Of a stretch of 64,000 bases of DNA, positions 1 through 64,000 are shown piece by piece; the stretch's first letter is position 1, and each line of letters opens with the position of its first letter. Position numbers and translations under genes: made by a program. The notes beneath the pieces were generated by a model. It was given only the letters and a program-made list of their open reading frames with translations, did not search any database and was not told the origin of the DNA. Source of the stretch: Buttiauxella sp. B2 (GTDB taxonomy: Bacteria; Pseudomonadota; Gammaproteobacteria; Enterobacterales; Enterobacteriaceae); contig NZ_VEXQ01000002.1 in the NCBI RefSeq assembly GCF_006376615.1, positions 310,001-374,000 on the forward strand, written 5' to 3'.

Positions 1-1
1 T

Positions 2-256
2 TGCACAGTCCGCCACAGCGGGCTTGAACACGACAAATTGTTGATGGTGGAAATGATTAACCGCCAGGGTGAACCGAGCGGCGAGTGTGCAGTTGCCACC
101 GACAGCATTGGTGCCGGGAACGGCGAATGGGTGTTGCTGGTGGGGGGGAGTTCCGCCCGCCGGGCACACCATAGTGAAGCCTCTCCGGTCGACATGTGCG
201 TGATAGGCATCGTCGATGAAGTGGTCATGGATAGAGAGATAATCTTCCATAAATAG
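2..256 (+). CDS. eutN: EutN, microcompartment vertex protein (5' end cut)
   Basis: This is the 3' part of eutN; the start lies before the window. It encodes 84 visible residues, against about 95 in E. coli EutN, so roughly 11 are missing. Conserved stretches such as IGAGNGEWVLLVGGSSAR and SPVDMCVIGIVDEVV identify the EutN/CcmL family. These pentamers are known to close the vertices of the bacterial microcompartment shell. It is followed 15 bp later by eutE, in the standard eut order, so it is clearly a distal cistron of the same operon. Confidence 0.93.
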   Translation, partial: CTVRHSGLEHDKLLMVEMINRQGEPSGECAVATDSIGAGNGEWVLLVGGSSARRAHHSEASPVDMCVIGIVDEVVMDREIIFHK

Positions 257-271
257 TGAGGGTTGAGCGAC

Positions 272-1681
272 ATGGATCGGCAACAAATTGAGCAAGTGGT
301 GAAAGCCGTGCTGGCAGGTATGGCCACGAATACAACCACAGGAACCACCCCAAAACCATGCGGTGCAGGCGTATTTGCCTCACTGGACGATGCGGTTCAG
401 GCAGCAGCAGCAGCACAAAAATCTTTAACCAGCGTGGCGATGCGCCAGAAAGCCGTTGCGGCAATCCGCCAGGCAGGTGAACAACATGCGCAGTCGCTTG
501 CGGAAATGGCTGTCGCGGAAACCGGAATGGGCCGCGTTGCAGACAAATGCGCGAAGAATATTGCTCAGGCGCGTGGTACGCCTGGTGTTGAGTGCCTGAC
601 GCCACAAGTGTTAACCGGCGATAACGGGCTAACACTCATCGAAAACGCACCGTGGGGTGTAGTGGCTTCTGTCACGCCATCCACTAACCCTGCGGCAACC
701 GTCATCAACAATGCCATCAGCATGATTTCAGCCGGAAATAGCGTGGTATTTGCTCCACATCCGGCAGCAAAAAAGGTTTCGCAGCAAACCATCTCCTGGC
801 TTAACGAAGCGATTGTCGCAGCAGGTGGCCCAGCGAACTTGCTGGTGACAGTTCTTAATCCTGATATCGAAACCGCGCAGCGTTTATTTAAGTATCCTGG
901 CATTGGGTTGCTGGTGGTGACCGGCGGCGAAGCCGTTGTAGATGCGGCGCGTAAGCACACTAATAAACGTTTGATTGCTGCGGGCGCAGGTAATCCGCCA
1001 GTGGTGGTAGACGAAACCGCCGATATTCCTCGCGCAGCAAAAGCCATCGTGAATGGTGCATCGTTCGATAACAACATCATCTGTGCGGACGAAAAAGTGC
1101 TGATCGTGGTGGAAAGCGTGGCTGGTGCTTTGCTGGAGGAAATGCAGCGCAATCACGCGGTGTTGCTCAGCGATGCTCAGGCTGAAAAGCTGCTGCCTGT
1201 TCTGTTGAAAAATATCGATGAACAGGGGAAAGGGCAAGTTTGCCGCGACTGGGTCGGGCGTGATGCCGCCAAAATCGCGGCGACTATTGGTCTTAACGTA
1301 GCACCTGAAACTCGCTTACTGCTGGTACAAACCACTGCGCGCCATCCCTTTGCCGTAACAGAAATGATGATGCCAGTGCTGCCTATTGTTTGCGTGCCCA
1401 ACGTGACAGAAGCCATTGCTCTGGCGGTGAAACTGGAAGGCGGATGCCACCACACAGCAGCCATGCACTCGCGCAATATCGACAATATGAACACCATGGC
1501 GAATGCCATTGACACCAGTATTTTCGTCAAAAATGGTTCATGTATTGCTGGGTTGGGGCTGGGTGGCGAAGGCTGGACTTCTATGACTATCACAACACCA
1601 ACGGGTGAAGGTGTGACATCGGCCAGAACGTTTGTGCGCCTGCGTCGTTGCGTACTGGTGGATGGTTTCCGCATCGTTTAA
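272..1681 (+). CDS. eutE: EutE, CoA-acylating acetaldehyde dehydrogenase
   Basis: The 469-residue enzyme oxidises acetaldehyde to acetyl-CoA inside the Eut compartment; the E. coli protein has 467. I start at ATG 272 rather than the in-frame TTG at 263, because MDRQQIEQVVKAV aligns with the family N-terminus. Residues 1-18 form the amphipathic helix known to target EutE to the shell, and a poorly conserved linker follows. The catalytic Cys sits in the NNIICADEK motif near residue 274. It lies between eutN and eutJ (12-bp gap), as in other enteric eut operons. Confidence 0.97.
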   Translation: MDRQQIEQVVKAVLAGMATNTTTGTTPKPCGAGVFASLDDAVQAAAAAQKSLTSVAMRQKAVAAIRQAGEQHAQSLAEMAVAETGMGRVADKCAKNIAQARGTPGVECLTPQVLTGDNGLTLIENAPWGVVASVTPSTNPAATVINNAISMISAGNSVVFAPHPAAKKVSQQTISWLNEAIVAAGGPANLLVTVLNPDIETAQRLFKYPGIGLLVVTGGEAVVDAARKHTNKRLIAAGAGNPPVVVDETADIPRAAKAIVNGASFDNNIICADEKVLIVVESVAGALLEEMQRNHAVLLSDAQAEKLLPVLLKNIDEQGKGQVCRDWVGRDAAKIAATIGLNVAPETRLLLVQTTARHPFAVTEMMMPVLPIVCVPNVTEAIALAVKLEGGCHHTAAMHSRNIDNMNTMANAIDTSIFVKNGSCIAGLGLGGEGWTSMTITTPTGEGVTSARTFVRLRRCVLVDGFRIV

Positions 1682-1693
1682 GGAGAGTAGTCA

Positions 1694-2533
1694 ATGGCTC
1701 GCACGGAACAGACCTGGCTCAACGACCGCTTATGTAACGCGTCTTTATTGTGCAACGGGCAACCCAATGTGGCGCAACAACCGCTGTGGCTGGGTATCGA
1801 TCTGGGCACCTGTGATGTGGTGTCGTTGGTTGTCGACAGTGACTGCCAGCCCGTTGCCGTTTGCCTCGACTGGGCTGATGTGGTTCGTGACGGCGTGGTA
1901 TGGGATTTCTTCGGTGCGGTGCAAATTGTGCGCCGCCACCTGGACACTCTGGAGCAGCAGCTAGGTTTGCGTTTTAGCCATGCTGCAACATCATTCCCGC
2001 CCGGCACCGATCCGCGAATTTCGGTCAATGTGCTGGAGTCTGCGGGGCTGGAAGTCAGCCGAGTGTTGGATGAACCGACAGCCGTTGCCAATATGCTGCA
2101 ACTCGACAAAGCGGCAGTGGTGGATATTGGTGGCGGCACAACCGGCATTGCGGTGGTTGCACAAGGGAAGGTGATTTATTCCGGCGATGAAGCCACTGGC
2201 GGACACCATATCTCCCTTACGCTTGCGGGTAATCAGCGTATTGCGCTGGAGGATGCCGAACAGATGAAGCGCTGTAGCGATGCCAATATCTGGCCGGTGG
2301 TTCGTCCGGTGTACGAAAAAATGGCAGATATTGTCGCTCGTCATATTGAAGGCCACGATGTGGAACAACTTTGGCTTGCGGGCGGTTCTTGCATGCAGCC
2401 CGGTGTTGAAGGGCTTTTCCGCCAACGTTTTCCGGAAAAAACCGTAACACTACCACCGCACTCTATTTTCATGACGCCGCTGGCAATCGCTATTTGCGGT
2501 ATGACACAAGCGGAGGGTGCTCATGCACAGTGA
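1694..2533 (+). CDS. eutJ: EutJ, Hsp70-fold chaperone-like protein
   Basis: The 279-residue protein has an actin/Hsp70 ATPase fold. Phosphate-binding motifs LGIDLGTCDVVS (near residue 35) and VVDIGGGTTGIAVV (near 140) are present, as is an adenosine motif LWLAGGS near 235. EutJ is assumed to be a chaperone for assembly or reactivation of Eut enzymes; its exact client is not established. An AGGAG ribosome site precedes ATG 1694, and the 3' end overlaps eutG by 11 bp, which suggests translational coupling. Confidence 0.93.
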   Translation: MARTEQTWLNDRLCNASLLCNGQPNVAQQPLWLGIDLGTCDVVSLVVDSDCQPVAVCLDWADVVRDGVVWDFFGAVQIVRRHLDTLEQQLGLRFSHAATSFPPGTDPRISVNVLESAGLEVSRVLDEPTAVANMLQLDKAAVVDIGGGTTGIAVVAQGKVIYSGDEATGGHHISLTLAGNQRIALEDAEQMKRCSDANIWPVVRPVYEKMADIVARHIEGHDVEQLWLAGGSCMQPGVEGLFRQRFPEKTVTLPPHSIFMTPLAIAICGMTQAEGAHAQ

Positions 2534-3710
2534 AGAGATGCAATCCGCGCTATACCAAGCGCTGGACATGATGAATGCCCGCAACGTGCGTGAATTTGCA
2601 GTACCGCCTACCACTTTTATGGGGCCAGGCGCGGTATCTCGTTGTGGCGAGGCGTTACGCGAGCGCGGTATTCAACGTCCTTTTGTGATGGTCGATGGCA
2701 TGTTGCATCACGCCGGAATGACGGATGTGTTGGAGCGTAATCTGAAGCACAGCGGTATCGAATATGAAATCTGGCCTTGCCTGCCGGGTGAGCCTGTTGA
2801 CAGTGACATTGGTGCAGCAGTTGAGCAAATCAGCCTTTGCCAGTGCGACGGTGTTGTCGCACTAGGTGGTGGCTCGGTTCTGGATTCCGCAAAAGTTGTG
2901 GCGGTAATTGCCACTAATCCTGCACTGGCGCTGGAAAATTTAGTGGCCGGAGCTGCATTGAATCGCCGCTTGCCGTTTATTGCTATCCCAACCACTTCGG
3001 GAACCGGTTCGGAAGCCACTAATGTGGCGGTGATAACCGCCGCGAACACTCACCGTAAACAGGTGTTGGTTCACGCCATGTTAATCCCGGACTTAGCGAT
3101 TATTGATGCCTGTCTGACGCTTGGTGTCCCGCCACATATTACTGCCGCAACGGGAATCGACGCCTTAACTCATGCTATTGAAGCCTATGTAGCAAGCAAT
3201 GGCACACCGTTGACACGCGGGCTTGCCTATCGCGCCATCCACAGTATCGGGCAGGCGTTACCGCAAGCTGTCGGGCAGGGGCAAAATTTGGCGGCTCGCG
3301 AAGCAATGATGCTCGCGTCTTACATGGCGGGGATGGCGTTTTCTAATGCAGGTCTTGGGCTGTGTCATGCCACTGCACACCAGATTGGCGCAGCCTATGG
3401 CATTCCACATGGCAAGGCTAACGCCATCATGCTGCCGTCGGTTATGAGGTTTAACCAACTGGTGTGTAAAACCGCCTATGGTGAAATCGGCCATGCACTG
3501 ACGGGCAAATCTTGCGCGGCAAGCGAAACAATTGCCTTCGTGGAACACTTTATTAATGAACTTGATCCAGGCATTGGATTACGTGCCGCAGGCGGTTGCG
3601 AAACTGACTTTGCCAATTTTGCCCACGCGGCGTTGAGCGACATTTGTATTACCACCAATCCACGCACTGTGACGGAAGCCCAGATTATTACGCTGTATCA
3701 GGACGCCTGA
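2523..3710 (+). CDS. eutG: EutG, iron-type alcohol dehydrogenase
   Basis: This 395-residue group III (Fe-dependent) alcohol dehydrogenase reduces acetaldehyde to ethanol and recycles NADH within the compartment. The GGGSVLDSAK nucleotide-binding motif lies near residue 118. The metal-ligand region GIDALTHAIEAY and the histidine-rich GLGLCHATAHQIG/IPHGKANA segments follow. ATG 2523 is preferred over GTG 2517, because GGAGG at 2512-2516 is well spaced for it and the length then equals E. coli EutG. The start lies inside the end of eutJ. Confidence 0.95.
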   Translation: MHSEEMQSALYQALDMMNARNVREFAVPPTTFMGPGAVSRCGEALRERGIQRPFVMVDGMLHHAGMTDVLERNLKHSGIEYEIWPCLPGEPVDSDIGAAVEQISLCQCDGVVALGGGSVLDSAKVVAVIATNPALALENLVAGAALNRRLPFIAIPTTSGTGSEATNVAVITAANTHRKQVLVHAMLIPDLAIIDACLTLGVPPHITAATGIDALTHAIEAYVASNGTPLTRGLAYRAIHSIGQALPQAVGQGQNLAAREAMMLASYMAGMAFSNAGLGLCHATAHQIGAAYGIPHGKANAIMLPSVMRFNQLVCKTAYGEIGHALTGKSCAASETIAFVEHFINELDPGIGLRAAGGCETDFANFAHAALSDICITTNPRTVTEAQIITLYQDA

Positions 3711-3756
3711 ACGGATATCACACCCGCCTGCCCGCAGGCGCTGAAGGAGAAGGGAA

Positions 3757-5001
3757 ATGGGTATTAACGACATTATCATGTACATCATGATGATTTTTAT
3801 GCTGATTGCCGCCGTTGACCGCGTTTTTACTCAGTTTGGCGGGTCAGAAAAAATCCTCGGTTTTATCGGTCTTGGCAAACTTGGGAAAAGTATTTCCGGT
3901 TCAGGTGGTCAGTTTGAAGAAGGTTTTATGGCAATGGGTGCACTGGGATTAGCGATGGTCGGGATGACGGCGCTGGCGCCAGTTCTGGCTTACGTGCTCG
4001 GTCCCGTGATAATCCCGGCCTATGAAATGCTTGGCGCGAACCCGTCGATGTTTGCTGGGACGTTGCTGGCCTGTGATATGGGTGGTTTCTTCCTCGCTAA
4101 AGAACTGGCTGGGGGTGATGTTGCCGCCTGGCTTTACTCCGGGCTTATCCTCGGCTCTATGATGGGGCCGACCATCGTGTTTTCGATTCCGGTGGCGCTG
4201 GGGATTATCGAACCTTCTGACCGCCGATATCTGGCATTGGGCGTGCTGGCGGGGATTGTCACGATCCCTATTGGTTGTATTGCTGGTGGGCTGGTGGCGA
4301 TGTATTCCGGCGTGGAAGTTAACGGGCAGCCGATTGAATTCACCATGAGCTTGATTCTGCTCAACATGATCCCGGTGTTGATCGTCGCTGTTCTGGTGGC
4401 GTTGGGGCTGAAATTCATCCCGGAAAAAATGATCAACGGTTTTCAGATCTTCGCCAAAATCCTCGTTGCAATTATTACCGTTGGCCTTGCCGCTGCAGTG
4501 GTGAAGTTCCTCGTGGGCTGGACGATTATTCCGGGACTTGATCCTATCTTTATGAGTGAAGGGGATAAACCCGGCGAAGTGATGCGCGCCATTGAAGTAA
4601 TTGGTTCGATCTCTTGTGTGCTGCTTGGCGCATACCCAATGGTTCTACTGCTAACCCGTTGGTTTGATAAGCCGTTAATGCGTGTCGGCAATTTACTGAA
4701 AATCAACAATATTGCTGCGGGCGGCATGGTAGCAACACTGGCCAACAATATCCCGATGTACGGCATGATGAAGAATATGGATGCACGTGGCAAAGTCATC
4801 AACTGTGCTTTTGCCGTGTCGGCGGCTTTTGCACTCGGCGACCATCTGGGCTTCGCTGCGGCCAACATGTCACCGATGATCTTCCCGATGATTGTCGGCA
4901 AATTAGTCGGCGGTGTTACGGCGATTGGGGTTGCCATGCTGCTGGTGCCGAAAGAAGAAAGCACCCAGGTTATGGCTGAGTCTGCGGAGGCGCAATCGTG
5001 A
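3757..5001 (+). CDS. eutH: EutH, ethanolamine permease/facilitator
   Basis: The 414-residue integral membrane protein has about 10-11 hydrophobic segments spread over its length and is inferred to sit in the inner membrane. EutH is known to admit ethanolamine when external supply is low; at high supply diffusion suffices. The N-terminus MGINDIIMYIMM and the segment GGFFLAKELAGGDVAAWLYS are nearly invariant in enteric EutH. A 46-bp gap separates it from eutG. Its end overlaps the eutA start as GTGA, so the two are probably translated in a coupled way. Confidence 0.95.
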   Translation: MGINDIIMYIMMIFMLIAAVDRVFTQFGGSEKILGFIGLGKLGKSISGSGGQFEEGFMAMGALGLAMVGMTALAPVLAYVLGPVIIPAYEMLGANPSMFAGTLLACDMGGFFLAKELAGGDVAAWLYSGLILGSMMGPTIVFSIPVALGIIEPSDRRYLALGVLAGIVTIPIGCIAGGLVAMYSGVEVNGQPIEFTMSLILLNMIPVLIVAVLVALGLKFIPEKMINGFQIFAKILVAIITVGLAAAVVKFLVGWTIIPGLDPIFMSEGDKPGEVMRAIEVIGSISCVLLGAYPMVLLLTRWFDKPLMRVGNLLKINNIAAGGMVATLANNIPMYGMMKNMDARGKVINCAFAVSAAFALGDHLGFAAANMSPMIFPMIVGKLVGGVTAIGVAMLLVPKEESTQVMAESAEAQS

Positions 5002-6404
5002 AAATTCGCGAACTGCATAGCGTTGGCATTGATGTCGGTACCACCACCACACAGGTGATTTTCTCCTGTCTGGCACTGGTTAACCGGGCTGCTATTTCGC
5101 AGGTGCCGCGCTATGAGTTCGTGAAACGTGAAATTACCTGGCAAAGCCCGGTGTTTTTTACCCCGGTTGACGTCAACGGGCATCTGCGTGAGGAGGAGTT
5201 GTTAAACCTTATTCTTGCGCAGTATCAGGCTGCTGGTATCGCGCCCGAGTCCATTGATTCAGGGGCAATTATTATTACCGGCGAAACCGCCAAAACGCGC
5301 AATGCAAGACCCGCTGTGATGGCACTTTCCCAACAGCTTGGTGATTTTGTTATTGCCACCGCGGGGCCACATCTTGAGTCGGTAATTGCCGGTTACGGCT
5401 CGGGTGCGCAGGCATTATCGCAGCGCCAGTTAAACCGGGTAATGAATATTGATATCGGTGGTGGCACAGCAAATTACGTGCTGTTTGAAGGTGGCAAGGT
5501 AGTGGCTTCTGCCTGCCTGAATGTGGGTGGCAGATTGTTTGAAACCGATACTCACGGCAACGTCAGGTTTATCCATCGGCCTGGGCTGCGGATTGCTGAC
5601 GAGCTATTTGGTGACGTCGGTGAAGGCAAACATACGCTGACACCCGAGCAGCTTGAAACAGTTGCAGACCGTATGGCACAACTGCTTTTTGAGGTGATCA
5701 CGGGAGAAATCTCGCCACTCGCCCAGCGTCTGTTAATGACCGATGCGCTGCCGCCTGGTAAGCCTGCTGATGTGATTACACTGTCTGGTGGCGTGGGGGA
5801 ATGTTATCGCCAGCCACCAGAAACCCCGTTTGGCTTCGGTGATATTGGCCCACTTCTGGCGCAGGCGATTCATCGCCATGCCGGATTTGCCACGCTACCG
5901 CTGCGTGTACCCGAACAAACCGTACGCGCCACAGTGATTGGTGCGGGTGCACACACTCTCTCGCTTTCAGGTAGCACTATCTGGCTCGATGGGCTGTCTT
6001 TGCCGTTACGCAATATTCCGGTTGTTCATGCCATTGAAAACGACGACCTGTCACACGGCTGGCAGCAGGGGATTGCGCTCATGGATCTTAACGCGACGCA
6101 GGATTGTTATGCGCTAGCGATACCACCGGCGTATTCGACCAGCTACGCGACCGTACAGCAGGTTATTAATGCACTGAAAATTTTTATCCAGCACTTTCCC
6201 AGTACGCAGCCGCTGATTGTCGTGGCAGAGCAGGATTTGGGTAAAGCGCTGGGGATGCTGCTTTATCCGCTAATGGGGCAGCGAAAAGTTGCGGTGATCG
6301 ACGAAGTGGTCACCCGTACTGGCGATTATATCGACATCGGTTTGCCGTTGTTTGACGGGCAAGTTGTCCCGGTAACCATCAAATCACTCGCCTTTCCTTC
6401 CTGA
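4998..6404 (+). CDS. eutA: EutA, ethanolamine ammonia-lyase reactivase
   Basis: The 468-residue actin-fold ATPase is known to remove damaged cobalamin from EutBC so that fresh adenosylcobalamin can bind. Visible ATPase motifs are SVGIDVGTTTTQVIF (residues 8-22), NIDIGGGTANYVLF (near 150) and TLSGGVGECYR (near 258). Translation starts at GTG 4998, which overlaps the eutH stop. This start matches the family N-terminus, where E. coli has an ATG. It precedes its target genes eutBC by 12 bp. Confidence 0.95.
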   Translation: MKIRELHSVGIDVGTTTTQVIFSCLALVNRAAISQVPRYEFVKREITWQSPVFFTPVDVNGHLREEELLNLILAQYQAAGIAPESIDSGAIIITGETAKTRNARPAVMALSQQLGDFVIATAGPHLESVIAGYGSGAQALSQRQLNRVMNIDIGGGTANYVLFEGGKVVASACLNVGGRLFETDTHGNVRFIHRPGLRIADELFGDVGEGKHTLTPEQLETVADRMAQLLFEVITGEISPLAQRLLMTDALPPGKPADVITLSGGVGECYRQPPETPFGFGDIGPLLAQAIHRHAGFATLPLRVPEQTVRATVIGAGAHTLSLSGSTIWLDGLSLPLRNIPVVHAIENDDLSHGWQQGIALMDLNATQDCYALAIPPAYSTSYATVQQVINALKIFIQHFPSTQPLIVVAEQDLGKALGMLLYPLMGQRKVAVIDEVVTRTGDYIDIGLPLFDGQVVPVTIKSLAFPS

Positions 6405-6416
6405 GGGATCGACACA

Positions 6417-7778
6417 ATGAAACTAAAAACCACACTGTTTGGGCAAGTTTATCAGTTCAAGGATGTTAAAGAAGTGCTGGCGAAAGCCAACGAATTACGT
6501 TCCGGTGATGTGCTGGCTGGGGTCGCTGCAAGCAGTTCCCAGGAGCGTGTAGCGGCAAAACAAGTGTTGTCTGAAATGACGGTTGCGGATATCCGTATGA
6601 ATCCCGTTATCGCTTATGAAGATGACTGTGTGACACGCATTATTCAGGATGACATCAACGAAACGTCTTACGCGAGAATTAAAAACTGGAGCATTAGTGA
6701 GCTGCGTGAGTACATTCTCAGCGATGAAACTAGCGTTGATGATATTGCTTTTCTGCGTAAGGGGATTAGCTCCGAAGTCGTGGCGGCAGTCGCTAAAATT
6801 TGTTCCAACGCGGATTTAGTCTACGGCGGCAAGAAAATGCCGGTAATCAAAAAGGCCAATACCACCATTGGCTTGCCGGGCACCTTCAGCGCCCGCTTGC
6901 AGCCGAACGACACGCGTGATGATGTGCGGAGTATCGAAGCGCAAATTTACGAAGGGTTGTGTTTTGGTGTGGGTGACGCGGTCATTGGCGTGAACCCGGT
7001 AACGGATGATGTGGGCAACTTAACCCGCGTGCTCGATACCATCTACAGTGTTATCGACAAGTATTCTATCCCGACGCAAGGCTGCGTACTGGCTCACGTT
7101 ACAACGCAAATTGAGGCCATTAAACGCGGAGCTCCGGGTGGACTTATCTTCCAGAGTATTTGTGGGAGCGAGAAAGGGCTTAAAGAATTCGGCGTTGAGC
7201 TTGCGATGCTGGATGAAGCTCGTGCAGTGGGTGCGGAATTTAATCGTATCGCTGGAGAAAACTGTCTGTACTTCGAAACCGGGCAGGGTTCGGCATTATC
7301 TGCCGGGGCAAACTTTGGCGCAGACCAGGTCACGATGGAAGCGCGAAACTATGGCCTGGCTCGCCATTACGACCCGTTCATCGTGAATACCGTGGTGGGG
7401 TTCATTGGGCCTGAATATCTCTACAACGACCGCCAGATTATTCGCGCCGGTCTTGAAGACCACTTCATGGGCAAACTCAGTGGTATCTCGATGGGCTGCG
7501 ATTGCTGCTACACCAACCACGCCGATGCGGACCAAAACCTCAATGAAAACCTGATGATCTTGCTGGCGACTGCCGGATGTAACTACATCATGGGAATGCC
7601 GCTTGGCGACGACATTATGCTGAATTATCAGACCACCGCATTCCACGATACTGCTACCGTGCGCCAGTTGTTGAATCTGCGTCCGTCGCCGGAATTTGAA
7701 GCCTGGCTGGAAACAATGGGGCTGATGGCCAATGGTCGTTTAACGTCACGGGCGGGCGATCCGTCGTTGTTCTTCTGA
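6417..7778 (+). CDS. eutB: EutB, ethanolamine ammonia-lyase large subunit
   Basis: This is the 453-residue catalytic subunit of the adenosylcobalamin-dependent lyase that splits ethanolamine into acetaldehyde and ammonia; its length equals E. coli EutB. Near-invariant stretches include [32 protein letters not shown] and [17 protein letters not shown], which build the TIM-barrel substrate and cobalamin site. It forms the (EutB-EutC)6 complex with the product of the next gene, 19 bp downstream. Confidence 0.98.
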
Positions 7779-7797
7779 AATCATCAGGGAAATCATC

Positions 7798-8691
7798 ATG
7801 GACCAAAAACAGATTGAAGAAATTGTGCGCAGCGTTCTGGCCAATATGGAAAAACCAGAAATCGCGCTACAACCCATAGCTGCCGTAGCCCCAACAACGC
7901 CAGTCTTAACTCAAACTACAGAAGAAAGCTGTAGCGTCGATTTAGGCTCTAACGAGGCCAAAATGTGGATTGGTGTGCAAAATCCGCATCGCGCCGATGT
8001 GCTTGAAGAATTGCGCCACAGTACGGTTGCTCGCGTTTGCACAGGGCGGGCAGGTCCTCGCCCTCGCACGCAGGCGCTGCTGCGTTTTTTGGCTGACCAT
8101 TCACGCTCGAAAGATACAGTGCTCAAAGAAGTACCTGCCGAATGGGTACAACAGCAAGGGTTACTGGAGCTGCAATCAGAAATCAGCGACAAAAATCTCT
8201 ATCTTACCCGCCCTGATTTGGGCCGCCGCCTGAGTGCTAACGCTATCGAACTGTTGCGCACCAGTTGCAAACAGAACCCGGACGTTCAGGTGGTCATTTC
8301 TGACGGCCTTTCAACTGACGCGATTACTGCCAACTACGGTGAGATTTTACCGCCGCTGTTGCAAGGGCTGGAACAATCAGGATTGCATGTCGGCACACCG
8401 TTCTTTGTGCGCTATGGGCGTGTGAAGATTGAAGACCAAATCGGTGAACTGCTGGGGGCGAAGGTTGTGATTTTGCTGGTGGGTGAGCGGCCAGGGCTTG
8501 GGCAGTCGGAAAGTTTGTCTTGCTACGCGGTGTACTCACCAAAAACTGCTACCACGGTAGAAGCTGACCGTACCTGTATCTCAAATATTCACCGGGGTGG
8601 TACGCCGCCAGTAGAAGCGGCTGCTGTGATTGTCGAACTTGCAAAACGGATGCTGGCGCAAAAAGCGTCGGGCATCAACCTGACTCGTTAA
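7798..8691 (+). CDS. eutC: EutC, ethanolamine ammonia-lyase small subunit
   Basis: The 297-residue small subunit completes the cobalamin-binding interface of the lyase. Conserved blocks [20 protein letters not shown] and [17 protein letters not shown] identify it. The first 18 residues, [18 protein letters not shown], form an amphipathic helix like the one on EutE and match the known N-terminal targeting peptide. A variable Pro/Thr-rich linker (about residues 19-45) then leads into the enzyme core. Confidence 0.97.
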
Positions 8692-8704
8692 AGGGAGCGT
8701 TATC

Positions 8705-9364
8705 ATGCCTGCTTTAGATTTGATTAAACCGAATGTGAAAGCGATGCGGGTTATCGCAAACGTTAGCGAAGAGTTTGCCCGTGAATTGAAACTGCCTTCC
8801 CATATTCGTAGCCTGGGTTTGATTACTGCCGATTCTGATGATGTCACTTATATCGCCGCTGACGAAGCCACTAAACAGGCACAAGTTGAAGTAGTCTTTG
8901 GGCGTTCGTTGTATGCAGGGGCGGCACATGGCCCGTCACCCACGGCTGGAGAAGTGCTGATTATGTTGGGTGGACCCAACCCGGCTGAAGTGCGAGCAGG
9001 CCTGGATTCAATGCTGGCGACTATCGAACAAGGTCCCGCTTTTCAGTGGGCTAATGATGCGCAAGACACGGCGTTTCTGGCACATTTAATCTCGCGCACA
9101 GGTTCGTATCTTTCTACAACAGCCGGTATTTTGCTTGGTGACCCAATAGCTTATCTGGTTGCGCCGCCGCTGGAAGCGACATTTGGCATTGATGCTGCGT
9201 TGAAATCTGCTGATGTGCGTATCGTGACTTACGTGCCGCCACCATCAGAAACTAACTACTCGGCCGCCTTCCTGACGGGCAGCCAGGCCGCTTGTAAAGC
9301 TGCGTGTAATGCTTTTAGTGACGCCGTGCTTGAGATAGCGCGTAATCCAATCCAGCGCGCGTAG
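8705..9364 (+). CDS. eutL: EutL, tandem-BMC trimeric shell protein
   Basis: The 219-residue shell protein contains two circularly permuted BMC domains. EutL trimers are known to tile shell facets and carry a gated central pore. Diagnostic segments are [26 protein letters not shown] (about residues 74-99) and [10 protein letters not shown]. The gene follows eutC after 13 bp with a GGGAG ribosome site, in canonical order. Confidence 0.95.
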
Positions 9365-9373
9365 GGGTAAACG

Positions 9374-9856
9374 ATGAACTCTCTCGGGTTGCTCGAAGTG
9401 TACGGTCTTGTTGCGGGAATTGACGCAGCAGATGCCATGTTAAAGGCCGCAAATGTGCGTTTATTGAACCACGAGGTGCTCAATCCTGGAATGGTGACGC
9501 TGGTTGTTGAAGGGGATCTCGCCGCGTGTCGTGCAGCGCTCGATGCAGGTGCTAGCGCTGCCGCGCGCACCGGACGAGTGATAAGCCGTAAGGAACTTGG
9601 TCGCCCTGATGACGATGTTGAGCGATTGGTGTGCAGTTTTGGTCGCAAGCCCTCAGCCAAACCGACAACAATAGAAACTCAGGCAACACAAGCGTTACTT
9701 GAAGTGCTGCAAACTCAAGGCCACGGCATGACAGTCGGTGAGGTCGCGGCACATTTTAACTGGCCGCTCGAAGAAGCCAGAACGCAACTTGAGGCTTTAT
9801 TCCTTGACGGGAAACTACGCAAGCGTAGCAGTCGTTATCGTTTGAAACCTGAGTGA
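9374..9856 (+). CDS. eutK: EutK, BMC shell protein with C-terminal helix-turn-helix
   Basis: The 160-residue protein has an N-terminal BMC domain (residues 1 to about 90, with GLLEVYGLVAGIDAADAMLK and GDLAACRAALDAG). A variable linker follows, then a C-terminal winged-helix-like domain (about 103-160, with MTVGEVAAHFNWPLEEARTQLE and SSRYRLKPE). In E. coli EutK this extra domain is known and suspected to bind nucleic acid. The linker and C-terminal domain differ more from E. coli than the BMC part does. Confidence 0.93.
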   Translation: MNSLGLLEVYGLVAGIDAADAMLKAANVRLLNHEVLNPGMVTLVVEGDLAACRAALDAGASAAARTGRVISRKELGRPDDDVERLVCSFGRKPSAKPTTIETQATQALLEVLQTQGHGMTVGEVAAHFNWPLEEARTQLEALFLDGKLRKRSSRYRLKPE

Positions 9857-9878
9857 GTAGTGACGCAAGGAGCCGCAT

Positions 9879-10931
9879 ATGAGTAAGAAAATTAATGCTG
9901 ACTTACATCATCTGCGTAAAGCGGAGTATGCGCGGGACGAAAAAATCACGCCTCTGATTGAAGAAGATGTCGTTCAACAGCGCGTGACAAAAGATGTCTA
10001 TGAACATGCCTGCACCATCACGGCGTGGCAGCAACTCTACGATCAACTCCAGCCTGGGCATTTTCAGGGGGAACTGACCGAGATGCTGTTTGATGACATT
10101 CAAATGTTCCGCGAATACACAAGCCTTGCACTGCGCCAGTCTTGCATGGTGTGGCCGAATGCTTTTTGGTTTGGCATTCCGGCCACATATGGTGATAAAG
10201 GGTTTATCGGTACTCAGCTGTTGGGGAAAGAAGAAATTGCAGCCCGGCCAGGTGGGACGGAATTTGAACTTAGCACGCCAGATGAATACACCATTCTTGG
10301 TGTGGTAATCGCCAACGATGTGTTATTTCGCAATGCAGGGCTGTTCCATCAACCGGAAATTTTGTTTGAGCTTTTGCAAAATAACTCTGCGTTGGATGTT
10401 TGCCAGCAGAAAAAAGAGACAATCTGGCGTTTTATCAATGAAGCGCTGGCGCATGGCAGCCATGATCCTGAATGTATGCGTAACGAAAATGTGCGTAGGG
10501 TACTTACGCATAATTTGCTGTCCGGGATGAGTGACCTACTGGAAAGTGCCCAGCCGGTAGTGTCTGAATTGATGTCCCGTAAAATCAGCTATCAGCGCCT
10601 GGTGTCACAGGCACGTGATTGCGTGTTAAGCCGCACATCTGAACCGTTAACGGTTCTTGAATTATGCAATGAGCTACACGTTAGCCGCCGTACTTTGCAA
10701 AATGGTTTTCACGCGGTGCTGGGTATTGGCCCAAATGCATGGCTTAAAACACTCCGCTTAAATGCTGTTCGCCGGGAATTGATAAGCCCCTGGTCTACCT
10801 GGAAAACGGTGAAAGATGCCGCGATGCATTGGGGTTTCTGGCATCTCGGACAGTTCGCTACTGACTATCAACGCTTGTTCCTGGAAAAACCATCCGAGAC
10901 GTTACATTTGCGTAACCGTGAATGGCAGTGA
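9879..10931 (+). CDS. eutR: EutR, AraC-family activator of the eut operon
   Basis: The 350-residue regulator has an N-terminal effector region and a C-terminal AraC-type double helix-turn-helix. Recognition segments are [20 protein letters not shown] and the conserved [20 protein letters not shown]. EutR is known to activate eut when ethanolamine and adenosylcobalamin are both present. It sits last in the operon, 22 bp after eutK, giving positive autoregulation. In E. coli the next gene is hemF; here it is nudI, so synteny changes at this point. Confidence 0.96.
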
Positions 10932-10950
10932 AGGGGGGTAACCCTCTTTT
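10932..10950 (+). terminator. Weak terminator-like hairpin after eutR
   Basis: A short G-rich/C-rich hairpin (AGGG at 10932-10935 with CCCT at 10942-10945, extendable with wobble pairs) is followed by TTTT, directly after the eutR stop. The stem is short, so termination here would be modest. Confidence 0.35.
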
Positions 10951-11102
10951 GTCGCATCCGTTGTATTACAGTCCCAGCAGAACGCTAATCATGGAAAGTG
11001 CCTCGCAATTATTACTTAATCAGCCTCATAAAAGTTAAGTCGAGGGGACTCACAGATACATTTCTGCTAACGTCTGGAAAATTAATGACAACCGGAGGTC
11101 AT

Positions 11103-11528
11103 ATGCGTCAACGCGTTATCGTCTGCCCAATAATCGAAAATAATGGTGAAGTCTTACTGTGCAAGATGGCGAACGATCGGGGTGTGTTTCCGGGGCAATG
11201 GGCGTTGTCCGGCGGTGGCATGGAGCCTGGTGAACAAATGGAAGCCGCGTTGTTGCGTGAAATTGGGGAAGAGCTGGGCACGGAATTGCAAATAACCAGG
11301 ATCAAACCCTGGACTTTTGCGGACGATGTGCGAGTGAAGACCTATGCAGATGGCACCAAAGAAGAAATTTATATGATTTACCTGATGTTTGACTGCGTGA
11401 GCAGCAACCGTCAGGTCACATTTAATGAAGAGTTTCAGGAAGTCGCCTGGGTTAAACATTCGGATCTTAGTAATTACGATTTGAATGAAGCGACCAGAAT
11501 CACCTTTAATAAGAAAGGATGGATTTGA
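11103..11528 (+). CDS. nudI: NudI, Nudix nucleoside triphosphatase
   Basis: The 141-residue Nudix hydrolase is collinear with E. coli NudI, which prefers pyrimidine deoxynucleoside triphosphates. The Nudix box runs from GGGMEPGE to REIGEELG (about residues 37-58), with the catalytic glutamates present. ATG 11103 is chosen because GGAGG lies just upstream and the start [16 protein letters not shown] matches the family; an in-frame extension to 10998 has no support. In E. coli the gene sits elsewhere (near the arn/yfa region), so its place between eut and suf is unusual. Confidence 0.93.
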
Positions 11529-11560
11529 TCCCCACTTAACTCTCCTGCTTAAGGAACGCG

Positions 11561-12880
11561 ATGCTTAAAGTCCTCATCTGGCTGATTCTCACTGTGCTGT
11601 CTGGCGGCGGCGTGGTGGTTTACGCACTCCATCAGCAGTATGAAGAGCAAAGCACCGAGTTCCGTATTCTGTACCGAGACATCACGGTTAAGCTGTCGCA
11701 AAACGATGTCATTCTCGCGTTGCTCTCTAACAGCAGCGACCTGACTGTTGTACAGCAAAAATTCCCCTATATTCTGCGTTGGCAAAGCAAGCCTCATGAA
11801 CCTCCGCGTCCAGAGATCAATCCCGCCCGTTCAGGTGCTTACTGGATAAATTCGCCGCAAGGTTCCTTGCTAATTGATTTGCCAGGGTTGCTGGCAGGCC
11901 TCGTCCATTCGCAGAAGTTTCACCACCTTAGTTTGAGCTGGCAAGGAATGCCGCTTCTGATACAAGGCGCTGAAGGGAAGGGGGATTGGTGGCGTTGGGA
12001 GAAAGAGGTGGCAAGCCCTTCCCAACCGCTCAACCTGGTAGTGACCAATAACCCTGACTGGCGAAGCCTGCCCTGGTTAGTTCTGGTGCTGGTGGGTATT
12101 TTCTGGGCACTGGTAATCTACTTTTATCGTCAGTATCAAATGACCAAACGCCAGCGCAATATTGCCGATTTGCGCGCTCACTTTTCAGAACTTGCACATC
12201 TGAATGCGATGGGGGAAATTGCTGCTGGCATGGTGCATGAACTCAATCAACCACTCACCGCGATTCTCAGCTATTCGCAAACAGCACAGCGGCTTATTGC
12301 TCAGCAGCAAGCAGAAAAGGCGCAACCGCTGCTCGATGCTTCAGTCGTGCAAACAAAACGAATCGGTGCGTTGCTGCTGGCATTTCGGGAAAAATTAAAC
12401 AGTGATAAACAACCTTTGCAACCGGTGGAATTGCGCCAGGTTTGGGCGAGGGTTGTGATGTTGCTAAGTAATGAGATTGAGCGCGGTAAAATCGCAGTGA
12501 TAAACCAAATTCCCGAATCCTTGCCACCGTTGATGGCGTCCCCATTGGGTATTGAGCAGATATTCCATAACCTGCTCAATAACGCGATTCAGGCGCAGAA
12601 GGAAATGCCGCAAGGGAAAGCTTGGGTGGCCGTTAATGCCCGCAAAACCGCAGACAGTATCGTTTTGACCGTTACGGATGGCGGCCCTGGGTTGACTGAA
12701 CAAGCCCTTGAGCAAGTGTTTATGCCTTTCTTCACTACTCGTAAAGATGGGCTTGGGCTAGGAATGGCGCTGACCGAAACATTAGTTCAGCGGCTTAATG
12801 GCAGTATTCAGGTAGAAAATAGTGCTACCGGCGGTGCATGTTTTACTGTGACTTTTCCACTTTCCCAACAGGAGCCATGA
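11561..12880 (+). CDS. Membrane sensor histidine kinase (FixL/DctB-like)
   Basis: The 439-residue kinase has a transmembrane segment at residues 4-24, a periplasmic domain of about 140 residues, and a second membrane span at about 169-189. The cytoplasmic part has the dimerisation/phospho-acceptor box MGEIAAGMVHELNQPLTAIL (His near 228), N box FHNLLNNAIQA, G1 DGGPGL and G2 GLGLGMAL. HELNQPL is typical of the FixL/DctB/TtrS kinase group. I do not recognise the periplasmic domain. It overlaps the next gene, its evident partner, by a few bases. Confidence 0.85.
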   Translation: MLKVLIWLILTVLSGGGVVVYALHQQYEEQSTEFRILYRDITVKLSQNDVILALLSNSSDLTVVQQKFPYILRWQSKPHEPPRPEINPARSGAYWINSPQGSLLIDLPGLLAGLVHSQKFHHLSLSWQGMPLLIQGAEGKGDWWRWEKEVASPSQPLNLVVTNNPDWRSLPWLVLVLVGIFWALVIYFYRQYQMTKRQRNIADLRAHFSELAHLNAMGEIAAGMVHELNQPLTAILSYSQTAQRLIAQQQAEKAQPLLDASVVQTKRIGALLLAFREKLNSDKQPLQPVELRQVWARVVMLLSNEIERGKIAVINQIPESLPPLMASPLGIEQIFHNLLNNAIQAQKEMPQGKAWVAVNARKTADSIVLTVTDGGPGLTEQALEQVFMPFFTTRKDGLGLGMALTETLVQRLNGSIQVENSATGGACFTVTFPLSQQEP

Positions 12881-13494
12881 TGGCGCAACGTATCTACCTA
12901 ATTGATGACGATGAAGCTATCCGCTTTTCATTAAGTGCCTTGCTGGCGACGATGGGTTGGGAAACGCAAACCTACGAAAGCGTGCAACGTTTTCAAGAGT
13001 CTGAACCTGATTTGCAAAGTCTTAACGGTTGTTTGTTGTTGGATATTCGGATGCCAGGAAAGTCAGGTATCACGCTGCTGGAAAACTGGCAAAGTATGGG
13101 AAGTACGTTGCCGGTTATTATGATGACGGGTCACGGCAGTATCGATCTTTGCCGTCGTGCGTTTAAAAACGGGGCATTCGAATTTCTGACCAAACCCATA
13201 GACGCCGATCTGTTGATTGAAACGGTGAGCGCCGCGCTGGAACAGCAAAAACAGAGCCAACAACAACGGGAAAATCAGACTGATTTGCTGGTGAAACTAG
13301 CGACACTTTCTGCCCGCGAACAGGAAGTGATGGCGCTGATTATGCAGGGTAAATCGAACAAAGAGATGGCGCGAGATCTGTCGTTATCGCCACGGACGGT
13401 GGAAGCGCATCGGGCCAGTTTGTTTGCGCGGCTGGAAATTAACTCGCTGGCCAAGCTGATTAAAATCTATGGTGGACTTAAAGGCACTACGTAA
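12880..13494 (+). CDS. FixJ/LuxR-type response regulator
   Basis: The regulator of about 204 residues has an N-terminal receiver: acidic pocket LIDDDEA, phospho-acceptor Asp in LLLDIRMPG, MMTGHG, and Lys in FLTKPID. A LuxR-type helix-turn-helix follows (LSAREQEVMALIMQGKSNKE through SPRTVEAHRASLF). ATG 12877 and ATG 12880 are both possible. GGAG at 12871-12874 spaces better for 12880, and either choice overlaps the kinase stop. The target genes are unknown, but the secreted protein gene 101 bp downstream is the obvious candidate. Confidence 0.87.
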   Translation: MAQRIYLIDDDEAIRFSLSALLATMGWETQTYESVQRFQESEPDLQSLNGCLLLDIRMPGKSGITLLENWQSMGSTLPVIMMTGHGSIDLCRRAFKNGAFEFLTKPIDADLLIETVSAALEQQKQSQQQRENQTDLLVKLATLSAREQEVMALIMQGKSNKEMARDLSLSPRTVEAHRASLFARLEINSLAKLIKIYGGLKGTT

Positions 13495-13495
13495 A

Positions 13496-13517
13496 AATAC
13501 CTGGTTTGCCAGGTATT
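13496..13517 (+). terminator. Perfect hairpin between regulator and GlcG-like gene
   Basis: A perfect 9-bp stem (AATACCTGG 13496-13504 with CCAGGTATT 13509-13517, loop TTTG) begins one base after the regulator stop codon. It has no U-run, so it may be a pause or processing hairpin, or a DNA operator, instead of a full terminator. Confidence 0.5.
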
Positions 13518-13547
13518 CACCCGAATGGTTTCATCTCACGGGGTTGG

Positions 13548-13565
13548 TTACCTTAGCTCTGGTAA
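13548..13565. promoter_or_regulatory. Inverted repeat upstream of GlcG-like gene
   Basis: TTACC (13548-13552) and GGTAA (13561-13565) form a dyad with an 8-bp spacer, 30 bp before the GlcG-like start. Its half-sites resemble the TACC/GGTA arms of the hairpin at 13496-13517. It could be a binding site for the neighbouring regulator; this is inferred from position only. Confidence 0.3.
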
Positions 13566-13595
13566 ATTAACTACGCCAAGTTGAGGGAATAAACC

Positions 13596-14096
13596 ATGAA
13601 AAAATCACTTCTATTAGCCGCAGCTTTGTTCAGCAGTGCTGCTGCAATGCCTGCATTTGCCAGCAATGTTCTGACTGAAAAGAATCTCTCACTCGAATAT
13701 GCCGAGCAGTTAGCCCAAAAAGCCATTCAGGCCTGTAGCGCAAAAAACTACAACGTCGCGGTGACGGTTGTGGACCGTGCTGGTGTGGTGAAAGTTGTCA
13801 AACGTATGGATAACGCTGGCCCGCACACGGTAGAAGCCAGCCGGATGAAAGCCTACACTGCGCTTACGACTAAATCAGTAACCGGCGATGTCATGAAAAG
13901 TGCACAAGACAATGCAGGTGCGCAAAACATGCGTGATATCCCAGGCTTCCTGCTGCTGGGCGGAGGAGTGCCAGTGAAAGTGGATAACCAGACAATCGGT
14001 GCCATTGGTATTGGCGGCGCACCAGGTGGACATCTGGATCAGCAATGTGCGATAGATGCACTGGAAAGTACTAAGTCTTTGCTTAACGCTTCTTAA
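13596..14096 (+). CDS. Secreted GlcG/HbpS-family (DUF336) protein
   Basis: The 166-residue protein has a clear Sec signal peptide (MKKSLLLAAALFSSAAAMPAFA, cleaved before SNV). It then forms a single GlcG/HbpS domain: NVAVTVVDRAGVVKVVKRMD, MKAYTALTTKSVT, and the glycine-rich end AIGIGGAPGGHLDQQCA. Family members include Streptomyces HbpS, an extracellular haem-binding protein that controls the SenS-SenR two-component system, and the GlcG/PduO-C group. A periplasmic location is predicted. The adjacent kinase and regulator suggest an analogous sensory role, but haem binding here is unproven. Confidence 0.82.
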   Translation: MKKSLLLAAALFSSAAAMPAFASNVLTEKNLSLEYAEQLAQKAIQACSAKNYNVAVTVVDRAGVVKVVKRMDNAGPHTVEASRMKAYTALTTKSVTGDVMKSAQDNAGAQNMRDIPGFLLLGGGVPVKVDNQTIGAIGIGGAPGGHLDQQCAIDALESTKSLLNAS

Positions 14097-14427
14097 TTCA
14101 AGCCGTTCTATTTTCACAAAAGCGCAGGTTTCCCCGGCTTGCGTTCTTATTTTTACCTCCTGCCAATTGCATAAATAGATATTCTCTATACATCTTTTAC
14201 TTTCTATCACTCACACCTTTCTGTTTTAGTTAAATCCTCTTTATTTCAGCGGGTTAAATAGCTCTTTTAGCCATCTGCAAGAGTTTCAGCAGGGTCTATC
14301 CTTAATAAAGACGCCCAAAAATGCAGCATTTCGTGAATACCCCTGTTATCAGGATGTTGTATTGATAATGGTTATCATTAACATGGGGTATTGGCCTTTG
14401 GGCGGCAATACATAAAAGAGGTGAACT
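14097..14427 (+). promoter_or_regulatory. 331-bp intergenic region, suf promoter
   Basis: No open reading frame is supported here. The proximal part should hold the end of the GlcG-like transcript; I see only a weak hairpin around 14130. The distal 100 bp carry the suf promoter and a Fur-like box. In E. coli the suf promoter is controlled by OxyR with IHF, IscR and Fur; of these I can point only to the Fur-like site with any confidence. Confidence 0.6.
14363..14381. promoter_or_regulatory. Fur-box-like site upstream of sufA
   Basis: The sequence TGATAATGGTTATCATTAA contains the palindrome TGATAA-N3-TTATCA (14363-14377) and resembles the GATAATGATAATCATTATC Fur consensus. It lies 47 bp before the sufA ATG, where Fur repression of suf would be expected. 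Confidence 0.72.
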
Positions 14428-14796
14428 ATGGATGTGCAAACCGGTAGCTTCGATCCCAATGAATTTGCCTGGAAGGGACTGACGCTAACTCCTGACGCGA
14501 GCGCTCATATTCGCAAACTGGCAAGCCAGCAGCCGGGTTTTTTAGGCGTGCGTTTGGGTATTAAGCAGACAGGCTGCGCGGGGTTTGGTTACGTGCTGGA
14601 TACTGTAAAAGAGCCTAAACCGAACGATCTTCTTTTTGAATTGGACGGTGCAAAGCTGTGGGTTCCTCTTTCAGCGATGCCGTTTATCGACGGAACGGAA
14701 GTCGATTATGTGCGCGAAGGATTAAACGAAATTTTTAAATTTAACAACCCGAAAGCACAGCACGAATGCGGTTGTGGTGAAAGCTTTGGGGTGTAG
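14428..14796 (+). CDS. sufA: SufA, A-type Fe-S carrier
   Basis: The 122-residue A-type carrier accepts Fe-S clusters from the SufBCD scaffold and passes them to apoproteins. The three ligand cysteines are visible in [11 protein letters not shown] and the C-terminal CGCGESFGV. Its length equals that of E. coli SufA. It is the first gene of sufABCDSE, separated from sufB by 8 bp, with a GAGGTG ribosome site. Regulation by iron is suggested by the upstream Fur-like box. Confidence 0.97.
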
Positions 14797-14804
14797 GCGG
14801 GATT

Positions 14805-16289
14805 ATGTCACGTAACACTGAAACGTCTGAAGAAGTGCAAACCTGGGCGGGCAGCCATCACTATAAAGAAGGCTTTTTTACCCAGTTGAAAACCGATGAA
14901 CTGGCGCGCGGCATCAACGAAGATGTGGTGCGGGCAATTTCTGCGCGGCGTAATGAGCCTGAGTGGATGCTGGAATTTCGTCTGAGTGCCTATCGTGCCT
15001 GGATAGAAATGGAAGAACCGCACTGGTTGAAGGCAAATTACGAGAAACTTAACTATCAGGATTACAGCTATTACTCCGCACCATCCTGCGGTAATTGCGA
15101 CGATAACTGCGAATCTCAGCCCGGCGCTGTCCAGCAGCCGGGGAGCAATGCGTATCTAACGGGCGAAGTCGAAGAAGCATTTAAACAGCTTGGCGTACCG
15201 GTGCGTGAAGGGTCGGAAGTGGCGGTAGATGCGATTTTTGACTCCGTTTCGGTGGCAACCACTTACCGTGAAAAGCTGTCTGAACAGGGGATTATTTTCT
15301 GCTCTTTTGGCGAGGCGATTCACGAGTTTCCTGAGTTGGTGCAAAAATATCTCGGTACTGTGGTTCCGAGCAACGACAACTTTTTTGCCGCACTTAATGC
15401 CGCGGTTGCCTCCGACGGCACGTTTATTTACGTGCCAAAAGGCGTGCGCTGCCCGATGGAGCTTTCAACCTATTTCCGTATCAACGCTGAGAAAACAGGC
15501 CAATTCGAACGCACTATTTTGGTGGCGGATGAAGGCAGTTACGTCAGTTACATCGAAGGGTGTTCGGCTCCGGTGCGCGACAGCTATCAGCTTCACGCCG
15601 CCGTAGTGGAAGTCATCATTCATAAAGATGCGGAAGTGAAATACTCCACAGTGCAAAACTGGTTCCCAGGCGACGGTAATACCGGCGGCATTTTGAACTT
15701 CGTGACCAAGCGTGCGTTGTGCGAAGGAGCGAATAGCAAAATGTCCTGGACGCAGTCCGAAACCGGTTCAGCTATTACCTGGAAATACCCGAGCGTTATC
15801 CTGCGCGGTGACAACTCTATTGGCGAGTTCTTCTCGGTGGCACTGACTGCAGGCCATCAGCAGGCTGATACTGGCACCAAGATGATCCACATCGGCAAAA
15901 ACACTAAATCGACGATTATCTCGAAAGGTATCTCTGCCGGACATAGCCAGAACAGCTATCGCGGGTTGGTGAAAATCATGCCGACCGCGACCAATGCCCG
16001 TAACTTCACTCAATGCGATTCAATGTTAATTGGCCCTGATAGCGGTGCGCATACCTTCCCGTACGTGGAATGCCGCAACAATACCGCCCAGCTTGAGCAC
16101 GAAGCCACAACTTCGCGTATCGGTGAAGACCAGCTGTTCTATTGTCTGCAACGTGGGATTGCCCAGGACGATGCTATCTCAATGATAGTCAACGGATTTT
16201 GTAAAGATGTGTTCTCGGAATTGCCGCTCGAATTCGCGGTGGAAGCACAAAAACTATTAGCGATTAGCCTCGAACACAGCGTCGGATAA
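14805..16289 (+). CDS. sufB: SufB, Fe-S scaffold subunit
   Basis: The 494-residue core scaffold of the SufBC2D complex builds nascent Fe-S clusters under iron limitation or oxidative stress. Near-invariant segments include [20 protein letters not shown] near the N-terminus, [20 protein letters not shown], and [20 protein letters not shown] followed by a Cys-containing QCDSMLIG. The C-terminal beta-helix domain shares its fold with SufD. It lies 8 bp after sufA and 16 bp before sufC. Confidence 0.98.
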
Positions 16290-16305
16290 GAATTAAGGGA
16301 AAATT

Positions 16306-17052
16306 ATGCTGAGCATTAAAGATCTACAGGTAAGCGTTGAGGATAAAGAAATTCTGCGTGGCTTGAGTCTGGAAATAAAGCCGGGTGAAGTTCACGCCAT
16401 TATGGGGCCGAACGGCTCAGGGAAAAGTACGCTTTCCGCGACACTTGCCGGACGTGATGATTACGAGGTTACCGGTGGCCAGGTACATTTTAAAGGCAAA
16501 GACCTGCTTGAGTTGTCCCCGGAAGACCGTGCGGGTGAAGGCATTTTTATGGCGTTCCAGTATCCGGTAGAAATTCCGGGTGTCAGTAACCAGTTCTTCC
16601 TGCAAACCGCGCTGAATGCGGTACGCGAATATCGAGGTCTTGAACAACTTGACCGTTTTGACTTCCAGGATTTGATGGAAGAAAAAATCAAACTGCTGAA
16701 GATGCCAGAAGATTTGCTGACGCGTTCGGTGAACGTGGGTTTCTCTGGCGGCGAGAAAAAGCGTAACGACATTCTGCAAATGGCGGTACTTGAGCCTGAA
16801 CTTTGCATTCTTGATGAGTCAGATTCTGGACTGGACATTGATGCACTGAAAATCGTCGCAGAAGGGGTGAATTCTTTACGTGATGGCAAACGCTCATTTG
16901 TGATTGTCACGCACTACCAGCGCATTCTTGACTACATCAAGCCTGATTTCGTGCATGTGCTTTATCAGGGGCGAATCGTGAAATCGGGCGATTTCAGTTT
17001 GGTGAAACAACTGGAGGAGCAGGGCTATGGCTGGCTTACCGAACAGCAGTAA
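16306..17052 (+). CDS. sufC: SufC, Fe-S assembly ATPase
   Basis: The 248-residue soluble ABC-type ATPase powers conformational change in SufBC2D. Walker A is GPNGSGKST (residues 34-42), the signature is SGGEKKRNDILQ, and Walker B is LCILDESDSGLD with the catalytic Glu and D-loop; the switch His is in VTHYQ. The 3' end overlaps sufD by 26 bp. Confidence 0.98.
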   Translation: MLSIKDLQVSVEDKEILRGLSLEIKPGEVHAIMGPNGSGKSTLSATLAGRDDYEVTGGQVHFKGKDLLELSPEDRAGEGIFMAFQYPVEIPGVSNQFFLQTALNAVREYRGLEQLDRFDFQDLMEEKIKLLKMPEDLLTRSVNVGFSGGEKKRNDILQMAVLEPELCILDESDSGLDIDALKIVAEGVNSLRDGKRSFVIVTHYQRILDYIKPDFVHVLYQGRIVKSGDFSLVKQLEEQGYGWLTEQQ

Positions 17053-18307
17053 CGGCAACGCTCTGCAGCAGTGGCATCATCTGTTTGAAACGCGCGGCTC
17101 AGAGCGCTGCAAAGAAGCGCAGGAACATATGCAGCAAATGCTGCGCCTTGGCTTACCTACACGCAAACATGAGAACTGGAAATACACGCCGCTTGACGGG
17201 TTGTTGAATAACCAGTTTGTACTGCCTGCTCCGGAGCCATTAAGTGCGATGCAGCGAGACGCGCTGGCGTTATCGGTGGATGCGTTGCGTTTGGTGTTCG
17301 TCGATGGACGATATAACAGTGAATTAAGTGACTCTCTGGCTGGCAGTGGTTTTGACGTAAACGTGGATGAAAACCGTGAGTCTTTGCCTGCGGCGGTGCA
17401 GGGTGAAGTGTTCCTGCATCTTACGGAAAGCCTTGCCGAAACGGTAACGCATATTCGCGTTGCCCGAAATCACAGCCCTGCCAAAGCACTGTTGCTGATG
17501 CATATCAGCCGTGGCAGTCCTCTGGGTGAAATGAATACTGCGCATTATCGTCACCATTTGTCCCTGGGTGAAGGCGCAAAGGCGACGGTTATTGAACATT
17601 ACGTCAGCTTTGATGAACTCGCGCATTTTACCGGCGCGCGTTTTACTGCCGATGTGGCGGCAAACGCCCAGTTACATCACGACAAACTGGCGTTTGAAAA
17701 CGCGCAAAGTTACCACTTTGCTCATAATGATTTAGTGATAGGCCAGGATGCCACGGTTGAGAGTAACAGTTTCCTGCTTGGAGCCGCGGTATTACGCCAC
17801 AACACCAGCTCGCAGCTTAACGGTGAGAATACCCAACTGCGCATGAACAGCCTGGCGTTGCCTATCAATAACGAAGTTTGCGATACCCGTACCTGGCTTG
17901 AGCACAGCAAGGGTTACTGTAATAGCCGTCAGTTGCATAAAACCATTGTGCGTGACAAAGGCCGTGCGGTGTTTAACGGCATGATTAAAGTGGCGCAGCA
18001 CGCGATTAAAACCGATGGGCAGATGACCAACAACAACCTGTTGCTCGGACGTCTGGCTGAAGTCGATACCAAGCCACAACTGGAAATTTACGCCGACGAT
18101 GTGAAATGCAGCCACGGCGCTACTATTGGCCGTATCGATGATGAACAGATGTTCTATCTGCGCTCGCGTGGGATTAAAGAGCAGGCAGCACTCCAGATGA
18201 TTATTTTTGCCTTTGCCGCAGAGCTTACGGAAAGCATTCGTGATGAGGCATTAAAACAGCAGGTGTTGGCGAGGATTGGCCAGCGCTTTGCAGGAGGCGA
18301 AGCATGA
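17027..18307 (+). CDS. sufD: SufD, Fe-S scaffold partner
   Basis: The 426-residue paralogue of SufB forms a heterodimer with it and is needed for iron acquisition during cluster assembly. The [20 protein letters not shown] start and [18 protein letters not shown] block match the family. The C-terminal domain carries [20 protein letters not shown], with the functionally important Cys-x-His. The ATG lies inside sufC, and the stop overlaps sufS as ATGA, so the three genes are tightly coupled. Confidence 0.97.
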
Positions 18308-19524
18308 GTTTTTCCATAGAGCGGGTACGTGCTGATTTTCCGATTTTAAGTCGAGAAGTTAACGGGCAGCCGCTGGTCTATTTAGATAGTGCCGCCAGCG
18401 CGCAAAAACCGCAGGCGGTTATTGATGCTGAACTCGATTTTTACAGTCACGGTTACGCGGCTGTGCATCGTGGTATCCACACGCTGAGCGCGGAAGCGAC
18501 GCAGCTTATGGAAAACGTGCGTAACCAGGTTTCACGTTTCATTAATGCGCGCACGCCCGAAGAAATTGTCTTTGTTCGCGGCACCACCGAAGGGATAAAC
18601 CTGGTGATGAATAGCTGGGGGCACGCCAATGTCCAGGCCGGAGATAACATTATTATTTCCGCGATGGAGCATCATGCGAATATCGTACCGTGGCAAATTC
18701 TTTGCGAACACACTGGAGCGACACTGCGCGTAATCCCGCTTAATCAGGATGGCACGCTGCAACTGGATGTGTTCCCGACGCTGATTGATGAGCGCACAAA
18801 ACTGCTGGCGATTACCCAGGTTTCTAACGTTCTCGGTACTGAAAATCCGGTGCGGGAAATGATTGCTACTGCGCATCAGACTGGCGTTAAAGTTCTGGTG
18901 GATGGTGCTCAGGCCATCATGCACAACGCCATTGACGTGCAAGCCTTGGATTGTGATTTCTATCTTTTCTCCGGGCATAAAATTTATGGGCCAACGGGAA
19001 TCGGCGTGCTATTTGCTCGCGAAGAAATCTTGCAAGCCATGCCACCGTGGGAAGGTGGTGGATCGATGATTGCGAGCGTGAGTCTGACAGAAGGCACGAC
19101 ATTTGCCGCAGCTCCATGGCGTTTTGAAGCAGGTACACCGAATACTGCCGGTATTATCGGGCTGGGAGCGGCGCTACGCTACGTGGAGAGCCTGAACCTT
19201 GCCGAGGTGAGCGAGTATGAGCACTCGTTAATGCGCTATGCGCAGCAGGCGTTAAAGGCCGTACCTGACCTGACGATTTACGGCCCTGAGCAGCGACTCG
19301 GTGTTATCGCATTTAATCTGGGTAAACATCACGCCTATGATGTGGGCAGCTTCCTCGATAACTATGGGATTGCTGTACGCACCGGGCACCATTGTGCAAT
19401 GCCGCTGATGGCGTTCTACAAGGTTCCGGCAATGTGCCGTGCTTCGTTTGCAATGTACAACACTGAGGAAGAGGTGGACCGCCTGGTGGCAGGATTACAG
19501 CGTATCCATCGTCTGCTGGGCTAA
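18304..19524 (+). CDS. sufS: SufS, cysteine desulfurase
   Basis: This 406-residue group II PLP enzyme takes sulfur from L-cysteine and hands it to SufE. The PLP lysine is in [12 protein letters not shown] (near 226), and the persulfide-forming Cys in [14 protein letters not shown] (near 364). Its start overlaps the sufD stop, and sufE follows after 13 bp. Confidence 0.97.
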
Positions 19525-19537
19525 CAGGGAGAAAGCC

Positions 19538-19954
19538 ATGGCTACTTTGCCAGATAAAGAAAAGTTGCTTAAGAATTTCAGCCGGTGCAGCAACTGGGAA
19601 GAAAAGTATCTCTATATTATTGAGTTGGGCGGGCGATTGCCTGAGCTGGCGCAAGATGAATACAAGGCCGAAAACACTATTCAGGGTTGCCAGAGCCAGG
19701 TGTGGATTGTGATGCACCAGCAGCCCGATGGTGTGATTACGCTCAAGGGAGACAGCGATGCTGCGATTGTCAAAGGACTGATTGCTATCGTATTTATTCT
19801 CTACCAGCAGATGACTGCGCAGGATATTGTCGCGTTTGATGTGCGCCCATGGTTTGAAAAACTTGAGCTTGCTCAGCATCTTACACCTTCTCGCTCACAA
19901 GGCCTTGAAGCAATGATCCGCGCTATCCGCACCAAAGCCGCTAATCTTAGCTAA
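19538..19954 (+). CDS. sufE: SufE, sulfur acceptor for SufS
   Basis: The 138-residue protein receives persulfide sulfur on the Cys of IQGCQSQVW (near residue 51), stimulates SufS and delivers sulfur to SufB. ATG 19538 is supported by AGGGAGA upstream and by the family start [14 protein letters not shown]; the frame stays open further upstream within sufS, but that is not a credible start. It is the last suf gene. Confidence 0.96.
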
Positions 19955-19983
19955 ACTCAAAGAACAGCTTTCATCCTGTTAAC

Positions 19984-20010
19984 GCGAGGTAATTTCATTG
20001 CCTCGCATGG
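19984..20010 (+). terminator. Hairpin after sufE
   Basis: GCGAGG (19984-19989) pairs with CCTCGC (20001-20006), separated by an 11-nt loop, about 30 bp after the sufE stop. A short T-run (TTTT at 20011) follows. It is a moderate candidate for the end of the suf transcript. Confidence 0.45.
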
Positions 20011-20054
20011 TTTTCAGCATTCCGGCGTTCAGCCGGTGAATACAGGAATTCAGT

Positions 20055-21101
20055 ATGAAACGCGCGTTCTCTCAAATAACACTAATGTTGTTCAGCGCCC
20101 TGGCTGCGAGCCAGTCGGCGTGGGCTGTCGATTATTTACTCCCGTCACCGGGTAGCCGGATAATTGGCGAGAATCAGACCTATATTGTTCCTAATGACGG
20201 TAAAAACCTTGAAGCAGTCGCTGCAAAATATAATACCGGCGTGCTATTGCTGCTTGAGGCGAACAATACTACCGACCCTTTCCTGCCTAAAGCAGGCAGC
20301 GAGATAACCATTCCATCGCAAATGATTCTGCCGGATACCCCTCGTGTGGGAATAGTTATCAACCTCGCGGAGTTACGGCTGTATTACTATCCGCCTGACC
20401 AGAATCGTGTGGAAGTTTATCCGTTGGGAATTGGTCAGCTTGGACGTGAAACACCAGTGATGGTGACGCGTATCAGCCAGAAAATACCTAATCCTACCTG
20501 GACACCTACCGCTAATATTCGAGCTCGTTCAGCCTCGCAAGGCATAACTCTGCCTGCTGTGGTGCCAGCAGGGCCAAATAACCCTCTGGGGCGCTATGCA
20601 CTGCGTCTGGAGCAGGGCGGTGGAGAGTTTCTTATTCATGGCACCAATGCACGCAATAGCATTGGCTTGCGCGTGAGTTCGGGTTGTATGCGTATGCGTG
20701 CACCGGATATTAAGGCGTTGTTCAGCCAGGTTGCTTGGGGTACACGGGTGCAAATAATCAATGAGCCAGTGAAATACAGCGTTGAGCCGGATGGGAGGCG
20801 TTATGTGGAAGTGCATCAGCCACTATCGCGTAACGACTGGGAGAACCCGCAGACCGTGCCGATTGCGATTTCCGCGTCGTTTGGTTCATTTATCGACAAC
20901 CCGCTAAGTGACAAAGCGCAGATTGATAGTGCTATCGTGCGTCGTGCAGGTTATCCGGTGCTGGTGAACGCGCAGCAAGGTGTTCCATCCCAACCGGTGA
21001 ATATTACGCCTATACAGAGTGTCAAAGTGACGTCAGGCAGCGCGCCAGCAATAAGCAGTGGAAGTTTAGTCAGTGGTTCAAGCAGTGTGGTGATGAATTA
21101 G
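20055..21101 (+). CDS. ldtE: LdtE, periplasmic L,D-transpeptidase
   Basis: The 348-residue exported enzyme makes 3-3 (mDAP-mDAP) crosslinks in peptidoglycan. It has a signal peptide (cleavage near AWA-VDYL) and a LysM-like segment (about residues 40-90, with [20 protein letters not shown]). The YkuD catalytic domain carries the HGTN and SSGCMRM motifs with catalytic Cys near 210-215. A Ser/Thr-rich tail follows. It keeps the E. coli position between sufE and lpp (ynhG in older nomenclature) and is convergent with lpp. Confidence 0.93.
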
Positions 21102-21129
21102 AGGAGTTCTGAAAGCAGGGGGTTCAGGC

Positions 21130-21160
21130 AAAAAAAATGGCGCACAATGTGCGCCATTTT
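21130..21160 (-). terminator. lpp terminator (possibly bidirectional)
   Basis: A perfect 9-bp stem (21137-21145 with 21149-21157, loop AAT) is flanked on the minus-strand 3' side by a run of seven T. On the plus strand TTTT follows the stem, so it may also end the ldtE transcript. Confidence 0.88.
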
Positions 21161-21173
21161 AATACAAGTACTC

Positions 21174-21665
<492 letters not shown>

Positions 21666-21666
21666 A

Positions 21667-21690
21667 AAAAAGCGCCCGAAGGCGCTTTTT
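21667..21690 (-). terminator. pykF terminator
   Basis: A stem AAAAAGCGCC/GGCGCTTTTT (21667-21676 with 21681-21690, tetraloop CGAA) stands 27 bp after the pykF stop. Its T-run is on the minus strand. This is a textbook intrinsic terminator. Confidence 0.92.
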
Positions 21691-21716
21691 AAGCAAAATA
21701 TTCGTTCACAGGAGAT

Positions 21717-23129
21717 TTACAGTACGTGAACAGATGCAGTATTGGTGGTACCACTTGGTACCAGAGCACCAGAAACCATCACTACGATGTCGCCTTTACG
21801 AGCCAGACCGCTTTCAAGCGCCACTTCTTTGCCCAGACGGTAGAAATCATCAGTAGAGGCGATTTCTTTAACCAACTGCGCAACGACGCCTTTGCTCAGT
21901 ACTAACTGACGAGCAGTGACTTCGTTAGTGGTCAGAGCCAGGATTGTCGCGTTAGGGAAGTATTTGCGCACAGCTTTAGCAGATTTACCGCCCTGGGTCG
22001 CCACAACAACCAGTGGAGCTTCCAGTTTCTCTGCCGTTTCAACAGCACCGCGGCAAACTGCTTCGGTGATACGTAGTTTACGGCTGTCGTGGTTGTTGTC
22101 CAGACGGCTGGTCATCACGCGGTCGGTACGTTCGCAGATAGTGGCCATGATGGTCACTGCTTCCAGCGGGTATTTACCTTTAGCGGATTCGCCAGACAGC
22201 ATAACGGCATCGGTACCGTCGAGGATGGCGTTAGCAACGTCACCAGCTTCAGCACGAGTAGGGCGTGGGTTTTTGATCATTGAGTCGAGCATCTGAGTTG
22301 CAGTGATAACAACTTTACGTGCACGAACACATTTCTCGATCATCATCTTCTGAGCGAAGATAACTTCTTCAACCGGGATTTCAACACCCAAATCACCACG
22401 AGCAACCATGATGCCGTCAGAAGCTTCGAGGATTTCGTCGAAGTTATTCAGGCCTTCCTGGTTTTCGATTTTGGAGATGATCTGGATGTTTTCGCCGCCA
22501 TGAGCTTTCAAGTGCTCACGGATTTCAACGACGTCAGAACGTTTACGGATGAAGGACGCAGCGACAAAGTCAACTCCTTGCTCGCAACCGAAGATCAGGT
22601 CTTGTTTGTCTTTTTCAGCTAGTGCTGGCAGTGCGATGGAAACGCCCGGCAGGTTAACGCCTTTGTTTTCGCCCAAGTCGCCGTTGTTCAGTACTTTACA
22701 AACAACGTTTTTGCCTTCGATTGCAGTCACTTCCATACCGATCAGACCATCGTCTACCAGTACAGTGTTGCCCACATTCAGATCGCTGGTGAAACCTTCG
22801 TAAGTTACAGCAACGATATCGCTGTTACCCACAACAGTCTTGTCAGTGGTGAAAGTGAAGGACTGACCCGCTTTCAGAGAGACGTCGTTGCCGCCTTCCA
22901 GTTTGATGGTGCGGATTTCAGGACCTTTGGTGTCCAGCAGGATTGCTGCTTTCTTACCAGTTTTCGCCATTACGTTGCGCAGGTTCTTGATACGCTGACC
23001 GTGTTCTTCGTAGTCACCGTGGGAGAAGTTCAGACGCATTACGTTCATGCCAGCATCAAGCATTTTGCTCAGCATTTCTTCAGATTCGGTTTTTGGACCG
23101 ATGGTGCAAACAATTTTAGTCTTTTTCAT
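21717..23129 (-). CDS. pykF: PykF, pyruvate kinase I
   Basis: The 470-residue glycolytic enzyme converts phosphoenolpyruvate and ADP to pyruvate and ATP; its length equals E. coli PykF, the fructose-1,6-bisphosphate-activated isozyme. Motifs include [26 protein letters not shown], the substrate/metal region [20 protein letters not shown] and [19 protein letters not shown] Cra-like operator lies in its leader. Gene order pykF-lpp is as in E. coli, but the upstream neighbour differs. Confidence 0.98.
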
Positions 23130-23334
23130 GACAGTCTTATCTGTAAGTTGAGAAGGATTGTGAAAATTCGGTTCCGGTCGATACGGGCGCCGGAGCGCAA
23201 ACTAAACTGGTATTGTTCAAGTGCCACCCGCTAAGGATAGGTGACAGAAATAAAGCGTGCAGAGGAAAGTGTGCTTGCGGTTCAGCCAGCCGGTGATATT
23301 GATTGCTTTCTAGTGTATTACGACAGTTCAATGC

Positions 23335-23370
23335 GCTGAAACCATTCAAGTCAAGATCGCGCACATTATA
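23335..23370 (-). promoter_or_regulatory. pykF promoter with Cra-like operator
   Basis: The minus strand carries a perfect -10 hexamer TATAAT at 23370-23365, with transcription expected near 23358. A Cra (FruR)-like site GCTGAAACCATTCA lies at 23335-23348, one base off the GCTGAAACGATTCA-type consensus, just downstream of the start site. That is where a repressor would block pykF. Cra control of pykF is established in E. coli. Confidence 0.68.
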
Positions 23371-23988
23371 GAGGCAACTTGTCGCGAAAGGAATTGAAAA
23401 CGCTGTTTCAAATACGGAATGCGCAGAAATACACCGAAGTGTTATCGGTGCGTTAAAGAGATATTAATGGGATGAGTGAGTTAAAAAATTATAAACCAAT
23501 GTTTCAGGAACAATTAGTAGCGATGAATATTGTGTTACCGCGTTTCCAGTCATAAGTATCACATATGAATGATTTCTTAAAATATATTTGCGAATTATGA
23601 TGTTTTTTTGAATGGATGGAGAAGCGGTTAGCGGCTTACTGAATGTGAAAATCACGGTGGAAGTGATGATATGTGTGTCGTATGAATGGGATTTTGATAT
23701 TGAAAGCCCATTCACAGGTACCGACCTTTCAACACCGGTCAGTTGCATTATCGCTCATAAATAAGTCACCTGCCGGGATATTACAGTTGCTATACCTTCC
23801 GCAACTCGAATTGTTTTGAGTATACAGGTGAACAATATAACACCAATTCACCTGAAATATTTTCAAGTTTAGCTTTATTAATGTTTATCGACTTGATTAG
23901 ATTATTTCTTAATTACATTATTATTGTGAAAGGGATGGGTGGTAAATGAATTACTCCCAAGTATTCTTATTAATCACGGATTTGGATT
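23371..23988. other. AT-rich non-coding region upstream of pykF
   Basis: Over 600 bp without a credible gene. The composition shifts to AT-rich from about 23460. A 22-bp stretch at 23791-23812 resembles a collapsed ERIC end (CGCAACTCGAATT), but only weakly. The region probably holds the promoter of the small plus-strand gene at 23989 and may be a target for nucleoid proteins such as H-NS. It marks the start of an accessory segment. Confidence 0.5.
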
Positions 23989-24303
23989 ATGCTATCACTG
24001 GAAATGGAAGAAGATGTTGTCCTGCGGATAAAAGGCATGGAAAAAATGCTTGAAGGGATTGTCCGTGAACTCAACGCTAACAAAGGTGTTGTCGATGAGT
24101 TTATTCGGGATGATATTGCAAGGTTCCGGCACTGTTCAAAAGATGTAATTACGCAGCATGTTCAGGTATCTCGCGACGTACGCAAAAGACTGGAAAATGT
24201 CACCATCTATTCGCAAAAACGCGTACGTAAAACGGCGCAGAATAACTTGCTATACGGTGTGTTATGCGGGATGTCATTCTGCATGATTCTGCAATTGATG
24301 TAA
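23989..24303 (+). CDS. Unrecognised 104-residue tail-anchored protein
   Basis: I do not recognise this protein. Residues 1-85 are charged and heptad-like (many Glu, Lys, Arg, Val, Leu), predicting a helical or coiled-coil cytoplasmic domain. Residues about 87-104 (YGVLCGMSFCMILQLM) are hydrophobic and end the protein, so a C-terminal membrane anchor is likely. ATG 23989 has a modest GGA ribosome site; ATG 24004 is an alternative. A strong terminator follows at once, which supports a real gene. It is convergent with the binding-protein operon, and no function is proposed. Confidence 0.6.
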   Translation: MLSLEMEEDVVLRIKGMEKMLEGIVRELNANKGVVDEFIRDDIARFRHCSKDVITQHVQVSRDVRKRLENVTIYSQKRVRKTAQNNLLYGVLCGMSFCMILQLM

Positions 24304-24321
24304 TACGTATCAATGCATTGC

Positions 24322-24349
24322 GGGAGAAAGTCATCTTTCTCCCTTTTTT
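24322..24349 (+). terminator. Intrinsic terminator after the small tail-anchored gene
   Basis: GGGAGAAAG (24322-24330) pairs perfectly with CTTTCTCCC (24335-24343) over a TCAT loop, followed by six T. It is 18 bp after the stop of the 104-residue protein. Confidence 0.9.
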
Positions 24350-24367
24350 ATATCCAAAACTCTGCAT

Positions 24368-25249
24368 TCATTGAATAAGGTATTTATGCATTTCAGAGGT
24401 AAGGGGCAAGTGCAGGTTAATATTTCTATCTGGCAGGTTGCTATTAAACCACTTGTCATAAAACTGTTTGAAGTCAGCACGTTTAAAGCGAACTGCCAGG
24501 TTGTAGTCGACCATCCTTTTTAATTCTGTATCGCCATGGCGCATCATGATCCCTAAATCCAGAGGGGCGCCCAATACCTCTCTCGAAACCGCATACTGCA
24601 TTGGGTTGGCACTGCTTTCAATGAATTCCTTCAACGACACTTCATTCATTACCGTCGCATAGCTTTTACGATTACTCATCGCGTCAAACGACTCTTTTAT
24701 CGAAGGTTGAGAAAGAATCAATAGATTTAGTTTTTGTAGCCGGTTAAGACGATTGAGATTAATTAAGTCTGTAGAGCCTTTGGTTACGCTGATAGTTCTG
24801 CCGGCTAAATCTGTGCTGGAGCGAATTTTGTTTCCCGCTTGCATCCCAAAACGTGTATTAACGGACAAATAGTGGTGAGAAAAAAGCACCATACTTTCAC
24901 GTTTCACTGTATCGGTATTAAAAGAGCAGTCCATATCAATAATATTGTGATTGAGCATTGTGGTGCGCATAGTGAGCGGGGCAGGAACATAATTGACGAC
25001 CAGATTATTAAGGTGTAGTTCTCTTTTCAGCGATTCAGTCACGTCTTTGCATAAGTCAATGACATAACCTACCACATGCCCATCACTAGTTTTATAAGAG
25101 TAAGGATCGATATCACGATAGCCAATATTAATCACTTTATATGCGGCAATTTTTTCCAGAGTGGACATGTTCAACTCTGCATTGGCTACGGTTGCGTAAC
25201 TAAGTAATAAAATACTCAATAAGTAATTCAGACCATTTTTGTTTTTCAT
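24368..25249 (-). CDS. GltI-like periplasmic binding protein, copy 1
   Basis: The 293-residue family 3 solute-binding protein has a signal peptide ending at ...ATVANA. It resembles the glutamate/aspartate-binding protein GltI: IDMDCSFNTDTVKRES aligns with the GltI FECGSTTNN-ERQ region including its ligand Arg. The C-terminus YDKWFNSNLPDRNINLHLPL aligns with the GltI end. No permease or ATPase genes are nearby, so a transport role is doubtful. It is third in an operon with a paralogue (16-bp gap) and a GGDEF-EAL protein, suggesting ligand sensing. Confidence 0.82.
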   Translation of the reverse strand: MKNKNGLNYLLSILLLSYATVANAELNMSTLEKIAAYKVINIGYRDIDPYSYKTSDGHVVGYVIDLCKDVTESLKRELHLNNLVVNYVPAPLTMRTTMLNHNIIDMDCSFNTDTVKRESMVLFSHHYLSVNTRFGMQAGNKIRSSTDLAGRTISVTKGSTDLINLNRLNRLQKLNLLILSQPSIKESFDAMSNRKSYATVMNEVSLKEFIESSANPMQYAVSREVLGAPLDLGIMMRHGDTELKRMVDYNLAVRFKRADFKQFYDKWFNSNLPDRNINLHLPLTSEMHKYLIQ

Positions 25250-25265
25250 TAGTATTTTTTTATTG

Positions 25266-26183
25266 TTAGTAAGAATAAAGTTTTTCCGAGGATACTGACT
25301 TCTGCAACTCAGGCGATAATGGCAAATTAAGAGTAATTCCTTCAGGTATTATCGGCTGCAAAAACCATTTGTTATAAATGGAGATGAACTCTTTGCTCCG
25401 CATCAAGCGCTTCATGGAACGATTGATAAGACTGGTAAACGCGGCATTGTTCTTCTGCATCGGCATGCCAATAGGCAGACGCGAGCTGAGAGTGTCTTCA
25501 GACATACTAAACGCCTGTGGATGTCCAGAAAGCGCCATTTGAGCAAGAATCAGAACGTCGCTTGAGACTAGTGCGGGTGTTTTACCACTTTCAAGTTCGG
25601 AGAAGGCTTTGATGTTGTCAGTTCCGAGATCGATATTGAGGGATAACTGATGTTCAGTATTCGCTTGCTGGATGTGCCTGACAAAAACGGTTCCGCTTTT
25701 GACCATGACGGTATGTCCATTTAGTTCATTAATATCCGAAATATCATCATCTTTGCGTGAAACAAAACGGGTTGCCGAGAAGAAATAGGGCTCCGAGAAA
25801 GTCACTATTTTTTGGCGTTCTGCCGTGTATATTGTGGGGATGCATCCCATATCGATGGTTTTATTTTTGATTGTTATAAATTGGGTCGCGGTGCTGACGG
25901 GGATCCATTTAATCTTCAATGTTGAAAGATGGAGTTCCTGCTTAAGCATGCCAATCAACTCGTAGCATATGTCAATGGAATAACCCTGAGGCTTGCTACC
26001 TTCGACATAGGAAAAAGGAAATACATCAGTCTGATAACTCAGCGTAATACTCTTGCTTTGCACAATATTTGATATCAAGTCGTTGGCTCGGCTAACCGAA
26101 GGTATTAGCAGACAGATACTGAGCAAAAGTGTCGCAGCCAAAGCTAACAAGTGCTGATAAAAATGAATGGCTATTAATTGCAT
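25266..26183 (-). CDS. GltI-like periplasmic binding protein, copy 2
   Basis: The 305-residue family 3 solute-binding protein has a signal peptide ending near PSVSRA. It is homologous to the downstream copy and to GltI: SYQTDVFPFSYVEGSKPQGY, IDMGCIPTIYTAERQKIV with the ligand Arg, and YNKWFLQPIIPEGITLNL at the end. The likely ligand class is an acidic amino acid or similar, by family only. Its start overlaps the GGDEF-EAL gene by 10 bp with GGAG upstream, so translation is coupled. This arrangement favours a sensory partnership. Confidence 0.82.
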   Translation of the reverse strand: MQLIAIHFYQHLLALAATLLLSICLLIPSVSRANDLISNIVQSKSITLSYQTDVFPFSYVEGSKPQGYSIDICYELIGMLKQELHLSTLKIKWIPVSTATQFITIKNKTIDMGCIPTIYTAERQKIVTFSEPYFFSATRFVSRKDDDISDINELNGHTVMVKSGTVFVRHIQQANTEHQLSLNIDLGTDNIKAFSELESGKTPALVSSDVLILAQMALSGHPQAFSMSEDTLSSRLPIGMPMQKNNAAFTSLINRSMKRLMRSKEFISIYNKWFLQPIIPEGITLNLPLSPELQKSVSSEKLYSY

Positions 26184-28393
26184 GTGGACTCCAGTCTGTG
26201 TTGCTCAAGTTCTACCATAGCACTGCTATTTTCCACCGGTCGCCCAAAGTGATAACCCTGCACAGTCATTTTCCCCTCACTAATGGACGCTAGATAGTCG
26301 CACTGTTGCTGCGTTTCAACACCTACGGCGGTGACGTCCAATCCCCGTTGCAGTGCGTAACGAACCAGCATGCTAACTAAGGTCTGGCTGTCTTCACATT
26401 TATCGAGCACTTCGATGAGTGTGCGAGCAATTTTAATGTGGCTAAACGGATATATAATCAGATAATCCAGTGTGGCAAAGCCCGTTCCAAATTCGTCCAA
26501 TACAATACCAACGCCCAATGCCTGAATAGCATTGAGAATGGGTAAAATGACTTTACGATCGAGTTGTTCAGACCCGGTAATTTCTATTTCAAGGCGGGCA
26601 GGGTTCAGGCCACTGTCTTGCAATGCGTTGCGAATGGTATCCAATATTTTGGGATTACGAAGCTGATGTGAAGAGACATTAACCGCAACTGTTAACGCTT
26701 GCGGCCAATTGGCGGCGTCCATACACGCGTTACGAATCAGCCATTCCCCCAATGTCGCAATAAGCCCAATATCTTCAGAGACAGAAATAAAATGGTGTGG
26801 TTGCAGCAAACCTCGAACGGGATGCTGCCAACGTACCAGTGCTTCATAACCCGTAGTGTTACAACTATCGAGGCTGACGATTTTTTGATAATGCAGGAAG
26901 AACTCATTATTTATTATTCCGTCTTCAATCTCCTGACTAAAGTTCAGGTTATTTGATGGGTTCATCGTCATGCCATGAGAATAAAAATGGAAGCAGTTAC
27001 GCCCGAAGCTTTTGGATGTGTAGAGCGCAAGATCAGCATGAGCGAATAAATCCTCTCGGGTATTACCATGCTGTGGTGCGCAGGAAATACCGATACTGCT
27101 GCTGATAGAAAAGATATTGCCACTACAAGAAAAGGGTTTATTAAGCGTGTCTAACACATGTTGTGCCAACACTTTTGCCTCAGAAACTGCATCGTGATGG
27201 ACATACTGAAGAATGGCAAACTCGTCCCCGCCAAGACGAATGGCCATATCACCATCACTGAGTAGAGCAGACAATCGAGCTGCTGACTCAATAAGCAGTT
27301 CGTCGCCAACAACATGCCCGTAGGTGTCGTTAACTGGCTTAAAATTGTCGAGATCAATTAGCAACAGATTGAAGATGCTGCCCTGGGTTCTTAATTTTAT
27401 TAGCCGACCGTCGATAGAGTTTCGATAAGAGACCCTGTTTGGTAGCAATGTCAGGGAATCATGATGCGCCATGTATTCCATTTTTTGCGCCATCTCCTGC
27501 ATGCGTTGCAGATAACCGCGTTCAACCATTGCCACGCGCAATTTCTCAATCGCTTTCGCCAGTTCACCAATTTCGTCATCCTGGGTCTGGAACGGGGTTA
27601 TCTGATCGGTTTTTTCATCGGCTATTAATGTCACCGCCTGGATAAGGCGAGGAACAGGCCGGAAAAGATTACGCACCAGCCAATTGACTACCACAACGGT
27701 CGCGCCGAGGATTAAAATCAACATCAGTAGGGTGTTTTTCAATAATCGGTTATGAGTGGCAAATAAAGCGTCGCGATCGCCAATGCTTGTGACAACTGCG
27801 CCTAACAGCTTGCCAGAAAAATTAACGATAGGAATTGAACCTACGAAATACTCTTTGCCGCCGATGATAATAAATCCGCGGTAATATTGTTCTAACGTGC
27901 AATTATCAGATTTCTCGCCAATAGGTGTTATCTTTTGTGCCGTGTGGGTATCGGTAAAACCCTGCTTTTTGTCATACCTCAATAGCCATACTGGATTATG
28001 AGTCTGCGTTGATATCTGACTTAGCATATCGTCCGGGTTAATCCCTGTTTGGATCAACGTCTCGTCGTCATCTAATGCATGTTCAGATTCAATGGTGATG
28101 ACCTGACCTTCGTGATTGGATTTAACCGTGACGGAGGTGTAGATATTTCGAATGATAAAACTGGCAATTTGTGAATTGGAAGCAGCTTGTTTAAACCATT
28201 GCACGTGAGAAATGCGATTAACCTCGAAAACGCCCGCGCCAGAACCCACGCCATAGGCAACCAAGACACCCAGCATTAGGTAAATAGCAACTTTGCCCGT
28301 AATCGAGTGATACCAATGATATTCCCCACGCAAGTCAGAATCTTGTGTACGTGCAGGTGTAATCTCATGAGTACTGAGCTCTTTATCAACCAT
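26174..28393 (-). CDS. Membrane GGDEF-EAL protein, EAL degenerate
   Basis: The protein of about 739 residues has two membrane spans (about residues 35-55 and 220-242) enclosing a periplasmic domain of about 165 residues. A HAMP-like linker, GGDEF and EAL domains follow. GGDEF is intact (RLGGDEFAI), with SDGD where an inhibitory-site RxxD would be. In EAL, the EALVRW glutamate remains. However, canonical ELTES reads EITGS, DDFGTG reads DEFGTG, LKIDR reads IKIAR and AEGVET reads AVGVET, so phosphodiesterase activity is probably lost. ATG 28393 is chosen; TTG 28435 would add 14 residues. Confidence 0.88.
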   Translation of the reverse strand: MVDKELSTHEITPARTQDSDLRGEYHWYHSITGKVAIYLMLGVLVAYGVGSGAGVFEVNRISHVQWFKQAASNSQIASFIIRNIYTSVTVKSNHEGQVITIESEHALDDDETLIQTGINPDDMLSQISTQTHNPVWLLRYDKKQGFTDTHTAQKITPIGEKSDNCTLEQYYRGFIIIGGKEYFVGSIPIVNFSGKLLGAVVTSIGDRDALFATHNRLLKNTLLMLILILGATVVVVNWLVRNLFRPVPRLIQAVTLIADEKTDQITPFQTQDDEIGELAKAIEKLRVAMVERGYLQRMQEMAQKMEYMAHHDSLTLLPNRVSYRNSIDGRLIKLRTQGSIFNLLLIDLDNFKPVNDTYGHVVGDELLIESAARLSALLSDGDMAIRLGGDEFAILQYVHHDAVSEAKVLAQHVLDTLNKPFSCSGNIFSISSSIGISCAPQHGNTREDLFAHADLALYTSKSFGRNCFHFYSHGMTMNPSNNLNFSQEIEDGIINNEFFLHYQKIVSLDSCNTTGYEALVRWQHPVRGLLQPHHFISVSEDIGLIATLGEWLIRNACMDAANWPQALTVAVNVSSHQLRNPKILDTIRNALQDSGLNPARLEIEITGSEQLDRKVILPILNAIQALGVGIVLDEFGTGFATLDYLIIYPFSHIKIARTLIEVLDKCEDSQTLVSMLVRYALQRGLDVTAVGVETQQQCDYLASISEGKMTVQGYHFGRPVENSSAMVELEQHRLESTCN

Positions 28394-28826
28394 TTTTCTA
28401 TTAATACTCTTATCCAGCGAATAAAGAAGGCTCAAAATGGAATGGTGGTCATATAACCGGTCATTTTTTAACTGTCGTTAATATATTGCTGTGCGTTATA
28501 TATTTTGTTTAAAAGATGTTGGTTGTTTGTGGTGTTTTTATGTTTTTGAAAAAAAGTGTGGTTTTATTATAAGGAAGTATATCACTTACTCTTTGAAGTA
28601 TAAAGTTAGCCAGTTAATGCGTCAATGACAAGTAGCTGTAAGGCATTAATTTGGGTTTTGTATTTATTACACATCCAAATGCGAGCTTGTTAATTGTAGA
28701 AAAATACATATTATTTATTGTGGATAATTAAATGTGATTGTGATTGTTTGTTTATATATACATGTTCGATGTCGTAACGTGGGCAAGATATATATATTTA
28801 ATAACGAATCTGCTCACCGAAGCCAT
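28394..28826. other. AT-rich region between GGDEF-EAL gene and ychF
   Basis: About 430 bp of very AT-rich DNA with no supported gene. It should contain the minus-strand promoter of the GGDEF-EAL operon; several TATAAT-like hexamers occur and none can be singled out. It forms the far boundary of the AT-rich accessory segment that begins near 23460. Confidence 0.5.
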
Positions 28827-28854
28827 AAAAAATCCACGCAATTGCGTGGATTTT
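28827..28854 (-). terminator. ychF terminator
   Basis: A 26-bp uninterrupted palindrome (28829-28854, centre CAATTG) stands about 55 bp after the ychF stop and ends in a T-run on the minus strand. Confidence 0.85.
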
Positions 28855-28909
28855 AGTCTTTTAATCAGTCGTCACGGCATCAAAAAATGGCGTGAGACAG
28901 AAAAAGGGG

Positions 28910-30001
28910 TTAGACGTTGAACAGGAAGTTCATCACATCGCCATCTTTAACGATGTAGTCTTTGCCTTCTGCACGCATCTTGCCGGCTTCTTTCGCGCCT
29001 TGCTCACCTTTGTAGGTGATAAAATCTTCGTACGCGATTGTCTGAGCGCGGATAAAGCCTTTTTCGAAATCAGTGTGGATTTTACCTGCAGCTTGTGGGG
29101 CAGTAGCACCAACAGGGATAGTCCAGGCACGCACTTCTTTCACACCTGCGGTGAAGTAAGTTTGCAGATTCAGCAGTTCGTAACCTGCGCGGATAACGCG
29201 GTTCAGACCGGGTTCTTCCAGACCCATTTCAGCCATGAATTCGTCACGGTCAGCGTCGTCAAGCTCAGCAATGTCAGATTCAACAGCCGCACAGACAGCA
29301 ACAACCACAGAACCTTCCGCAGCAGCGATTTCGCGCACTTTGTCCAGATACGGGTTATTCTCATAACCATCTTCGTTGACGTTAGCGATATACATGGTTG
29401 GTTTCAGCGTCAGGAAGCTCAGGTATTTGATTGCTGCTTTGTCTTCTTCTGTTAAAGGTAAGGCACGTAACATACCTGCGTTCTCAAGCTGTGGCAGGCA
29501 TTTTTCCAGCGCAGCCAGTTCAGCTTTTGCGTCTTTATCGCCGCCTTTAGCTTTCTTCTGCACACGGTGAATAGCACGTTCGCAGGTGTCGAGATCAGAA
29601 AGAGCCAGTTCAGTGTTAATGACTTCGATGTCGTCCGCTGGGTCGACTTTGTTATTAACATGGATGATATTGTCGTTTTCAAAACAACGCACAACGTGAC
29701 CGATAGCTTCGGTTTCACGAATGTTGGTTAAGAACTGGTTACCTAGGCCTTCACCTTTGGACGCGCCTTTCACCAGACCGGCGATATCAACGAATTCCAT
29801 GGTAGTTGGCAGAATGCGTTGTGGTTTAACGATTTCGGCCAGTTTGTCCAGACGTGGGTCCGGCATGGGTACCACACCAGTGTTCGGCTCAATGGTACAG
29901 AACGGGAAGTTTGCTGCTTCGATTCCCGCTTTGGTGAGCGCGTTGAACAGGGTTGATTTACCAACGTTCGGCAAGCCGACGATACCGCATTTGAATCCCA
30001 T
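28910..30001 (-). CDS. ychF: YchF, Obg-related GTPase/ATPase
   Basis: The 363-residue P-loop protein of the Obg family has G1 [14 protein letters not shown] (residues 8-21), [20 protein letters not shown], a coiled-coil insertion (about 140-200) and a C-terminal TGS domain ending [17 protein letters not shown]. YchF prefers ATP over GTP and is linked to translation start-site choice and the oxidative-stress response in E. coli. It follows pth in the conserved order, with a 137-bp gap. Confidence 0.97.
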
Positions 30002-30138
30002 GGTTTAATTCACCTTAATTACTTGATATTCAATGAGTTGATGTAGTCTCATTGATAAAATGATCATAACTTTCCCCATTATACACGTAAACGGCATATA
30101 ACGGGCGCAGAAATCCTTGCAACCCACCGTGCGGGCTA

Positions 30139-30723
30139 CTATTGCGCCTTGAACGCATGCAGGCGATTGGTCGCTTTGGTCAGGCCTTCTTTCAGCCATA
30201 CTTCAGTGCAACGTGCCGCTTCGTCAACCGCATCATCAATTAGTTTTTGCTCGCTAAGTGGCGGTTTTCCCAGCACGAAACCGACAACTTTGTTTTTATC
30301 GCCCGGATGACCAATTCCGACGCGTAAGCGGTGAAAGTTGGGGTTATTACCCAATTTGCTGATGATATCTTTCAGGCCATTATGACCACCGTGGCCGCCA
30401 CCGAGTTTAAATTTCGCCACACCTGGAGGGAGATCCAGTTCATCATGTGCGACCAGAATTTCGTCTGGAGCGATGCGGAAAAAGGTGGCCATTGTGCCGA
30501 CAGCTTTGCCACTGAGGTTCATAAACGTGGTTGGCACTAGCAGACGAACATCTTCTCCGGCAAGGTTTATGCGCGCTGTGTAGCCGAAGAATTTACTTTC
30601 TTCTTTAAGCGATTGGTTATGGCGCTGCGCCAGCAGATCGACATACCAGGCACCAGCGTTATGACGGGTTGCCGCATATTCCGCACCTGGGTTTGCCAGG
30701 CCAACTATTAATTTAATACTCAC
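30139..30723 (-). CDS. pth: Pth, peptidyl-tRNA hydrolase
   Basis: The 194-residue essential enzyme releases peptides from peptidyl-tRNA dropped by ribosomes. The catalytic His is in [11 protein letters not shown] (residue 20); [34 protein letters not shown] and the basic GHPGDKN loop are intact. Translation starts at GTG 30723. It is divergent from ychH, with 275 bp between the genes and no further open reading frame there. Confidence 0.97.
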
Positions 30724-30998
30724 GTTTAATTTCCTGAATACAGACCAGAGCCGCGTAGTTTACTGCGCGCCCGGCTCGATGACAAAGTGACATTGCGGAA
30801 CTGGTTAAACTATTGAATAGTCAATCGGGTTTATCATTGGAATTTCATGCTATTCAGCGAGTTATTTGTAATGTTTTGTAGTTCTTTCATTCGTAATTGT
30901 GATCTCTAATGCACATAATTCGAAGCGGTGTTGTCTATACTTTACACACAAGGAATGGGGATTTCCCCCACCGACCCAGGAACACCCGGAGGTGACAT

Positions 30999-31277
30999 AT
31001 GAAACGCAGAAACGCTTCGTTACTCGGCAATATTTTCATGGGGTTGGGGCTTGTCGTTATGGTTGGTGGTGTTGGTTACTCCATTTTAAATCAGCTCCCT
31101 CAATTTAACTTCCCGCAATATTTCGCCCACGGTGCCGTTTTAAGTATCTTTGTTGGTGCGGTGCTTTGGCTAGCTGGTGCGCGCGTGGGTGGACACGAAC
31201 AAGTGGGTGACCGTTATTGGTGGGTACGCCACTTTGATAAGCGTTGTCGCCGTGATGATAACCATCGTCACAGTTAA
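30999..31277 (+). CDS. ychH: YchH, stress-related inner membrane protein
   Basis: The 92-residue protein has two hydrophobic segments (about residues 9-30 and 42-63) and a charged, His/Arg-rich cytoplasmic tail. It matches E. coli YchH in sequence and position, divergent from pth and convergent with dauA. In E. coli it is a stress-induced, CRP-affected membrane protein of unclear mechanism. GGAGG lies just before ATG 30999. Confidence 0.9.
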   Translation: MKRRNASLLGNIFMGLGLVVMVGGVGYSILNQLPQFNFPQYFAHGAVLSIFVGAVLWLAGARVGGHEQVGDRYWWVRHFDKRCRRDDNHRHS

Positions 31278-31292
31278 ACCTGGTTAGAAATG

Positions 31293-31324
31293 AAAACGGT
31301 TCTGTCTAAGAACCGTTTTTTTTT
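31293..31324. terminator. Bidirectional terminator between ychH and dauA
   Basis: An 11-bp perfect stem (31293-31303 with 31309-31319, loop GTCTA) is followed by T on the plus strand. It lies between the convergent ychH and dauA stops. Confidence 0.88.
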
Positions 31325-31333
31325 GGAGCAGAT

Positions 31334-33007
31334 TTACCCAGCCAGTGCAGCTTGAAGGTCCGGGAAGAAAGCAAGGCGTCCTTGAATCGGTTGCACACCA
31401 GCACGAGCCAGTGTCTTCAATGGCTGAAACTCCAGATTTGTCACCCGCAGTTCACAACCTTCCGGAAGTTTTTCCACAAATCGTTGAAACGCATCCAGAC
31501 CACCGGCATCCAGCACCGGGACTGCATCCCATTGCAAAATGATCACATGGTTTTGTTCAACTCGTTGGGCGAGATCATTAAATAAACCTTCGGCAGCGGC
31601 AAAAAATAGCGGTCCCGTGACGCGTAATGCAAGCACACCTTCAGGAGTATGAATGTTCACTGGGGCGAGTCGCGTCATGCGCGCTACACGACGCATAAAC
31701 AGCAATGATGCCAATACGATACCCACGCTAATCGCAATTACCATGTCGAACAATACCGTCAACGACATGCAGATAAGCATGACGATGATGTCGTCTGCAG
31801 GCGCACGGCGCAGCAGGCTGACGACTTTATGAGCCTCACTCATATTCCATGCAACCATTAACAGCAGAGCCGCCATAGCCGAAAGCGGGAGCCAGGAAAG
31901 CAAAGGTGCCAATACCACCAATGCCATAATCACCAGCAGTGCGTGAACCACTGCGGCAACGGGTGAGGTTGCACCAGCACGTACGTTTGCCGCTGAGCGA
32001 GCAATCGCTGCCGTGGCCGTGATACCGCCGAAGAATGGCGCAATAATATTGCCCAGCCCTTGACCGATAAGCTCACTGTTGGCGTTGTGTTTGGTACCGG
32101 TCATACCATCTAATACGACGGCGCACAGCAATGATTCAATCGCACCTAGCATTGCCATAGAAAATGCAGCCGGGAGCAGGGCGCTTAGCAAACCCCAGCT
32201 TAGCGTGAGGTTTGAATCAGGAATATTCCACGGTAGCATTAGTTGCGGTAATAACTGTGGGATACCGCTGCCTTGCGTACCATCAGCTAGCACGTAGTGA
32301 AAGCGTGAGCCGATAGTAGCAACATCAAAGCCAAAGGCATGAACAATCGCCATTACCCCACAACCCGCCAGCAATGCCGGTAAATGCCCTGGTAAACGAA
32401 TGCCCAGGCGCGGCCAGATAATCAATACGGCGAGTGTCACAACACCAATCGCCGCGTCACCGAGATTAATGGTAGGCATTGCCATCGCCAGTGCCGTCAC
32501 TTTATTGAGGTAATGCTCTGGAACGTGTGTCAGCGTCAGGCCAAAGAAATCTTTCACCTGCATGGTGGCGATGGTAATCCCAATCCCGGAGGTAAAACCG
32601 AGCGTCACGGAAAGGGGAATGTATTCTATCAGGCGACCAAATCGTGCCAGACCAAATAAAATAAGAAACAGGCCAGAGATTAGCGTCGCTATCAGCAAAC
32701 CGGCGAGGCCAAACTGCTGAGCGACCGGATAGAGGATAACCACGAAGGCAGCCGTAGGGCCGGAAACGCTAAAGCGTGAGCCACCACTTAACGCAATAAC
32801 GATCCCGGCAATTGCCGAGGTGTAAAGGCCGTACTGAGGTGCAACTCCGCTTCCGATAGCCAAAGCCATCGCGAGTGGGATAGCAATAATCCCAACGGTA
32901 ATGCCGGCAATAATGTCGCGGCTAAAACGGGATACTGTGTATTTCTCACGCCAACAAGCGTCTACCAGGGCGCGAAAAGGTAATACAGAAGAAGATACGG
33001 TTTTCAC
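31334..33007 (-). CDS. dauA: DauA, SLC26-family dicarboxylate transporter
   Basis: The 557-residue SulP/SLC26 transporter moves C4-dicarboxylates such as succinate aerobically in E. coli. It has about 14 membrane segments, the family signature [15 protein letters not shown], and a C-terminal STAS domain (about 440-557, with [14 protein letters not shown]). I start at GTG 33007, which gives the E. coli-like N-terminus ([19 protein letters not shown]). Reading further upstream runs through the prs terminator and into prs. Formerly ychM. Confidence 0.93.
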
Positions 33008-33062
33008 TTTGATTCCATCCGTGAGCGCATCATCTGTCAAAATGGCAGGTGATCTATAAAAG

Positions 33063-33089
33063 AAAAAACCCGCCGCAGCGGGTTTTTTT
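33063..33089 (-). terminator. prs terminator
   Basis: AAAAAACCCGC (33063-33073) pairs with GCGGGTTTTTT (33078-33088) around a CGCA loop, just after the prs stop, with T-runs on either strand. Confidence 0.9.
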
Positions 33090-33101
33090 AAGCGAGTTCG
33101 A

Positions 33102-34121
<1,020 letters not shown>

Positions 34122-34171
34122 CAGGCGGTGTATAAAGAGCTTGATGCAACGTCTGAAACAAGGTGACGTTG

Positions 34172-35041
34172 TCACCAATACTCAGCTTGCCCGGATATGG
34201 CCTGATGCAGCGGGGAGACATTAACGCCTCGCGCAACAAACCCATGCAGCCATTCCGGGGCTTGCTTAAGCACCTGGCGGGCAGCGTCCTCGGTGTCAAA
34301 TTCAGCAAACACACAAGCGCCGGTGCCGGTCAGGCGCGACGGCGCGTATTCTAACAGCCAGGAAAGCAGCTCATCAACCTTACGAAAACGTTTTCTTGCG
34401 ATAACCTCACAATCATTACCAAATTCACAGTTTAATAACGTGTCAATTGATCTAATCGGGGTATTTCGTGGTAGCTCTGGGTCATTAAAAATAACCGGCG
34501 TTGGAATACTGACATCCGGATGGGCAACCAGGTACCATTTTTCCGGTGGAGAGACCGGTGTAAGTTTCTCTCCCACACCTTCTGCGAATGCGGCAAACCC
34601 GCGCACAAATACTGGCACATCAGCACCGAGGGTAACACCAAGAGCAGACAGTTGATCTTCAGTCAGGCCGGTGTTCCAGATATGATTGAGCGCCACCAAC
34701 ACGGTTGCGGCATTTGATGAACCGCCACCTAAACCGCCACCCATTGGCAGTTGTTTTTCAACGCTGATATCAGCCCCTGCACCCTGTGGTAAAGACCCCA
34801 TCAGCAGCGCCGTGTCTTGCAATAATCTTGCCGCACGAACAATTAAATTTTCATCATCTGGCACTCCTTCAATGGGAGTTTCCAGACGAATTTGACCATC
34901 ATTTCGCGGCTCGATGGTTATCGTGTCGCCATAATCAAGGAACTGAAATAAAGTTTGTAAATTATGATAACCGTCATCACGACGACCGGTGATATACAAA
35001 AAAAGATTCAGTTTTGCCGGTGATGGCCAACGTTTTCTCAT
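34172..35041 (-). CDS. ispE: IspE, CDP-methylerythritol kinase
   Basis: The 289-residue GHMP kinase carries out the fourth step of the MEP isoprenoid pathway. The substrate motif [15 protein letters not shown] is at the N-terminus, the ATP loop [19 protein letters not shown] near residue 100, and a third motif [14 protein letters not shown] near 238. It is six residues longer than E. coli IspE, at the C-terminus. Its ATG overlaps the lolB stop by one base. Confidence 0.96.
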
Positions 35042-35664
35042 TATTTAACCGTCCAGCTATCCATTTTCAGTTTGATTCGCTGTGAGCCTTCGCGCAGTTC
35101 CATGTTCGACGGCAGAGCTGGTTGCACTTTGTCGTCATAATCACTGTAAACCACTTTCCACGTTTTACCGTTTTGCGTGTAGTTGACTTCACTCAGGCGG
35201 TATTGATCATCAATTTTATAATCAGTCGCTTCACCCGGAAGACCCAACATCCATTGACGCAGGCTATTTAACGGAATAGGCATTCCGGTTAAACGGCCAA
35301 TCATCTCTTCGGCATTATCAGCAACGTACTTTTTACCGTTGCGATCGGTCAGTTGCACCACACCCGGCTGTGCATTTAGCTCAAGTTCAGTGCTACCTAA
35401 TGGGTTGGTCAGAAGTAATCGATAACGCTCTGGCGTGGTTTGTTGCCAGTTAAAACGCGCATATACTTTTTGACTATCGGAAAGATAAGCAAAAGCTCCA
35501 CGCGTCTGGTACTGGGTGATTTTTTGCACTTGTTGCTGGTGTTGTAACCACTGCGGAGAGTCAGGGCTTTTGCCAGGCCCGGTGGTTTGATGAGTGACAC
35601 AACCAGCCAGAACCAGGCATGCAAGTGGCAGAAGGCGCATCAGACGGGCTTTTGGTGTCAACAT
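35041..35664 (-). CDS. lolB: LolB, outer membrane lipoprotein receptor
   Basis: The 207-residue lipoprotein accepts lipoproteins from LolA and inserts them in the outer membrane. It has a lipoprotein signal with lipobox VLAGC (Cys near residue 22), then the LolA-like beta domain, including [19 protein letters not shown], where the exposed Leu loop lies. It is divergent from hemA across about 200 bp and coupled to ispE. Confidence 0.95.
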
Positions 35665-35868
35665 AGCGGCAGCGGATCCTTATTAATCATTTTAGTTGTT
35701 AACTGTTTATGCTAGCGGCGCATAGCCAGGTCGTCTACGGTCAAGTTGTCTTAAATCATTAATTGAGCTATTACCCCACAAGGGATGGCTCTCTTTTATT
35801 GACTGCGCGCATCCTGTATGATGCGCCGAGTTAATCCTTACCAACATCGGTATTACTCAGACCGCTCA

Positions 35869-37125
35869 ATGACCCTTTTAGCACTTGGCATCAACCATAA
35901 AACAGCTCCAGTGTCGTTGCGAGAACGTGTTACGTTTTCGCCGGATACGCTCGACCAGGCTTTGAACAGCCTGCTTGAACAGCCAATGGTACAGGGCGGA
36001 GTCGTGTTGTCTACATGCAACCGTACCGAGCTTTATCTGAGTGTTGAAGAACAAGAAAACTTGCACGAGCAGTTGGTACGCTGGCTTTGTAACTACCACA
36101 ACCTTAACGAAGAGGAAGTGCGAAAAAGCCTGTACTGGCATCATGATACCGAGGCGGTAGCGCATTTAATGCGTGTTGCCAGCGGTCTTGACTCCCTGGT
36201 GCTCGGCGAACCGCAAATTTTAGGCCAGGTTAAAAAAGCCTTTGCCGACTCACAGAAAGGACATTCGCTTTCCAGCGAGCTGGAACGCATGTTCCAGAAA
36301 TCCTTCTCCGTTGCGAAGCGTGTCCGCACTGAAACTGATATCGGTGCGAGTGCCGTGTCTGTTGCATTTGCGGCGTGCAGTCTTGCGCGACAAATTTTTG
36401 AGTCCTTATCAACCGTAACCGTATTGTTGGTCGGCGCAGGTGAAACTATTGAGCTGGCTGCACGTCACTTACGTGAACACAATGTGCAGAAAATGATTAT
36501 CGCTAACCGTACGCGTGAACGTGCGCAGGTCCTGGCAGATGAAGTCGGTGCTGAGGTTATCAGTCTTAGCGACATTGATTCACGCTTGCAAGAAGCCGAT
36601 ATCATTATCAGTTCTACCGCCAGCCCGCTGCCGATTATTGGCAAAGGCATGGTGGAGCGCGCCCTGAAAGCCCGCCGCAATCAACCGTTATTGATAGTGG
36701 ATATTGCCGTTCCTCGTGATGTTGAACCAGAAGTCGGCAAACTGGCGAACGCCTATCTCTACAGTGTGGACGATCTCCAGGCGATTATTCAAAGCAACCT
36801 TGCGCAACGTAAAGCCGCAGCTGTAGAAGCGGAAACCATTGTCGCGCAGGAGTGCAGAGAGTTTATGGCCTGGTTGCGTGCACAAAGTGCGACAGAAACC
36901 ATCCGCGATTATCGCAGTCAGGCCGAACAAATTCGTGATGAACTGACTGCGAAGGCCGTCGCCGCACTTCAACAGGGTGCCGATGCCGAAACCGTTCTTC
37001 AGGATCTGGCCTGGAAATTAACCAACCGTTTGATCCACGCACCAACCAAATCGCTTACTCAGGCTGCCCGTGACGGGGATGATGAACGCCTGCAGATTCT
37101 GCGCAACAGCCTCGGGCTGGATTAG
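35869..37125 (+). CDS. hemA: HemA, glutamyl-tRNA reductase
   Basis: The 418-residue enzyme makes glutamate-1-semialdehyde from Glu-tRNA, the first committed step of tetrapyrrole synthesis. The catalytic Cys is in [12 protein letters not shown] (residue 50), and the NADPH domain has [16 protein letters not shown]. The start ATG 35869 yields [14 protein letters not shown], as in E. coli; the in-frame upstream extension is not conserved. prfA and prmC follow in the same direction. Confidence 0.97.
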
Positions 37126-37160
37126 CAAATAAACTCTTATTACAAGGTGAAACACCGCCC

Positions 37161-38243
37161 ATGAAGTCTTCTATCGTTGCCAAACTAGAAGCCCTGCAAG
37201 AGCGCCATGAAGAAGTTCAGGCTCTGCTTGGTGATGCTGCCACAATTGCCGACCAGGATCGTTTCCGCGCGCTGTCGCGTGAATACGCTCAGTTAAGTGA
37301 CGTTTCGCGTTGCTTCCTGCAATGGCGCCAGGTTCAGGAAGATATTGAAACCGCACAAAGCATGCTTGATGACCCGGAAATGCGCGAAATGGCGCAAGAA
37401 GAATTGAACCAGGCGAAAAGCGACAGCGAAGAATTAGAACAGCAACTGCAAGTATTATTGCTACCGAAAGATCCTGACGACGAGCGCAATGCGTTTGTTG
37501 AAGTTCGTGCTGGTACCGGTGGTGATGAAGCGGCTATTTTTGCCGGTGACCTGTTCCGTATGTACACCCGTTACGCGGAATCACGTCGCTGGAAAGTTGA
37601 AATTCTGAGTGCCAATGAAGGCGAGCACGGCGGCTACAAAGAAGTGATCGCCAAAATTAGCGGCGACGGCGTTTATGGCCGTCTGAAATTTGAATCCGGT
37701 GGTCATCGCGTTCAACGTGTTCCGGCGACTGAATCTCAGGGGCGTATTCATACGTCAGCCTGTACCGTTGCGGTGATGCCAGAAATCCCTGAAGCGGACT
37801 TGCCAGATATCAACCCAGGTGATTTGCGTATCGACACCTTCCGTTCCTCGGGCGCGGGCGGTCAGCACGTTAACACCACCGATTCTGCAATCCGTATTAC
37901 CCACTTACCAACTGGTATCGTGGTGGAATGTCAGGACGAACGTTCTCAGCATAAAAACAAAGCCAAAGCGCTTTCCGTGTTGGGCTCGCGTATTCGCGCT
38001 GCTGAAATGGCAAAACGTCATCAGGAAGAAGCGTCTACACGTCGTAACTTGCTTGGCAGTGGCGACCGTTCAGACCGCAACCGTACTTATAACTTCCCGC
38101 AGGGCCGCGTGACTGATCACCGCATCAACGTGACGTTATACCGTCTGGATGAAGTGATGGAAGGGAAACTCGACGCGCTTATCGAACCTATCGTGCAGGA
38201 GTTCCAGGCAGACCAGTTAGCGGCGCTGTCTGAGCAGGATTAA
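37161..38243 (+). CDS. prfA: PrfA, peptide chain release factor 1
   Basis: The 360-residue class I release factor recognises UAA and UAG. The stop-reading PAT tripeptide is in [14 protein letters not shown], and the catalytic GGQ is in [16 protein letters not shown]; its Gln is methylated by PrmC, encoded next. The stop codon overlaps the prmC start by one base (TAATG). Confidence 0.98.
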
Positions 38244-39073
38244 TGGATTTTAAATACTGGCTACAGCAAGCCATAGCCCAGCTTCAGGAAAGTGAAAGCC
38301 CACGTCGTGACGCGGAAATCCTGCTGGGTTATGTCACCAAAAAAGCGCGTACTTTCATTCTGGCCTTTGGTGAAACCAAACTGACAGCCGAGCAACAGCA
38401 AGAGCTAAGCGTTTTGCTGGCTCGAAGAATGAAGGGTGAACCTATCGCGCATTTGGTGGGTGAACGTGAATTTTGGTCGCTTCCGTTGCGGGTTTCGCCC
38501 GTGACGCTTATCCCGCGTCCGGACACGGAATGCCTCGTCGAGCAAGCGCTTGCCAGAATGCCTGCAACACCATGTTCTGTGCTGGATTTAGGCACAGGAA
38601 CCGGTGCTATTGCTTTGGCTATTGCCAGTGAACGCCCTGATTGTGACATTACGGCACTTGACTTGATTCCGGAAGCCGTCGAACTTGCGCGCGATAATGC
38701 GAGCCGCCTCGGAATAACCAATGTTGAGGTCTTGCAAAGCAACTGGTTTAGTGCGCTCAATACACGGCGTTATGCGTTGATTGTTAGTAATCCACCGTAT
38801 ATTGATGGCGAAGACCCTCATCTTTCGCAAGGTGATGTTCGCTTTGAACCGCGCAGTGCGTTGGTGGCTGATAACCATGGTTTAGCCGATTTACGCACAC
38901 TGATTGAGTCATCGCGAGACTTCCTGGAGCCTGGTGGTTGGTTGTTGCTCGAACACGGTTGGCAGCAGGCTGTGCAGACCCGCGAATTGTTTGCTGATGC
39001 CGGATATACCGAGATACAAAGCTGTCAGGATTACGGTGGTAATGACCGTCTGACAGTAGGACGCTATTTTTAA
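38243..39073 (+). CDS. prmC: PrmC, release factor glutamine methyltransferase
   Basis: The 276-residue SAM-dependent enzyme methylates the GGQ glutamine of RF1 and RF2. The SAM loop VLDLGTGTGAIALAIA lies near residue 114 and the substrate motif SNPPYIDGED near 183. It overlaps prfA, its substrate gene, by one base. Confidence 0.97.
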   Translation: MDFKYWLQQAIAQLQESESPRRDAEILLGYVTKKARTFILAFGETKLTAEQQQELSVLLARRMKGEPIAHLVGEREFWSLPLRVSPVTLIPRPDTECLVEQALARMPATPCSVLDLGTGTGAIALAIASERPDCDITALDLIPEAVELARDNASRLGITNVEVLQSNWFSALNTRRYALIVSNPPYIDGEDPHLSQGDVRFEPRSALVADNHGLADLRTLIESSRDFLEPGGWLLLEHGWQQAVQTRELFADAGYTEIQSCQDYGGNDRLTVGRYF

Positions 39074-39092
39074 AGATAAGGAACCGAGCTAA

Positions 39093-39482
39093 ATGGCAAC
39101 TTACTTCGCGCTCAAACATTTGCATATCCTCACGGTTTTCATTTCCGTGAGCCTGTTCGTTTTACGCTACTGGTGGCAATACCGCGGTTCAGCCATGTCA
39201 AACAAGCGCTGGGTGCGCATTGTGCCGCATGTGAATGATACCGTGCTGCTGGTGAGTGGCGTAGCTCTTGTGATGATCACGCATTTTTATCCTTTCACGC
39301 CACAAGGTGCATGGCTGACTGAGAAACTATTTGGCGTTATTATCTATATCGTTTTAGGGTTTATCGTGTTGGGCAAACGCCCACGCAGTCAGCAGGTTCG
39401 GTGGTTTGCCTTTCTGCTGGCGCTGGTGGTGCTTTACATCATCATTAAACTCGCCACTACAAAAATACCATTACTGGGGTAA
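39093..39482 (+). CDS. sirB2: SirB2 family membrane protein
   Basis: The 129-residue protein has four hydrophobic segments and the family start ATYFALKHLHILTVFISVSLF. It corresponds to SirB2/YchQ, named for an early link to invasion gene regulation in Salmonella; its biochemical role is unknown. It is 19 bp after prmC and 3 bp before sirB1. Confidence 0.9.
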   Translation: MATYFALKHLHILTVFISVSLFVLRYWWQYRGSAMSNKRWVRIVPHVNDTVLLVSGVALVMITHFYPFTPQGAWLTEKLFGVIIYIVLGFIVLGKRPRSQQVRWFAFLLALVVLYIIIKLATTKIPLLG

Positions 39483-39485
39483 GTC

Positions 39486-40295
39486 ATGAGGTCGTTAGCC
39501 GATTTCGAATTCAATCAGGCGCCGTTGTGCGAGGGCATGATTTTAGTCTCGCAACTGATCCGTGATGATTTCCCGGCAGAAGAAGTGCGTGTACAACTGG
39601 AAAACCTGGCGAGCCTTGCTCGTGAAGAGATTTGCGAAGGTCAGCATCAGGATGTGCAACTCGAAAAATTAATCGAACTGTTTTACGGCCCTTGGGGTTT
39701 CAAAGATGCGAGCGGTGTCTATCGTTTATCTGATGCGTTGTGGCTTGATAACGTGCTGACAAAACGCCAGGGGAGTGCAGTGTCGTTGGGTGCCATTTTA
39801 TTGTGGATAGCCGAGCGCCTCGATATCCCGTTAAATCCGGTTATTTTCCCGACGCAGCTGATTTTACGCGGTGACTGGATGGACGGTGAAATGTGGCTGA
39901 TTAACCCATTCAACGGCGACACGCTTAACGAGCATACGCTTGAAGTCTGGTTAAAAGGCAATGTTGGGCCGACTGCGGAACTGTTTGACGAAGATTTAGA
40001 TGAAGCTGACAACGCGGAAGTGGTGCGTAAATTGCTCGACACCATGAAATCCGCTCTGATGGAAGAACGTCAGATGGAGTTGGCATTGCGTACCAGCGAA
40101 GCTTTGCTGCAGTTTAATCCGGAAGATCCTTATGAGATTCGCGACCGAGGTTTGATTTATGCTCAACTCGATTGCGAACATGTGGCACTCACCGACCTCA
40201 ACTATTTTGTTGAACAGTGCCCGGAAGATCCGATAAGCGAGATGATCAAAGCGCAAATTAACGCTATTTCGCAAAAGCAAATTACTTTGCATTAA
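39486..40295 (+). CDS. sirB1: SirB1, transglutaminase-like/TPR protein
   Basis: The 269-residue soluble protein corresponds to SirB1/YchA. An N-terminal transglutaminase-like segment (about 30-170, including SLGAILLWIAERLDIPLNPV) is followed by a TPR-type helical region (about 190-265). No catalytic Cys is obvious in the transglutaminase-like part, so enzymatic activity is uncertain. It is translationally close to sirB2. Confidence 0.88.
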   Translation: MRSLADFEFNQAPLCEGMILVSQLIRDDFPAEEVRVQLENLASLAREEICEGQHQDVQLEKLIELFYGPWGFKDASGVYRLSDALWLDNVLTKRQGSAVSLGAILLWIAERLDIPLNPVIFPTQLILRGDWMDGEMWLINPFNGDTLNEHTLEVWLKGNVGPTAELFDEDLDEADNAEVVRKLLDTMKSALMEERQMELALRTSEALLQFNPEDPYEIRDRGLIYAQLDCEHVALTDLNYFVEQCPEDPISEMIKAQINAISQKQITLH

Positions 40296-40334
40296 GACCC
40301 ATTATTAAGAATAACGGGTAATTATATTAGCCCT

Positions 40335-40449
40335 AAATAATTCGAGTTGCAGTTAGGCGGCAGGGAGCTTATCTCCAGTCACTTACTTTAGTAAGTGACT
40401 GGAGTAAGTGAGTGCCGCCAACACCCCTGCAGTTCGAAGTATGACGGGC
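40335..40449. repeat. ERIC element between sirB1 and kdsA
   Basis: An imperfect palindrome of about 115 bp has ends TTCGAGTTGCAG and CTGCAGTTCGAAGTATGACG and the core AGTAAGTGACTGGAGTAAGT. These match the enterobacterial repetitive intergenic consensus. It sits just upstream of kdsA and would be transcribed into a long hairpin if the leader reads through it. Confidence 0.85.
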
Positions 40450-40460
40450 AATCTGAATAA

Positions 40461-41324
<864 letters not shown>

Positions 41325-41343
41325 GCTTTAAAGTTCAGATAGT

Positions 41344-41377
41344 AAAAAGCCCTTATCGCAAGATAAGGGCTTTTTTT
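41344..41377. terminator. Bidirectional terminator, kdsA/chaA
   Basis: A 14-bp perfect stem (41344-41357 with 41362-41375) with a GCAA loop and T-runs on both strands separates the convergent kdsA and chaA. E. coli has the ldr toxin repeats in this interval; none is present here. Confidence 0.93.
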
Positions 41378-41391
41378 ACGCCTCAGGTTTA

Positions 41392-42495
41392 TCAGGCAAA
41401 AATCGTCATCAAATAAGCGGCAAACAGCGCAAGGTGTGCAGTGCCGTTCAGCACATTGGTGCGCCCGGTTGAGAACGAAATCTGGCACAGCACGAGTGAG
41501 GTGAGCATCACCACTAATTCCGGTGCCCCCAATCCAAAGGTAAGGTCATTGCCGGTCAGCATAGCAATTAGCGTAACCGCAGGTACTGTTAGTGAAATTG
41601 TCGCCAGCACGGAACCAAAGAACAGGTTCATTGCGCGCTGAACCTGGTTACTTAATACCGCTTTCAATGCCCCTAAACCTTCAGGGGAGAGAATCAGCAA
41701 TGCTATCAGGAAGCCGGTAAATTGCTCCGGAGCGTTCAATGTTGTCAGCAGTGACTCCAGTGGCGCAGCGTTCATTTTGGTTACCGAAATAACAGCCACC
41801 AGATGCACGACAAGCCATGCTGCATGCCATGTGTTGCTGTGCGCCGAAGGCTTACCATGATGCGGGTCATCGTCATCAGACTCATCTTCATGCTCATAAA
41901 CAAACAAGCTCTGGTGTGTTTTCGTCTGAATGAGCAAGAACACTCCATACATGGCTGCTGAAATAGCGGCGGCCATTAATGCCTGTCCGGTCGTAAAGTT
42001 GCCACCTGGTAGTGCGGTGGGTAACACCAGCACAATCACAGCCAGCGGGAAGAGGGCAATTAAATACTGTTTGATACCAAACAGATTCATATATTGAGTC
42101 GCAAACTTGTTGCCACCCAACAGTAATGAGAAACCGACCAGACCACCTGTCACAATCATGATGATGGAATACAGCGTGTCACGCATCAGTGTCGGCGCGG
42201 CATCACCGGTCGCCATCAACGCGGAAATTAGACTGACTTCAAGAATAACAACAGAAAGGCTCAAAATAAGGGAGCCGTAAGGTTCACCCAAACGGTGGGC
42301 GAGTACATCGGCGTGACGAACAACGCTAAAGGCGCTACTTAAAATACCCACCAGGGCTAAAATGTTTATCCCAACAACCGCTGGCAAAGACTGGCTTCCT
42401 CCCCACATCACCAGTACGACCAGCGCCAATGCCGGGAAAATGAGGGAACTCTCCTTATGGCGGGTTTTCACCGCCTCATGTTGAGTTTTTGTCAA
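41392..42495 (-). CDS. chaA: ChaA, calcium/sodium:proton antiporter
   Basis: The 367-residue CaCA-family exchanger extrudes Na+, Ca2+ or K+ for protons, mainly at alkaline pH. Two homologous alpha repeats are visible: LILSLSVVILEVSLISALMA (about 80-100) and the C-terminal LLILSPEGLGALKAVLSNQV. A central acidic stretch (HEDESDDDDPHHG, near 205) is a likely cation-binding or regulatory loop. It is divergent from chaB. Confidence 0.95.
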   Translation of the reverse strand: MTKTQHEAVKTRHKESSLIFPALALVVLVMWGGSQSLPAVVGINILALVGILSSAFSVVRHADVLAHRLGEPYGSLILSLSVVILEVSLISALMATGDAAPTLMRDTLYSIIMIVTGGLVGFSLLLGGNKFATQYMNLFGIKQYLIALFPLAVIVLVLPTALPGGNFTTGQALMAAAISAAMYGVFLLIQTKTHQSLFVYEHEDESDDDDPHHGKPSAHSNTWHAAWLVVHLVAVISVTKMNAAPLESLLTTLNAPEQFTGFLIALLILSPEGLGALKAVLSNQVQRAMNLFFGSVLATISLTVPAVTLIAMLTGNDLTFGLGAPELVVMLTSLVLCQISFSTGRTNVLNGTAHLALFAAYLMTIFA

Positions 42496-42640
42496 AGTAC
42501 TTCTCCATCTGTGCAGGTGTTAAGCTATTTATTCATTATAGTCGGACATGAAAACCCCGCTAAAATAGCAAAGAATGGTAATTCTCTGCAGAAATTTACT
42601 CAGTTTTACCGCTTATACAACAATACTATTACTGATGTAT

Positions 42641-42711
42641 GAAAAACGATGTTTTCAATAATTACCTAAACTAAAACATCAAGATATCGTTTTCATAAAA
42701 TCAATAATTGA
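42641..42711. promoter_or_regulatory. Nested inverted repeats in the chaA-chaB divergent region
   Basis: GATGTTTT (42648-42655) is mirrored by AAAACATC (42673-42680), and a flanking AACGAT/ATCGTT pair (near 42645 and 42686) overlaps it. A separate 13-bp palindrome ATCAATAATTGAT lies at about 42699-42711. Any could be operators for chaA or chaB; this is suggested by symmetry only. Confidence 0.3.
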
Positions 42712-42772
42712 TATTTTTTGGCAGAAGCGGATTTGATGTTCCACACTTGAGTTTTACCCAAATGGAGATGAC

Positions 42773-43006
42773 GTGATGCCCTATAAAAACCGCAACGACC
42801 TCCCGGAAAGCATTCAGAACACACTTCCTGCCCATGCCCAGGATATTTACAAAGAGGCATTTAACAACGCATGGGATGAATACAAAGACAAAGAAGACCG
42901 TCGTGATGATGCCAGTCGAGAAGAAACGGCCCATAAAGTTGCCTGGTCGGCGGTGAAACACGGCTACCAAAAAGGTGATGACGATAAATGGCACAAGAAA
43001 ACATAA
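42773..43006 (+). CDS. chaB: ChaB, small cation-transport regulator
   Basis: The 77-residue ChaB-family protein has the start PYKNRNDLPESIQNTLPAHAQDIYKEAFNNAW and is one residue longer than E. coli ChaB. It was named as a possible regulator of ChaA, but its action is not established. GGAGATGACG before ATG gives a good ribosome site. The 274 bp between it and chaC hold no gene. Confidence 0.93.
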   Translation: MMPYKNRNDLPESIQNTLPAHAQDIYKEAFNNAWDEYKDKEDRRDDASREETAHKVAWSAVKHGYQKGDDDKWHKKT

Positions 43007-43189
43007 ACCCTACATAATGTATTGATATTGATGTTCAAACGCCGCAATACTCCTCAGTATGGCAAGTTAATATGACATTTTTATTGTTTTGTGATCGTCA
43101 TCAAACTTGCCAGCGTCCCGTTGATTGCTTATGTTCATAGATATGCTGCTCTATAAATAACCGTCCTGGTTCGAGTCACAATGGGTTGG

Positions 43190-43204
43190 CTGCAACTCGA
43201 ATTA
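43190..43204. repeat. ERIC end remnant upstream of chaC
   Basis: CTGCAACTCGAATTA is the reverse complement of the ERIC left end seen at 40335. No core or opposite end is nearby, so it looks like a truncated ERIC copy. Confidence 0.4.
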
Positions 43205-43280
43205 CTGAGGTTATGGAGCAAAAAAAGCCCGGAAGGCGCATCTGACGTAGTCACAAGGAAGTATGCAGTGGCGGAGGTGT

Positions 43281-43979
43281 ATGGTGTTAACGCGTGATTT
43301 CTTAATGAAAGCGGATTGTAAGACAGCTTTTGGTTCCATTGAGGAATCGTTGTTGTGGACCTCTGAGCAGCGCTCGGCTTCATTAGCCGCAACGCTTGCC
43401 TGTCGTCCCGATAGCAGTTCAGTGTGGATTTTTGGCTATGGTTCCTTAATGTGGAACCCTGCATTTGAATATGAAGAGTCGGCGGCGGGAACGCTCGTCG
43501 GCTGGCATCGTGCTTTTTGTCTGCGTTTAACGGCAGGGCGTGGCACTGCGTGTCAGCCTGGTCGCATGCTGGCGCTGAAAGAAGGTGGCCGTACGACAGG
43601 GCTTGCCTATCGTATACCCGAATCGATTCTCGAAGACGAGTTGACGCTGGTGTGGAAGCGCGAAATGATCACGGGTTGTTATTTACCCACCTGGTGCAAA
43701 CTCGAGCTTGATGATAGTCGTGTAGTGAATGCGCTGGTGTTTATCATGGACCCGCGCCATCCGCTCTACGAAGCCGATACGCGAGCTGAAATAATTGCAC
43801 CGTTGATTGCCGCCGCCAGTGGCCCACTGGGCACTAACGCACAGTATCTGTTCTCGCTGGAACAAGAATTGATGAAGCGCGGCATGCATGATGACTGTCT
43901 TGATGAATTGGTAAATAAAGTGAGAGCCTGGCTACAACTGCCAGGTGATGAAGGGGATTTACAGCCTGGATTTGCCTGA
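43281..43979 (+). CDS. chaC: ChaC, glutathione-specific gamma-glutamylcyclotransferase
   Basis: The protein of about 232 residues is of the ChaC type, which degrades glutathione to 5-oxoproline and Cys-Gly. The substrate motif FGYGSLMWNP is near residue 52 and the catalytic-Glu region near 130-140. ATG 43281 and GTG 43284 compete: GGAGG at 43273-43277 spaces better to GTG, which would give MLTRDFL, collinear with the E. coli start. An upstream in-frame ATG at 43263 is unlikely. Confidence 0.94.
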   Translation: MVLTRDFLMKADCKTAFGSIEESLLWTSEQRSASLAATLACRPDSSSVWIFGYGSLMWNPAFEYEESAAGTLVGWHRAFCLRLTAGRGTACQPGRMLALKEGGRTTGLAYRIPESILEDELTLVWKREMITGCYLPTWCKLELDDSRVVNALVFIMDPRHPLYEADTRAEIIAPLIAAASGPLGTNAQYLFSLEQELMKRGMHDDCLDELVNKVRAWLQLPGDEGDLQPGFA

Positions 43980-43987
43980 GAACTAAA

Positions 43988-44022
43988 CGTTCATCCGGCC
44001 CTTATTGAGAGCCGGATGAACG
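43988..44022. terminator. Bidirectional hairpin between chaC and the DUF1883-like gene
   Basis: A perfect 12-bp stem CGTTCATCCGGC/GCCGGATGAACG (43988-43999 with 44011-44022) lies between convergent stops. It lacks a long T-run, so it may also be a REP-like stabiliser. Confidence 0.65.
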
Positions 44023-44024
44023 AG

Positions 44025-44270
44025 TTATGCCGCAACGTAGCTAATCGAATGTTCCAGAGACTTGCTATGGCTATCAATAAGTACCTTCCACGTTCCGCTA
44101 TATGGCACGGTTAAATACGCAGACTGCTTATCTTCTACGCTAAGAATATCGGCCTGAGGTTTACCCGCAGAATTTATTTCGCTCATCAAATGGATATGGC
44201 AATTGTTTGAACAGCGAACCACCACGGTATCACCGCCGAAAAGATGCAGACTTGCTTTCACTACTGGCAT
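44025..44270 (-). CDS. DUF1883-like small protein
   Basis: The 81-residue protein has no signal peptide or membrane segment. Its pattern (GDTVVVRCSNNCHIHLM near residues 13-29, then YLTVPYSGTWKVLIDS near 52-67) fits DUF1883, a small beta-sandwich domain of unknown function. It lies between chaC and ychN, a place with no such gene in E. coli. The assignment is from pattern memory. Confidence 0.65.
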   Translation of the reverse strand: MPVVKASLHLFGGDTVVVRCSNNCHIHLMSEINSAGKPQADILSVEDKQSAYLTVPYSGTWKVLIDSHSKSLEHSISYVAA

Positions 44271-44522
44271 TTTTTTACTCCGCTATCACATCAAAGTTAG
44301 ACATCCGCACCGCTGGGCATTTCCCATAATCAGTGACGTTGTTCACAAATTACACTTCATGCATAACACCAGACCCCAGGGTCACAGATGCTGACTTTGA
44401 TCAAAAAATGCCGTAACGATTCAACTTTAGTGTAGATGCTCTTGAAACCATTCAGCAGATGAGTTTTTATGCGGGAAATATGCGCCAGGCCATCATTAAA
44501 TTTGGTTTCAGTCGGTGGGTGA

Positions 44523-44876
44523 TTAGAACGTTAAAACTTTATCGGCATTTAGCGTCCATTCCGCCAGTTCTACCAATGTGCCAATTTCTACGCCATCAGC
44601 CAGCGGCAGAGCCGTGATCCCACGCCCGTCAGCGCAGGTTTTGCACAGTTTCACCGGCACATTCTGCGCAGTCAGGATCTCAAGCATTTGCTGGATGTTA
44701 TAGCCCTCAGCCGGTTTCTGTCCGCGCAAACCTGCAGTCACCGCATCAGACATCAGAAACAGTTTCACTTCTGGTTGTGGATGCTGGTCGCATAGCGCAA
44801 TCGCCAGGCGCAGGCTATTAAACAGAGATTCGCTACCGTAAGCAGCCCCGTTGGCAATAATCACAATCTTCTGCAT
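44523..44876 (-). CDS. ychN: YchN, DsrE-fold protein
   Basis: The 117-residue DsrE/YchN-like protein is known to form a hexamer in E. coli. The Cys pair in LCKTCADGRGIT (near 78-81) is conserved and may take part in sulfur relay, but no substrate is established. The starting MQKIVIIANGAAYGSESLFN matches the family. It is divergent from nasR, with 81 bp between the genes. Confidence 0.95.
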   Translation of the reverse strand: MQKIVIIANGAAYGSESLFNSLRLAIALCDQHPQPEVKLFLMSDAVTAGLRGQKPAEGYNIQQMLEILTAQNVPVKLCKTCADGRGITALPLADGVEIGTLVELAEWTLNADKVLTF

Positions 44877-44957
44877 TTCTTCTCCTTTGCACCTGAAGGC
44901 ACGATTTTTGCTTATCTGAATCTATCAGAAGCATTACTTGCCGCTCAGGAGCGTTTT

Positions 44958-46172
44958 ATGAAGGCGACCGTCGCTGTGAATCCCACCGCCCGCGACTTTT
45001 TAATGGCGGCTCGATCCCGTGGACGCGAACAGTTGCAGGACATTCTGCAAATCGGCGAGCTCACCGGACGGATAGCCAGACTCGCTCATATGCTACAACG
45101 TGAGCGCGGTGCTTCCAACATCTGGCTCTGTTCGTCGGGAAGATTGTTTGGCATAGAACGTAAACTTTGCACGCAAGAAGTTGACCGTGAACTTGTCCTT
45201 TTCCTGCAGGCTATTGCAGAGCCTGACTACCTGCCTGGCAGCGCACTGTTGGTCAGTCTTGCCTGCGCGTTGCACTACCTGGAACGATTAACGGCGCTGC
45301 GTACTGATATTGCCGAACTGCAAACCACGCCGCTCAGAGCAATGGAGCAATTCAATCTCACACTGCGACATTTGCTGAGTATTGTCCCTGAAACCAGCAA
45401 CGTGGTAGCTGATGCCGGAGTTGCCCGCGCGCTGGCGGCGCTGTTCAGCTTTATGCAGGGAAAAGAATTGGTTGGTCAAGAGCGGGCAATTGGCGCGCTT
45501 GGTTTTACGCAGGGTGCATTTAGCGACACGTTACGCCAGCAACTGGTTGATCGTATCGACAGTCAGCAACACTGTTTTGACGTGTTTTGCAGCATGACTG
45601 ACGAACCACTACGCCTGAAATTCCTGGCCTGCGGTGAGCCGTGTCGGGAAACCGAACAGCTACGTCGGCTGGCTTGTACTTGTTTGATCCCCGATGGTGA
45701 CGAACCGCAGCGAGCATTGCGTTGGTTTGCGCTATTAACGGCCAGGATTGATACCTTGAAAACGGTAGAGGATGCACTAATCGACGCGGTTATGGCTCAG
45801 GCGCAGCAAGCACTTGGACAGACCTTACAACAAGCGCCACTGAGTGAACATGATATTTCCTGTTGGGTAACAGGATATAGCGACCACCAGGTTGAGCATT
45901 ATCTCGGACGGCATCTACTACCGTTGGTACGCCAGCAGGCACAACAGCTCGAAACAATGGCGCAACAGCTGGCATCACTCCAGGCCTCGCTTGAAGAACG
46001 TCATGTTATCGATAAGGCCAAAGCTTTGCTTATCCGCCATCAGGGTTACAGCGAAGAACAAGCCTGGCAGACGCTGCGTAAAATGGCGATGAACCAAAAT
46101 AAACGCATGGTTGAAGTCGCCAGTGCGATGGTTTCCGTAGCAGATATCTGGCAGCTACCCACTAAGGAGTAG
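44958..46172 (+). CDS. nasR: NasR, nitrate-responsive antiterminator
   Basis: The 404-residue RNA-binding regulator has an N-terminal NIT sensor domain (about 45-310; QRERGASNIWLCSSG is typical). A C-terminal ANTAR domain (about 335-395; IDKAKALLIRHQGYSEEQAWQTLRKMA) follows. In Klebsiella, nitrate- or nitrite-bound NasR binds the nasF leader and prevents termination. That leader follows directly downstream, making the circuit complete in this window. Confidence 0.94.
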   Translation: MKATVAVNPTARDFLMAARSRGREQLQDILQIGELTGRIARLAHMLQRERGASNIWLCSSGRLFGIERKLCTQEVDRELVLFLQAIAEPDYLPGSALLVSLACALHYLERLTALRTDIAELQTTPLRAMEQFNLTLRHLLSIVPETSNVVADAGVARALAALFSFMQGKELVGQERAIGALGFTQGAFSDTLRQQLVDRIDSQQHCFDVFCSMTDEPLRLKFLACGEPCRETEQLRRLACTCLIPDGDEPQRALRWFALLTARIDTLKTVEDALIDAVMAQAQQALGQTLQQAPLSEHDISCWVTGYSDHQVEHYLGRHLLPLVRQQAQQLETMAQQLASLQASLEERHVIDKAKALLIRHQGYSEEQAWQTLRKMAMNQNKRMVEVASAMVSVADIWQLPTKE

Positions 46173-46173
46173 T

Positions 46174-46190
46174 TGCACAAAGAGTGGGCA
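46174..46190 (+). promoter_or_regulatory. NtrC-like enhancer site upstream of nasF
   Basis: TGCACAAAGAGTGGGCA matches the NtrC dyad TGCAC-N7-GTGCA at nine of ten half-site bases. It starts two bases after the nasR stop, about 115 bp upstream of the expected nasF transcription start. A weaker second site (GTGC...GGTGCG) lies at about 46195-46212. Confidence 0.75.
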
Positions 46191-46262
46191 TTTAGTGCTT
46201 TTTTGTGGTGCGTATCACAGCCCTATTTGCCGCAATGTGCCCATTTTCCGTGGTTTCTAAAT

Positions 46263-46278
46263 TGGCACGCGAGTTGCA
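46263..46278 (+). promoter_or_regulatory. Sigma-54 promoter of the nas operon
   Basis: TGGCAC-GCGAG-TTGCA is an exact match to the sigma-54 -24/-12 consensus TGGCAC-N5-TTGCA. Transcription should start near 46288-46290, giving a leader of roughly 120 nt before nasF. Together with the NtrC-like site it indicates general nitrogen control. Confidence 0.92.
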
Positions 46279-46305
46279 GTAACAAACTGAATCTCTTTTT
46301 TATCT

Positions 46306-46389
46306 GGATTGCGCCAATGGCGGTGTAATTCGGATTGGACAAAGGCGTCCTTCAATGTGCTGACCCACATTGTTGGGCGCTTTTTTTTT
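46306..46389 (+). terminator. nasF leader: NasR hairpin and transcription attenuator
   Basis: A first hairpin around 46307-46331 (CGCC-AAT-GGCG core) corresponds to the 1:2 stem-loop bound by NasR in Klebsiella. The 3:4 terminator follows: CAATGTG (46353-46359) with CACATTG (46366-46372), extended by GCGTCC/GGGCGC (46345-46350 with 46375-46380), then nine T (46381-46389). Nitrate-bound NasR would allow read-through. Confidence 0.88.
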
Positions 46390-46411
46390 ATCTTTTATCA
46401 GGATGAAGCCG

Positions 46412-47662
46412 ATGAGCACAAAAAACATAACCCTCTCGCGTCGTCGATTTCTACAGGCGGGAGCCGCGCTAAGTGGAACGTATTTACTGCCTGGTATGAT
46501 GAACGCTGTTTGGGCAGCAGGTAGCGACAAACCTGAACAAAACACGGTAAAGGTTGGCTTTATCCCACTTACAGATTGCGCATCGGTGGTGATGGCCTCG
46601 GTCAAAGGCTTCGACAAAAAATATGGCATCTCGATTGTGCCAAGCAAAGAAGCTAGCTGGGCGGCAGTACGCGACAAAATGGTTTCCGGTGAACTGGACG
46701 CGGCTCATGTCTTGTATGGCCTGGTCTACGGGTTAGAAATGGGCATTGCAGGCAAGCAGCTACCGATGGCTAACCTGATGACACTTAACAATAACGGCCA
46801 GGCGATAACACTCTCTATGGATTTAGCCCGGCAGGGTGTGACCGACGCGGAAAGCCTGAAAAAACAGGTGGCAAGCAAAGAGCCGGGAAGTTTTACGTTT
46901 GCCCACACGTTTCCGACGGGCACACATGCCATGTGGCTTTATTACTGGCTGGCGCAGGCGGAAATTAACCCGTTCACCGATGTCCGTACAGTGGTTGTTC
47001 CACCGCCGCAAATGGTGATGAACATGCGTATCGGCAATATGCAGGGATTTTGTGTCGGTGAGCCGTGGAACCAGCGCGCAATCAGCGACGGTATTGGTTT
47101 TACTGCCACCACATCGCAATCGATCTGGCCGGATCATCCAGAGAAAATACTGGGCACCCGCAGCGCCTGGGTTGAACAAAACCCCAATACCGCGCGTGCG
47201 TTAGTGGCCGCAATCCTCGAGGCATCACGCTGGATTGATGCTAATGACGACAACCGCCGCGAAACCGCCAATGTGCTCTCCGGGCGGGCGTACCTCAATA
47301 CCAAAGCCGACACGCTGACTGGACGCATGCTTGGGCAATACGACAACGGCCTCGGCAAAAAATGGCAAGACGATCACTCCATGCATTTCTTCCGCGACGG
47401 TGAAGTGACCTTCCCGTGGCTTTCCGACGGCATGTGGTTCCTTACCCAGCACCGCCGCTGGGGATTGTTGGACCGCGAGCCAGATTACCTTGCTGTCGCC
47501 AAACGCATTAACCGTATCGATATCTATCAGCAGGCTGCTGGCGCAGTAGGCAATGTTTCTGTGCCTGCCAGCCCAATGCGCACCAGCACATTGATGGATG
47601 GAAGCATCTGGGATGGCAGCGATCCTGCCGCCTACGCCGCAAGTTTCGCCATTAAACGTTAA
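46412..47662 (+). CDS. nasF: NasF, periplasmic nitrate-binding protein
   Basis: The 416-residue NrtA-type solute receptor belongs to the ABC nitrate/nitrite importer. The N-terminus carries a twin-arginine signal (TLSRRRFLQAGAALSG), so export by the Tat system is likely. VGFIPLTDCASVVMASVKGF and AHTFPTGTHAMWLYYWLAQA are family blocks. ATG 46412 is preferred because AGGA at 46400 spaces well; ATG 46403 is too close to that site. It is the first gene after the attenuator. Confidence 0.93.
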   Translation: MSTKNITLSRRRFLQAGAALSGTYLLPGMMNAVWAAGSDKPEQNTVKVGFIPLTDCASVVMASVKGFDKKYGISIVPSKEASWAAVRDKMVSGELDAAHVLYGLVYGLEMGIAGKQLPMANLMTLNNNGQAITLSMDLARQGVTDAESLKKQVASKEPGSFTFAHTFPTGTHAMWLYYWLAQAEINPFTDVRTVVVPPPQMVMNMRIGNMQGFCVGEPWNQRAISDGIGFTATTSQSIWPDHPEKILGTRSAWVEQNPNTARALVAAILEASRWIDANDDNRRETANVLSGRAYLNTKADTLTGRMLGQYDNGLGKKWQDDHSMHFFRDGEVTFPWLSDGMWFLTQHRRWGLLDREPDYLAVAKRINRIDIYQQAAGAVGNVSVPASPMRTSTLMDGSIWDGSDPAAYAASFAIKR

Positions 47663-47672
47663 GGGGAATGAT

Positions 47673-48554
47673 ATGAATACGCCTGCACATAAACCGCCAG
47701 CACCTGCGAACAACGCTCAGGTTGCGGAAGTTATCGCACTTTCGCCGGTCACCATTCGCCGCCGTAAACCGCAATGGCGGCAGTTAACCATGAGCTTTTT
47801 CCAGCGTCTGGTTCCGGCGGTCCTCGGTATGGGATTGCTGGTGGTCGTGTGGCAAATCGCGGCACTGAACAGCAAAGGTTTCCCAACACCGCTTAGCACG
47901 CTTGAATCTGCAATTACGCTGTTTTCCGACCCGTTCTACAACGCAGGACCGAACGATCAGGGTATCGGCTGGAACGTGCTCGCCTCGCTTCAGCGCGTCG
48001 CTCTCGGGTTTGGTCTTGCGGCAACCGTTGGGATCCCCGCAGGTTTTCTGATTGGACGCTTTACCTTTCTCGCCCGCATGTTTAATCCGATTGTGGCGTT
48101 GCTGCGCCCAGTAAGCCCACTGGCCTGGTTGCCGATTGGTCTGTTGTTGTTTCAAAAAGCTGAGCCGGCCTCCAGTTGGACTATTTTCATCTGCTCAATC
48201 TGGCCGATGGTGATTAACACCGCCGAGGGGGTGAAGCGCATCCCTGAGGATTACCTCAACGTAGCCCGCGTACTGAAACTTTCCGAATGGACGGTCATGC
48301 GCCGTATTTTGTTCCCGGCGGTATTACCTGCGGTACTTACCGGTGTGCGTTTGTCTATTGGTATTGCCTGGCTGGTGATTGTCGCGGCTGAAATGCTGAC
48401 AGGGGGTTTGGGTATCGGCTTTTGGATTTGGAACGAGTGGAACAACCTCAATGTTGGAAACATCCTCATTGCAATTGTGATTATCGGTGTCATCGGGCTG
48501 CTGTTCGAACAGAGCCTGATGCTGTTGGCTCGTCGCTTCAGCTGGGAAAAATAA
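47673..48554 (+). CDS. nasE: NasE, nitrate ABC transporter permease
   Basis: The 293-residue inner membrane permease has about six membrane spans after a cytoplasmic N-terminus of about 50 residues. The EAA loop that contacts the ATPase is visible as EDYLNVARVLKLSEWTVMRR. ATG 47673 is preceded by AAGGGGAA and lies 10 bp after the nasF stop; an overlapping upstream start within nasF is not credible. Confidence 0.93.
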   Translation: MNTPAHKPPAPANNAQVAEVIALSPVTIRRRKPQWRQLTMSFFQRLVPAVLGMGLLVVVWQIAALNSKGFPTPLSTLESAITLFSDPFYNAGPNDQGIGWNVLASLQRVALGFGLAATVGIPAGFLIGRFTFLARMFNPIVALLRPVSPLAWLPIGLLLFQKAEPASSWTIFICSIWPMVINTAEGVKRIPEDYLNVARVLKLSEWTVMRRILFPAVLPAVLTGVRLSIGIAWLVIVAAEMLTGGLGIGFWIWNEWNNLNVGNILIAIVIIGVIGLLFEQSLMLLARRFSWEK

Positions 48555-48564
48555 GAGACAAATC

Positions 48565-49353
48565 ATGAAAAAAATCATCCAGGTTCAGAATGTCAGCCAG
48601 CGTTTTCCCACGGACAGCGGCGAGTTTTTAGCGCTCAACAACGTGAGCTTTGATATTGCTGAAGGGGAAACTATCAGCCTGATAGGCCACTCGGGATGCG
48701 GTAAATCCACACTGCTGAATTTAATTGCCGGGATCACACTGCCGTCCGAAGGTGGTTTGCTTTGCAATAACCGCGAAATTGCAGGCCCAGGGCCTGAGCG
48801 CGCGGTGGTGTTCCAGAATCACTCTCTGCTGCCATGGATGACCTGTTTTGAAAACGTCGCCCTGGCGGTGGATCAGGTGTTTCGCCGCACCATGAATCGC
48901 GCTGAGCGCCGCGAATGGATTATCCACAATCTGGAACGAGTGCAGATGGGGCATGCCATAAATAAACGCCCTGGGGAGATTTCCGGCGGCATGAAACAGC
49001 GTGTTGGCATTGCCCGCGCACTGGCAATGAAACCTAAAGTTCTGCTGATGGATGAACCGTTTGGCGCGCTGGATGCATTAACACGCGCCCATTTGCAGGA
49101 TGCGGTAATGCACATCCAGCAGGAACTGCACACCACCATTGTGCTCATCACGCATGATGTGGACGAAGCGATTCTGCTTTCCGACCGCGTGCTGATGATG
49201 ACTAACGGCCCGGCGGCGACAGTAGGCGAAACGTTACATGTTGATTTGCCGCGTTCACGCAACCGCGTTGAACTGGCGGAAGACCGCCGCTATCACCACC
49301 TGCGCCAGCAAGTGCTGCGTTTCTTGTACGAAAAACAGCCAAAGGTTGCCTGA
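48565..49353 (+). CDS. nasD: NasD, nitrate ABC transporter ATPase
   Basis: The 262-residue ATPase energises nitrate import with NasE and NasF. Walker A is GHSGCGKST (near residue 40), the signature ISGGMKQRVGIARAL, Walker B LLMDEPFGALD and the switch His in ITHDVDEA. It lacks the extra C-terminal substrate-binding domain seen in cyanobacterial NrtC. The next gene begins 10 bp downstream. Confidence 0.95.
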   Translation: MKKIIQVQNVSQRFPTDSGEFLALNNVSFDIAEGETISLIGHSGCGKSTLLNLIAGITLPSEGGLLCNNREIAGPGPERAVVFQNHSLLPWMTCFENVALAVDQVFRRTMNRAERREWIIHNLERVQMGHAINKRPGEISGGMKQRVGIARALAMKPKVLLMDEPFGALDALTRAHLQDAVMHIQQELHTTIVLITHDVDEAILLSDRVLMMTNGPAATVGETLHVDLPRSRNRVELAEDRRYHHLRQQVLRFLYEKQPKVA

Positions 49354-49363
49354 GGAGCCGCTC

Positions 49364-52300
49364 ATGAAGCTGCGACGTCTGATTGTTATCGGTAACGGCA
49401 TGTCCTCTATTCGTCTGGTGGAGCAAATTGTGGCTCGCGCCCAGAGGCGCTTTGCCATCACCATTTTTGGCGGGGAGCCAGAGCTTAGCTACAACCGTAT
49501 TCTGCTTTCGCCAGTGCTGGCAGGGGAGAAGCACGCTAACGCGACGCGGTTGCATGATGCTGCCTGGTATCTTTCCCACAACATTGAGCTGTTAACGGGT
49601 GAAGAGGTGTTGGATGTGGACACTCAGCGTCAGACCGTTCGCTCGGGCAAACGTACGCTTGAATATGACGAACTTGTTTTTGCTACTGGTTCTCTACCGT
49701 TTATTCCGCCGATTGATGGACATTGGTTACCTCACGTTCATGGTTTTCGTACGTTGGCAGACGTTGATGCAATTCTCAATGGCCAGGGGAATGTGGTGGT
49801 GCTCGGCGGCGGTTTGCTTGGTGTAGAAGCCGCAGCCGCACTTTGCGCGCGTGGTATTCCGGTCACGTTGGTTCATCGCCAGCCGTGGCTGATGGATATT
49901 CAACTTAATCAGCAGGCAGGTGTTCTTCTTGAACAATACCTCGCAGAACGTGGCATTTCTTGTCAGCTCAATTGCGGCATTGCCCGCATCAATACAAATA
50001 ATGTGGAGTTGAGTAATGGTGCCGTGCTATCTGCCGGACGAGTGATTATCGCCACCGGTGTGAAACCCAATGTTTCTCTGGCGCAACGCGCGGGTATTTC
50101 CTGTGAGCGCGGCATTCTCGTTGACGGCCAGATGCGCAGCGCTGTGGCTCACGTTAGTGCGTTAGGTGAGTGTTGCGAAATTGACGGAAAAACGTGGGGA
50201 TTGGTTGCACCTTGCCTGCAACAGGCTGATGTATTAGCCGCTCGCCTGTGTAAAGAAACAACGCATGATTTTCACTACGTTGACCGTGGAACTCGTCTCA
50301 AAGTCAGCGGCATTCCGCTGTTTTCGGCTGGGGCTTTCAACGAGAAACCTGACACCCGCATATTCACGGCTTTTGATCCCCTGACAAAACATTATCGCTG
50401 CCTGCATATGTGTGGCAACAGGCTCACTGGTGCATTGCTATTGGGTGATATCACGTCTGCCAACGCGCTAACCGACATTTTACTCAGCGCGACACCCGTT
50501 ACGCCGGACGTGCTGTTTGATGAATACCACTCTGATGAGCAGCCGGTGGCTGCCGGAAATGACGACATGACAAAAGCAACGTTGGTAGTGATTGGTCACG
50601 GTATGGTCGGGCACCATTTTCTGGAACAGTGCGTGACGCTGCAACTGCACGAAAGCTATCACATCGTGGTGTTCGGTGAAGAACGTCATCCGGCCTATGA
50701 CCGAGTTCATCTATCAGAGTATTTTGCCGGACGTAGCGCAGAATCACTCTCCATGGTGCAAGGTGATTTCTTTAATCAGAATGGGATAGAACTTCGCTGC
50801 CAGAGCAAAATTGTAGCGGTTGACCGCCAACAGCGCCTGGTACGAGACAGTGAAGGTCATGAAACTCACTGGGACAAACTGGTGCTGGCGACAGGGTCTT
50901 TTCCCTTTGTGCCACCCGTTCCGGGTAACGACCTTCCTGGCTGTTTTGTTTACCGTACGCTCGACGACCTGGACGCCATTGCTGAACGTGCGCGTAATGC
51001 TACACGCGGCGTGGTGATCGGTGGTGGTCTGCTGGGGTTGGAAGCTGCGAATGCGCTCAAACAGCTTGGCCTGGAAACCCATGTGGTGGAGTTCGCACCA
51101 AACCTCATGGCGGTGCAGCTTGATAATGCGGGTGCCAATATGCTTCGTGAGAAAATTAGCGGCATCGGCGTACAAGTACACACCAGCAAAGCAACCACGG
51201 CGATCACAGATGCAGACGGTTTGCAGCTTAATTTTGCTGACGGCGAAACGCTAGACACCGATTTAATTGTCTTTTCTGCGGGTATTCGCCCACAGGATGC
51301 ACTGGCCCGAAGCTGCGAACTGGAACTGGGTGAACGCGGTGGCATTGTGATTAATGACAACTGCCAAACCAGCGATAACAGCATTTACGCTATCGGGGAG
51401 TGTGCGCTGTGGGAGGGGAAAATCTATGGTCTGGTGGCGCCGGGATATCAAATGGCACGCGTTGCGGCGGCAAACCTGGCCGGTCAGGAATCTGCATTCC
51501 ATGGTGCAGACATGAGTACCAAACTGAAATTACTAGGCATTGAAGTTGCCTCGTTTGGCGACGCGCACGGGCGCACATCCGGTAGTCAGAGTTACCAGTG
51601 GACCAATGGCCCACAGCAGATCTACAAAAAAATCGTGGTTTCCGCCGATAACAAAACATTGCTTGGCGGTGTGTTGGTGGGCGATAGCCAGGAATACGCC
51701 ACGCTTGTGCAGATGATGCTTAACGGGATGGCATTGCCCGCGCAACCGGAAAGCCTGATTTTGCCTACCATGGCAGGCGGTGGTGCAAAAGGCTTGGGTG
51801 TAGCGGCACTTCCCGATACCGCACAGATTTGCTCCTGCCATAACGTCAACAAAGCGGATATTTGTGCGGCGGTGAGCAATGGTGCTGGCGACATCGGAGC
51901 GATTAAAACCTGTACTAAAGCGGCTACGGGCTGTGGCGGTTGCACGGCGCTGGTCAAACAGGTGATGGAATACCAGTTGCAGGAGCAGGGCGTGGAAGTG
52001 AAAAAGGATATCTGCGAACACTTCCCGTACTCACGTCAAGAGATTTACCACCTGGTGCGCGTTAACCATATTCGCAGTTTTGAACAGCTGATTAGCCGTT
52101 ACGGGCACGGCCACGGTTGCGAAATTTGTAAACCTCTCGCGGCCTCGGTTCTGGCCTCATGCTGGAATGAATACTTGCTCAAACCAGCCCATCTTCCGCT
52201 GCAAGACACCAACGATCGCTATTTCGCCAACATCCAAAAAGATGGCACGTATTCTATTGTGCCGCGAGTTCCTGCTGGGGAAATTACTCCAGATGGGCTG

Positions 52301-53434
52301 ATTGCCATCGGCCAGGTGGCAAAGCGTTACCAGCTTTACAGTAAAATTACCGGCGGCCAGCGCATCGATTTATTTGGTGCCCGTCTAGATGATCTGCCCG
52401 CTATTTGGCAAGAATTGGTCACGGCAGGATTTGAAACTGGGCATGCCTACGGGAAATCATTACGTACGGTGAAATCCTGCGTCGGTTCAACCTGGTGTCG
52501 TTACGGAGTGCAGGATTCTACTGGCCTCGCGATAGAACTTGAGAACCGTTACAAAGGACTGCGTTCGCCGCATAAAATTAAAATGGCGGTATCTGGCTGT
52601 ACTCGTGAATGCGCAGAAGCACAGAGCAAAGATATCGGCGTGATTGCCACCGACAAAGGCTGGAACCTTTACGTTTGCGGCAACGGCGGTATGAAACCAC
52701 GCCATGCGGATCTGTTCGCCAGTGATTTGGACCGCGATACGCTTATCCACACTATCGACTGCTTGCTGATGTTTTACATCCGCACCGCTGACCGTTTACA
52801 ACGCACCAGCACCTGGCTGGATAACCTCGAAGGCGGCATTGAATATCTCCGCGATGTGATACTCAACGACAGCCTTAACCTTGCTCAAGAGCTGGAAAAA
52901 GAGATGGTGAGCGTGGTGGATGCTTACCAATGTGAATGGCAAACCACGCTCAACAACCCAGACAGTCTCGCGCTGTTCCGTTCTTACGTTAACAGTGAAC
53001 AAACGGATGAAGCAGTGCAGCGACAGAATCTGCGTGGGCAATTACAACCGGTGACGGACGTTGTTCATCCACAAGCGAATGCTCCGGTTAAGCCGTGGCA
53101 AGCCGTGTGCGATATCAACGCAATTCCGGCTCAGGCGGGCATTGGTGCGCGCCTGGGCGAGCTGCAAATCGCGCTGTTCCGTTTTGGCGATGCCATCTAT
53201 GCGCTCGATAACCTTGAGCCAGGCAGCGATGCCAATGTGCTTTCGCGCGGCATATTGGGTGATGCGTCGGGCGAGCCAATTGTTATCTCGCCACTTTACA
53301 AACATCGTATTCGCCTGCGCGACGGGCGTACGCAAGACGGTGAGCTGGCTGTTCGCGCCTGGCCGGTGAAAGTTGAACAGGGCACCGTATGGGTGGGTAG
53401 CCAGGCGCTGATTATGCGAGCGGAGGCATCATGA
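49364..53434 (+). CDS. nasB: NasC-NasB fusion: NADH reductase plus nitrite reductase
   Basis: One open frame of 1356 residues joins two usual genes. Residues 1 to about 390 are a NasC-like FAD/NAD(P)H oxidoreductase (VIGNGMSSIRLVEQIV, VVLGGGLLGVEAAAAL). From residue 402 a complete NirB-type nitrite reductase follows: a second flavoprotein module (VIGGGLLGLEAANAL), BFD-type [2Fe-2S] cysteines (CSCHNV through GCGGC), and sirohaem/4Fe-4S motifs SCVGSTWCRYG and SGCTRECAEAQ. A NirD-like domain at about 1250-1355 lacks Rieske ligands. The start ATG 49364 has GAGGAG upstream. Confidence 0.92.
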   Translation: MKLRRLIVIGNGMSSIRLVEQIVARAQRRFAITIFGGEPELSYNRILLSPVLAGEKHANATRLHDAAWYLSHNIELLTGEEVLDVDTQRQTVRSGKRTLEYDELVFATGSLPFIPPIDGHWLPHVHGFRTLADVDAILNGQGNVVVLGGGLLGVEAAAALCARGIPVTLVHRQPWLMDIQLNQQAGVLLEQYLAERGISCQLNCGIARINTNNVELSNGAVLSAGRVIIATGVKPNVSLAQRAGISCERGILVDGQMRSAVAHVSALGECCEIDGKTWGLVAPCLQQADVLAARLCKETTHDFHYVDRGTRLKVSGIPLFSAGAFNEKPDTRIFTAFDPLTKHYRCLHMCGNRLTGALLLGDITSANALTDILLSATPVTPDVLFDEYHSDEQPVAAGNDDMTKATLVVIGHGMVGHHFLEQCVTLQLHESYHIVVFGEERHPAYDRVHLSEYFAGRSAESLSMVQGDFFNQNGIELRCQSKIVAVDRQQRLVRDSEGHETHWDKLVLATGSFPFVPPVPGNDLPGCFVYRTLDDLDAIAERARNATRGVVIGGGLLGLEAANALKQLGLETHVVEFAPNLMAVQLDNAGANMLREKISGIGVQVHTSKATTAITDADGLQLNFADGETLDTDLIVFSAGIRPQDALARSCELELGERGGIVINDNCQTSDNSIYAIGECALWEGKIYGLVAPGYQMARVAAANLAGQESAFHGADMSTKLKLLGIEVASFGDAHGRTSGSQSYQWTNGPQQIYKKIVVSADNKTLLGGVLVGDSQEYATLVQMMLNGMALPAQPESLILPTMAGGGAKGLGVAALPDTAQICSCHNVNKADICAAVSNGAGDIGAIKTCTKAATGCGGCTALVKQVMEYQLQEQGVEVKKDICEHFPYSRQEIYHLVRVNHIRSFEQLISRYGHGHGCEICKPLAASVLASCWNEYLLKPAHLPLQDTNDRYFANIQKDGTYSIVPRVPAGEITPDGLIAIGQVAKRYQLYSKITGGQRIDLFGARLDDLPAIWQELVTAGFETGHAYGKSLRTVKSCVGSTWCRYGVQDSTGLAIELENRYKGLRSPHKIKMAVSGCTRECAEAQSKDIGVIATDKGWNLYVCGNGGMKPRHADLFASDLDRDTLIHTIDCLLMFYIRTADRLQRTSTWLDNLEGGIEYLRDVILNDSLNLAQELEKEMVSVVDAYQCEWQTTLNNPDSLALFRSYVNSEQTDEAVQRQNLRGQLQPVTDVVHPQANAPVKPWQAVCDINAIPAQAGIGARLGELQIALFRFGDAIYALDNLEPGSDANVLSRGILGDASGEPIVISPLYKHRIRLRDGRTQDGELAVRAWPVKVEQGTVWVGSQALIMRAEAS

Positions 53435-56028
53435 ACGGCGTGGTGCGTTCTACTTGCCCGTACTGCGGTGTCGGTTGCGGAGTTGAAGCTCGTAAAACCG
53501 AAGCGGGAAATTATGCGATAAATGGCGACCCGCAGCATCCAGCAAATTTCGGGCGGTTGTGTGTGAAAGGTGCGGCTCTGGGCGAAACACTGGGTCTTGA
53601 AAACCGTTTGTTGTATCCGGAAATCAATGGTGAGCGCGTGAACTGGGACACGGCGCTGGATGAAACAGCGAATCGTCTGAGCGCCATCATCGCGGAGTTT
53701 GGCCCAAAAGCCGTGGCGTTTTATGCCTCCGGGCAGTTACTGACTGAAGATTATTACGTCGCCAATAAACTGATGAAGGGATTTATTGGTGCTGCCAATA
53801 TCGACACAAATTCACGATTATGTATGTCGTCGGCCGTGACGGGCTACAAGCGTGCATTTGGCGCAGATTACGTGCCGTGTAGCTATGAATATCTGGAGCA
53901 AACGGATCTGATAGTGCTGGTGGGATCTAACGCCGCCTGGGCGCATCCGGTGTTGTATCAACGCCTGGTACAGGCCAAACAGCAGCGCCCGCAGATGAAA
54001 GTGGTGGTTATCGATCCACGTCGTACCGCCACCTGCGATATTGCAGATTTGCACCTGGCGTTACGCCCCGGTAGTGATGCTGGTTTGTTTGTCGGATTGC
54101 TGCATTTCTTACAACAACGGGCATTGCTTGAGCCCGAAAAATTTGACGGACAAGCCGAAGCATTAAAAATAGCCGCAGACTGGAGCCTTGCGAAATGCGC
54201 CGATTTTTGCCAATTAGCGCAGGAAGATGTGCTGACTTTCTGGCAATGGTTCGACGAGGCTGACCGGGCGATGACGCTCTACACCATGGGAATCAACCAA
54301 TCGTCCAGCGGTAGTGATAAATGCAATGCGATTATTAATGTCCACCTTGCGAGCGGAAAAATCGGACGACCAGGTTGCGGCCCATTTTCGCTGACCGGAC
54401 AGCCAAATGCGATGGGTGGGCGTGAAGTGGGTGGGCTTGCGAATCAGCTTGCCAGCCATATGAATTTTGAACCTGAGGATATCGCAAAGCTCGGGCGTTT
54501 TTGGGGTAGCGAGCGTATCGCACAAACACCAGGGTTGATGGCGGTAGAACTGTTTGCAGCGATTGGGTGTGGCGAGGTGAAAGCGGTATGGATTATGGGC
54601 ACTAATCCGGTGGTTTCACTGCCGGATGCATCCCGCGTTGCACAAGCTCTGGCGAATTGTCCATTAGTGATTGTCTCTGACGTGGTTCGCGAAACCGACT
54701 CCTCGCGGCTGGCTACAGTCAGGTTTCCAGCGCTGGCCTGGGGTGAAAAAAACGGTACGGTTACCAACTCTGAACGCCGTATTTCACGCCAGCGTTCATT
54801 TTTGCCCGCTCCGGGCGAAGCACGCGCCGACTGGTGGATTATTTCGCAAATCGCCCAACGGTTGGGGTATCACGAAGCATTCAACTGGCAGAGTCCCAGT
54901 GAAATTTTCAGCGAGCATGCAGCGCTTTCGGGTTACGAGAACAACGGCACGCGGGCCTTTGATATCAGTGAGCTGGATAATCTGAGTTGCGAGCAATATG
55001 ACGCACTGGAACCTGTTCGTTGGCCCGTGAAAAGCGATAATGATGCAACATTCAGAAGCTGGCGGCCTAACGGGAAATTCCAGTTATTACCGGTCGAACC
55101 GGGTTTGCCCCAGGCTATGGCCGAGCACACTTATCCGTTGATCCTCAATACAGGGCGTATTCGCGACCAGTGGCACACCATGACGCGTACCGGCGGTGTG
55201 CCGCGTTTGTTGCAGCATATCAACATGCCATTTCTCGAAATTCATCCCTATGATGCGAAGCGTTACGGTGTCACTCATGGCGAGCTGGCAAGACTTGCAT
55301 CGCGTTTAGGTGGAATGGTGGCGCGAGTACTGGTGAGCGACAGCCAACTGCCGGGAAATGTGTTTGTACCCATGCACTGGAGCCAGTGGTTTGCCCGTAA
55401 AGGGCAGGTTAACAGCCTGGTGGCGAGCGTGTGTGATCCGCATTCTGGACAGCCCGAGAGCAAGCAAACAGCAGTGCGTATTCAGCGCTGGGAACCTGCG
55501 TGGCAGGGAGAAATCTTCTCCCGTGAAGACATCGCATTTGCCGCTGATATTCAATGGTGGCGCCAGGCCACTGACGGTGTGCAGCATTTTCTTTGTGCTG
55601 CAGACAGTACGGCGCAATCGTGGATTGAAACACTGACCACCGGCCGAGGATGGCAATTGCAAACGGCTAACGGTGGTGGGCAGTTTTACCATTTACTCGC
55701 CTGGCGTGACGGTGAACTACAACTGGCATTTTATGCAACCAGTGTCTGGCCTGAAATTAATACAGGGATCGTGGCAGCAGCTTTTGCTAACGCACCTGAA
55801 ACGCCAGCCGAACGTCACCGTTTATTAGCCGGAAAAGCAGCAGATACAGCCGTCAGTCCAGGAGCAATGGTATGTAGCTGTTTTGGCGTAGGAGAAAAAA
55901 CGATTCTTGCGGCTATCGCTACCGGGTGCCAATCGGTGGCGTTGTTGGGCGAAAAATTACGATGTGGCACTAACTGCGGATCTTGTATTCCTGAACTCAA
56001 CAGGCTGCTCATCAAACCAACCCTTTAA
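53431..56028 (+). CDS. nasA: NasA, assimilatory nitrate reductase catalytic subunit
   Basis: The 865-residue molybdopterin enzyme reduces nitrate to nitrite in the cytoplasm. The N-terminal 4Fe-4S motif is CPYCGVGCG with a distal Cys in RLCVKG. The bis-MGD domains follow (GINQSSSGSDKCNAIIN, GTNPVVSLPDA). A C-terminal BFD-like [2Fe-2S] domain (MVCSCFGVGEKT ... CGTNCGSCIPEL) probably takes electrons from the NasC module. The start overlaps the fusion gene as ATGA, and it ends the nas operon. Confidence 0.96.
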   Translation: MNGVVRSTCPYCGVGCGVEARKTEAGNYAINGDPQHPANFGRLCVKGAALGETLGLENRLLYPEINGERVNWDTALDETANRLSAIIAEFGPKAVAFYASGQLLTEDYYVANKLMKGFIGAANIDTNSRLCMSSAVTGYKRAFGADYVPCSYEYLEQTDLIVLVGSNAAWAHPVLYQRLVQAKQQRPQMKVVVIDPRRTATCDIADLHLALRPGSDAGLFVGLLHFLQQRALLEPEKFDGQAEALKIAADWSLAKCADFCQLAQEDVLTFWQWFDEADRAMTLYTMGINQSSSGSDKCNAIINVHLASGKIGRPGCGPFSLTGQPNAMGGREVGGLANQLASHMNFEPEDIAKLGRFWGSERIAQTPGLMAVELFAAIGCGEVKAVWIMGTNPVVSLPDASRVAQALANCPLVIVSDVVRETDSSRLATVRFPALAWGEKNGTVTNSERRISRQRSFLPAPGEARADWWIISQIAQRLGYHEAFNWQSPSEIFSEHAALSGYENNGTRAFDISELDNLSCEQYDALEPVRWPVKSDNDATFRSWRPNGKFQLLPVEPGLPQAMAEHTYPLILNTGRIRDQWHTMTRTGGVPRLLQHINMPFLEIHPYDAKRYGVTHGELARLASRLGGMVARVLVSDSQLPGNVFVPMHWSQWFARKGQVNSLVASVCDPHSGQPESKQTAVRIQRWEPAWQGEIFSREDIAFAADIQWWRQATDGVQHFLCAADSTAQSWIETLTTGRGWQLQTANGGGQFYHLLAWRDGELQLAFYATSVWPEINTGIVAAAFANAPETPAERHRLLAGKAADTAVSPGAMVCSCFGVGEKTILAAIATGCQSVALLGEKLRCGTNCGSCIPELNRLLIKPTL

Positions 56029-56106
56029 AGAACTGATAATCACCGGAGTAATCTGTGTTTATCAGTTTAAGAATGATTTGCAGTGACGTGATGTTATAAT
56101 TTCCAG

Positions 56107-57507
56107 ATGTTTAGAAAAGCTGTGCCATTTTTCACCCTGTCATTCACACTCCTCTACGCAGGAGGGGTTGCCAGTACCCCGAAGACCTTTACCGAAAAAG
56201 CCGCTGACCCTTTCGACCAGAACACCCAACAATTACCTGATATGGGCATTGCGCCGGAAACCGATGCCGCAGCGCGCGAAATCGCAGCGATGGCAAAAAA
56301 ATTCGGTGAAGAAAGCATGATTGATAACGGGCTGGATACCGGCGAACAGGCGCGTATGTTTGCTTTCTCCCAATTGCGTGATGTGCTGACCAGCAAAGTA
56401 ACCAACGAAGCCGAATCGCTGCTTTCGCCGTGGGGGAAGGCCAGTATTAACTTGCTGGTGGATGAGCACGGTAACTGGAACGGTAGCAGTGCCTCGTTAT
56501 TTACTCCCTGGGAAGATAACAACCGTTATTTGACCTGGAGTCAGGTCGGTTTTACACAGCAAGATGATGGAACAGTGGGCAATATTGGTGCCGGGCAGCG
56601 TTGGGTGGCCGGTCAATGGTTGTTGGGATATAACGCATTTTACGACAATCAACTCGCCAGTAATTTGCAGCGCGCCGGATTTGGTGCCGAAGCGTGGGGC
56701 GAGTATTTACGTCTTTCAGCGAACTATTATCAACCGTTAGCCGGTTGGCAGGCAGGAAATAGTGAAACGGTGGAGCAACGCATGGCGCGCGGCTATGACT
56801 TGACTGCGCAAGCCTGGCTCCCGTTTTATCGCCATATCAACACCAGCGTCAGCCTTGAGCAGTATTTTGGCCAAAGTGTTGATCTGTTTGATAACGGTAC
56901 CGGCTATCGCAATCCCGTTGCGGTGACGATGGGGCTGAATTACACCCCCATTCCGTTGTTGACGCTCACCGCGCAGCATAAACAGGGAGAAAGTGGCGAA
57001 TCGTTGGATAACCTGGGTCTTAAAGTGAATTATCGTTTTGGTGTGCCAATTGAAAAACAGCTTTCTGCTGCTGAAGTTGCCACCACCAGTTCACTGCGCG
57101 GAAGCCGTTATGACAACGTAGAACGTGATTCTCTGCCGGTGGTGGAGTATCGCCAACGCAAAACGTTATCGGCATTTTTGGCTACACCACCCTGGGAATT
57201 ACATCCAGGTGAAACGGTGGCTCTTAAGCTGCAAATCCGCGCCAGCCACGGCATTCGAAGTATTACCTGGCAGGGCGATACTCATGCGCTTAGTTTGACA
57301 CCGCCTGGGAATAACCGCGATACCAATGGCTGGAGCATGATTATGCCGACGTGGAGCGCAACAGGGCCGAATGAATATCGTCTTTCGGTGGTGATTGAGG
57401 ATGATAAAGGCCAGAAAGTGACGTCTAACTGGATTACCCTAAAACTGGCTGAACCATTGCTGGTAAACCCGGTTGAAGATCCGCGTTATATGTTACTTCC
57501 TGAATAA
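56107..57507 (+). CDS. ychO: YchO, inverse-autotransporter (invasin-like) protein
   Basis: The 466-residue outer membrane protein has a signal peptide (first ~23 residues). A helical linker follows (about 50-110), then a 12-stranded intimin/invasin-type beta domain (about 115-320, with WGKASINLLVDEHGNWNGSS and AGQRWVAGQWLLGYNAFYD). A single C-terminal Ig-like domain (about 365-450) completes it. It matches E. coli YchO in size and in position next to narL. Intimin relatives act in adhesion; for YchO this is inferred. Confidence 0.9.
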   Translation: MFRKAVPFFTLSFTLLYAGGVASTPKTFTEKAADPFDQNTQQLPDMGIAPETDAAAREIAAMAKKFGEESMIDNGLDTGEQARMFAFSQLRDVLTSKVTNEAESLLSPWGKASINLLVDEHGNWNGSSASLFTPWEDNNRYLTWSQVGFTQQDDGTVGNIGAGQRWVAGQWLLGYNAFYDNQLASNLQRAGFGAEAWGEYLRLSANYYQPLAGWQAGNSETVEQRMARGYDLTAQAWLPFYRHINTSVSLEQYFGQSVDLFDNGTGYRNPVAVTMGLNYTPIPLLTLTAQHKQGESGESLDNLGLKVNYRFGVPIEKQLSAAEVATTSSLRGSRYDNVERDSLPVVEYRQRKTLSAFLATPPWELHPGETVALKLQIRASHGIRSITWQGDTHALSLTPPGNNRDTNGWSMIMPTWSATGPNEYRLSVVIEDDKGQKVTSNWITLKLAEPLLVNPVEDPRYMLLPE

Positions 57508-57519
57508 CCACAAGTTAAT

Positions 57520-57592
57520 GTCGGATGTCGCTGAGCGAATCCGACCGACGAAAACTCATTGTAGGGTGGATTAGCGTTTAGCAATATCCACC
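57520..57592. repeat. Pair of REP-like hairpins between ychO and narL
   Basis: Two short palindromic units occur in tandem: GTCGGAT/ATCCGAC (57520-57526 with 57539-57545) and GGTGGAT/ATCCACC (57565-57571 with 57586-57592). The second, beginning TGTAGGGTGGATTAGCG, is a widespread enteric intergenic repeat type. They separate convergent genes and may act in termination. Confidence 0.6.
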
Positions 57593-57600
57593 GTTTTACC

Positions 57601-58251
57601 TCAAAATATACGATCCTGATGTACCCACACTGCCGCTTCAACGCGAGACTTCAATTTCATCTTTTTCAGCAGATGCTTAACGTGGACTTTCACCGTGCTT
57701 TCGGTGATATCCAGACGCCGAGCAATCATCTTATTGGGCAAACCTTGGGCAATCAGTTTCAGAATGTCGCGCTCGCGCGGGGTTAGCAGATTAACATCGC
57801 GGTCAGAGGTGGCGCGGTTGGCGCGTAAGCTTGCGGCCAGAACCGGTGTCAGCGCTTCGCTTAATACCATTTCGCCTGCTGCAGCTTGTTGCAGTGCTTT
57901 GAGTAAATCTTCCGGTTCCATGTCTTTGAGCAGGTAACCATCTGCACCTCTTTTCAGCGCAGTGACGACATCTTCTTCATGGTTAGAGACGCTAAAAACG
58001 ACGATGCGGCCAGAAAGTGGCTTTTCACGCAGACAATCCAGCGTTTCCAGACCATTCATGCCAGGCATGTTTAAATCCAGTAGGATTAAATCCGGGTCGA
58101 GTTCCTCGGCAAGCTGCACGCCTTGTTCCCCATTACCCGCTTCACCCACCACGGCCAGTTCCGGTGCCATGCTAATGAGCTGTTTGACGCCAGTACGCAG
58201 CATGGGATGATCGTCGATAAGCAGTATGGTCGAGGTTTCCGGGTTACTCAT
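57601..58251 (-). CDS. narL: NarL, nitrate response regulator
   Basis: The 216-residue regulator has an N-terminal receiver ([12 protein letters not shown]; phospho-acceptor Asp in [13 protein letters not shown]; Lys in [10 protein letters not shown]). The C-terminal LuxR-type helix-turn-helix is [19 protein letters not shown] ... [19 protein letters not shown]. It controls anaerobic respiratory genes through TACYNMT heptamers. It overlaps narX by 8 bp. Confidence 0.98.
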
Positions 58252-60028
58252 GGTTTGCTCCTGTGTCTGATTCGGGGATAAAGCTTACGATGACCTGGGT
58301 GCCGCCACTTGGGCGCGCACGTACCTGACAGTCACCTTTCAGGCTTTGAGCGCGGTCTCGCATAATAATAAGGCCGTAATGGTTGCGGCGCTCACCGTTG
58401 TCGGGAATACCACGGCCATTATCCCATATGGTTAACGTTATTTGATTGTCATGATGTATCACGCTTACCCCGCAAGCGGTGGCACAAGCGTGTTTAAGGC
58501 TGTTATTGAGCGCTTCTCGGGTGATTTGCACCAGATGGATCGCCTGATGCGACGGCACCAGACGCGGTGGCACCTGATAATCAAGCATCACCGGGAAACC
58601 CAACTTCTCACTAAATTCAAGGCAACTGGCTTCCAGCGCTGGGCGCAATCCTGGTTCGGTTAATTGCAGACGGAAAGTGGTCAGCAATTCTCGTAATTGT
58701 CGCCATGATGTATTCAGCTCACTGCGCATTTGGCCAAGCAAACTCTGCATCTCAGTAGGTAGTGTTGCCCCTTGCATTTGCAGACAACTGACCTGCATTT
58801 TCAGGCAAGAAAGCGATTGTGCAATGGAGTCGTGAAGCTCGCGTGCAATGGCGGAACGTTCTTCCATTACCACCAGTTGCTGCTGGCGTTCGTATTGCCG
58901 TTCGAGTGCAAGGGTTGCGGTTAACTGCTCAATCAGGGTTAAAATCAACTGTTGTTGGTCGTGCGTCAGGCTACTGCCGAGCGGTAATTGCGCCAGCACC
59001 AGGCCGTATTGAACATGGTTGTCCGTCAAGCGCCATTTTTGCGCGGTGGTTTCGCATGGCTGCAGGATGGGTTCGCGAGGGCAAAGGTTGCAACCGCTGG
59101 CGTCACAACTGCTGTCGGGTTGATAAGTATATTCTTCGTAATTTTCTTCATCTTCGCATTCATAAACTCGCAGCTCGATATTACGCAGCGGCGTTAAATG
59201 TTGTAACTCGCTGAGAACCGGAGACAGACGCTGGCATAACGGAGCCTGTGAATGCAAACGGCGGTTCGCCTGATAAAGAAAAGAAAGTATCTGGTTTTTT
59301 TGCTCAAGCCCGGCGGTTTTCTCACGCACGCGCTGTTCAAGGCTTGCATAGCTCTCAGCCAGTTCTGCGGACATGCTGTTTAACGCAATGCCCAATGTCG
59401 CCATTTCATCGCGACCACTGACATTCACGCGGTGGGTAAAATCCCGCTGTCCAATCGCTTGCGCCATAGCCAGTAATTTCCGCCACGGACGTAGCAGCCT
59501 TTTGCGCAGCCAGATAACAGTGAAAATAATCAGCAACCCCATTAACGCCGCCATTCCAAGTTGTAGCTGGATAATACGGTGCAAACGCATTTCCGTGGTG
59601 TGATCAAATGTGGTCACTAACTGGTCGATACGTTCGACAAAACTGGCAACATGCGGCCTGACTTGTTCATTGTTCGTCGCATCGCGCAATGCAGGCTCCA
59701 ACTCTTCGCGCCAGTAATGTTGCAGTGCCGCTAATTTCTCTTGCTGCCCATCCTGTTCCGCCGCTTGTTGTAAATCTGTGCTCCAGGTGGTTTCTTCCAT
59801 CTCATCTAGCAGTGCATTGTCTTTTTCGGTCAGTGGTATAGCCGCGAGCAGGCGATAGCTTTGCATCCGCATCGAACCGGCTTTATTGATGGCATGTGCG
59901 TTTCCCTGAATTCCCTGTGCCAACCAACCTGCCAGGCTCATTCCCGCAACACCCAGCAGTGCCAACAACAGCACAATCAATGCTAGTTGGTTGAACAAAG
60001 TGAGGGGAGACAGCAGGCGCTTTAGCAT
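58244..60028 (-). CDS. narX: NarX, nitrate/nitrite sensor kinase
   Basis: The 594-residue membrane kinase has two spans (about 14-37 and 150-172) around a periplasmic domain. The nitrate-sensing P box reads [23 protein letters not shown], a signalling helix and the cytoplasmic Cys cluster [10 protein letters not shown] follow. The HPK7-type transmitter has its His in [20 protein letters not shown] and a G1 region DNGRGIPD. It phosphorylates and dephosphorylates NarL and is divergent from narK. Confidence 0.97.
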
Positions 60029-60262
60029 AAACAGGTGTATTCCAGGGTAAAAGAAAGGGGAGTGCGAGTATTCTCAGACATCGCCTGGAGTATACCCATA
60101 CCCCTTCGGGGTTACCTACTAATTGCCATAGGTGGCATGTCGCAGTGTAAGGTCCCTAACACCTGCTTTCAGCCATGTGAAAAACCACACTATTTTCATT
60201 TTTCATCCTTACTCATTAAGAGTAATGGCGGATTTTTAGCCGATATTAAGATGGTTTATCCC
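60029..60262. promoter_or_regulatory. narX-narK divergent control region with NarL heptamers
   Basis: The 309-bp interval between narX and narK carries no gene. Three TACYNMT-type heptamers occur: TACCCAT (60093-60099), TACCCCT (60099-60105) and TACTAAT (60117-60123). They lie about 65-95 bp upstream of narX and about 200 bp upstream of the narK start site. A CCCC-TT-CGGGG dyad overlaps them. Confidence 0.5.
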
Positions 60263-60303
60263 TTGATTCACATCAATTTTCATTCTCCATTTGCACCTAA
60301 TGT
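60263..60303 (+). promoter_or_regulatory. narK promoter with perfect FNR box
   Basis: TTGATTCACATCAA (60263-60276) is an exact FNR site (TTGAT-N4-ATCAA). A -10-like TAATGT lies at 60298-60303, placing the FNR site near -41.5, the class II arrangement known for E. coli narK. Anaerobic activation is therefore expected. Confidence 0.88.
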
Positions 60304-60337
60304 GACGGCAATTACTCACACTTCTTTTGAGGTATTT

Positions 60338-61729
60338 ATGTCTCAGTCCCCCAACCATAGCCAGAAAAAGGGATCGCTCATTACCGAATGGCGACCAGAA
60401 GAACCCGCATTTTGGCAAAGCAAGGGTCACGGCATTGCCAGTCGAAATTTATGGATTTCTGTTCCTTGTTTGTTGTTAGCATTCTGCGTGTGGATGCTGT
60501 TCAGTGCCGTTGCGGTTAACCTGAATAAAGTCGGTTTCAACTTCACCACTGACCAACTCTTTATGCTTACCGCACTGCCGTCTGTTTCCGGTGCATTGCT
60601 GCGTGTGCCTTACTCCTTTATGGTGCCTGTATTCGGTGGCCGCCGCTGGACCGCATTTAGTACAGGGATCCTGATTATCCCTTGCGTGTGGTTAGGTTTT
60701 GCGGTGCAAAACCCTGCAACTCCGTTTGGCGTATTTATCATCATTGCGCTGCTGTGTGGTTTTGCCGGTGCGAACTTTGCTTCCAGCATGGCAAACATCA
60801 GCTTCTTCTTCCCGAAAGCAAAACAGGGTGGCGCACTCGGTATTAACGGTGGTCTGGGTAACCTGGGCGTGAGCGTAATGCAATTAGTCGCGCCGCTGGT
60901 GATTTCGCTGTCCATGTTTGCGGTGTTTGGCGGAACAGGGGTTGAGCAGGCCGACGGCACAATGTTGTTCCTGGAGAACGCCGCATGGGTGTGGGTGCCG
61001 CTTCTGGCTATCTTTACTCTGGCAGCCTGGTTTGGCATGAATGACCTGGCGACCTCAAAAGCGTCACTGAAAGCGCAGTTGCCGGTACTTAAACGTGCCC
61101 ACTTGTGGATTATGGGCGTGCTGTATTTGGCTACTTTCGGCTCGTTTATCGGTTTTTCTGCCGGTTTTGCGATGCTGGCAAAAACTCAGTTCCCGGACGT
61201 CAATATTTTGCATTTCGCGTTCTTCGGCCCACTGTTTGGTGCGCTGGCACGTTCTGCGGGTGGCGCTATTTCTGACCGCTTCGGTGGTACTAAAGTCTCG
61301 CTTATCAATTTCGTGTTTATGGCTGTGTTCAGTGCGTTGCTCTTTACCACACTGCCACACAACGGCGTAGGTGGTAATTTCATTGCTTTCTTCGGCGTGT
61401 TCCTGATGCTGTTCCTGACTGCCGGTTTGGGTAGTGGGTCAACCTTCCAGATGATCTCTGTAATCTTCCGCAAATTGACCATGGATCGCGTAAAAGCGCA
61501 GGGTGGCGGTGAAGAACAAGCGTTGCGTGAAGCCGCTACGGATACTGCTGCGGCGTTGGGCTTTATCTCTGCAATTGGTGCAGTTGGCGGCTTCTTTATT
61601 CCGAAGGCATTCGGTACTTCGCTTGCGTTAACAGGCTCTCCTGCAGGCGCGATGAAAGTCTTCCTCGTGTTTTACATCGTTTGTGTGGTGATTACCTGGG
61701 TCGTTTATGGCCGCAAGTCATCCAGATAA
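60338..61729 (+). CDS. narK: NarK, nitrate/nitrite transporter
   Basis: The 463-residue MFS protein of the nitrate/nitrite porter family has 12 membrane spans. It exchanges nitrate for nitrite and supports respiratory nitrate reduction. Both Gly-rich signatures are present (GFAGANFASSMANISFFFPK and AGLGSGSTFQMISVIFRKL), as is the conserved GALLRVPYSF Arg. ATG 60338 (MSQSPNHSQKKG) is preferred; the longer in-frame reading from 60035 passes through the FNR promoter. In E. coli narGHJI follows; here yihLMN does. Confidence 0.96.
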   Translation: MSQSPNHSQKKGSLITEWRPEEPAFWQSKGHGIASRNLWISVPCLLLAFCVWMLFSAVAVNLNKVGFNFTTDQLFMLTALPSVSGALLRVPYSFMVPVFGGRRWTAFSTGILIIPCVWLGFAVQNPATPFGVFIIIALLCGFAGANFASSMANISFFFPKAKQGGALGINGGLGNLGVSVMQLVAPLVISLSMFAVFGGTGVEQADGTMLFLENAAWVWVPLLAIFTLAAWFGMNDLATSKASLKAQLPVLKRAHLWIMGVLYLATFGSFIGFSAGFAMLAKTQFPDVNILHFAFFGPLFGALARSAGGAISDRFGGTKVSLINFVFMAVFSALLFTTLPHNGVGGNFIAFFGVFLMLFLTAGLGSGSTFQMISVIFRKLTMDRVKAQGGGEEQALREAATDTAAALGFISAIGAVGGFFIPKAFGTSLALTGSPAGAMKVFLVFYIVCVVITWVVYGRKSSR

Positions 61730-61762
61730 TATTTTAACCGATTGACCTTTTGGTTATCCCTT

Positions 61763-61788
61763 GCGCGACGTCGTCGCGCTTTTTTTTG
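61763..61788 (+). terminator. narK terminator
   Basis: GCGCGAC (61763-61769) pairs with GTCGCGC (61773-61779) and is followed by a run of eight to nine T. It isolates narK from the yih genes. Confidence 0.93.
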
Positions 61789-61903
61789 CCTGAAATACCC
61801 CCCTGATCCTGCCTGATTCTGAGAGAAACCTCACATTTAGAATAACTACTCACCCAAGTACCATTGTCACTTTCGCAGGCAAAGAGTACCTTTTCTTTAA
61901 ATC

Positions 61904-61915
61904 TGGTTTAAACCA
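61904..61915. promoter_or_regulatory. Palindrome upstream of yihL, possible operator
   Basis: TGGTTTAAACCA is a perfect 12-bp palindrome ending 13 bp before the yihL ATG. GntR-family repressors often bind such a site at their own promoter, so autoregulation by YihL is plausible. The same stretch overlaps where a -10 element would lie. Confidence 0.5.
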
Positions 61916-61928
61916 AATGGGTTAAAGC

Positions 61929-62636
61929 ATGAAAAGCAGTTCCACAGTAGAAGCCGCAAAAGAGATGCTCAACGACTGGCTGAGCAAAGGTGTGGTCCAG
62001 CCGGGCAGTAAATTACCTTCCGAACGTGAACTGGAAGAGTTGCTGGGCATCAAGCGCATGACGCTGCGGCAGGCGCTGTTGTTTCTCGAAGGGGAAGAAA
62101 AGATCTTCCGTAAAGATCGTCGCGGCTGGTTCGTCGCCTTACCGTGTTTCAAATACACCCCGAATACTTCCACCAGTTTTAAGCAGGCCGCGCTGGAACA
62201 GGGGCGTTTACCATCCTGGGGATTTCTGGAGAAAGAGCGCATTTATAGCGCAGAACCGGAAATTTTGGCGCTGTTGAACGTCAAAGAGGGTGATGAAATC
62301 TACAAGATTTGTGGATGGGGAGCCCTTGATAACCATAAAGTTTTCTATCATGAAACCTTTATCAACGCGCAGTTTGCACCCAGTTTTATCGACAAATTAG
62401 GCGATCGTTCATTTGTGGAAGTGTGGCAAGAAGCCTTCGGCAAAAGCTCGCACACGCAGCATTTAGCGTTTAAACCAACACGGCTTTCGGCGGGCGCCTG
62501 CAAAGGTATGGGCGGCACACCCGGCACACCGGCTATCCGTGTTGAAAAATACCGTGCTGACGAAGTCGGGCACGTTATTCAGGTTGATATTGAATATTGG
62601 CGTTTTGAATCTGTAGAGTTTTATATCGATTTATAG
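61929..62636 (+). CDS. yihL: YihL, GntR/HutC-family regulator
   Basis: The 235-residue regulator has an N-terminal GntR winged helix (LPSERELEELLGIKRMTLRQALLFLEGE, about residues 27-54). A C-terminal UTRA ligand-binding domain (about 85-235) senses a small molecule, probably a phosphorylated sugar. It heads a three-gene set that matches E. coli yihL-yihM-yihN in order. The effector is unknown. Confidence 0.85.
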   Translation: MKSSSTVEAAKEMLNDWLSKGVVQPGSKLPSERELEELLGIKRMTLRQALLFLEGEEKIFRKDRRGWFVALPCFKYTPNTSTSFKQAALEQGRLPSWGFLEKERIYSAEPEILALLNVKEGDEIYKICGWGALDNHKVFYHETFINAQFAPSFIDKLGDRSFVEVWQEAFGKSSHTQHLAFKPTRLSAGACKGMGGTPGTPAIRVEKYRADEVGHVIQVDIEYWRFESVEFYIDL

Positions 62637-62644
62637 GAGTTACC

Positions 62645-63619
62645 ATGGATAGCATCCAAGCTACAAAAATTATCGAGCGCGCCGCGGATCTACCGCTTTA
62701 TCTGCATGCCTATGCGTTTCATTTAAATATGCGTATGGAGAAGATCCTGCCGGAAGATTTGCTGGATATTGCCAGCCAACAGCAACTGAAAGGGGTGAAG
62801 ATTCATGTTGTTGATGGTGAAAGCCAGTCGCTAAGACATGCCAGCGATGAGCGCCTCGAGCGTTTTGCGGCAAAAGCGCGCCAGTTAGGGCTGGATGTAC
62901 ATATCGAAACCAGTGCGTCGGATGCGCGTACGATTGATGAAGCGGTCAATATTGCGCTGAAATCGGCTGCCACATCAGTGCGGTTTTATCCACGCTATGA
63001 AGGCACGTTGTCTGAGGTAATGGAAATTATTGCTAAAAATATTCAATACATTAAAGAGCAATACCAACACAGCGGCCTGACCTTTACTCTTGAGCAACAC
63101 GAAGATCTGCAAAGCCATGAGCTGGTACAATTGGTGCAACAGGCCGACTTCCCGCAGCTTTCCCTGCTGTTTGATTTTGCCAACATGATTAACGCCAATG
63201 AAGAGCCACTTGAAGCGTTGGCGGTGATGGGAAAAGAAATCACCCAGGTGCATATCAAAGATGCGTTGATTAACCACGAAGGTACCGGACGCGGGCATAC
63301 CGCATGTATTTCTGGGCAAGGTGAATTGCCGTTTAAAGAGTTGTTGCTGCAATTAATCTGTTTAGGTGAGGATAAACCCCAAGTCACGGCTTTCGGTCTG
63401 GAAGAAGAAGTGGACTATTACGCGCTAGCATTTCGTTTTACCGATGAAGACAGTAATCCGTGGATACCATTACGTGAGATGAGTGAAACACCTTTACCTA
63501 CATTGGGGCTAGCTGAAAGGCTGAATAAAGAAATTGATGATGCAATGAATCAAATCAGTCATGTCCGCAATATTGTTGCTGATCTGAATAAAGATGCGCT
63601 AGCTGTATTAAATAAATAA
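62645..63619 (+). CDS. yihM: YihM, TIM-barrel sugar isomerase/epimerase-like protein
   Basis: The 324-residue protein is of the AP-endonuclease-2/xylose-isomerase-like TIM barrel fold. Likely metal or acid ligands lie in FTLEQHEDLQ, LLFDFANMINAN and ITQVHIKDAL. The start MDSIQATKIIERAADLPLYL closely matches E. coli YihM as I recall it. A helical extension of about 50 residues closes the C-terminus. Substrate unknown. It lies 8 bp after yihL. Confidence 0.88.
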   Translation: MDSIQATKIIERAADLPLYLHAYAFHLNMRMEKILPEDLLDIASQQQLKGVKIHVVDGESQSLRHASDERLERFAAKARQLGLDVHIETSASDARTIDEAVNIALKSAATSVRFYPRYEGTLSEVMEIIAKNIQYIKEQYQHSGLTFTLEQHEDLQSHELVQLVQQADFPQLSLLFDFANMINANEEPLEALAVMGKEITQVHIKDALINHEGTGRGHTACISGQGELPFKELLLQLICLGEDKPQVTAFGLEEEVDYYALAFRFTDEDSNPWIPLREMSETPLPTLGLAERLNKEIDDAMNQISHVRNIVADLNKDALAVLNK

Positions 63620-63713
63620 TTAGAATCATTTAAAGCCAGGTGTCTCATGTTGCGTGAGATAACTGTACTCTCAAAACAATAATGAATGCCGCTAATTCAG
63701 GGTGGGGTGTCTT

Positions 63714-64000
63714 ATGCTAACTAAAAAAAGATGGACTATATTTAGTCTGTTGGTTCTGTGCGGTGGAACAATATATAAATTACCATCATTGAAAGATGCA
63801 TTTTATGTTCCTATGCAGGAGTATTTTCATCTGACCAACGGTGAAATTGGTAACGCGATGTCGGTCAACTCGATTGTCACGACGATTGGTTTCTTCCTGT
63901 CTATTTATTTTTCTGACCGTCTGCCACGTCGTTTTACCATGTCGTTTTCACTGATCGCTACCGGTCTGCTGGGCATTTACTTATCTACCATGCCGGGCTA
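63714..64000 (+). CDS. yihN: YihN, MFS transporter (3' end cut)
   Basis: The first 95 residues are inside the window; the frame is open to the end. MLTKKRWTIFSLLVLCGG and the following KLPSLKDAFYVPMQEYFHL strongly resemble E. coli YihN, an MFS protein of the organophosphate/anion symporter type. Two and a half membrane spans and the loop SDRLPRR typical of MFS are visible. The substrate is unknown; linkage to yihM suggests a sugar or sugar acid. Confidence 0.88.
   Translation, partial: MLTKKRWTIFSLLVLCGGTIYKLPSLKDAFYVPMQEYFHLTNGEIGNAMSVNSIVTTIGFFLSIYFSDRLPRRFTMSFSLIATGLLGIYLSTMPG

Follow-up and report, generated by a model that had tools for sequence, protein, structure and literature searches.

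Cyclic di-GMP acts as a "settle down" signal, and to our knowledge the external signals of most c-di-GMP enzymes are not known. The described system closest to the locus analysed here is NspS-MbaA of Vibrio cholerae and Sinorhizobium meliloti. According to the available excerpts of PMC8967002 and PMC9993111, a periplasmic substrate-binding protein (SBP) is encoded there together with an inner-membrane HAMP-GGDEF-EAL enzyme, the genes overlap, and an RxxD site is absent. All of this also applies to a three-gene operon of Buttiauxella sp. B2, contained in a stretch of 64,000 nucleotides (the window), whose membrane enzyme combines a periplasmic domain, a HAMP domain (weak in the window member), GGDEF and EAL. 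In NspS-MbaA, a single SBP from the PotD polyamine family is encoded before the enzyme, whereas two SBPs of the SBP_bac_3/GltI type, neither of them a polyamine-binding protein of the PotD/PotF kind, follow the enzyme here, and the EAL domain of the window copy is degenerate. We consider it likely that the operon represents a c-di-GMP sensor which is gated by SBPs and has no dedicated transporter, occurring as a cyclase-only copy A and a LapD-linked copy B.

Operon layout and the membrane enzyme

The features identified in the window are collected in Table 1. As stated in the preliminary description, the three minus-strand genes (24368-28393) overlap or nearly touch, with an overlap of 10 bp between the enzyme and SBP1 genes and a gap of 16 bp between those of SBP1 and SBP2; an alternative TTG start of the enzyme at 28435 is possible. 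The candidate promoter lies in a block which is conserved in the aligned upstream regions of copy A from 12/12 Buttiauxella genomes, and promoter-like sites were not commoner in the scanned region than in shuffled sequences (16 vs. 15.1).

Table 1. Features of the operon and its surroundings, with window coordinates.
Feature	Position	Strand	Basis and remarks
GGDEF-EAL membrane enzyme (copy A), 739 aa	26174..28393	-	ORF list, Pfam, hydropathy, motif alignment; ATG start
Periplasmic sensor coding region	27704..28231	-	Alignment of 19 members; basis of profile A4
SBP1, GltI-like/SBP_bac_3 binding protein	25266..26183	-	ORF, Pfam, NCBIfam, structure match, pocket residues
SBP2, second GltI-like binding protein	24368..25249	-	ORF, Pfam, NCBIfam, structure match, pocket residues
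Candidate sigma-70-type promoter, TTGACG-17-TATACT	28597..28625	-	Scan and alignment of upstream regions; ~200 bp ahead of enzyme start
104-aa protein with C-terminal TM	23989..24303	+	Convergent with SBP2; adjoins copy A in 12/12 Buttiauxella; not counted among the cassette genes

Hydropathy analysis of the copy A enzyme placed transmembrane segments at residues ~30-58 (TM1) and ~216-244 (TM2), and the periplasmic domain proposed earlier between two membrane spans was thus recovered as a Cache-like sensor at ~59-215. TM2 is followed by a HAMP domain, an intact RLGGDEF domain and the degenerate EAL domain. Pfam recognised EAL (5e-55) and GGDEF (3e-41); the HAMP domain of the window member was weak (E 0.012, below the Pfam cut-off), and HAMP structures matched the family profile at ~1e-6 when it was compared with solved structures. 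The remaining structure matches of the sensor profile included some at chance level. The Cache assignment is weak: sCache_3_3 was matched by 12 of the 19 members of the sensor profile A4 (best E 2.4e-4), and the window member had no Cache match. A marginal match to LuxQ (E 0.67) was not significant and was gone with the sensor-only profile A4; therefore, no kinship with LuxPQ is claimed. The WX7E motif of the PruR-DcpA type is not conserved at the two invariant tryptophans checked in the 19 rows of A4, the residue eight positions after W12 being Ser or Ala in 19/19 rows and that after W82 being Glu in 3/19 rows only (L152, L153 and L154).

Two GltI-like binding proteins without a neighbouring transporter

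Both SBPs proved to be GltI-like, as had been proposed. They match SBP_bac_3 in Pfam (7e-24 for SBP1 and 3e-18 for SBP2), their best NCBIfam model is GltI (PRK10797; 130 and 137 bits, respectively, far under the cut-off of 375 bits), and the GltI-type protein 2ia4/2vha is their closest solved structure. No polyamine SBP models appeared among the NCBIfam matches of either protein (E 0.01). Judged by reading, both N-termini resemble signal peptides, and that of SBP1 is without a lipobox.

We compared both proteins with the acidic-ligand pocket of GltI at R24, S72, R75, S90, T92, R97, T140, T143, H164 and D182; the roles of the GltI pocket residues, S72 and S27 excepted, are taken as background. 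For S72, the role in the pocket is given in the available part of PMC10942590. Neither SBP of the window retains the full pocket. SBP1 carries the replacements R24Q, R75Q and D182S and keeps only R97 and T143 of the set, while R24, R75, T92, R97 and T140 are kept in SBP2, which carries D182N. Because SBP1 is without R24 and R75 and SBP2 retains both, the two proteins probably bind different ligands. The acidic-amino-acid input suggested earlier is consequently not supported for both receptors: three arginines of the pocket (R24, R75 and R97) are present in SBP2, whereas SBP1 has lost two of them together with D182.

In a GltIJKL importer the SBP is encoded together with GltJ, GltK and GltL, which is not the case in the cassette. 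A tblastn search with the GltJ, GltK and GltL proteins of the same genome (E 1e-3) detected no GltJ or GltK homologues in the window, where GltL-like matches were limited to 16306-16914 and 48574-49209, each more than 7 kb away from the cassette. The operon is thus confirmed to be without an ABC permease. Likewise, no GltJ or GltK homologues were found beside any of 45 cassette loci within the flanking DNA examined, using tblastn with the three proteins for 37 of the regions and ORF blastp for the other eight; a GltL-like match is located ~1.6 kb upstream of the cassette in L181. An occurrence of the relatives' SBPs mostly beside permease genes, which had been named beforehand as refuting a sensor, was therefore not observed, and a GltIJKL-type importer at the locus is rejected because GltJ and GltK are missing. 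The presence of two SBPs without a transporter beside a c-di-GMP enzyme suggests that they serve small-molecule sensing rather than import in a biofilm decision.

The SBPs might still be accessory receptors of an unlinked ABC importer, e.g., GltJKL, and merely hitch-hike with the enzyme. We regard this as very improbable, although GltI is the closest named relative of both and a gltIJKL-like set is present elsewhere in the genome (contig C14; genes named by reading). Their identity to GltI is low (25% for SBP1 and 31% for SBP2), and SBP1 of the window has lost the acidic-ligand arginines R24 and R75. In the SBP tree (fragments of <230 aa dropped, 11 loci thinned: L067-L069, L077, L079, L080, L084, L086, L104, L107 and L109), the cassette SBPs group apart from GltI, whereas a tree that includes Rhizobiaceae, built from a subset of cassettes together with four GltI-like proteins and the GltI of the genome itself, places GltI on the side of SBP1 and leaves the second SBP of four Rhizobiaceae loci outside the SBP2 clade. 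Finally, GltJ or GltK stands beside 0/45 cassettes, compared to three of seven GltI-like proteins outside the cassette with GltJ, GltK or GltL homologues in their short flanks.

A conserved cassette with two copies in Buttiauxella

The three-gene set is a conserved cassette across genera. The order enzyme-SBP1-SBP2 is present in 42 of the 45 loci read, which makes the arrangement more than chance; an SBP or enzyme frame is split in four of the 42 (L065, L083, L130 and L183). All 12 Buttiauxella genomes searched contain the enzyme twice, as copy A (the one in the window) and copy B, with the full gene order in 9/12 and 12/12 cases, respectively. The same order occurs in 7/7 Citrobacter loci (L157 and L158 duplicate L104 and L109 and were counted once), in the genomes G665 and G1527, in five loci of two other enterobacterial genera, in six loci on Rhizobiaceae megaplasmids and on one Halomonas plasmid; the cassettes of the two other enterobacterial genera, the Rhizobiaceae and Halomonas are stand-alone. 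Of the 31 cassettes measured, which comprise neither loci with missing or split genes nor a further batch of loci, 25 have an enzyme gene that extends 4-23 bp into the SBP1 gene; the other six have gaps of 73-96 bp, depending on start choice. A class-wide search with profile A1 yielded 16 of 369 genomes at E 1e-5, but, apart from those of G665 and of the window's source genome, the matches begin no earlier than model position 175, towards TM2/HAMP, and were excluded from the family. The trees of SBP1, SBP2 and the enzyme (first 500 residues per row, second L130 fragment dropped) show the lineages in the same order, as expected from operon inheritance alone. The cassette genes are under purifying selection, with median dN/dS values of 0.035-0.135 for the six genes (pairs with dS not computable or ≤0.02 dropped), the ratios being rough because dS is near saturation.

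Some copies have lost genes. SBP1 is lost from copy A in G303, the SBP2 frame is split in copy A of G297 and in copy B of G299, and both SBPs are gone from copy A in G301 and G302, where sensor and GGDEF are retained. Because these two copies persist without SBPs and with intact GGDEF, the G302 sensor keeping 30/30 invariant columns of A4 (that of G301 is not in A4), the enzyme may sense a small ligand directly by its Cache-like domain, and the SBPs may just concentrate the ligand or be co-regulated scavengers. A comparable behaviour is reported for the Cache cyclase GcbC, which responds to citrate through its own Cache domain (available part of PMC6050961). However, SBPs without any action on the enzyme are hard to reconcile with the 42 of 45 loci, from alpha- and gammaproteobacteria, that keep both SBP genes after the enzyme without GltJ or GltK, and we consider direct sensing unlikely.

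The RLGGDEF motif is intact in copies A and B of 12/12 Buttiauxella genomes each, as judged from a motif alignment. The EAL domain of copy A is deleted in 3/12 genomes, and the complete set of catalytic motifs is missing in the others: the last Glu of the ExTE motif is changed to Gly (ITG) and the second Asp of DDFG to Glu or Gly in 9/9 copies keeping EAL, and the first Glu of AEGVE is lost in five of the nine. In copy B, every motif position displayed is kept in 12/12, with ESL replacing EAL. The positions changed in the copy A EAL domain presumably have catalytic roles. Since this domain appears degenerate wherever kept and is deleted in the other three genomes, copy A is probably a cyclase; the earlier designation as a GGDEF-EAL membrane protein holds with regard to the two domains found by Pfam, but a bifunctional readout is unlikely. 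The Mg-binding residues of the RocR EAL domain are E175, N233, E265 and D295 (available part of PMC9993111). By reading the alignment, the matching residues appear to be kept in copy A, so that the inactivity of its EAL domain is a prediction only, and the domain may not be wholly dead.

The losses could also mark copy A as an eroding relic with EAL and SBPs on the way out, of which only a constitutive cyclase matters. Among the 12 copies A, EAL is lost in three, both SBPs in two and SBP1 in one, and the SBP2 frame is split in one. Nevertheless, a relic appears quite unlikely in view of the three open frames in the window, the promoter block conserved throughout, and dN/dS values of 0.09-0.14 for the three copy A genes and 0.08 even for the degenerate EAL domain (genomes keeping EAL), with dS again near saturation.

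The copy B cassette is directly followed by genes for a Peptidase_C93 protein (LapG) and a LapD_MoxY_N-HAMP-GGDEF-EAL protein (LapD), an order kept in 12/12 Buttiauxella genomes and also found in seven Citrobacter loci. LapG and LapD constitute a c-di-GMP-controlled adhesin switch. In the window's own genome, type I secretion genes follow lapG and lapD of copy B, and no adhesin gene was identified beside this copy.

Proposed mechanism and comparison with described systems

By analogy, the SBPs most likely gate the Cache-like sensor as NspS gates MbaA. SBP1 and SBP2, both of the GltI family and soluble in the periplasm, would bind small ligands and, in the closed form with ligand bound, dock on the Cache-like sensor of the enzyme, from where the signal would pass through TM2 and HAMP to GGDEF. 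Judging from the pockets, the ligand of SBP2 is probably a dicarboxylate or acidic amino acid-like, and that of SBP1 probably has no side-chain carboxylate, unless SBP1 binds none and acts as a co-receptor. In copy A, ligand occupancy would raise or lower c-di-GMP synthesis as a cyclase-only output, the degenerate EAL domain being regulatory or structural at most. The copy B enzyme, which keeps the motifs of both catalytic domains, is co-encoded with LapG and LapD, and its c-di-GMP would for this reason probably be read locally by LapD, leading to a surface adhesin being held or released. Of the dual-input c-di-GMP sensor of the NspS-MbaA type envisaged in the preliminary description, we thus retain the SBP-controlled enzyme, given the transporterless operon, the similar layout and the conservation across genera, but not an acidic ligand for both SBPs.

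A more tentative extension, to which we give distinctly less credence, is a family of dual-receptor c-di-GMP modules scattered over the proteobacteria. The two SBPs of such a module would be sisters whose pockets have changed in reciprocal ways (one keeping the R24 and R75 pair, its sister without R24 or both), and they may provide opposing or conjunctive inputs to one Cache-like sensor. In Buttiauxella, the module would have diverged into two outputs, an enzyme in the Lap adhesin locus that retains GGDEF and EAL as catalytic domains, and a paralogue with cyclase output only, which is losing its EAL domain. We found no description of such a family in the literature searched. The cassette would show how one receptor can serve two SBPs and how a pure cyclase arises from an enzyme that has the two catalytic domains. 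With two receptors, an enzyme and, for copy B and Citrobacter, an adjoining LapD/LapG switch, the entire route by which an amino acid-like ligand outside the cell would lead to surface attachment becomes testable.

Besides NspS-MbaA, several described systems resemble the cassette in part. In ScrABC of Vibrio parahaemolyticus, the GGDEF-EAL protein ScrC is under the control of ScrB, a binding protein of the periplasm that switches it (available excerpts of PMC10269520 and PMC11315295). That system differs in its single SBP and in the aminotransferase ScrA, which makes the signal; no ScrA-type enzyme was noticed near the operon when the ORFs were looked over by reading. In the Lap adhesin system of Pseudomonas fluorescens, the Cache cyclase GcbC signals to LapD, and copy B likewise adjoins lapG and lapD; SBPs are not mentioned for GcbC-LapD in the available part of PMC6050961, and the LapD link described here is a genetic one. 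The periplasmic ligand-binding protein PruR gates the GGDEF-EAL enzyme DcpA in Agrobacterium tumefaciens (available part of PMC13259868). Unlike the SBPs of the cassette, PruR is a pterin-binding protein with a SUOX fold, and the sensor described here is without a conserved WX7E motif. ArtI belongs to an arginine importer. In the ArtI-STM1987 system of Salmonella, this putative amino-acid SBP is needed for the response of a Cache enzyme, according to the available part of PMC8846402; STM1987 has a dCACHE_1 domain and relies on one SBP, whereas two co-encoded SBPs accompany the enzyme in the cassette.

Gene content of the window operon

ORF reading bore out the packing described earlier for the three minus-strand genes, with a 10-bp overlap and a 16-bp gap; ychF-like and pykF-like genes (named by reading) flank them. 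The first gene codes for a membrane enzyme in which Pfam detected GGDEF, EAL and, below threshold, HAMP domains, and the claimed periplasmic domain between two membrane spans is present, with about 155 aa. The other two code for periplasmic binding proteins, SBP1 and SBP2. Their proposed resemblance to GltI held, as GltI was the best NCBIfam model for both, though with scores far under the cut-off, and GltI-type 2ia4/2vha was the closest solved structure for each. As claimed for the permease, no GltJ or GltK homologue was detected in the window by tblastn; GltL-like matches lay >7 kb from the operon, and a gltIJKL-like set is present elsewhere in the genome. A predicted promoter, TTGACG-17-TATACT, is located ~200 bp upstream of the operon in a block kept in 12/12 relatives by alignment.

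Two further genes were observed beside this cassette (copy A). The 104-aa protein has one membrane span, at its C-terminus, and matches no Pfam or NCBIfam family significantly; it occurs with 89-93% identity beside copy A in 11 other Buttiauxella genomes, and a family search of 60 genomes was positive only in two Buttiauxella, own genome included. Six Buttiauxella genomes carry an extra EAL-domain gene directly upstream of copy A, the place taken by ychF in the window's genome.

Features of the window operon and of related loci (L-numbers denote loci read)
Feature	Position	Strand	Basis
GGDEF-EAL membrane protein, 739 aa	26174-28393	-	ORF reading, Pfam
SBP1	25266-26183	-	ORF reading, Pfam SBP_bac_3
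SBP2	24368-25249	-	ORF reading, Pfam SBP_bac_3
104-aa protein	23989-24303	+	
Extra EAL-domain gene	L066 8468-10534; equivalents in L065, L067-L070	same as copy A	
CheA, CheB, CheR- and MCP-like genes and MASE1-EAL gene adjoining LapGD-linked copy B	L148 9021-13647; L009 1-4025		

Distribution and co-inheritance of the cassette

A single-sequence search of the order matched 3/295 genomes, all Buttiauxella including the window's own, and a profile search across the taxonomic family matched 13/392 genomes, in four genera (Buttiauxella 6, Citrobacter 2, and 1 and 4 in genera g404 and g470). Class-wide, 16/369 genomes matched at E 1e-5, and only in the own genome and G665 did the matches run along the sensor domain. 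G665, for which we use the label Halomonas-type in view of the 88-93% identity between its genes and those of a Halomonas plasmid, was the only match in its order (1/194). A sensor-only profile matched 5/398 genomes of the phylum (three Buttiauxella, G665 and G1527), and 7 of 72,556 plasmid records contained the enzyme gene followed by two SBP genes, namely one of Halomonas and six of Rhizobiaceae (Rhizobium 4, Allorhizobium 1, Agrobacterium vitis 1). Two of these plasmids, of Rhizobium sp. SL42 (L180) and A. vitis (pAt, L185), are typed conjugative, and the L180 cassette lies near traG. From these counts, the cassette is therefore rare, yet spread over alpha- and gammaproteobacteria. We read 45 distinct loci (Buttiauxella 24, Citrobacter 7, g404/g470 5, Halomonas-type 3, Rhizobiaceae 6). 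Conjugative plasmids could explain the scattered distribution.

A paralogous enzyme in the window's genome (copy B) showed 51% identity over query residues 15-716 of 733 and, at the DNA level, no blastn match to E. coli. Its gene is followed by two SBP genes and directly after them by genes for LapG (Peptidase_C93) and LapD (LapD_MoxY_N-HAMP-GGDEF-EAL). Next come genes for an outer-membrane channel, an ABC exporter of the C39 type and an HlyD protein, and no gene for an adhesin was recognised at this locus. Divergent MASE1-EAL and CheA/CheB genes lie upstream, as do, by reading, CheR- and MCP-like genes. Both enzyme copies were found in 12/12 Buttiauxella genomes, and the copy B order from enzyme to LapD was kept in all 12, with a split SBP2 frame in one (G299). 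The arrangement of the seven Citrobacter loci is identical, and MCP-, CheB- and CheR-like genes and an EAL gene were also seen flanking these cassettes. The g404/g470 cassettes (L152-L156) are stand-alone, LapGD being absent from the regions read, of which the L153 contig ends 1.6 kb past SBP2.

Trees of the SBPs and the enzyme shared one lineage order: first G665 with g404/g470, next Buttiauxella A and last Buttiauxella B together with Citrobacter. Without Rhizobiaceae, SBP1 (support 92/72) and SBP2 (100/98) formed groups separate from GltI, this tree and the enzyme tree both carrying long-branch warnings. With Rhizobiaceae, the SBP2 of most lineages grouped together, the second SBPs of L180, L183, L184 and L185 fell outside, and GltI stood on the SBP1 side. 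Enzyme and SBP1 genes overlapped by 4-23 bp in 25/31 measured cassettes (A 8/8, B 10/11, Citrobacter 7/7, g404/g470 0/5). The two genes lie 73-96 bp apart in g404/g470 and 79 bp apart in L084, distances that vary with the chosen start. Median dN/dS values for enzyme, SBP1 and SBP2 were 0.086, 0.111 and 0.135 in copy A and 0.035, 0.098 and 0.106 in copy B.

Input and output domains

Aligning the periplasmic sensor domain of 19 members revealed 30 invariant columns. Pfam sCache_3_3 matched 12/19 (best E 2.4e-4) and did not match the window's member; at best, the fold is Cache-like.

For the SBP pockets, we scored GltI pocket residues (e.g., R24, R75, R97, D182). In Buttiauxella and Citrobacter, SBP1 has lost R24 (Q in 27 of 28 rows, E in one) and reads Q for R75 and S for D182 in all 28, and SBP2 retains R24, R75 and R97 (29 rows). 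The pattern is reversed in g404/g470, Halomonas-type and 5/6 Rhizobiaceae loci, where SBP1 retains R24, R75, R97 and D182 and SBP2 is without R24; the sixth, L183, whose SBP1 reading frame seems to shift at the N-terminus, was kept uncorrected and excluded from scoring. Because the R24+R75 pair occurred in exactly one SBP of each of the 41 scorable two-SBP cassettes, we infer from these residues either two different ligands or one ligand-binding SBP with a co-receptor. In GltI, S72 and S27 are described as contacting the ligand side-chain carboxylate (PMC10942590). Of the acidic-amino-acid sensor with dual input suggested in the preliminary description, the two-SBP layout stands, and an acidic ligand for both is not supported, window-type SBP1 being without R24 and R75.

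The GGDEF motif is intact in 12/12 copies of both A and B, and no RxxD site was seen in these domains by reading. The copy A EAL domain reads ITG for ITE and DE/DG for DD in 9/9 genomes retaining it, the first Glu of AEGVE is gone in 5/9, and the degenerate domain evolves under constraint (dN/dS 0.082). It is missing in 3/12, forming one clade of the enzyme tree; one of the EAL-less copies (G296) still has the two SBP genes, the first of which overlaps the enzyme gene at an ATGA. Copy B retains all displayed motif positions in 12/12, with ESL for EAL. The Halomonas-type enzymes are also without EAL (L179 and L186 in open frames, L130 with a split frame), and the L186 GGDEF motif reads DGDEF. 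Judged by these motifs, the decay and loss in copy A together with the EAL-less Halomonas-type enzymes indicate more than one shift to a cyclase-only output, and for the window's enzyme a predicted cyclase is the best reading.

Proposed binding-protein control and known systems

Both SBP genes were present at 42/45 loci, scoring split frames as present, and a GltJ/GltK homologue at 0/45 in the regions read; the SBPs of relatives are thus not mostly found beside permeases. At L181, two ABC ATPases (29-31% to GltL) lie about 1.6 kb upstream. A class search with the SBP profile passed E 1e-35 in 6/229 genomes. It yielded seven GltI-like proteins from genomes other than the window's own; three (L160, L161, L166) adjoin GltJ, GltK or GltL homologues, and in the short flanks read no GGDEF gene accompanied any of the seven. 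No GltJ/K/L homologue was seen in the flanks of the other four (L162, L163, L164, L167), which are possibly other orphan receptors.

The remaining cassettes are all copy A, with SBP2 alone in G303 and neither SBP in G301 and G302. The latter two keep the sensor and GGDEF domains, and the sensor of G302, the only one of the two aligned, breaks 0 invariant columns. This is the main counter-evidence to SBP gating, and direct ligand sensing by the enzyme's Cache-like domain is therefore a real rival. SBP-gated control of the c-di-GMP enzyme is the reading best supported by our analysis: an SBP docking on the sensor would, depending on its ligand state, control the enzyme, where we infer docking, ligands, sign and activities. 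This would resemble NspS-MbaA, in which the ligand state of the SBP is described as setting MbaA activity (PMC8967002), and copy B would signal to LapD, as reported for GcbC (PMC6050961).

A review names SBP_bac_3, in RmcA, as the only PBP-clan family studied up to then in c-di-GMP networks (PMC8846402). A paper naming Buttiauxella and c-di-GMP concerns another enzyme, YeaJ (PMC9637222). By title and start of abstract, the literature matches listed contained no precedent for a c-di-GMP operon with dual GltI-type SBPs. SBP-gated c-di-GMP enzymes are already known from NspS-MbaA, ScrB-ScrC and ArtI-STM1987, and PruR-DcpA is gated too, but by a binding protein of another fold; the dual-SBP cassette is therefore a variant on a known theme.
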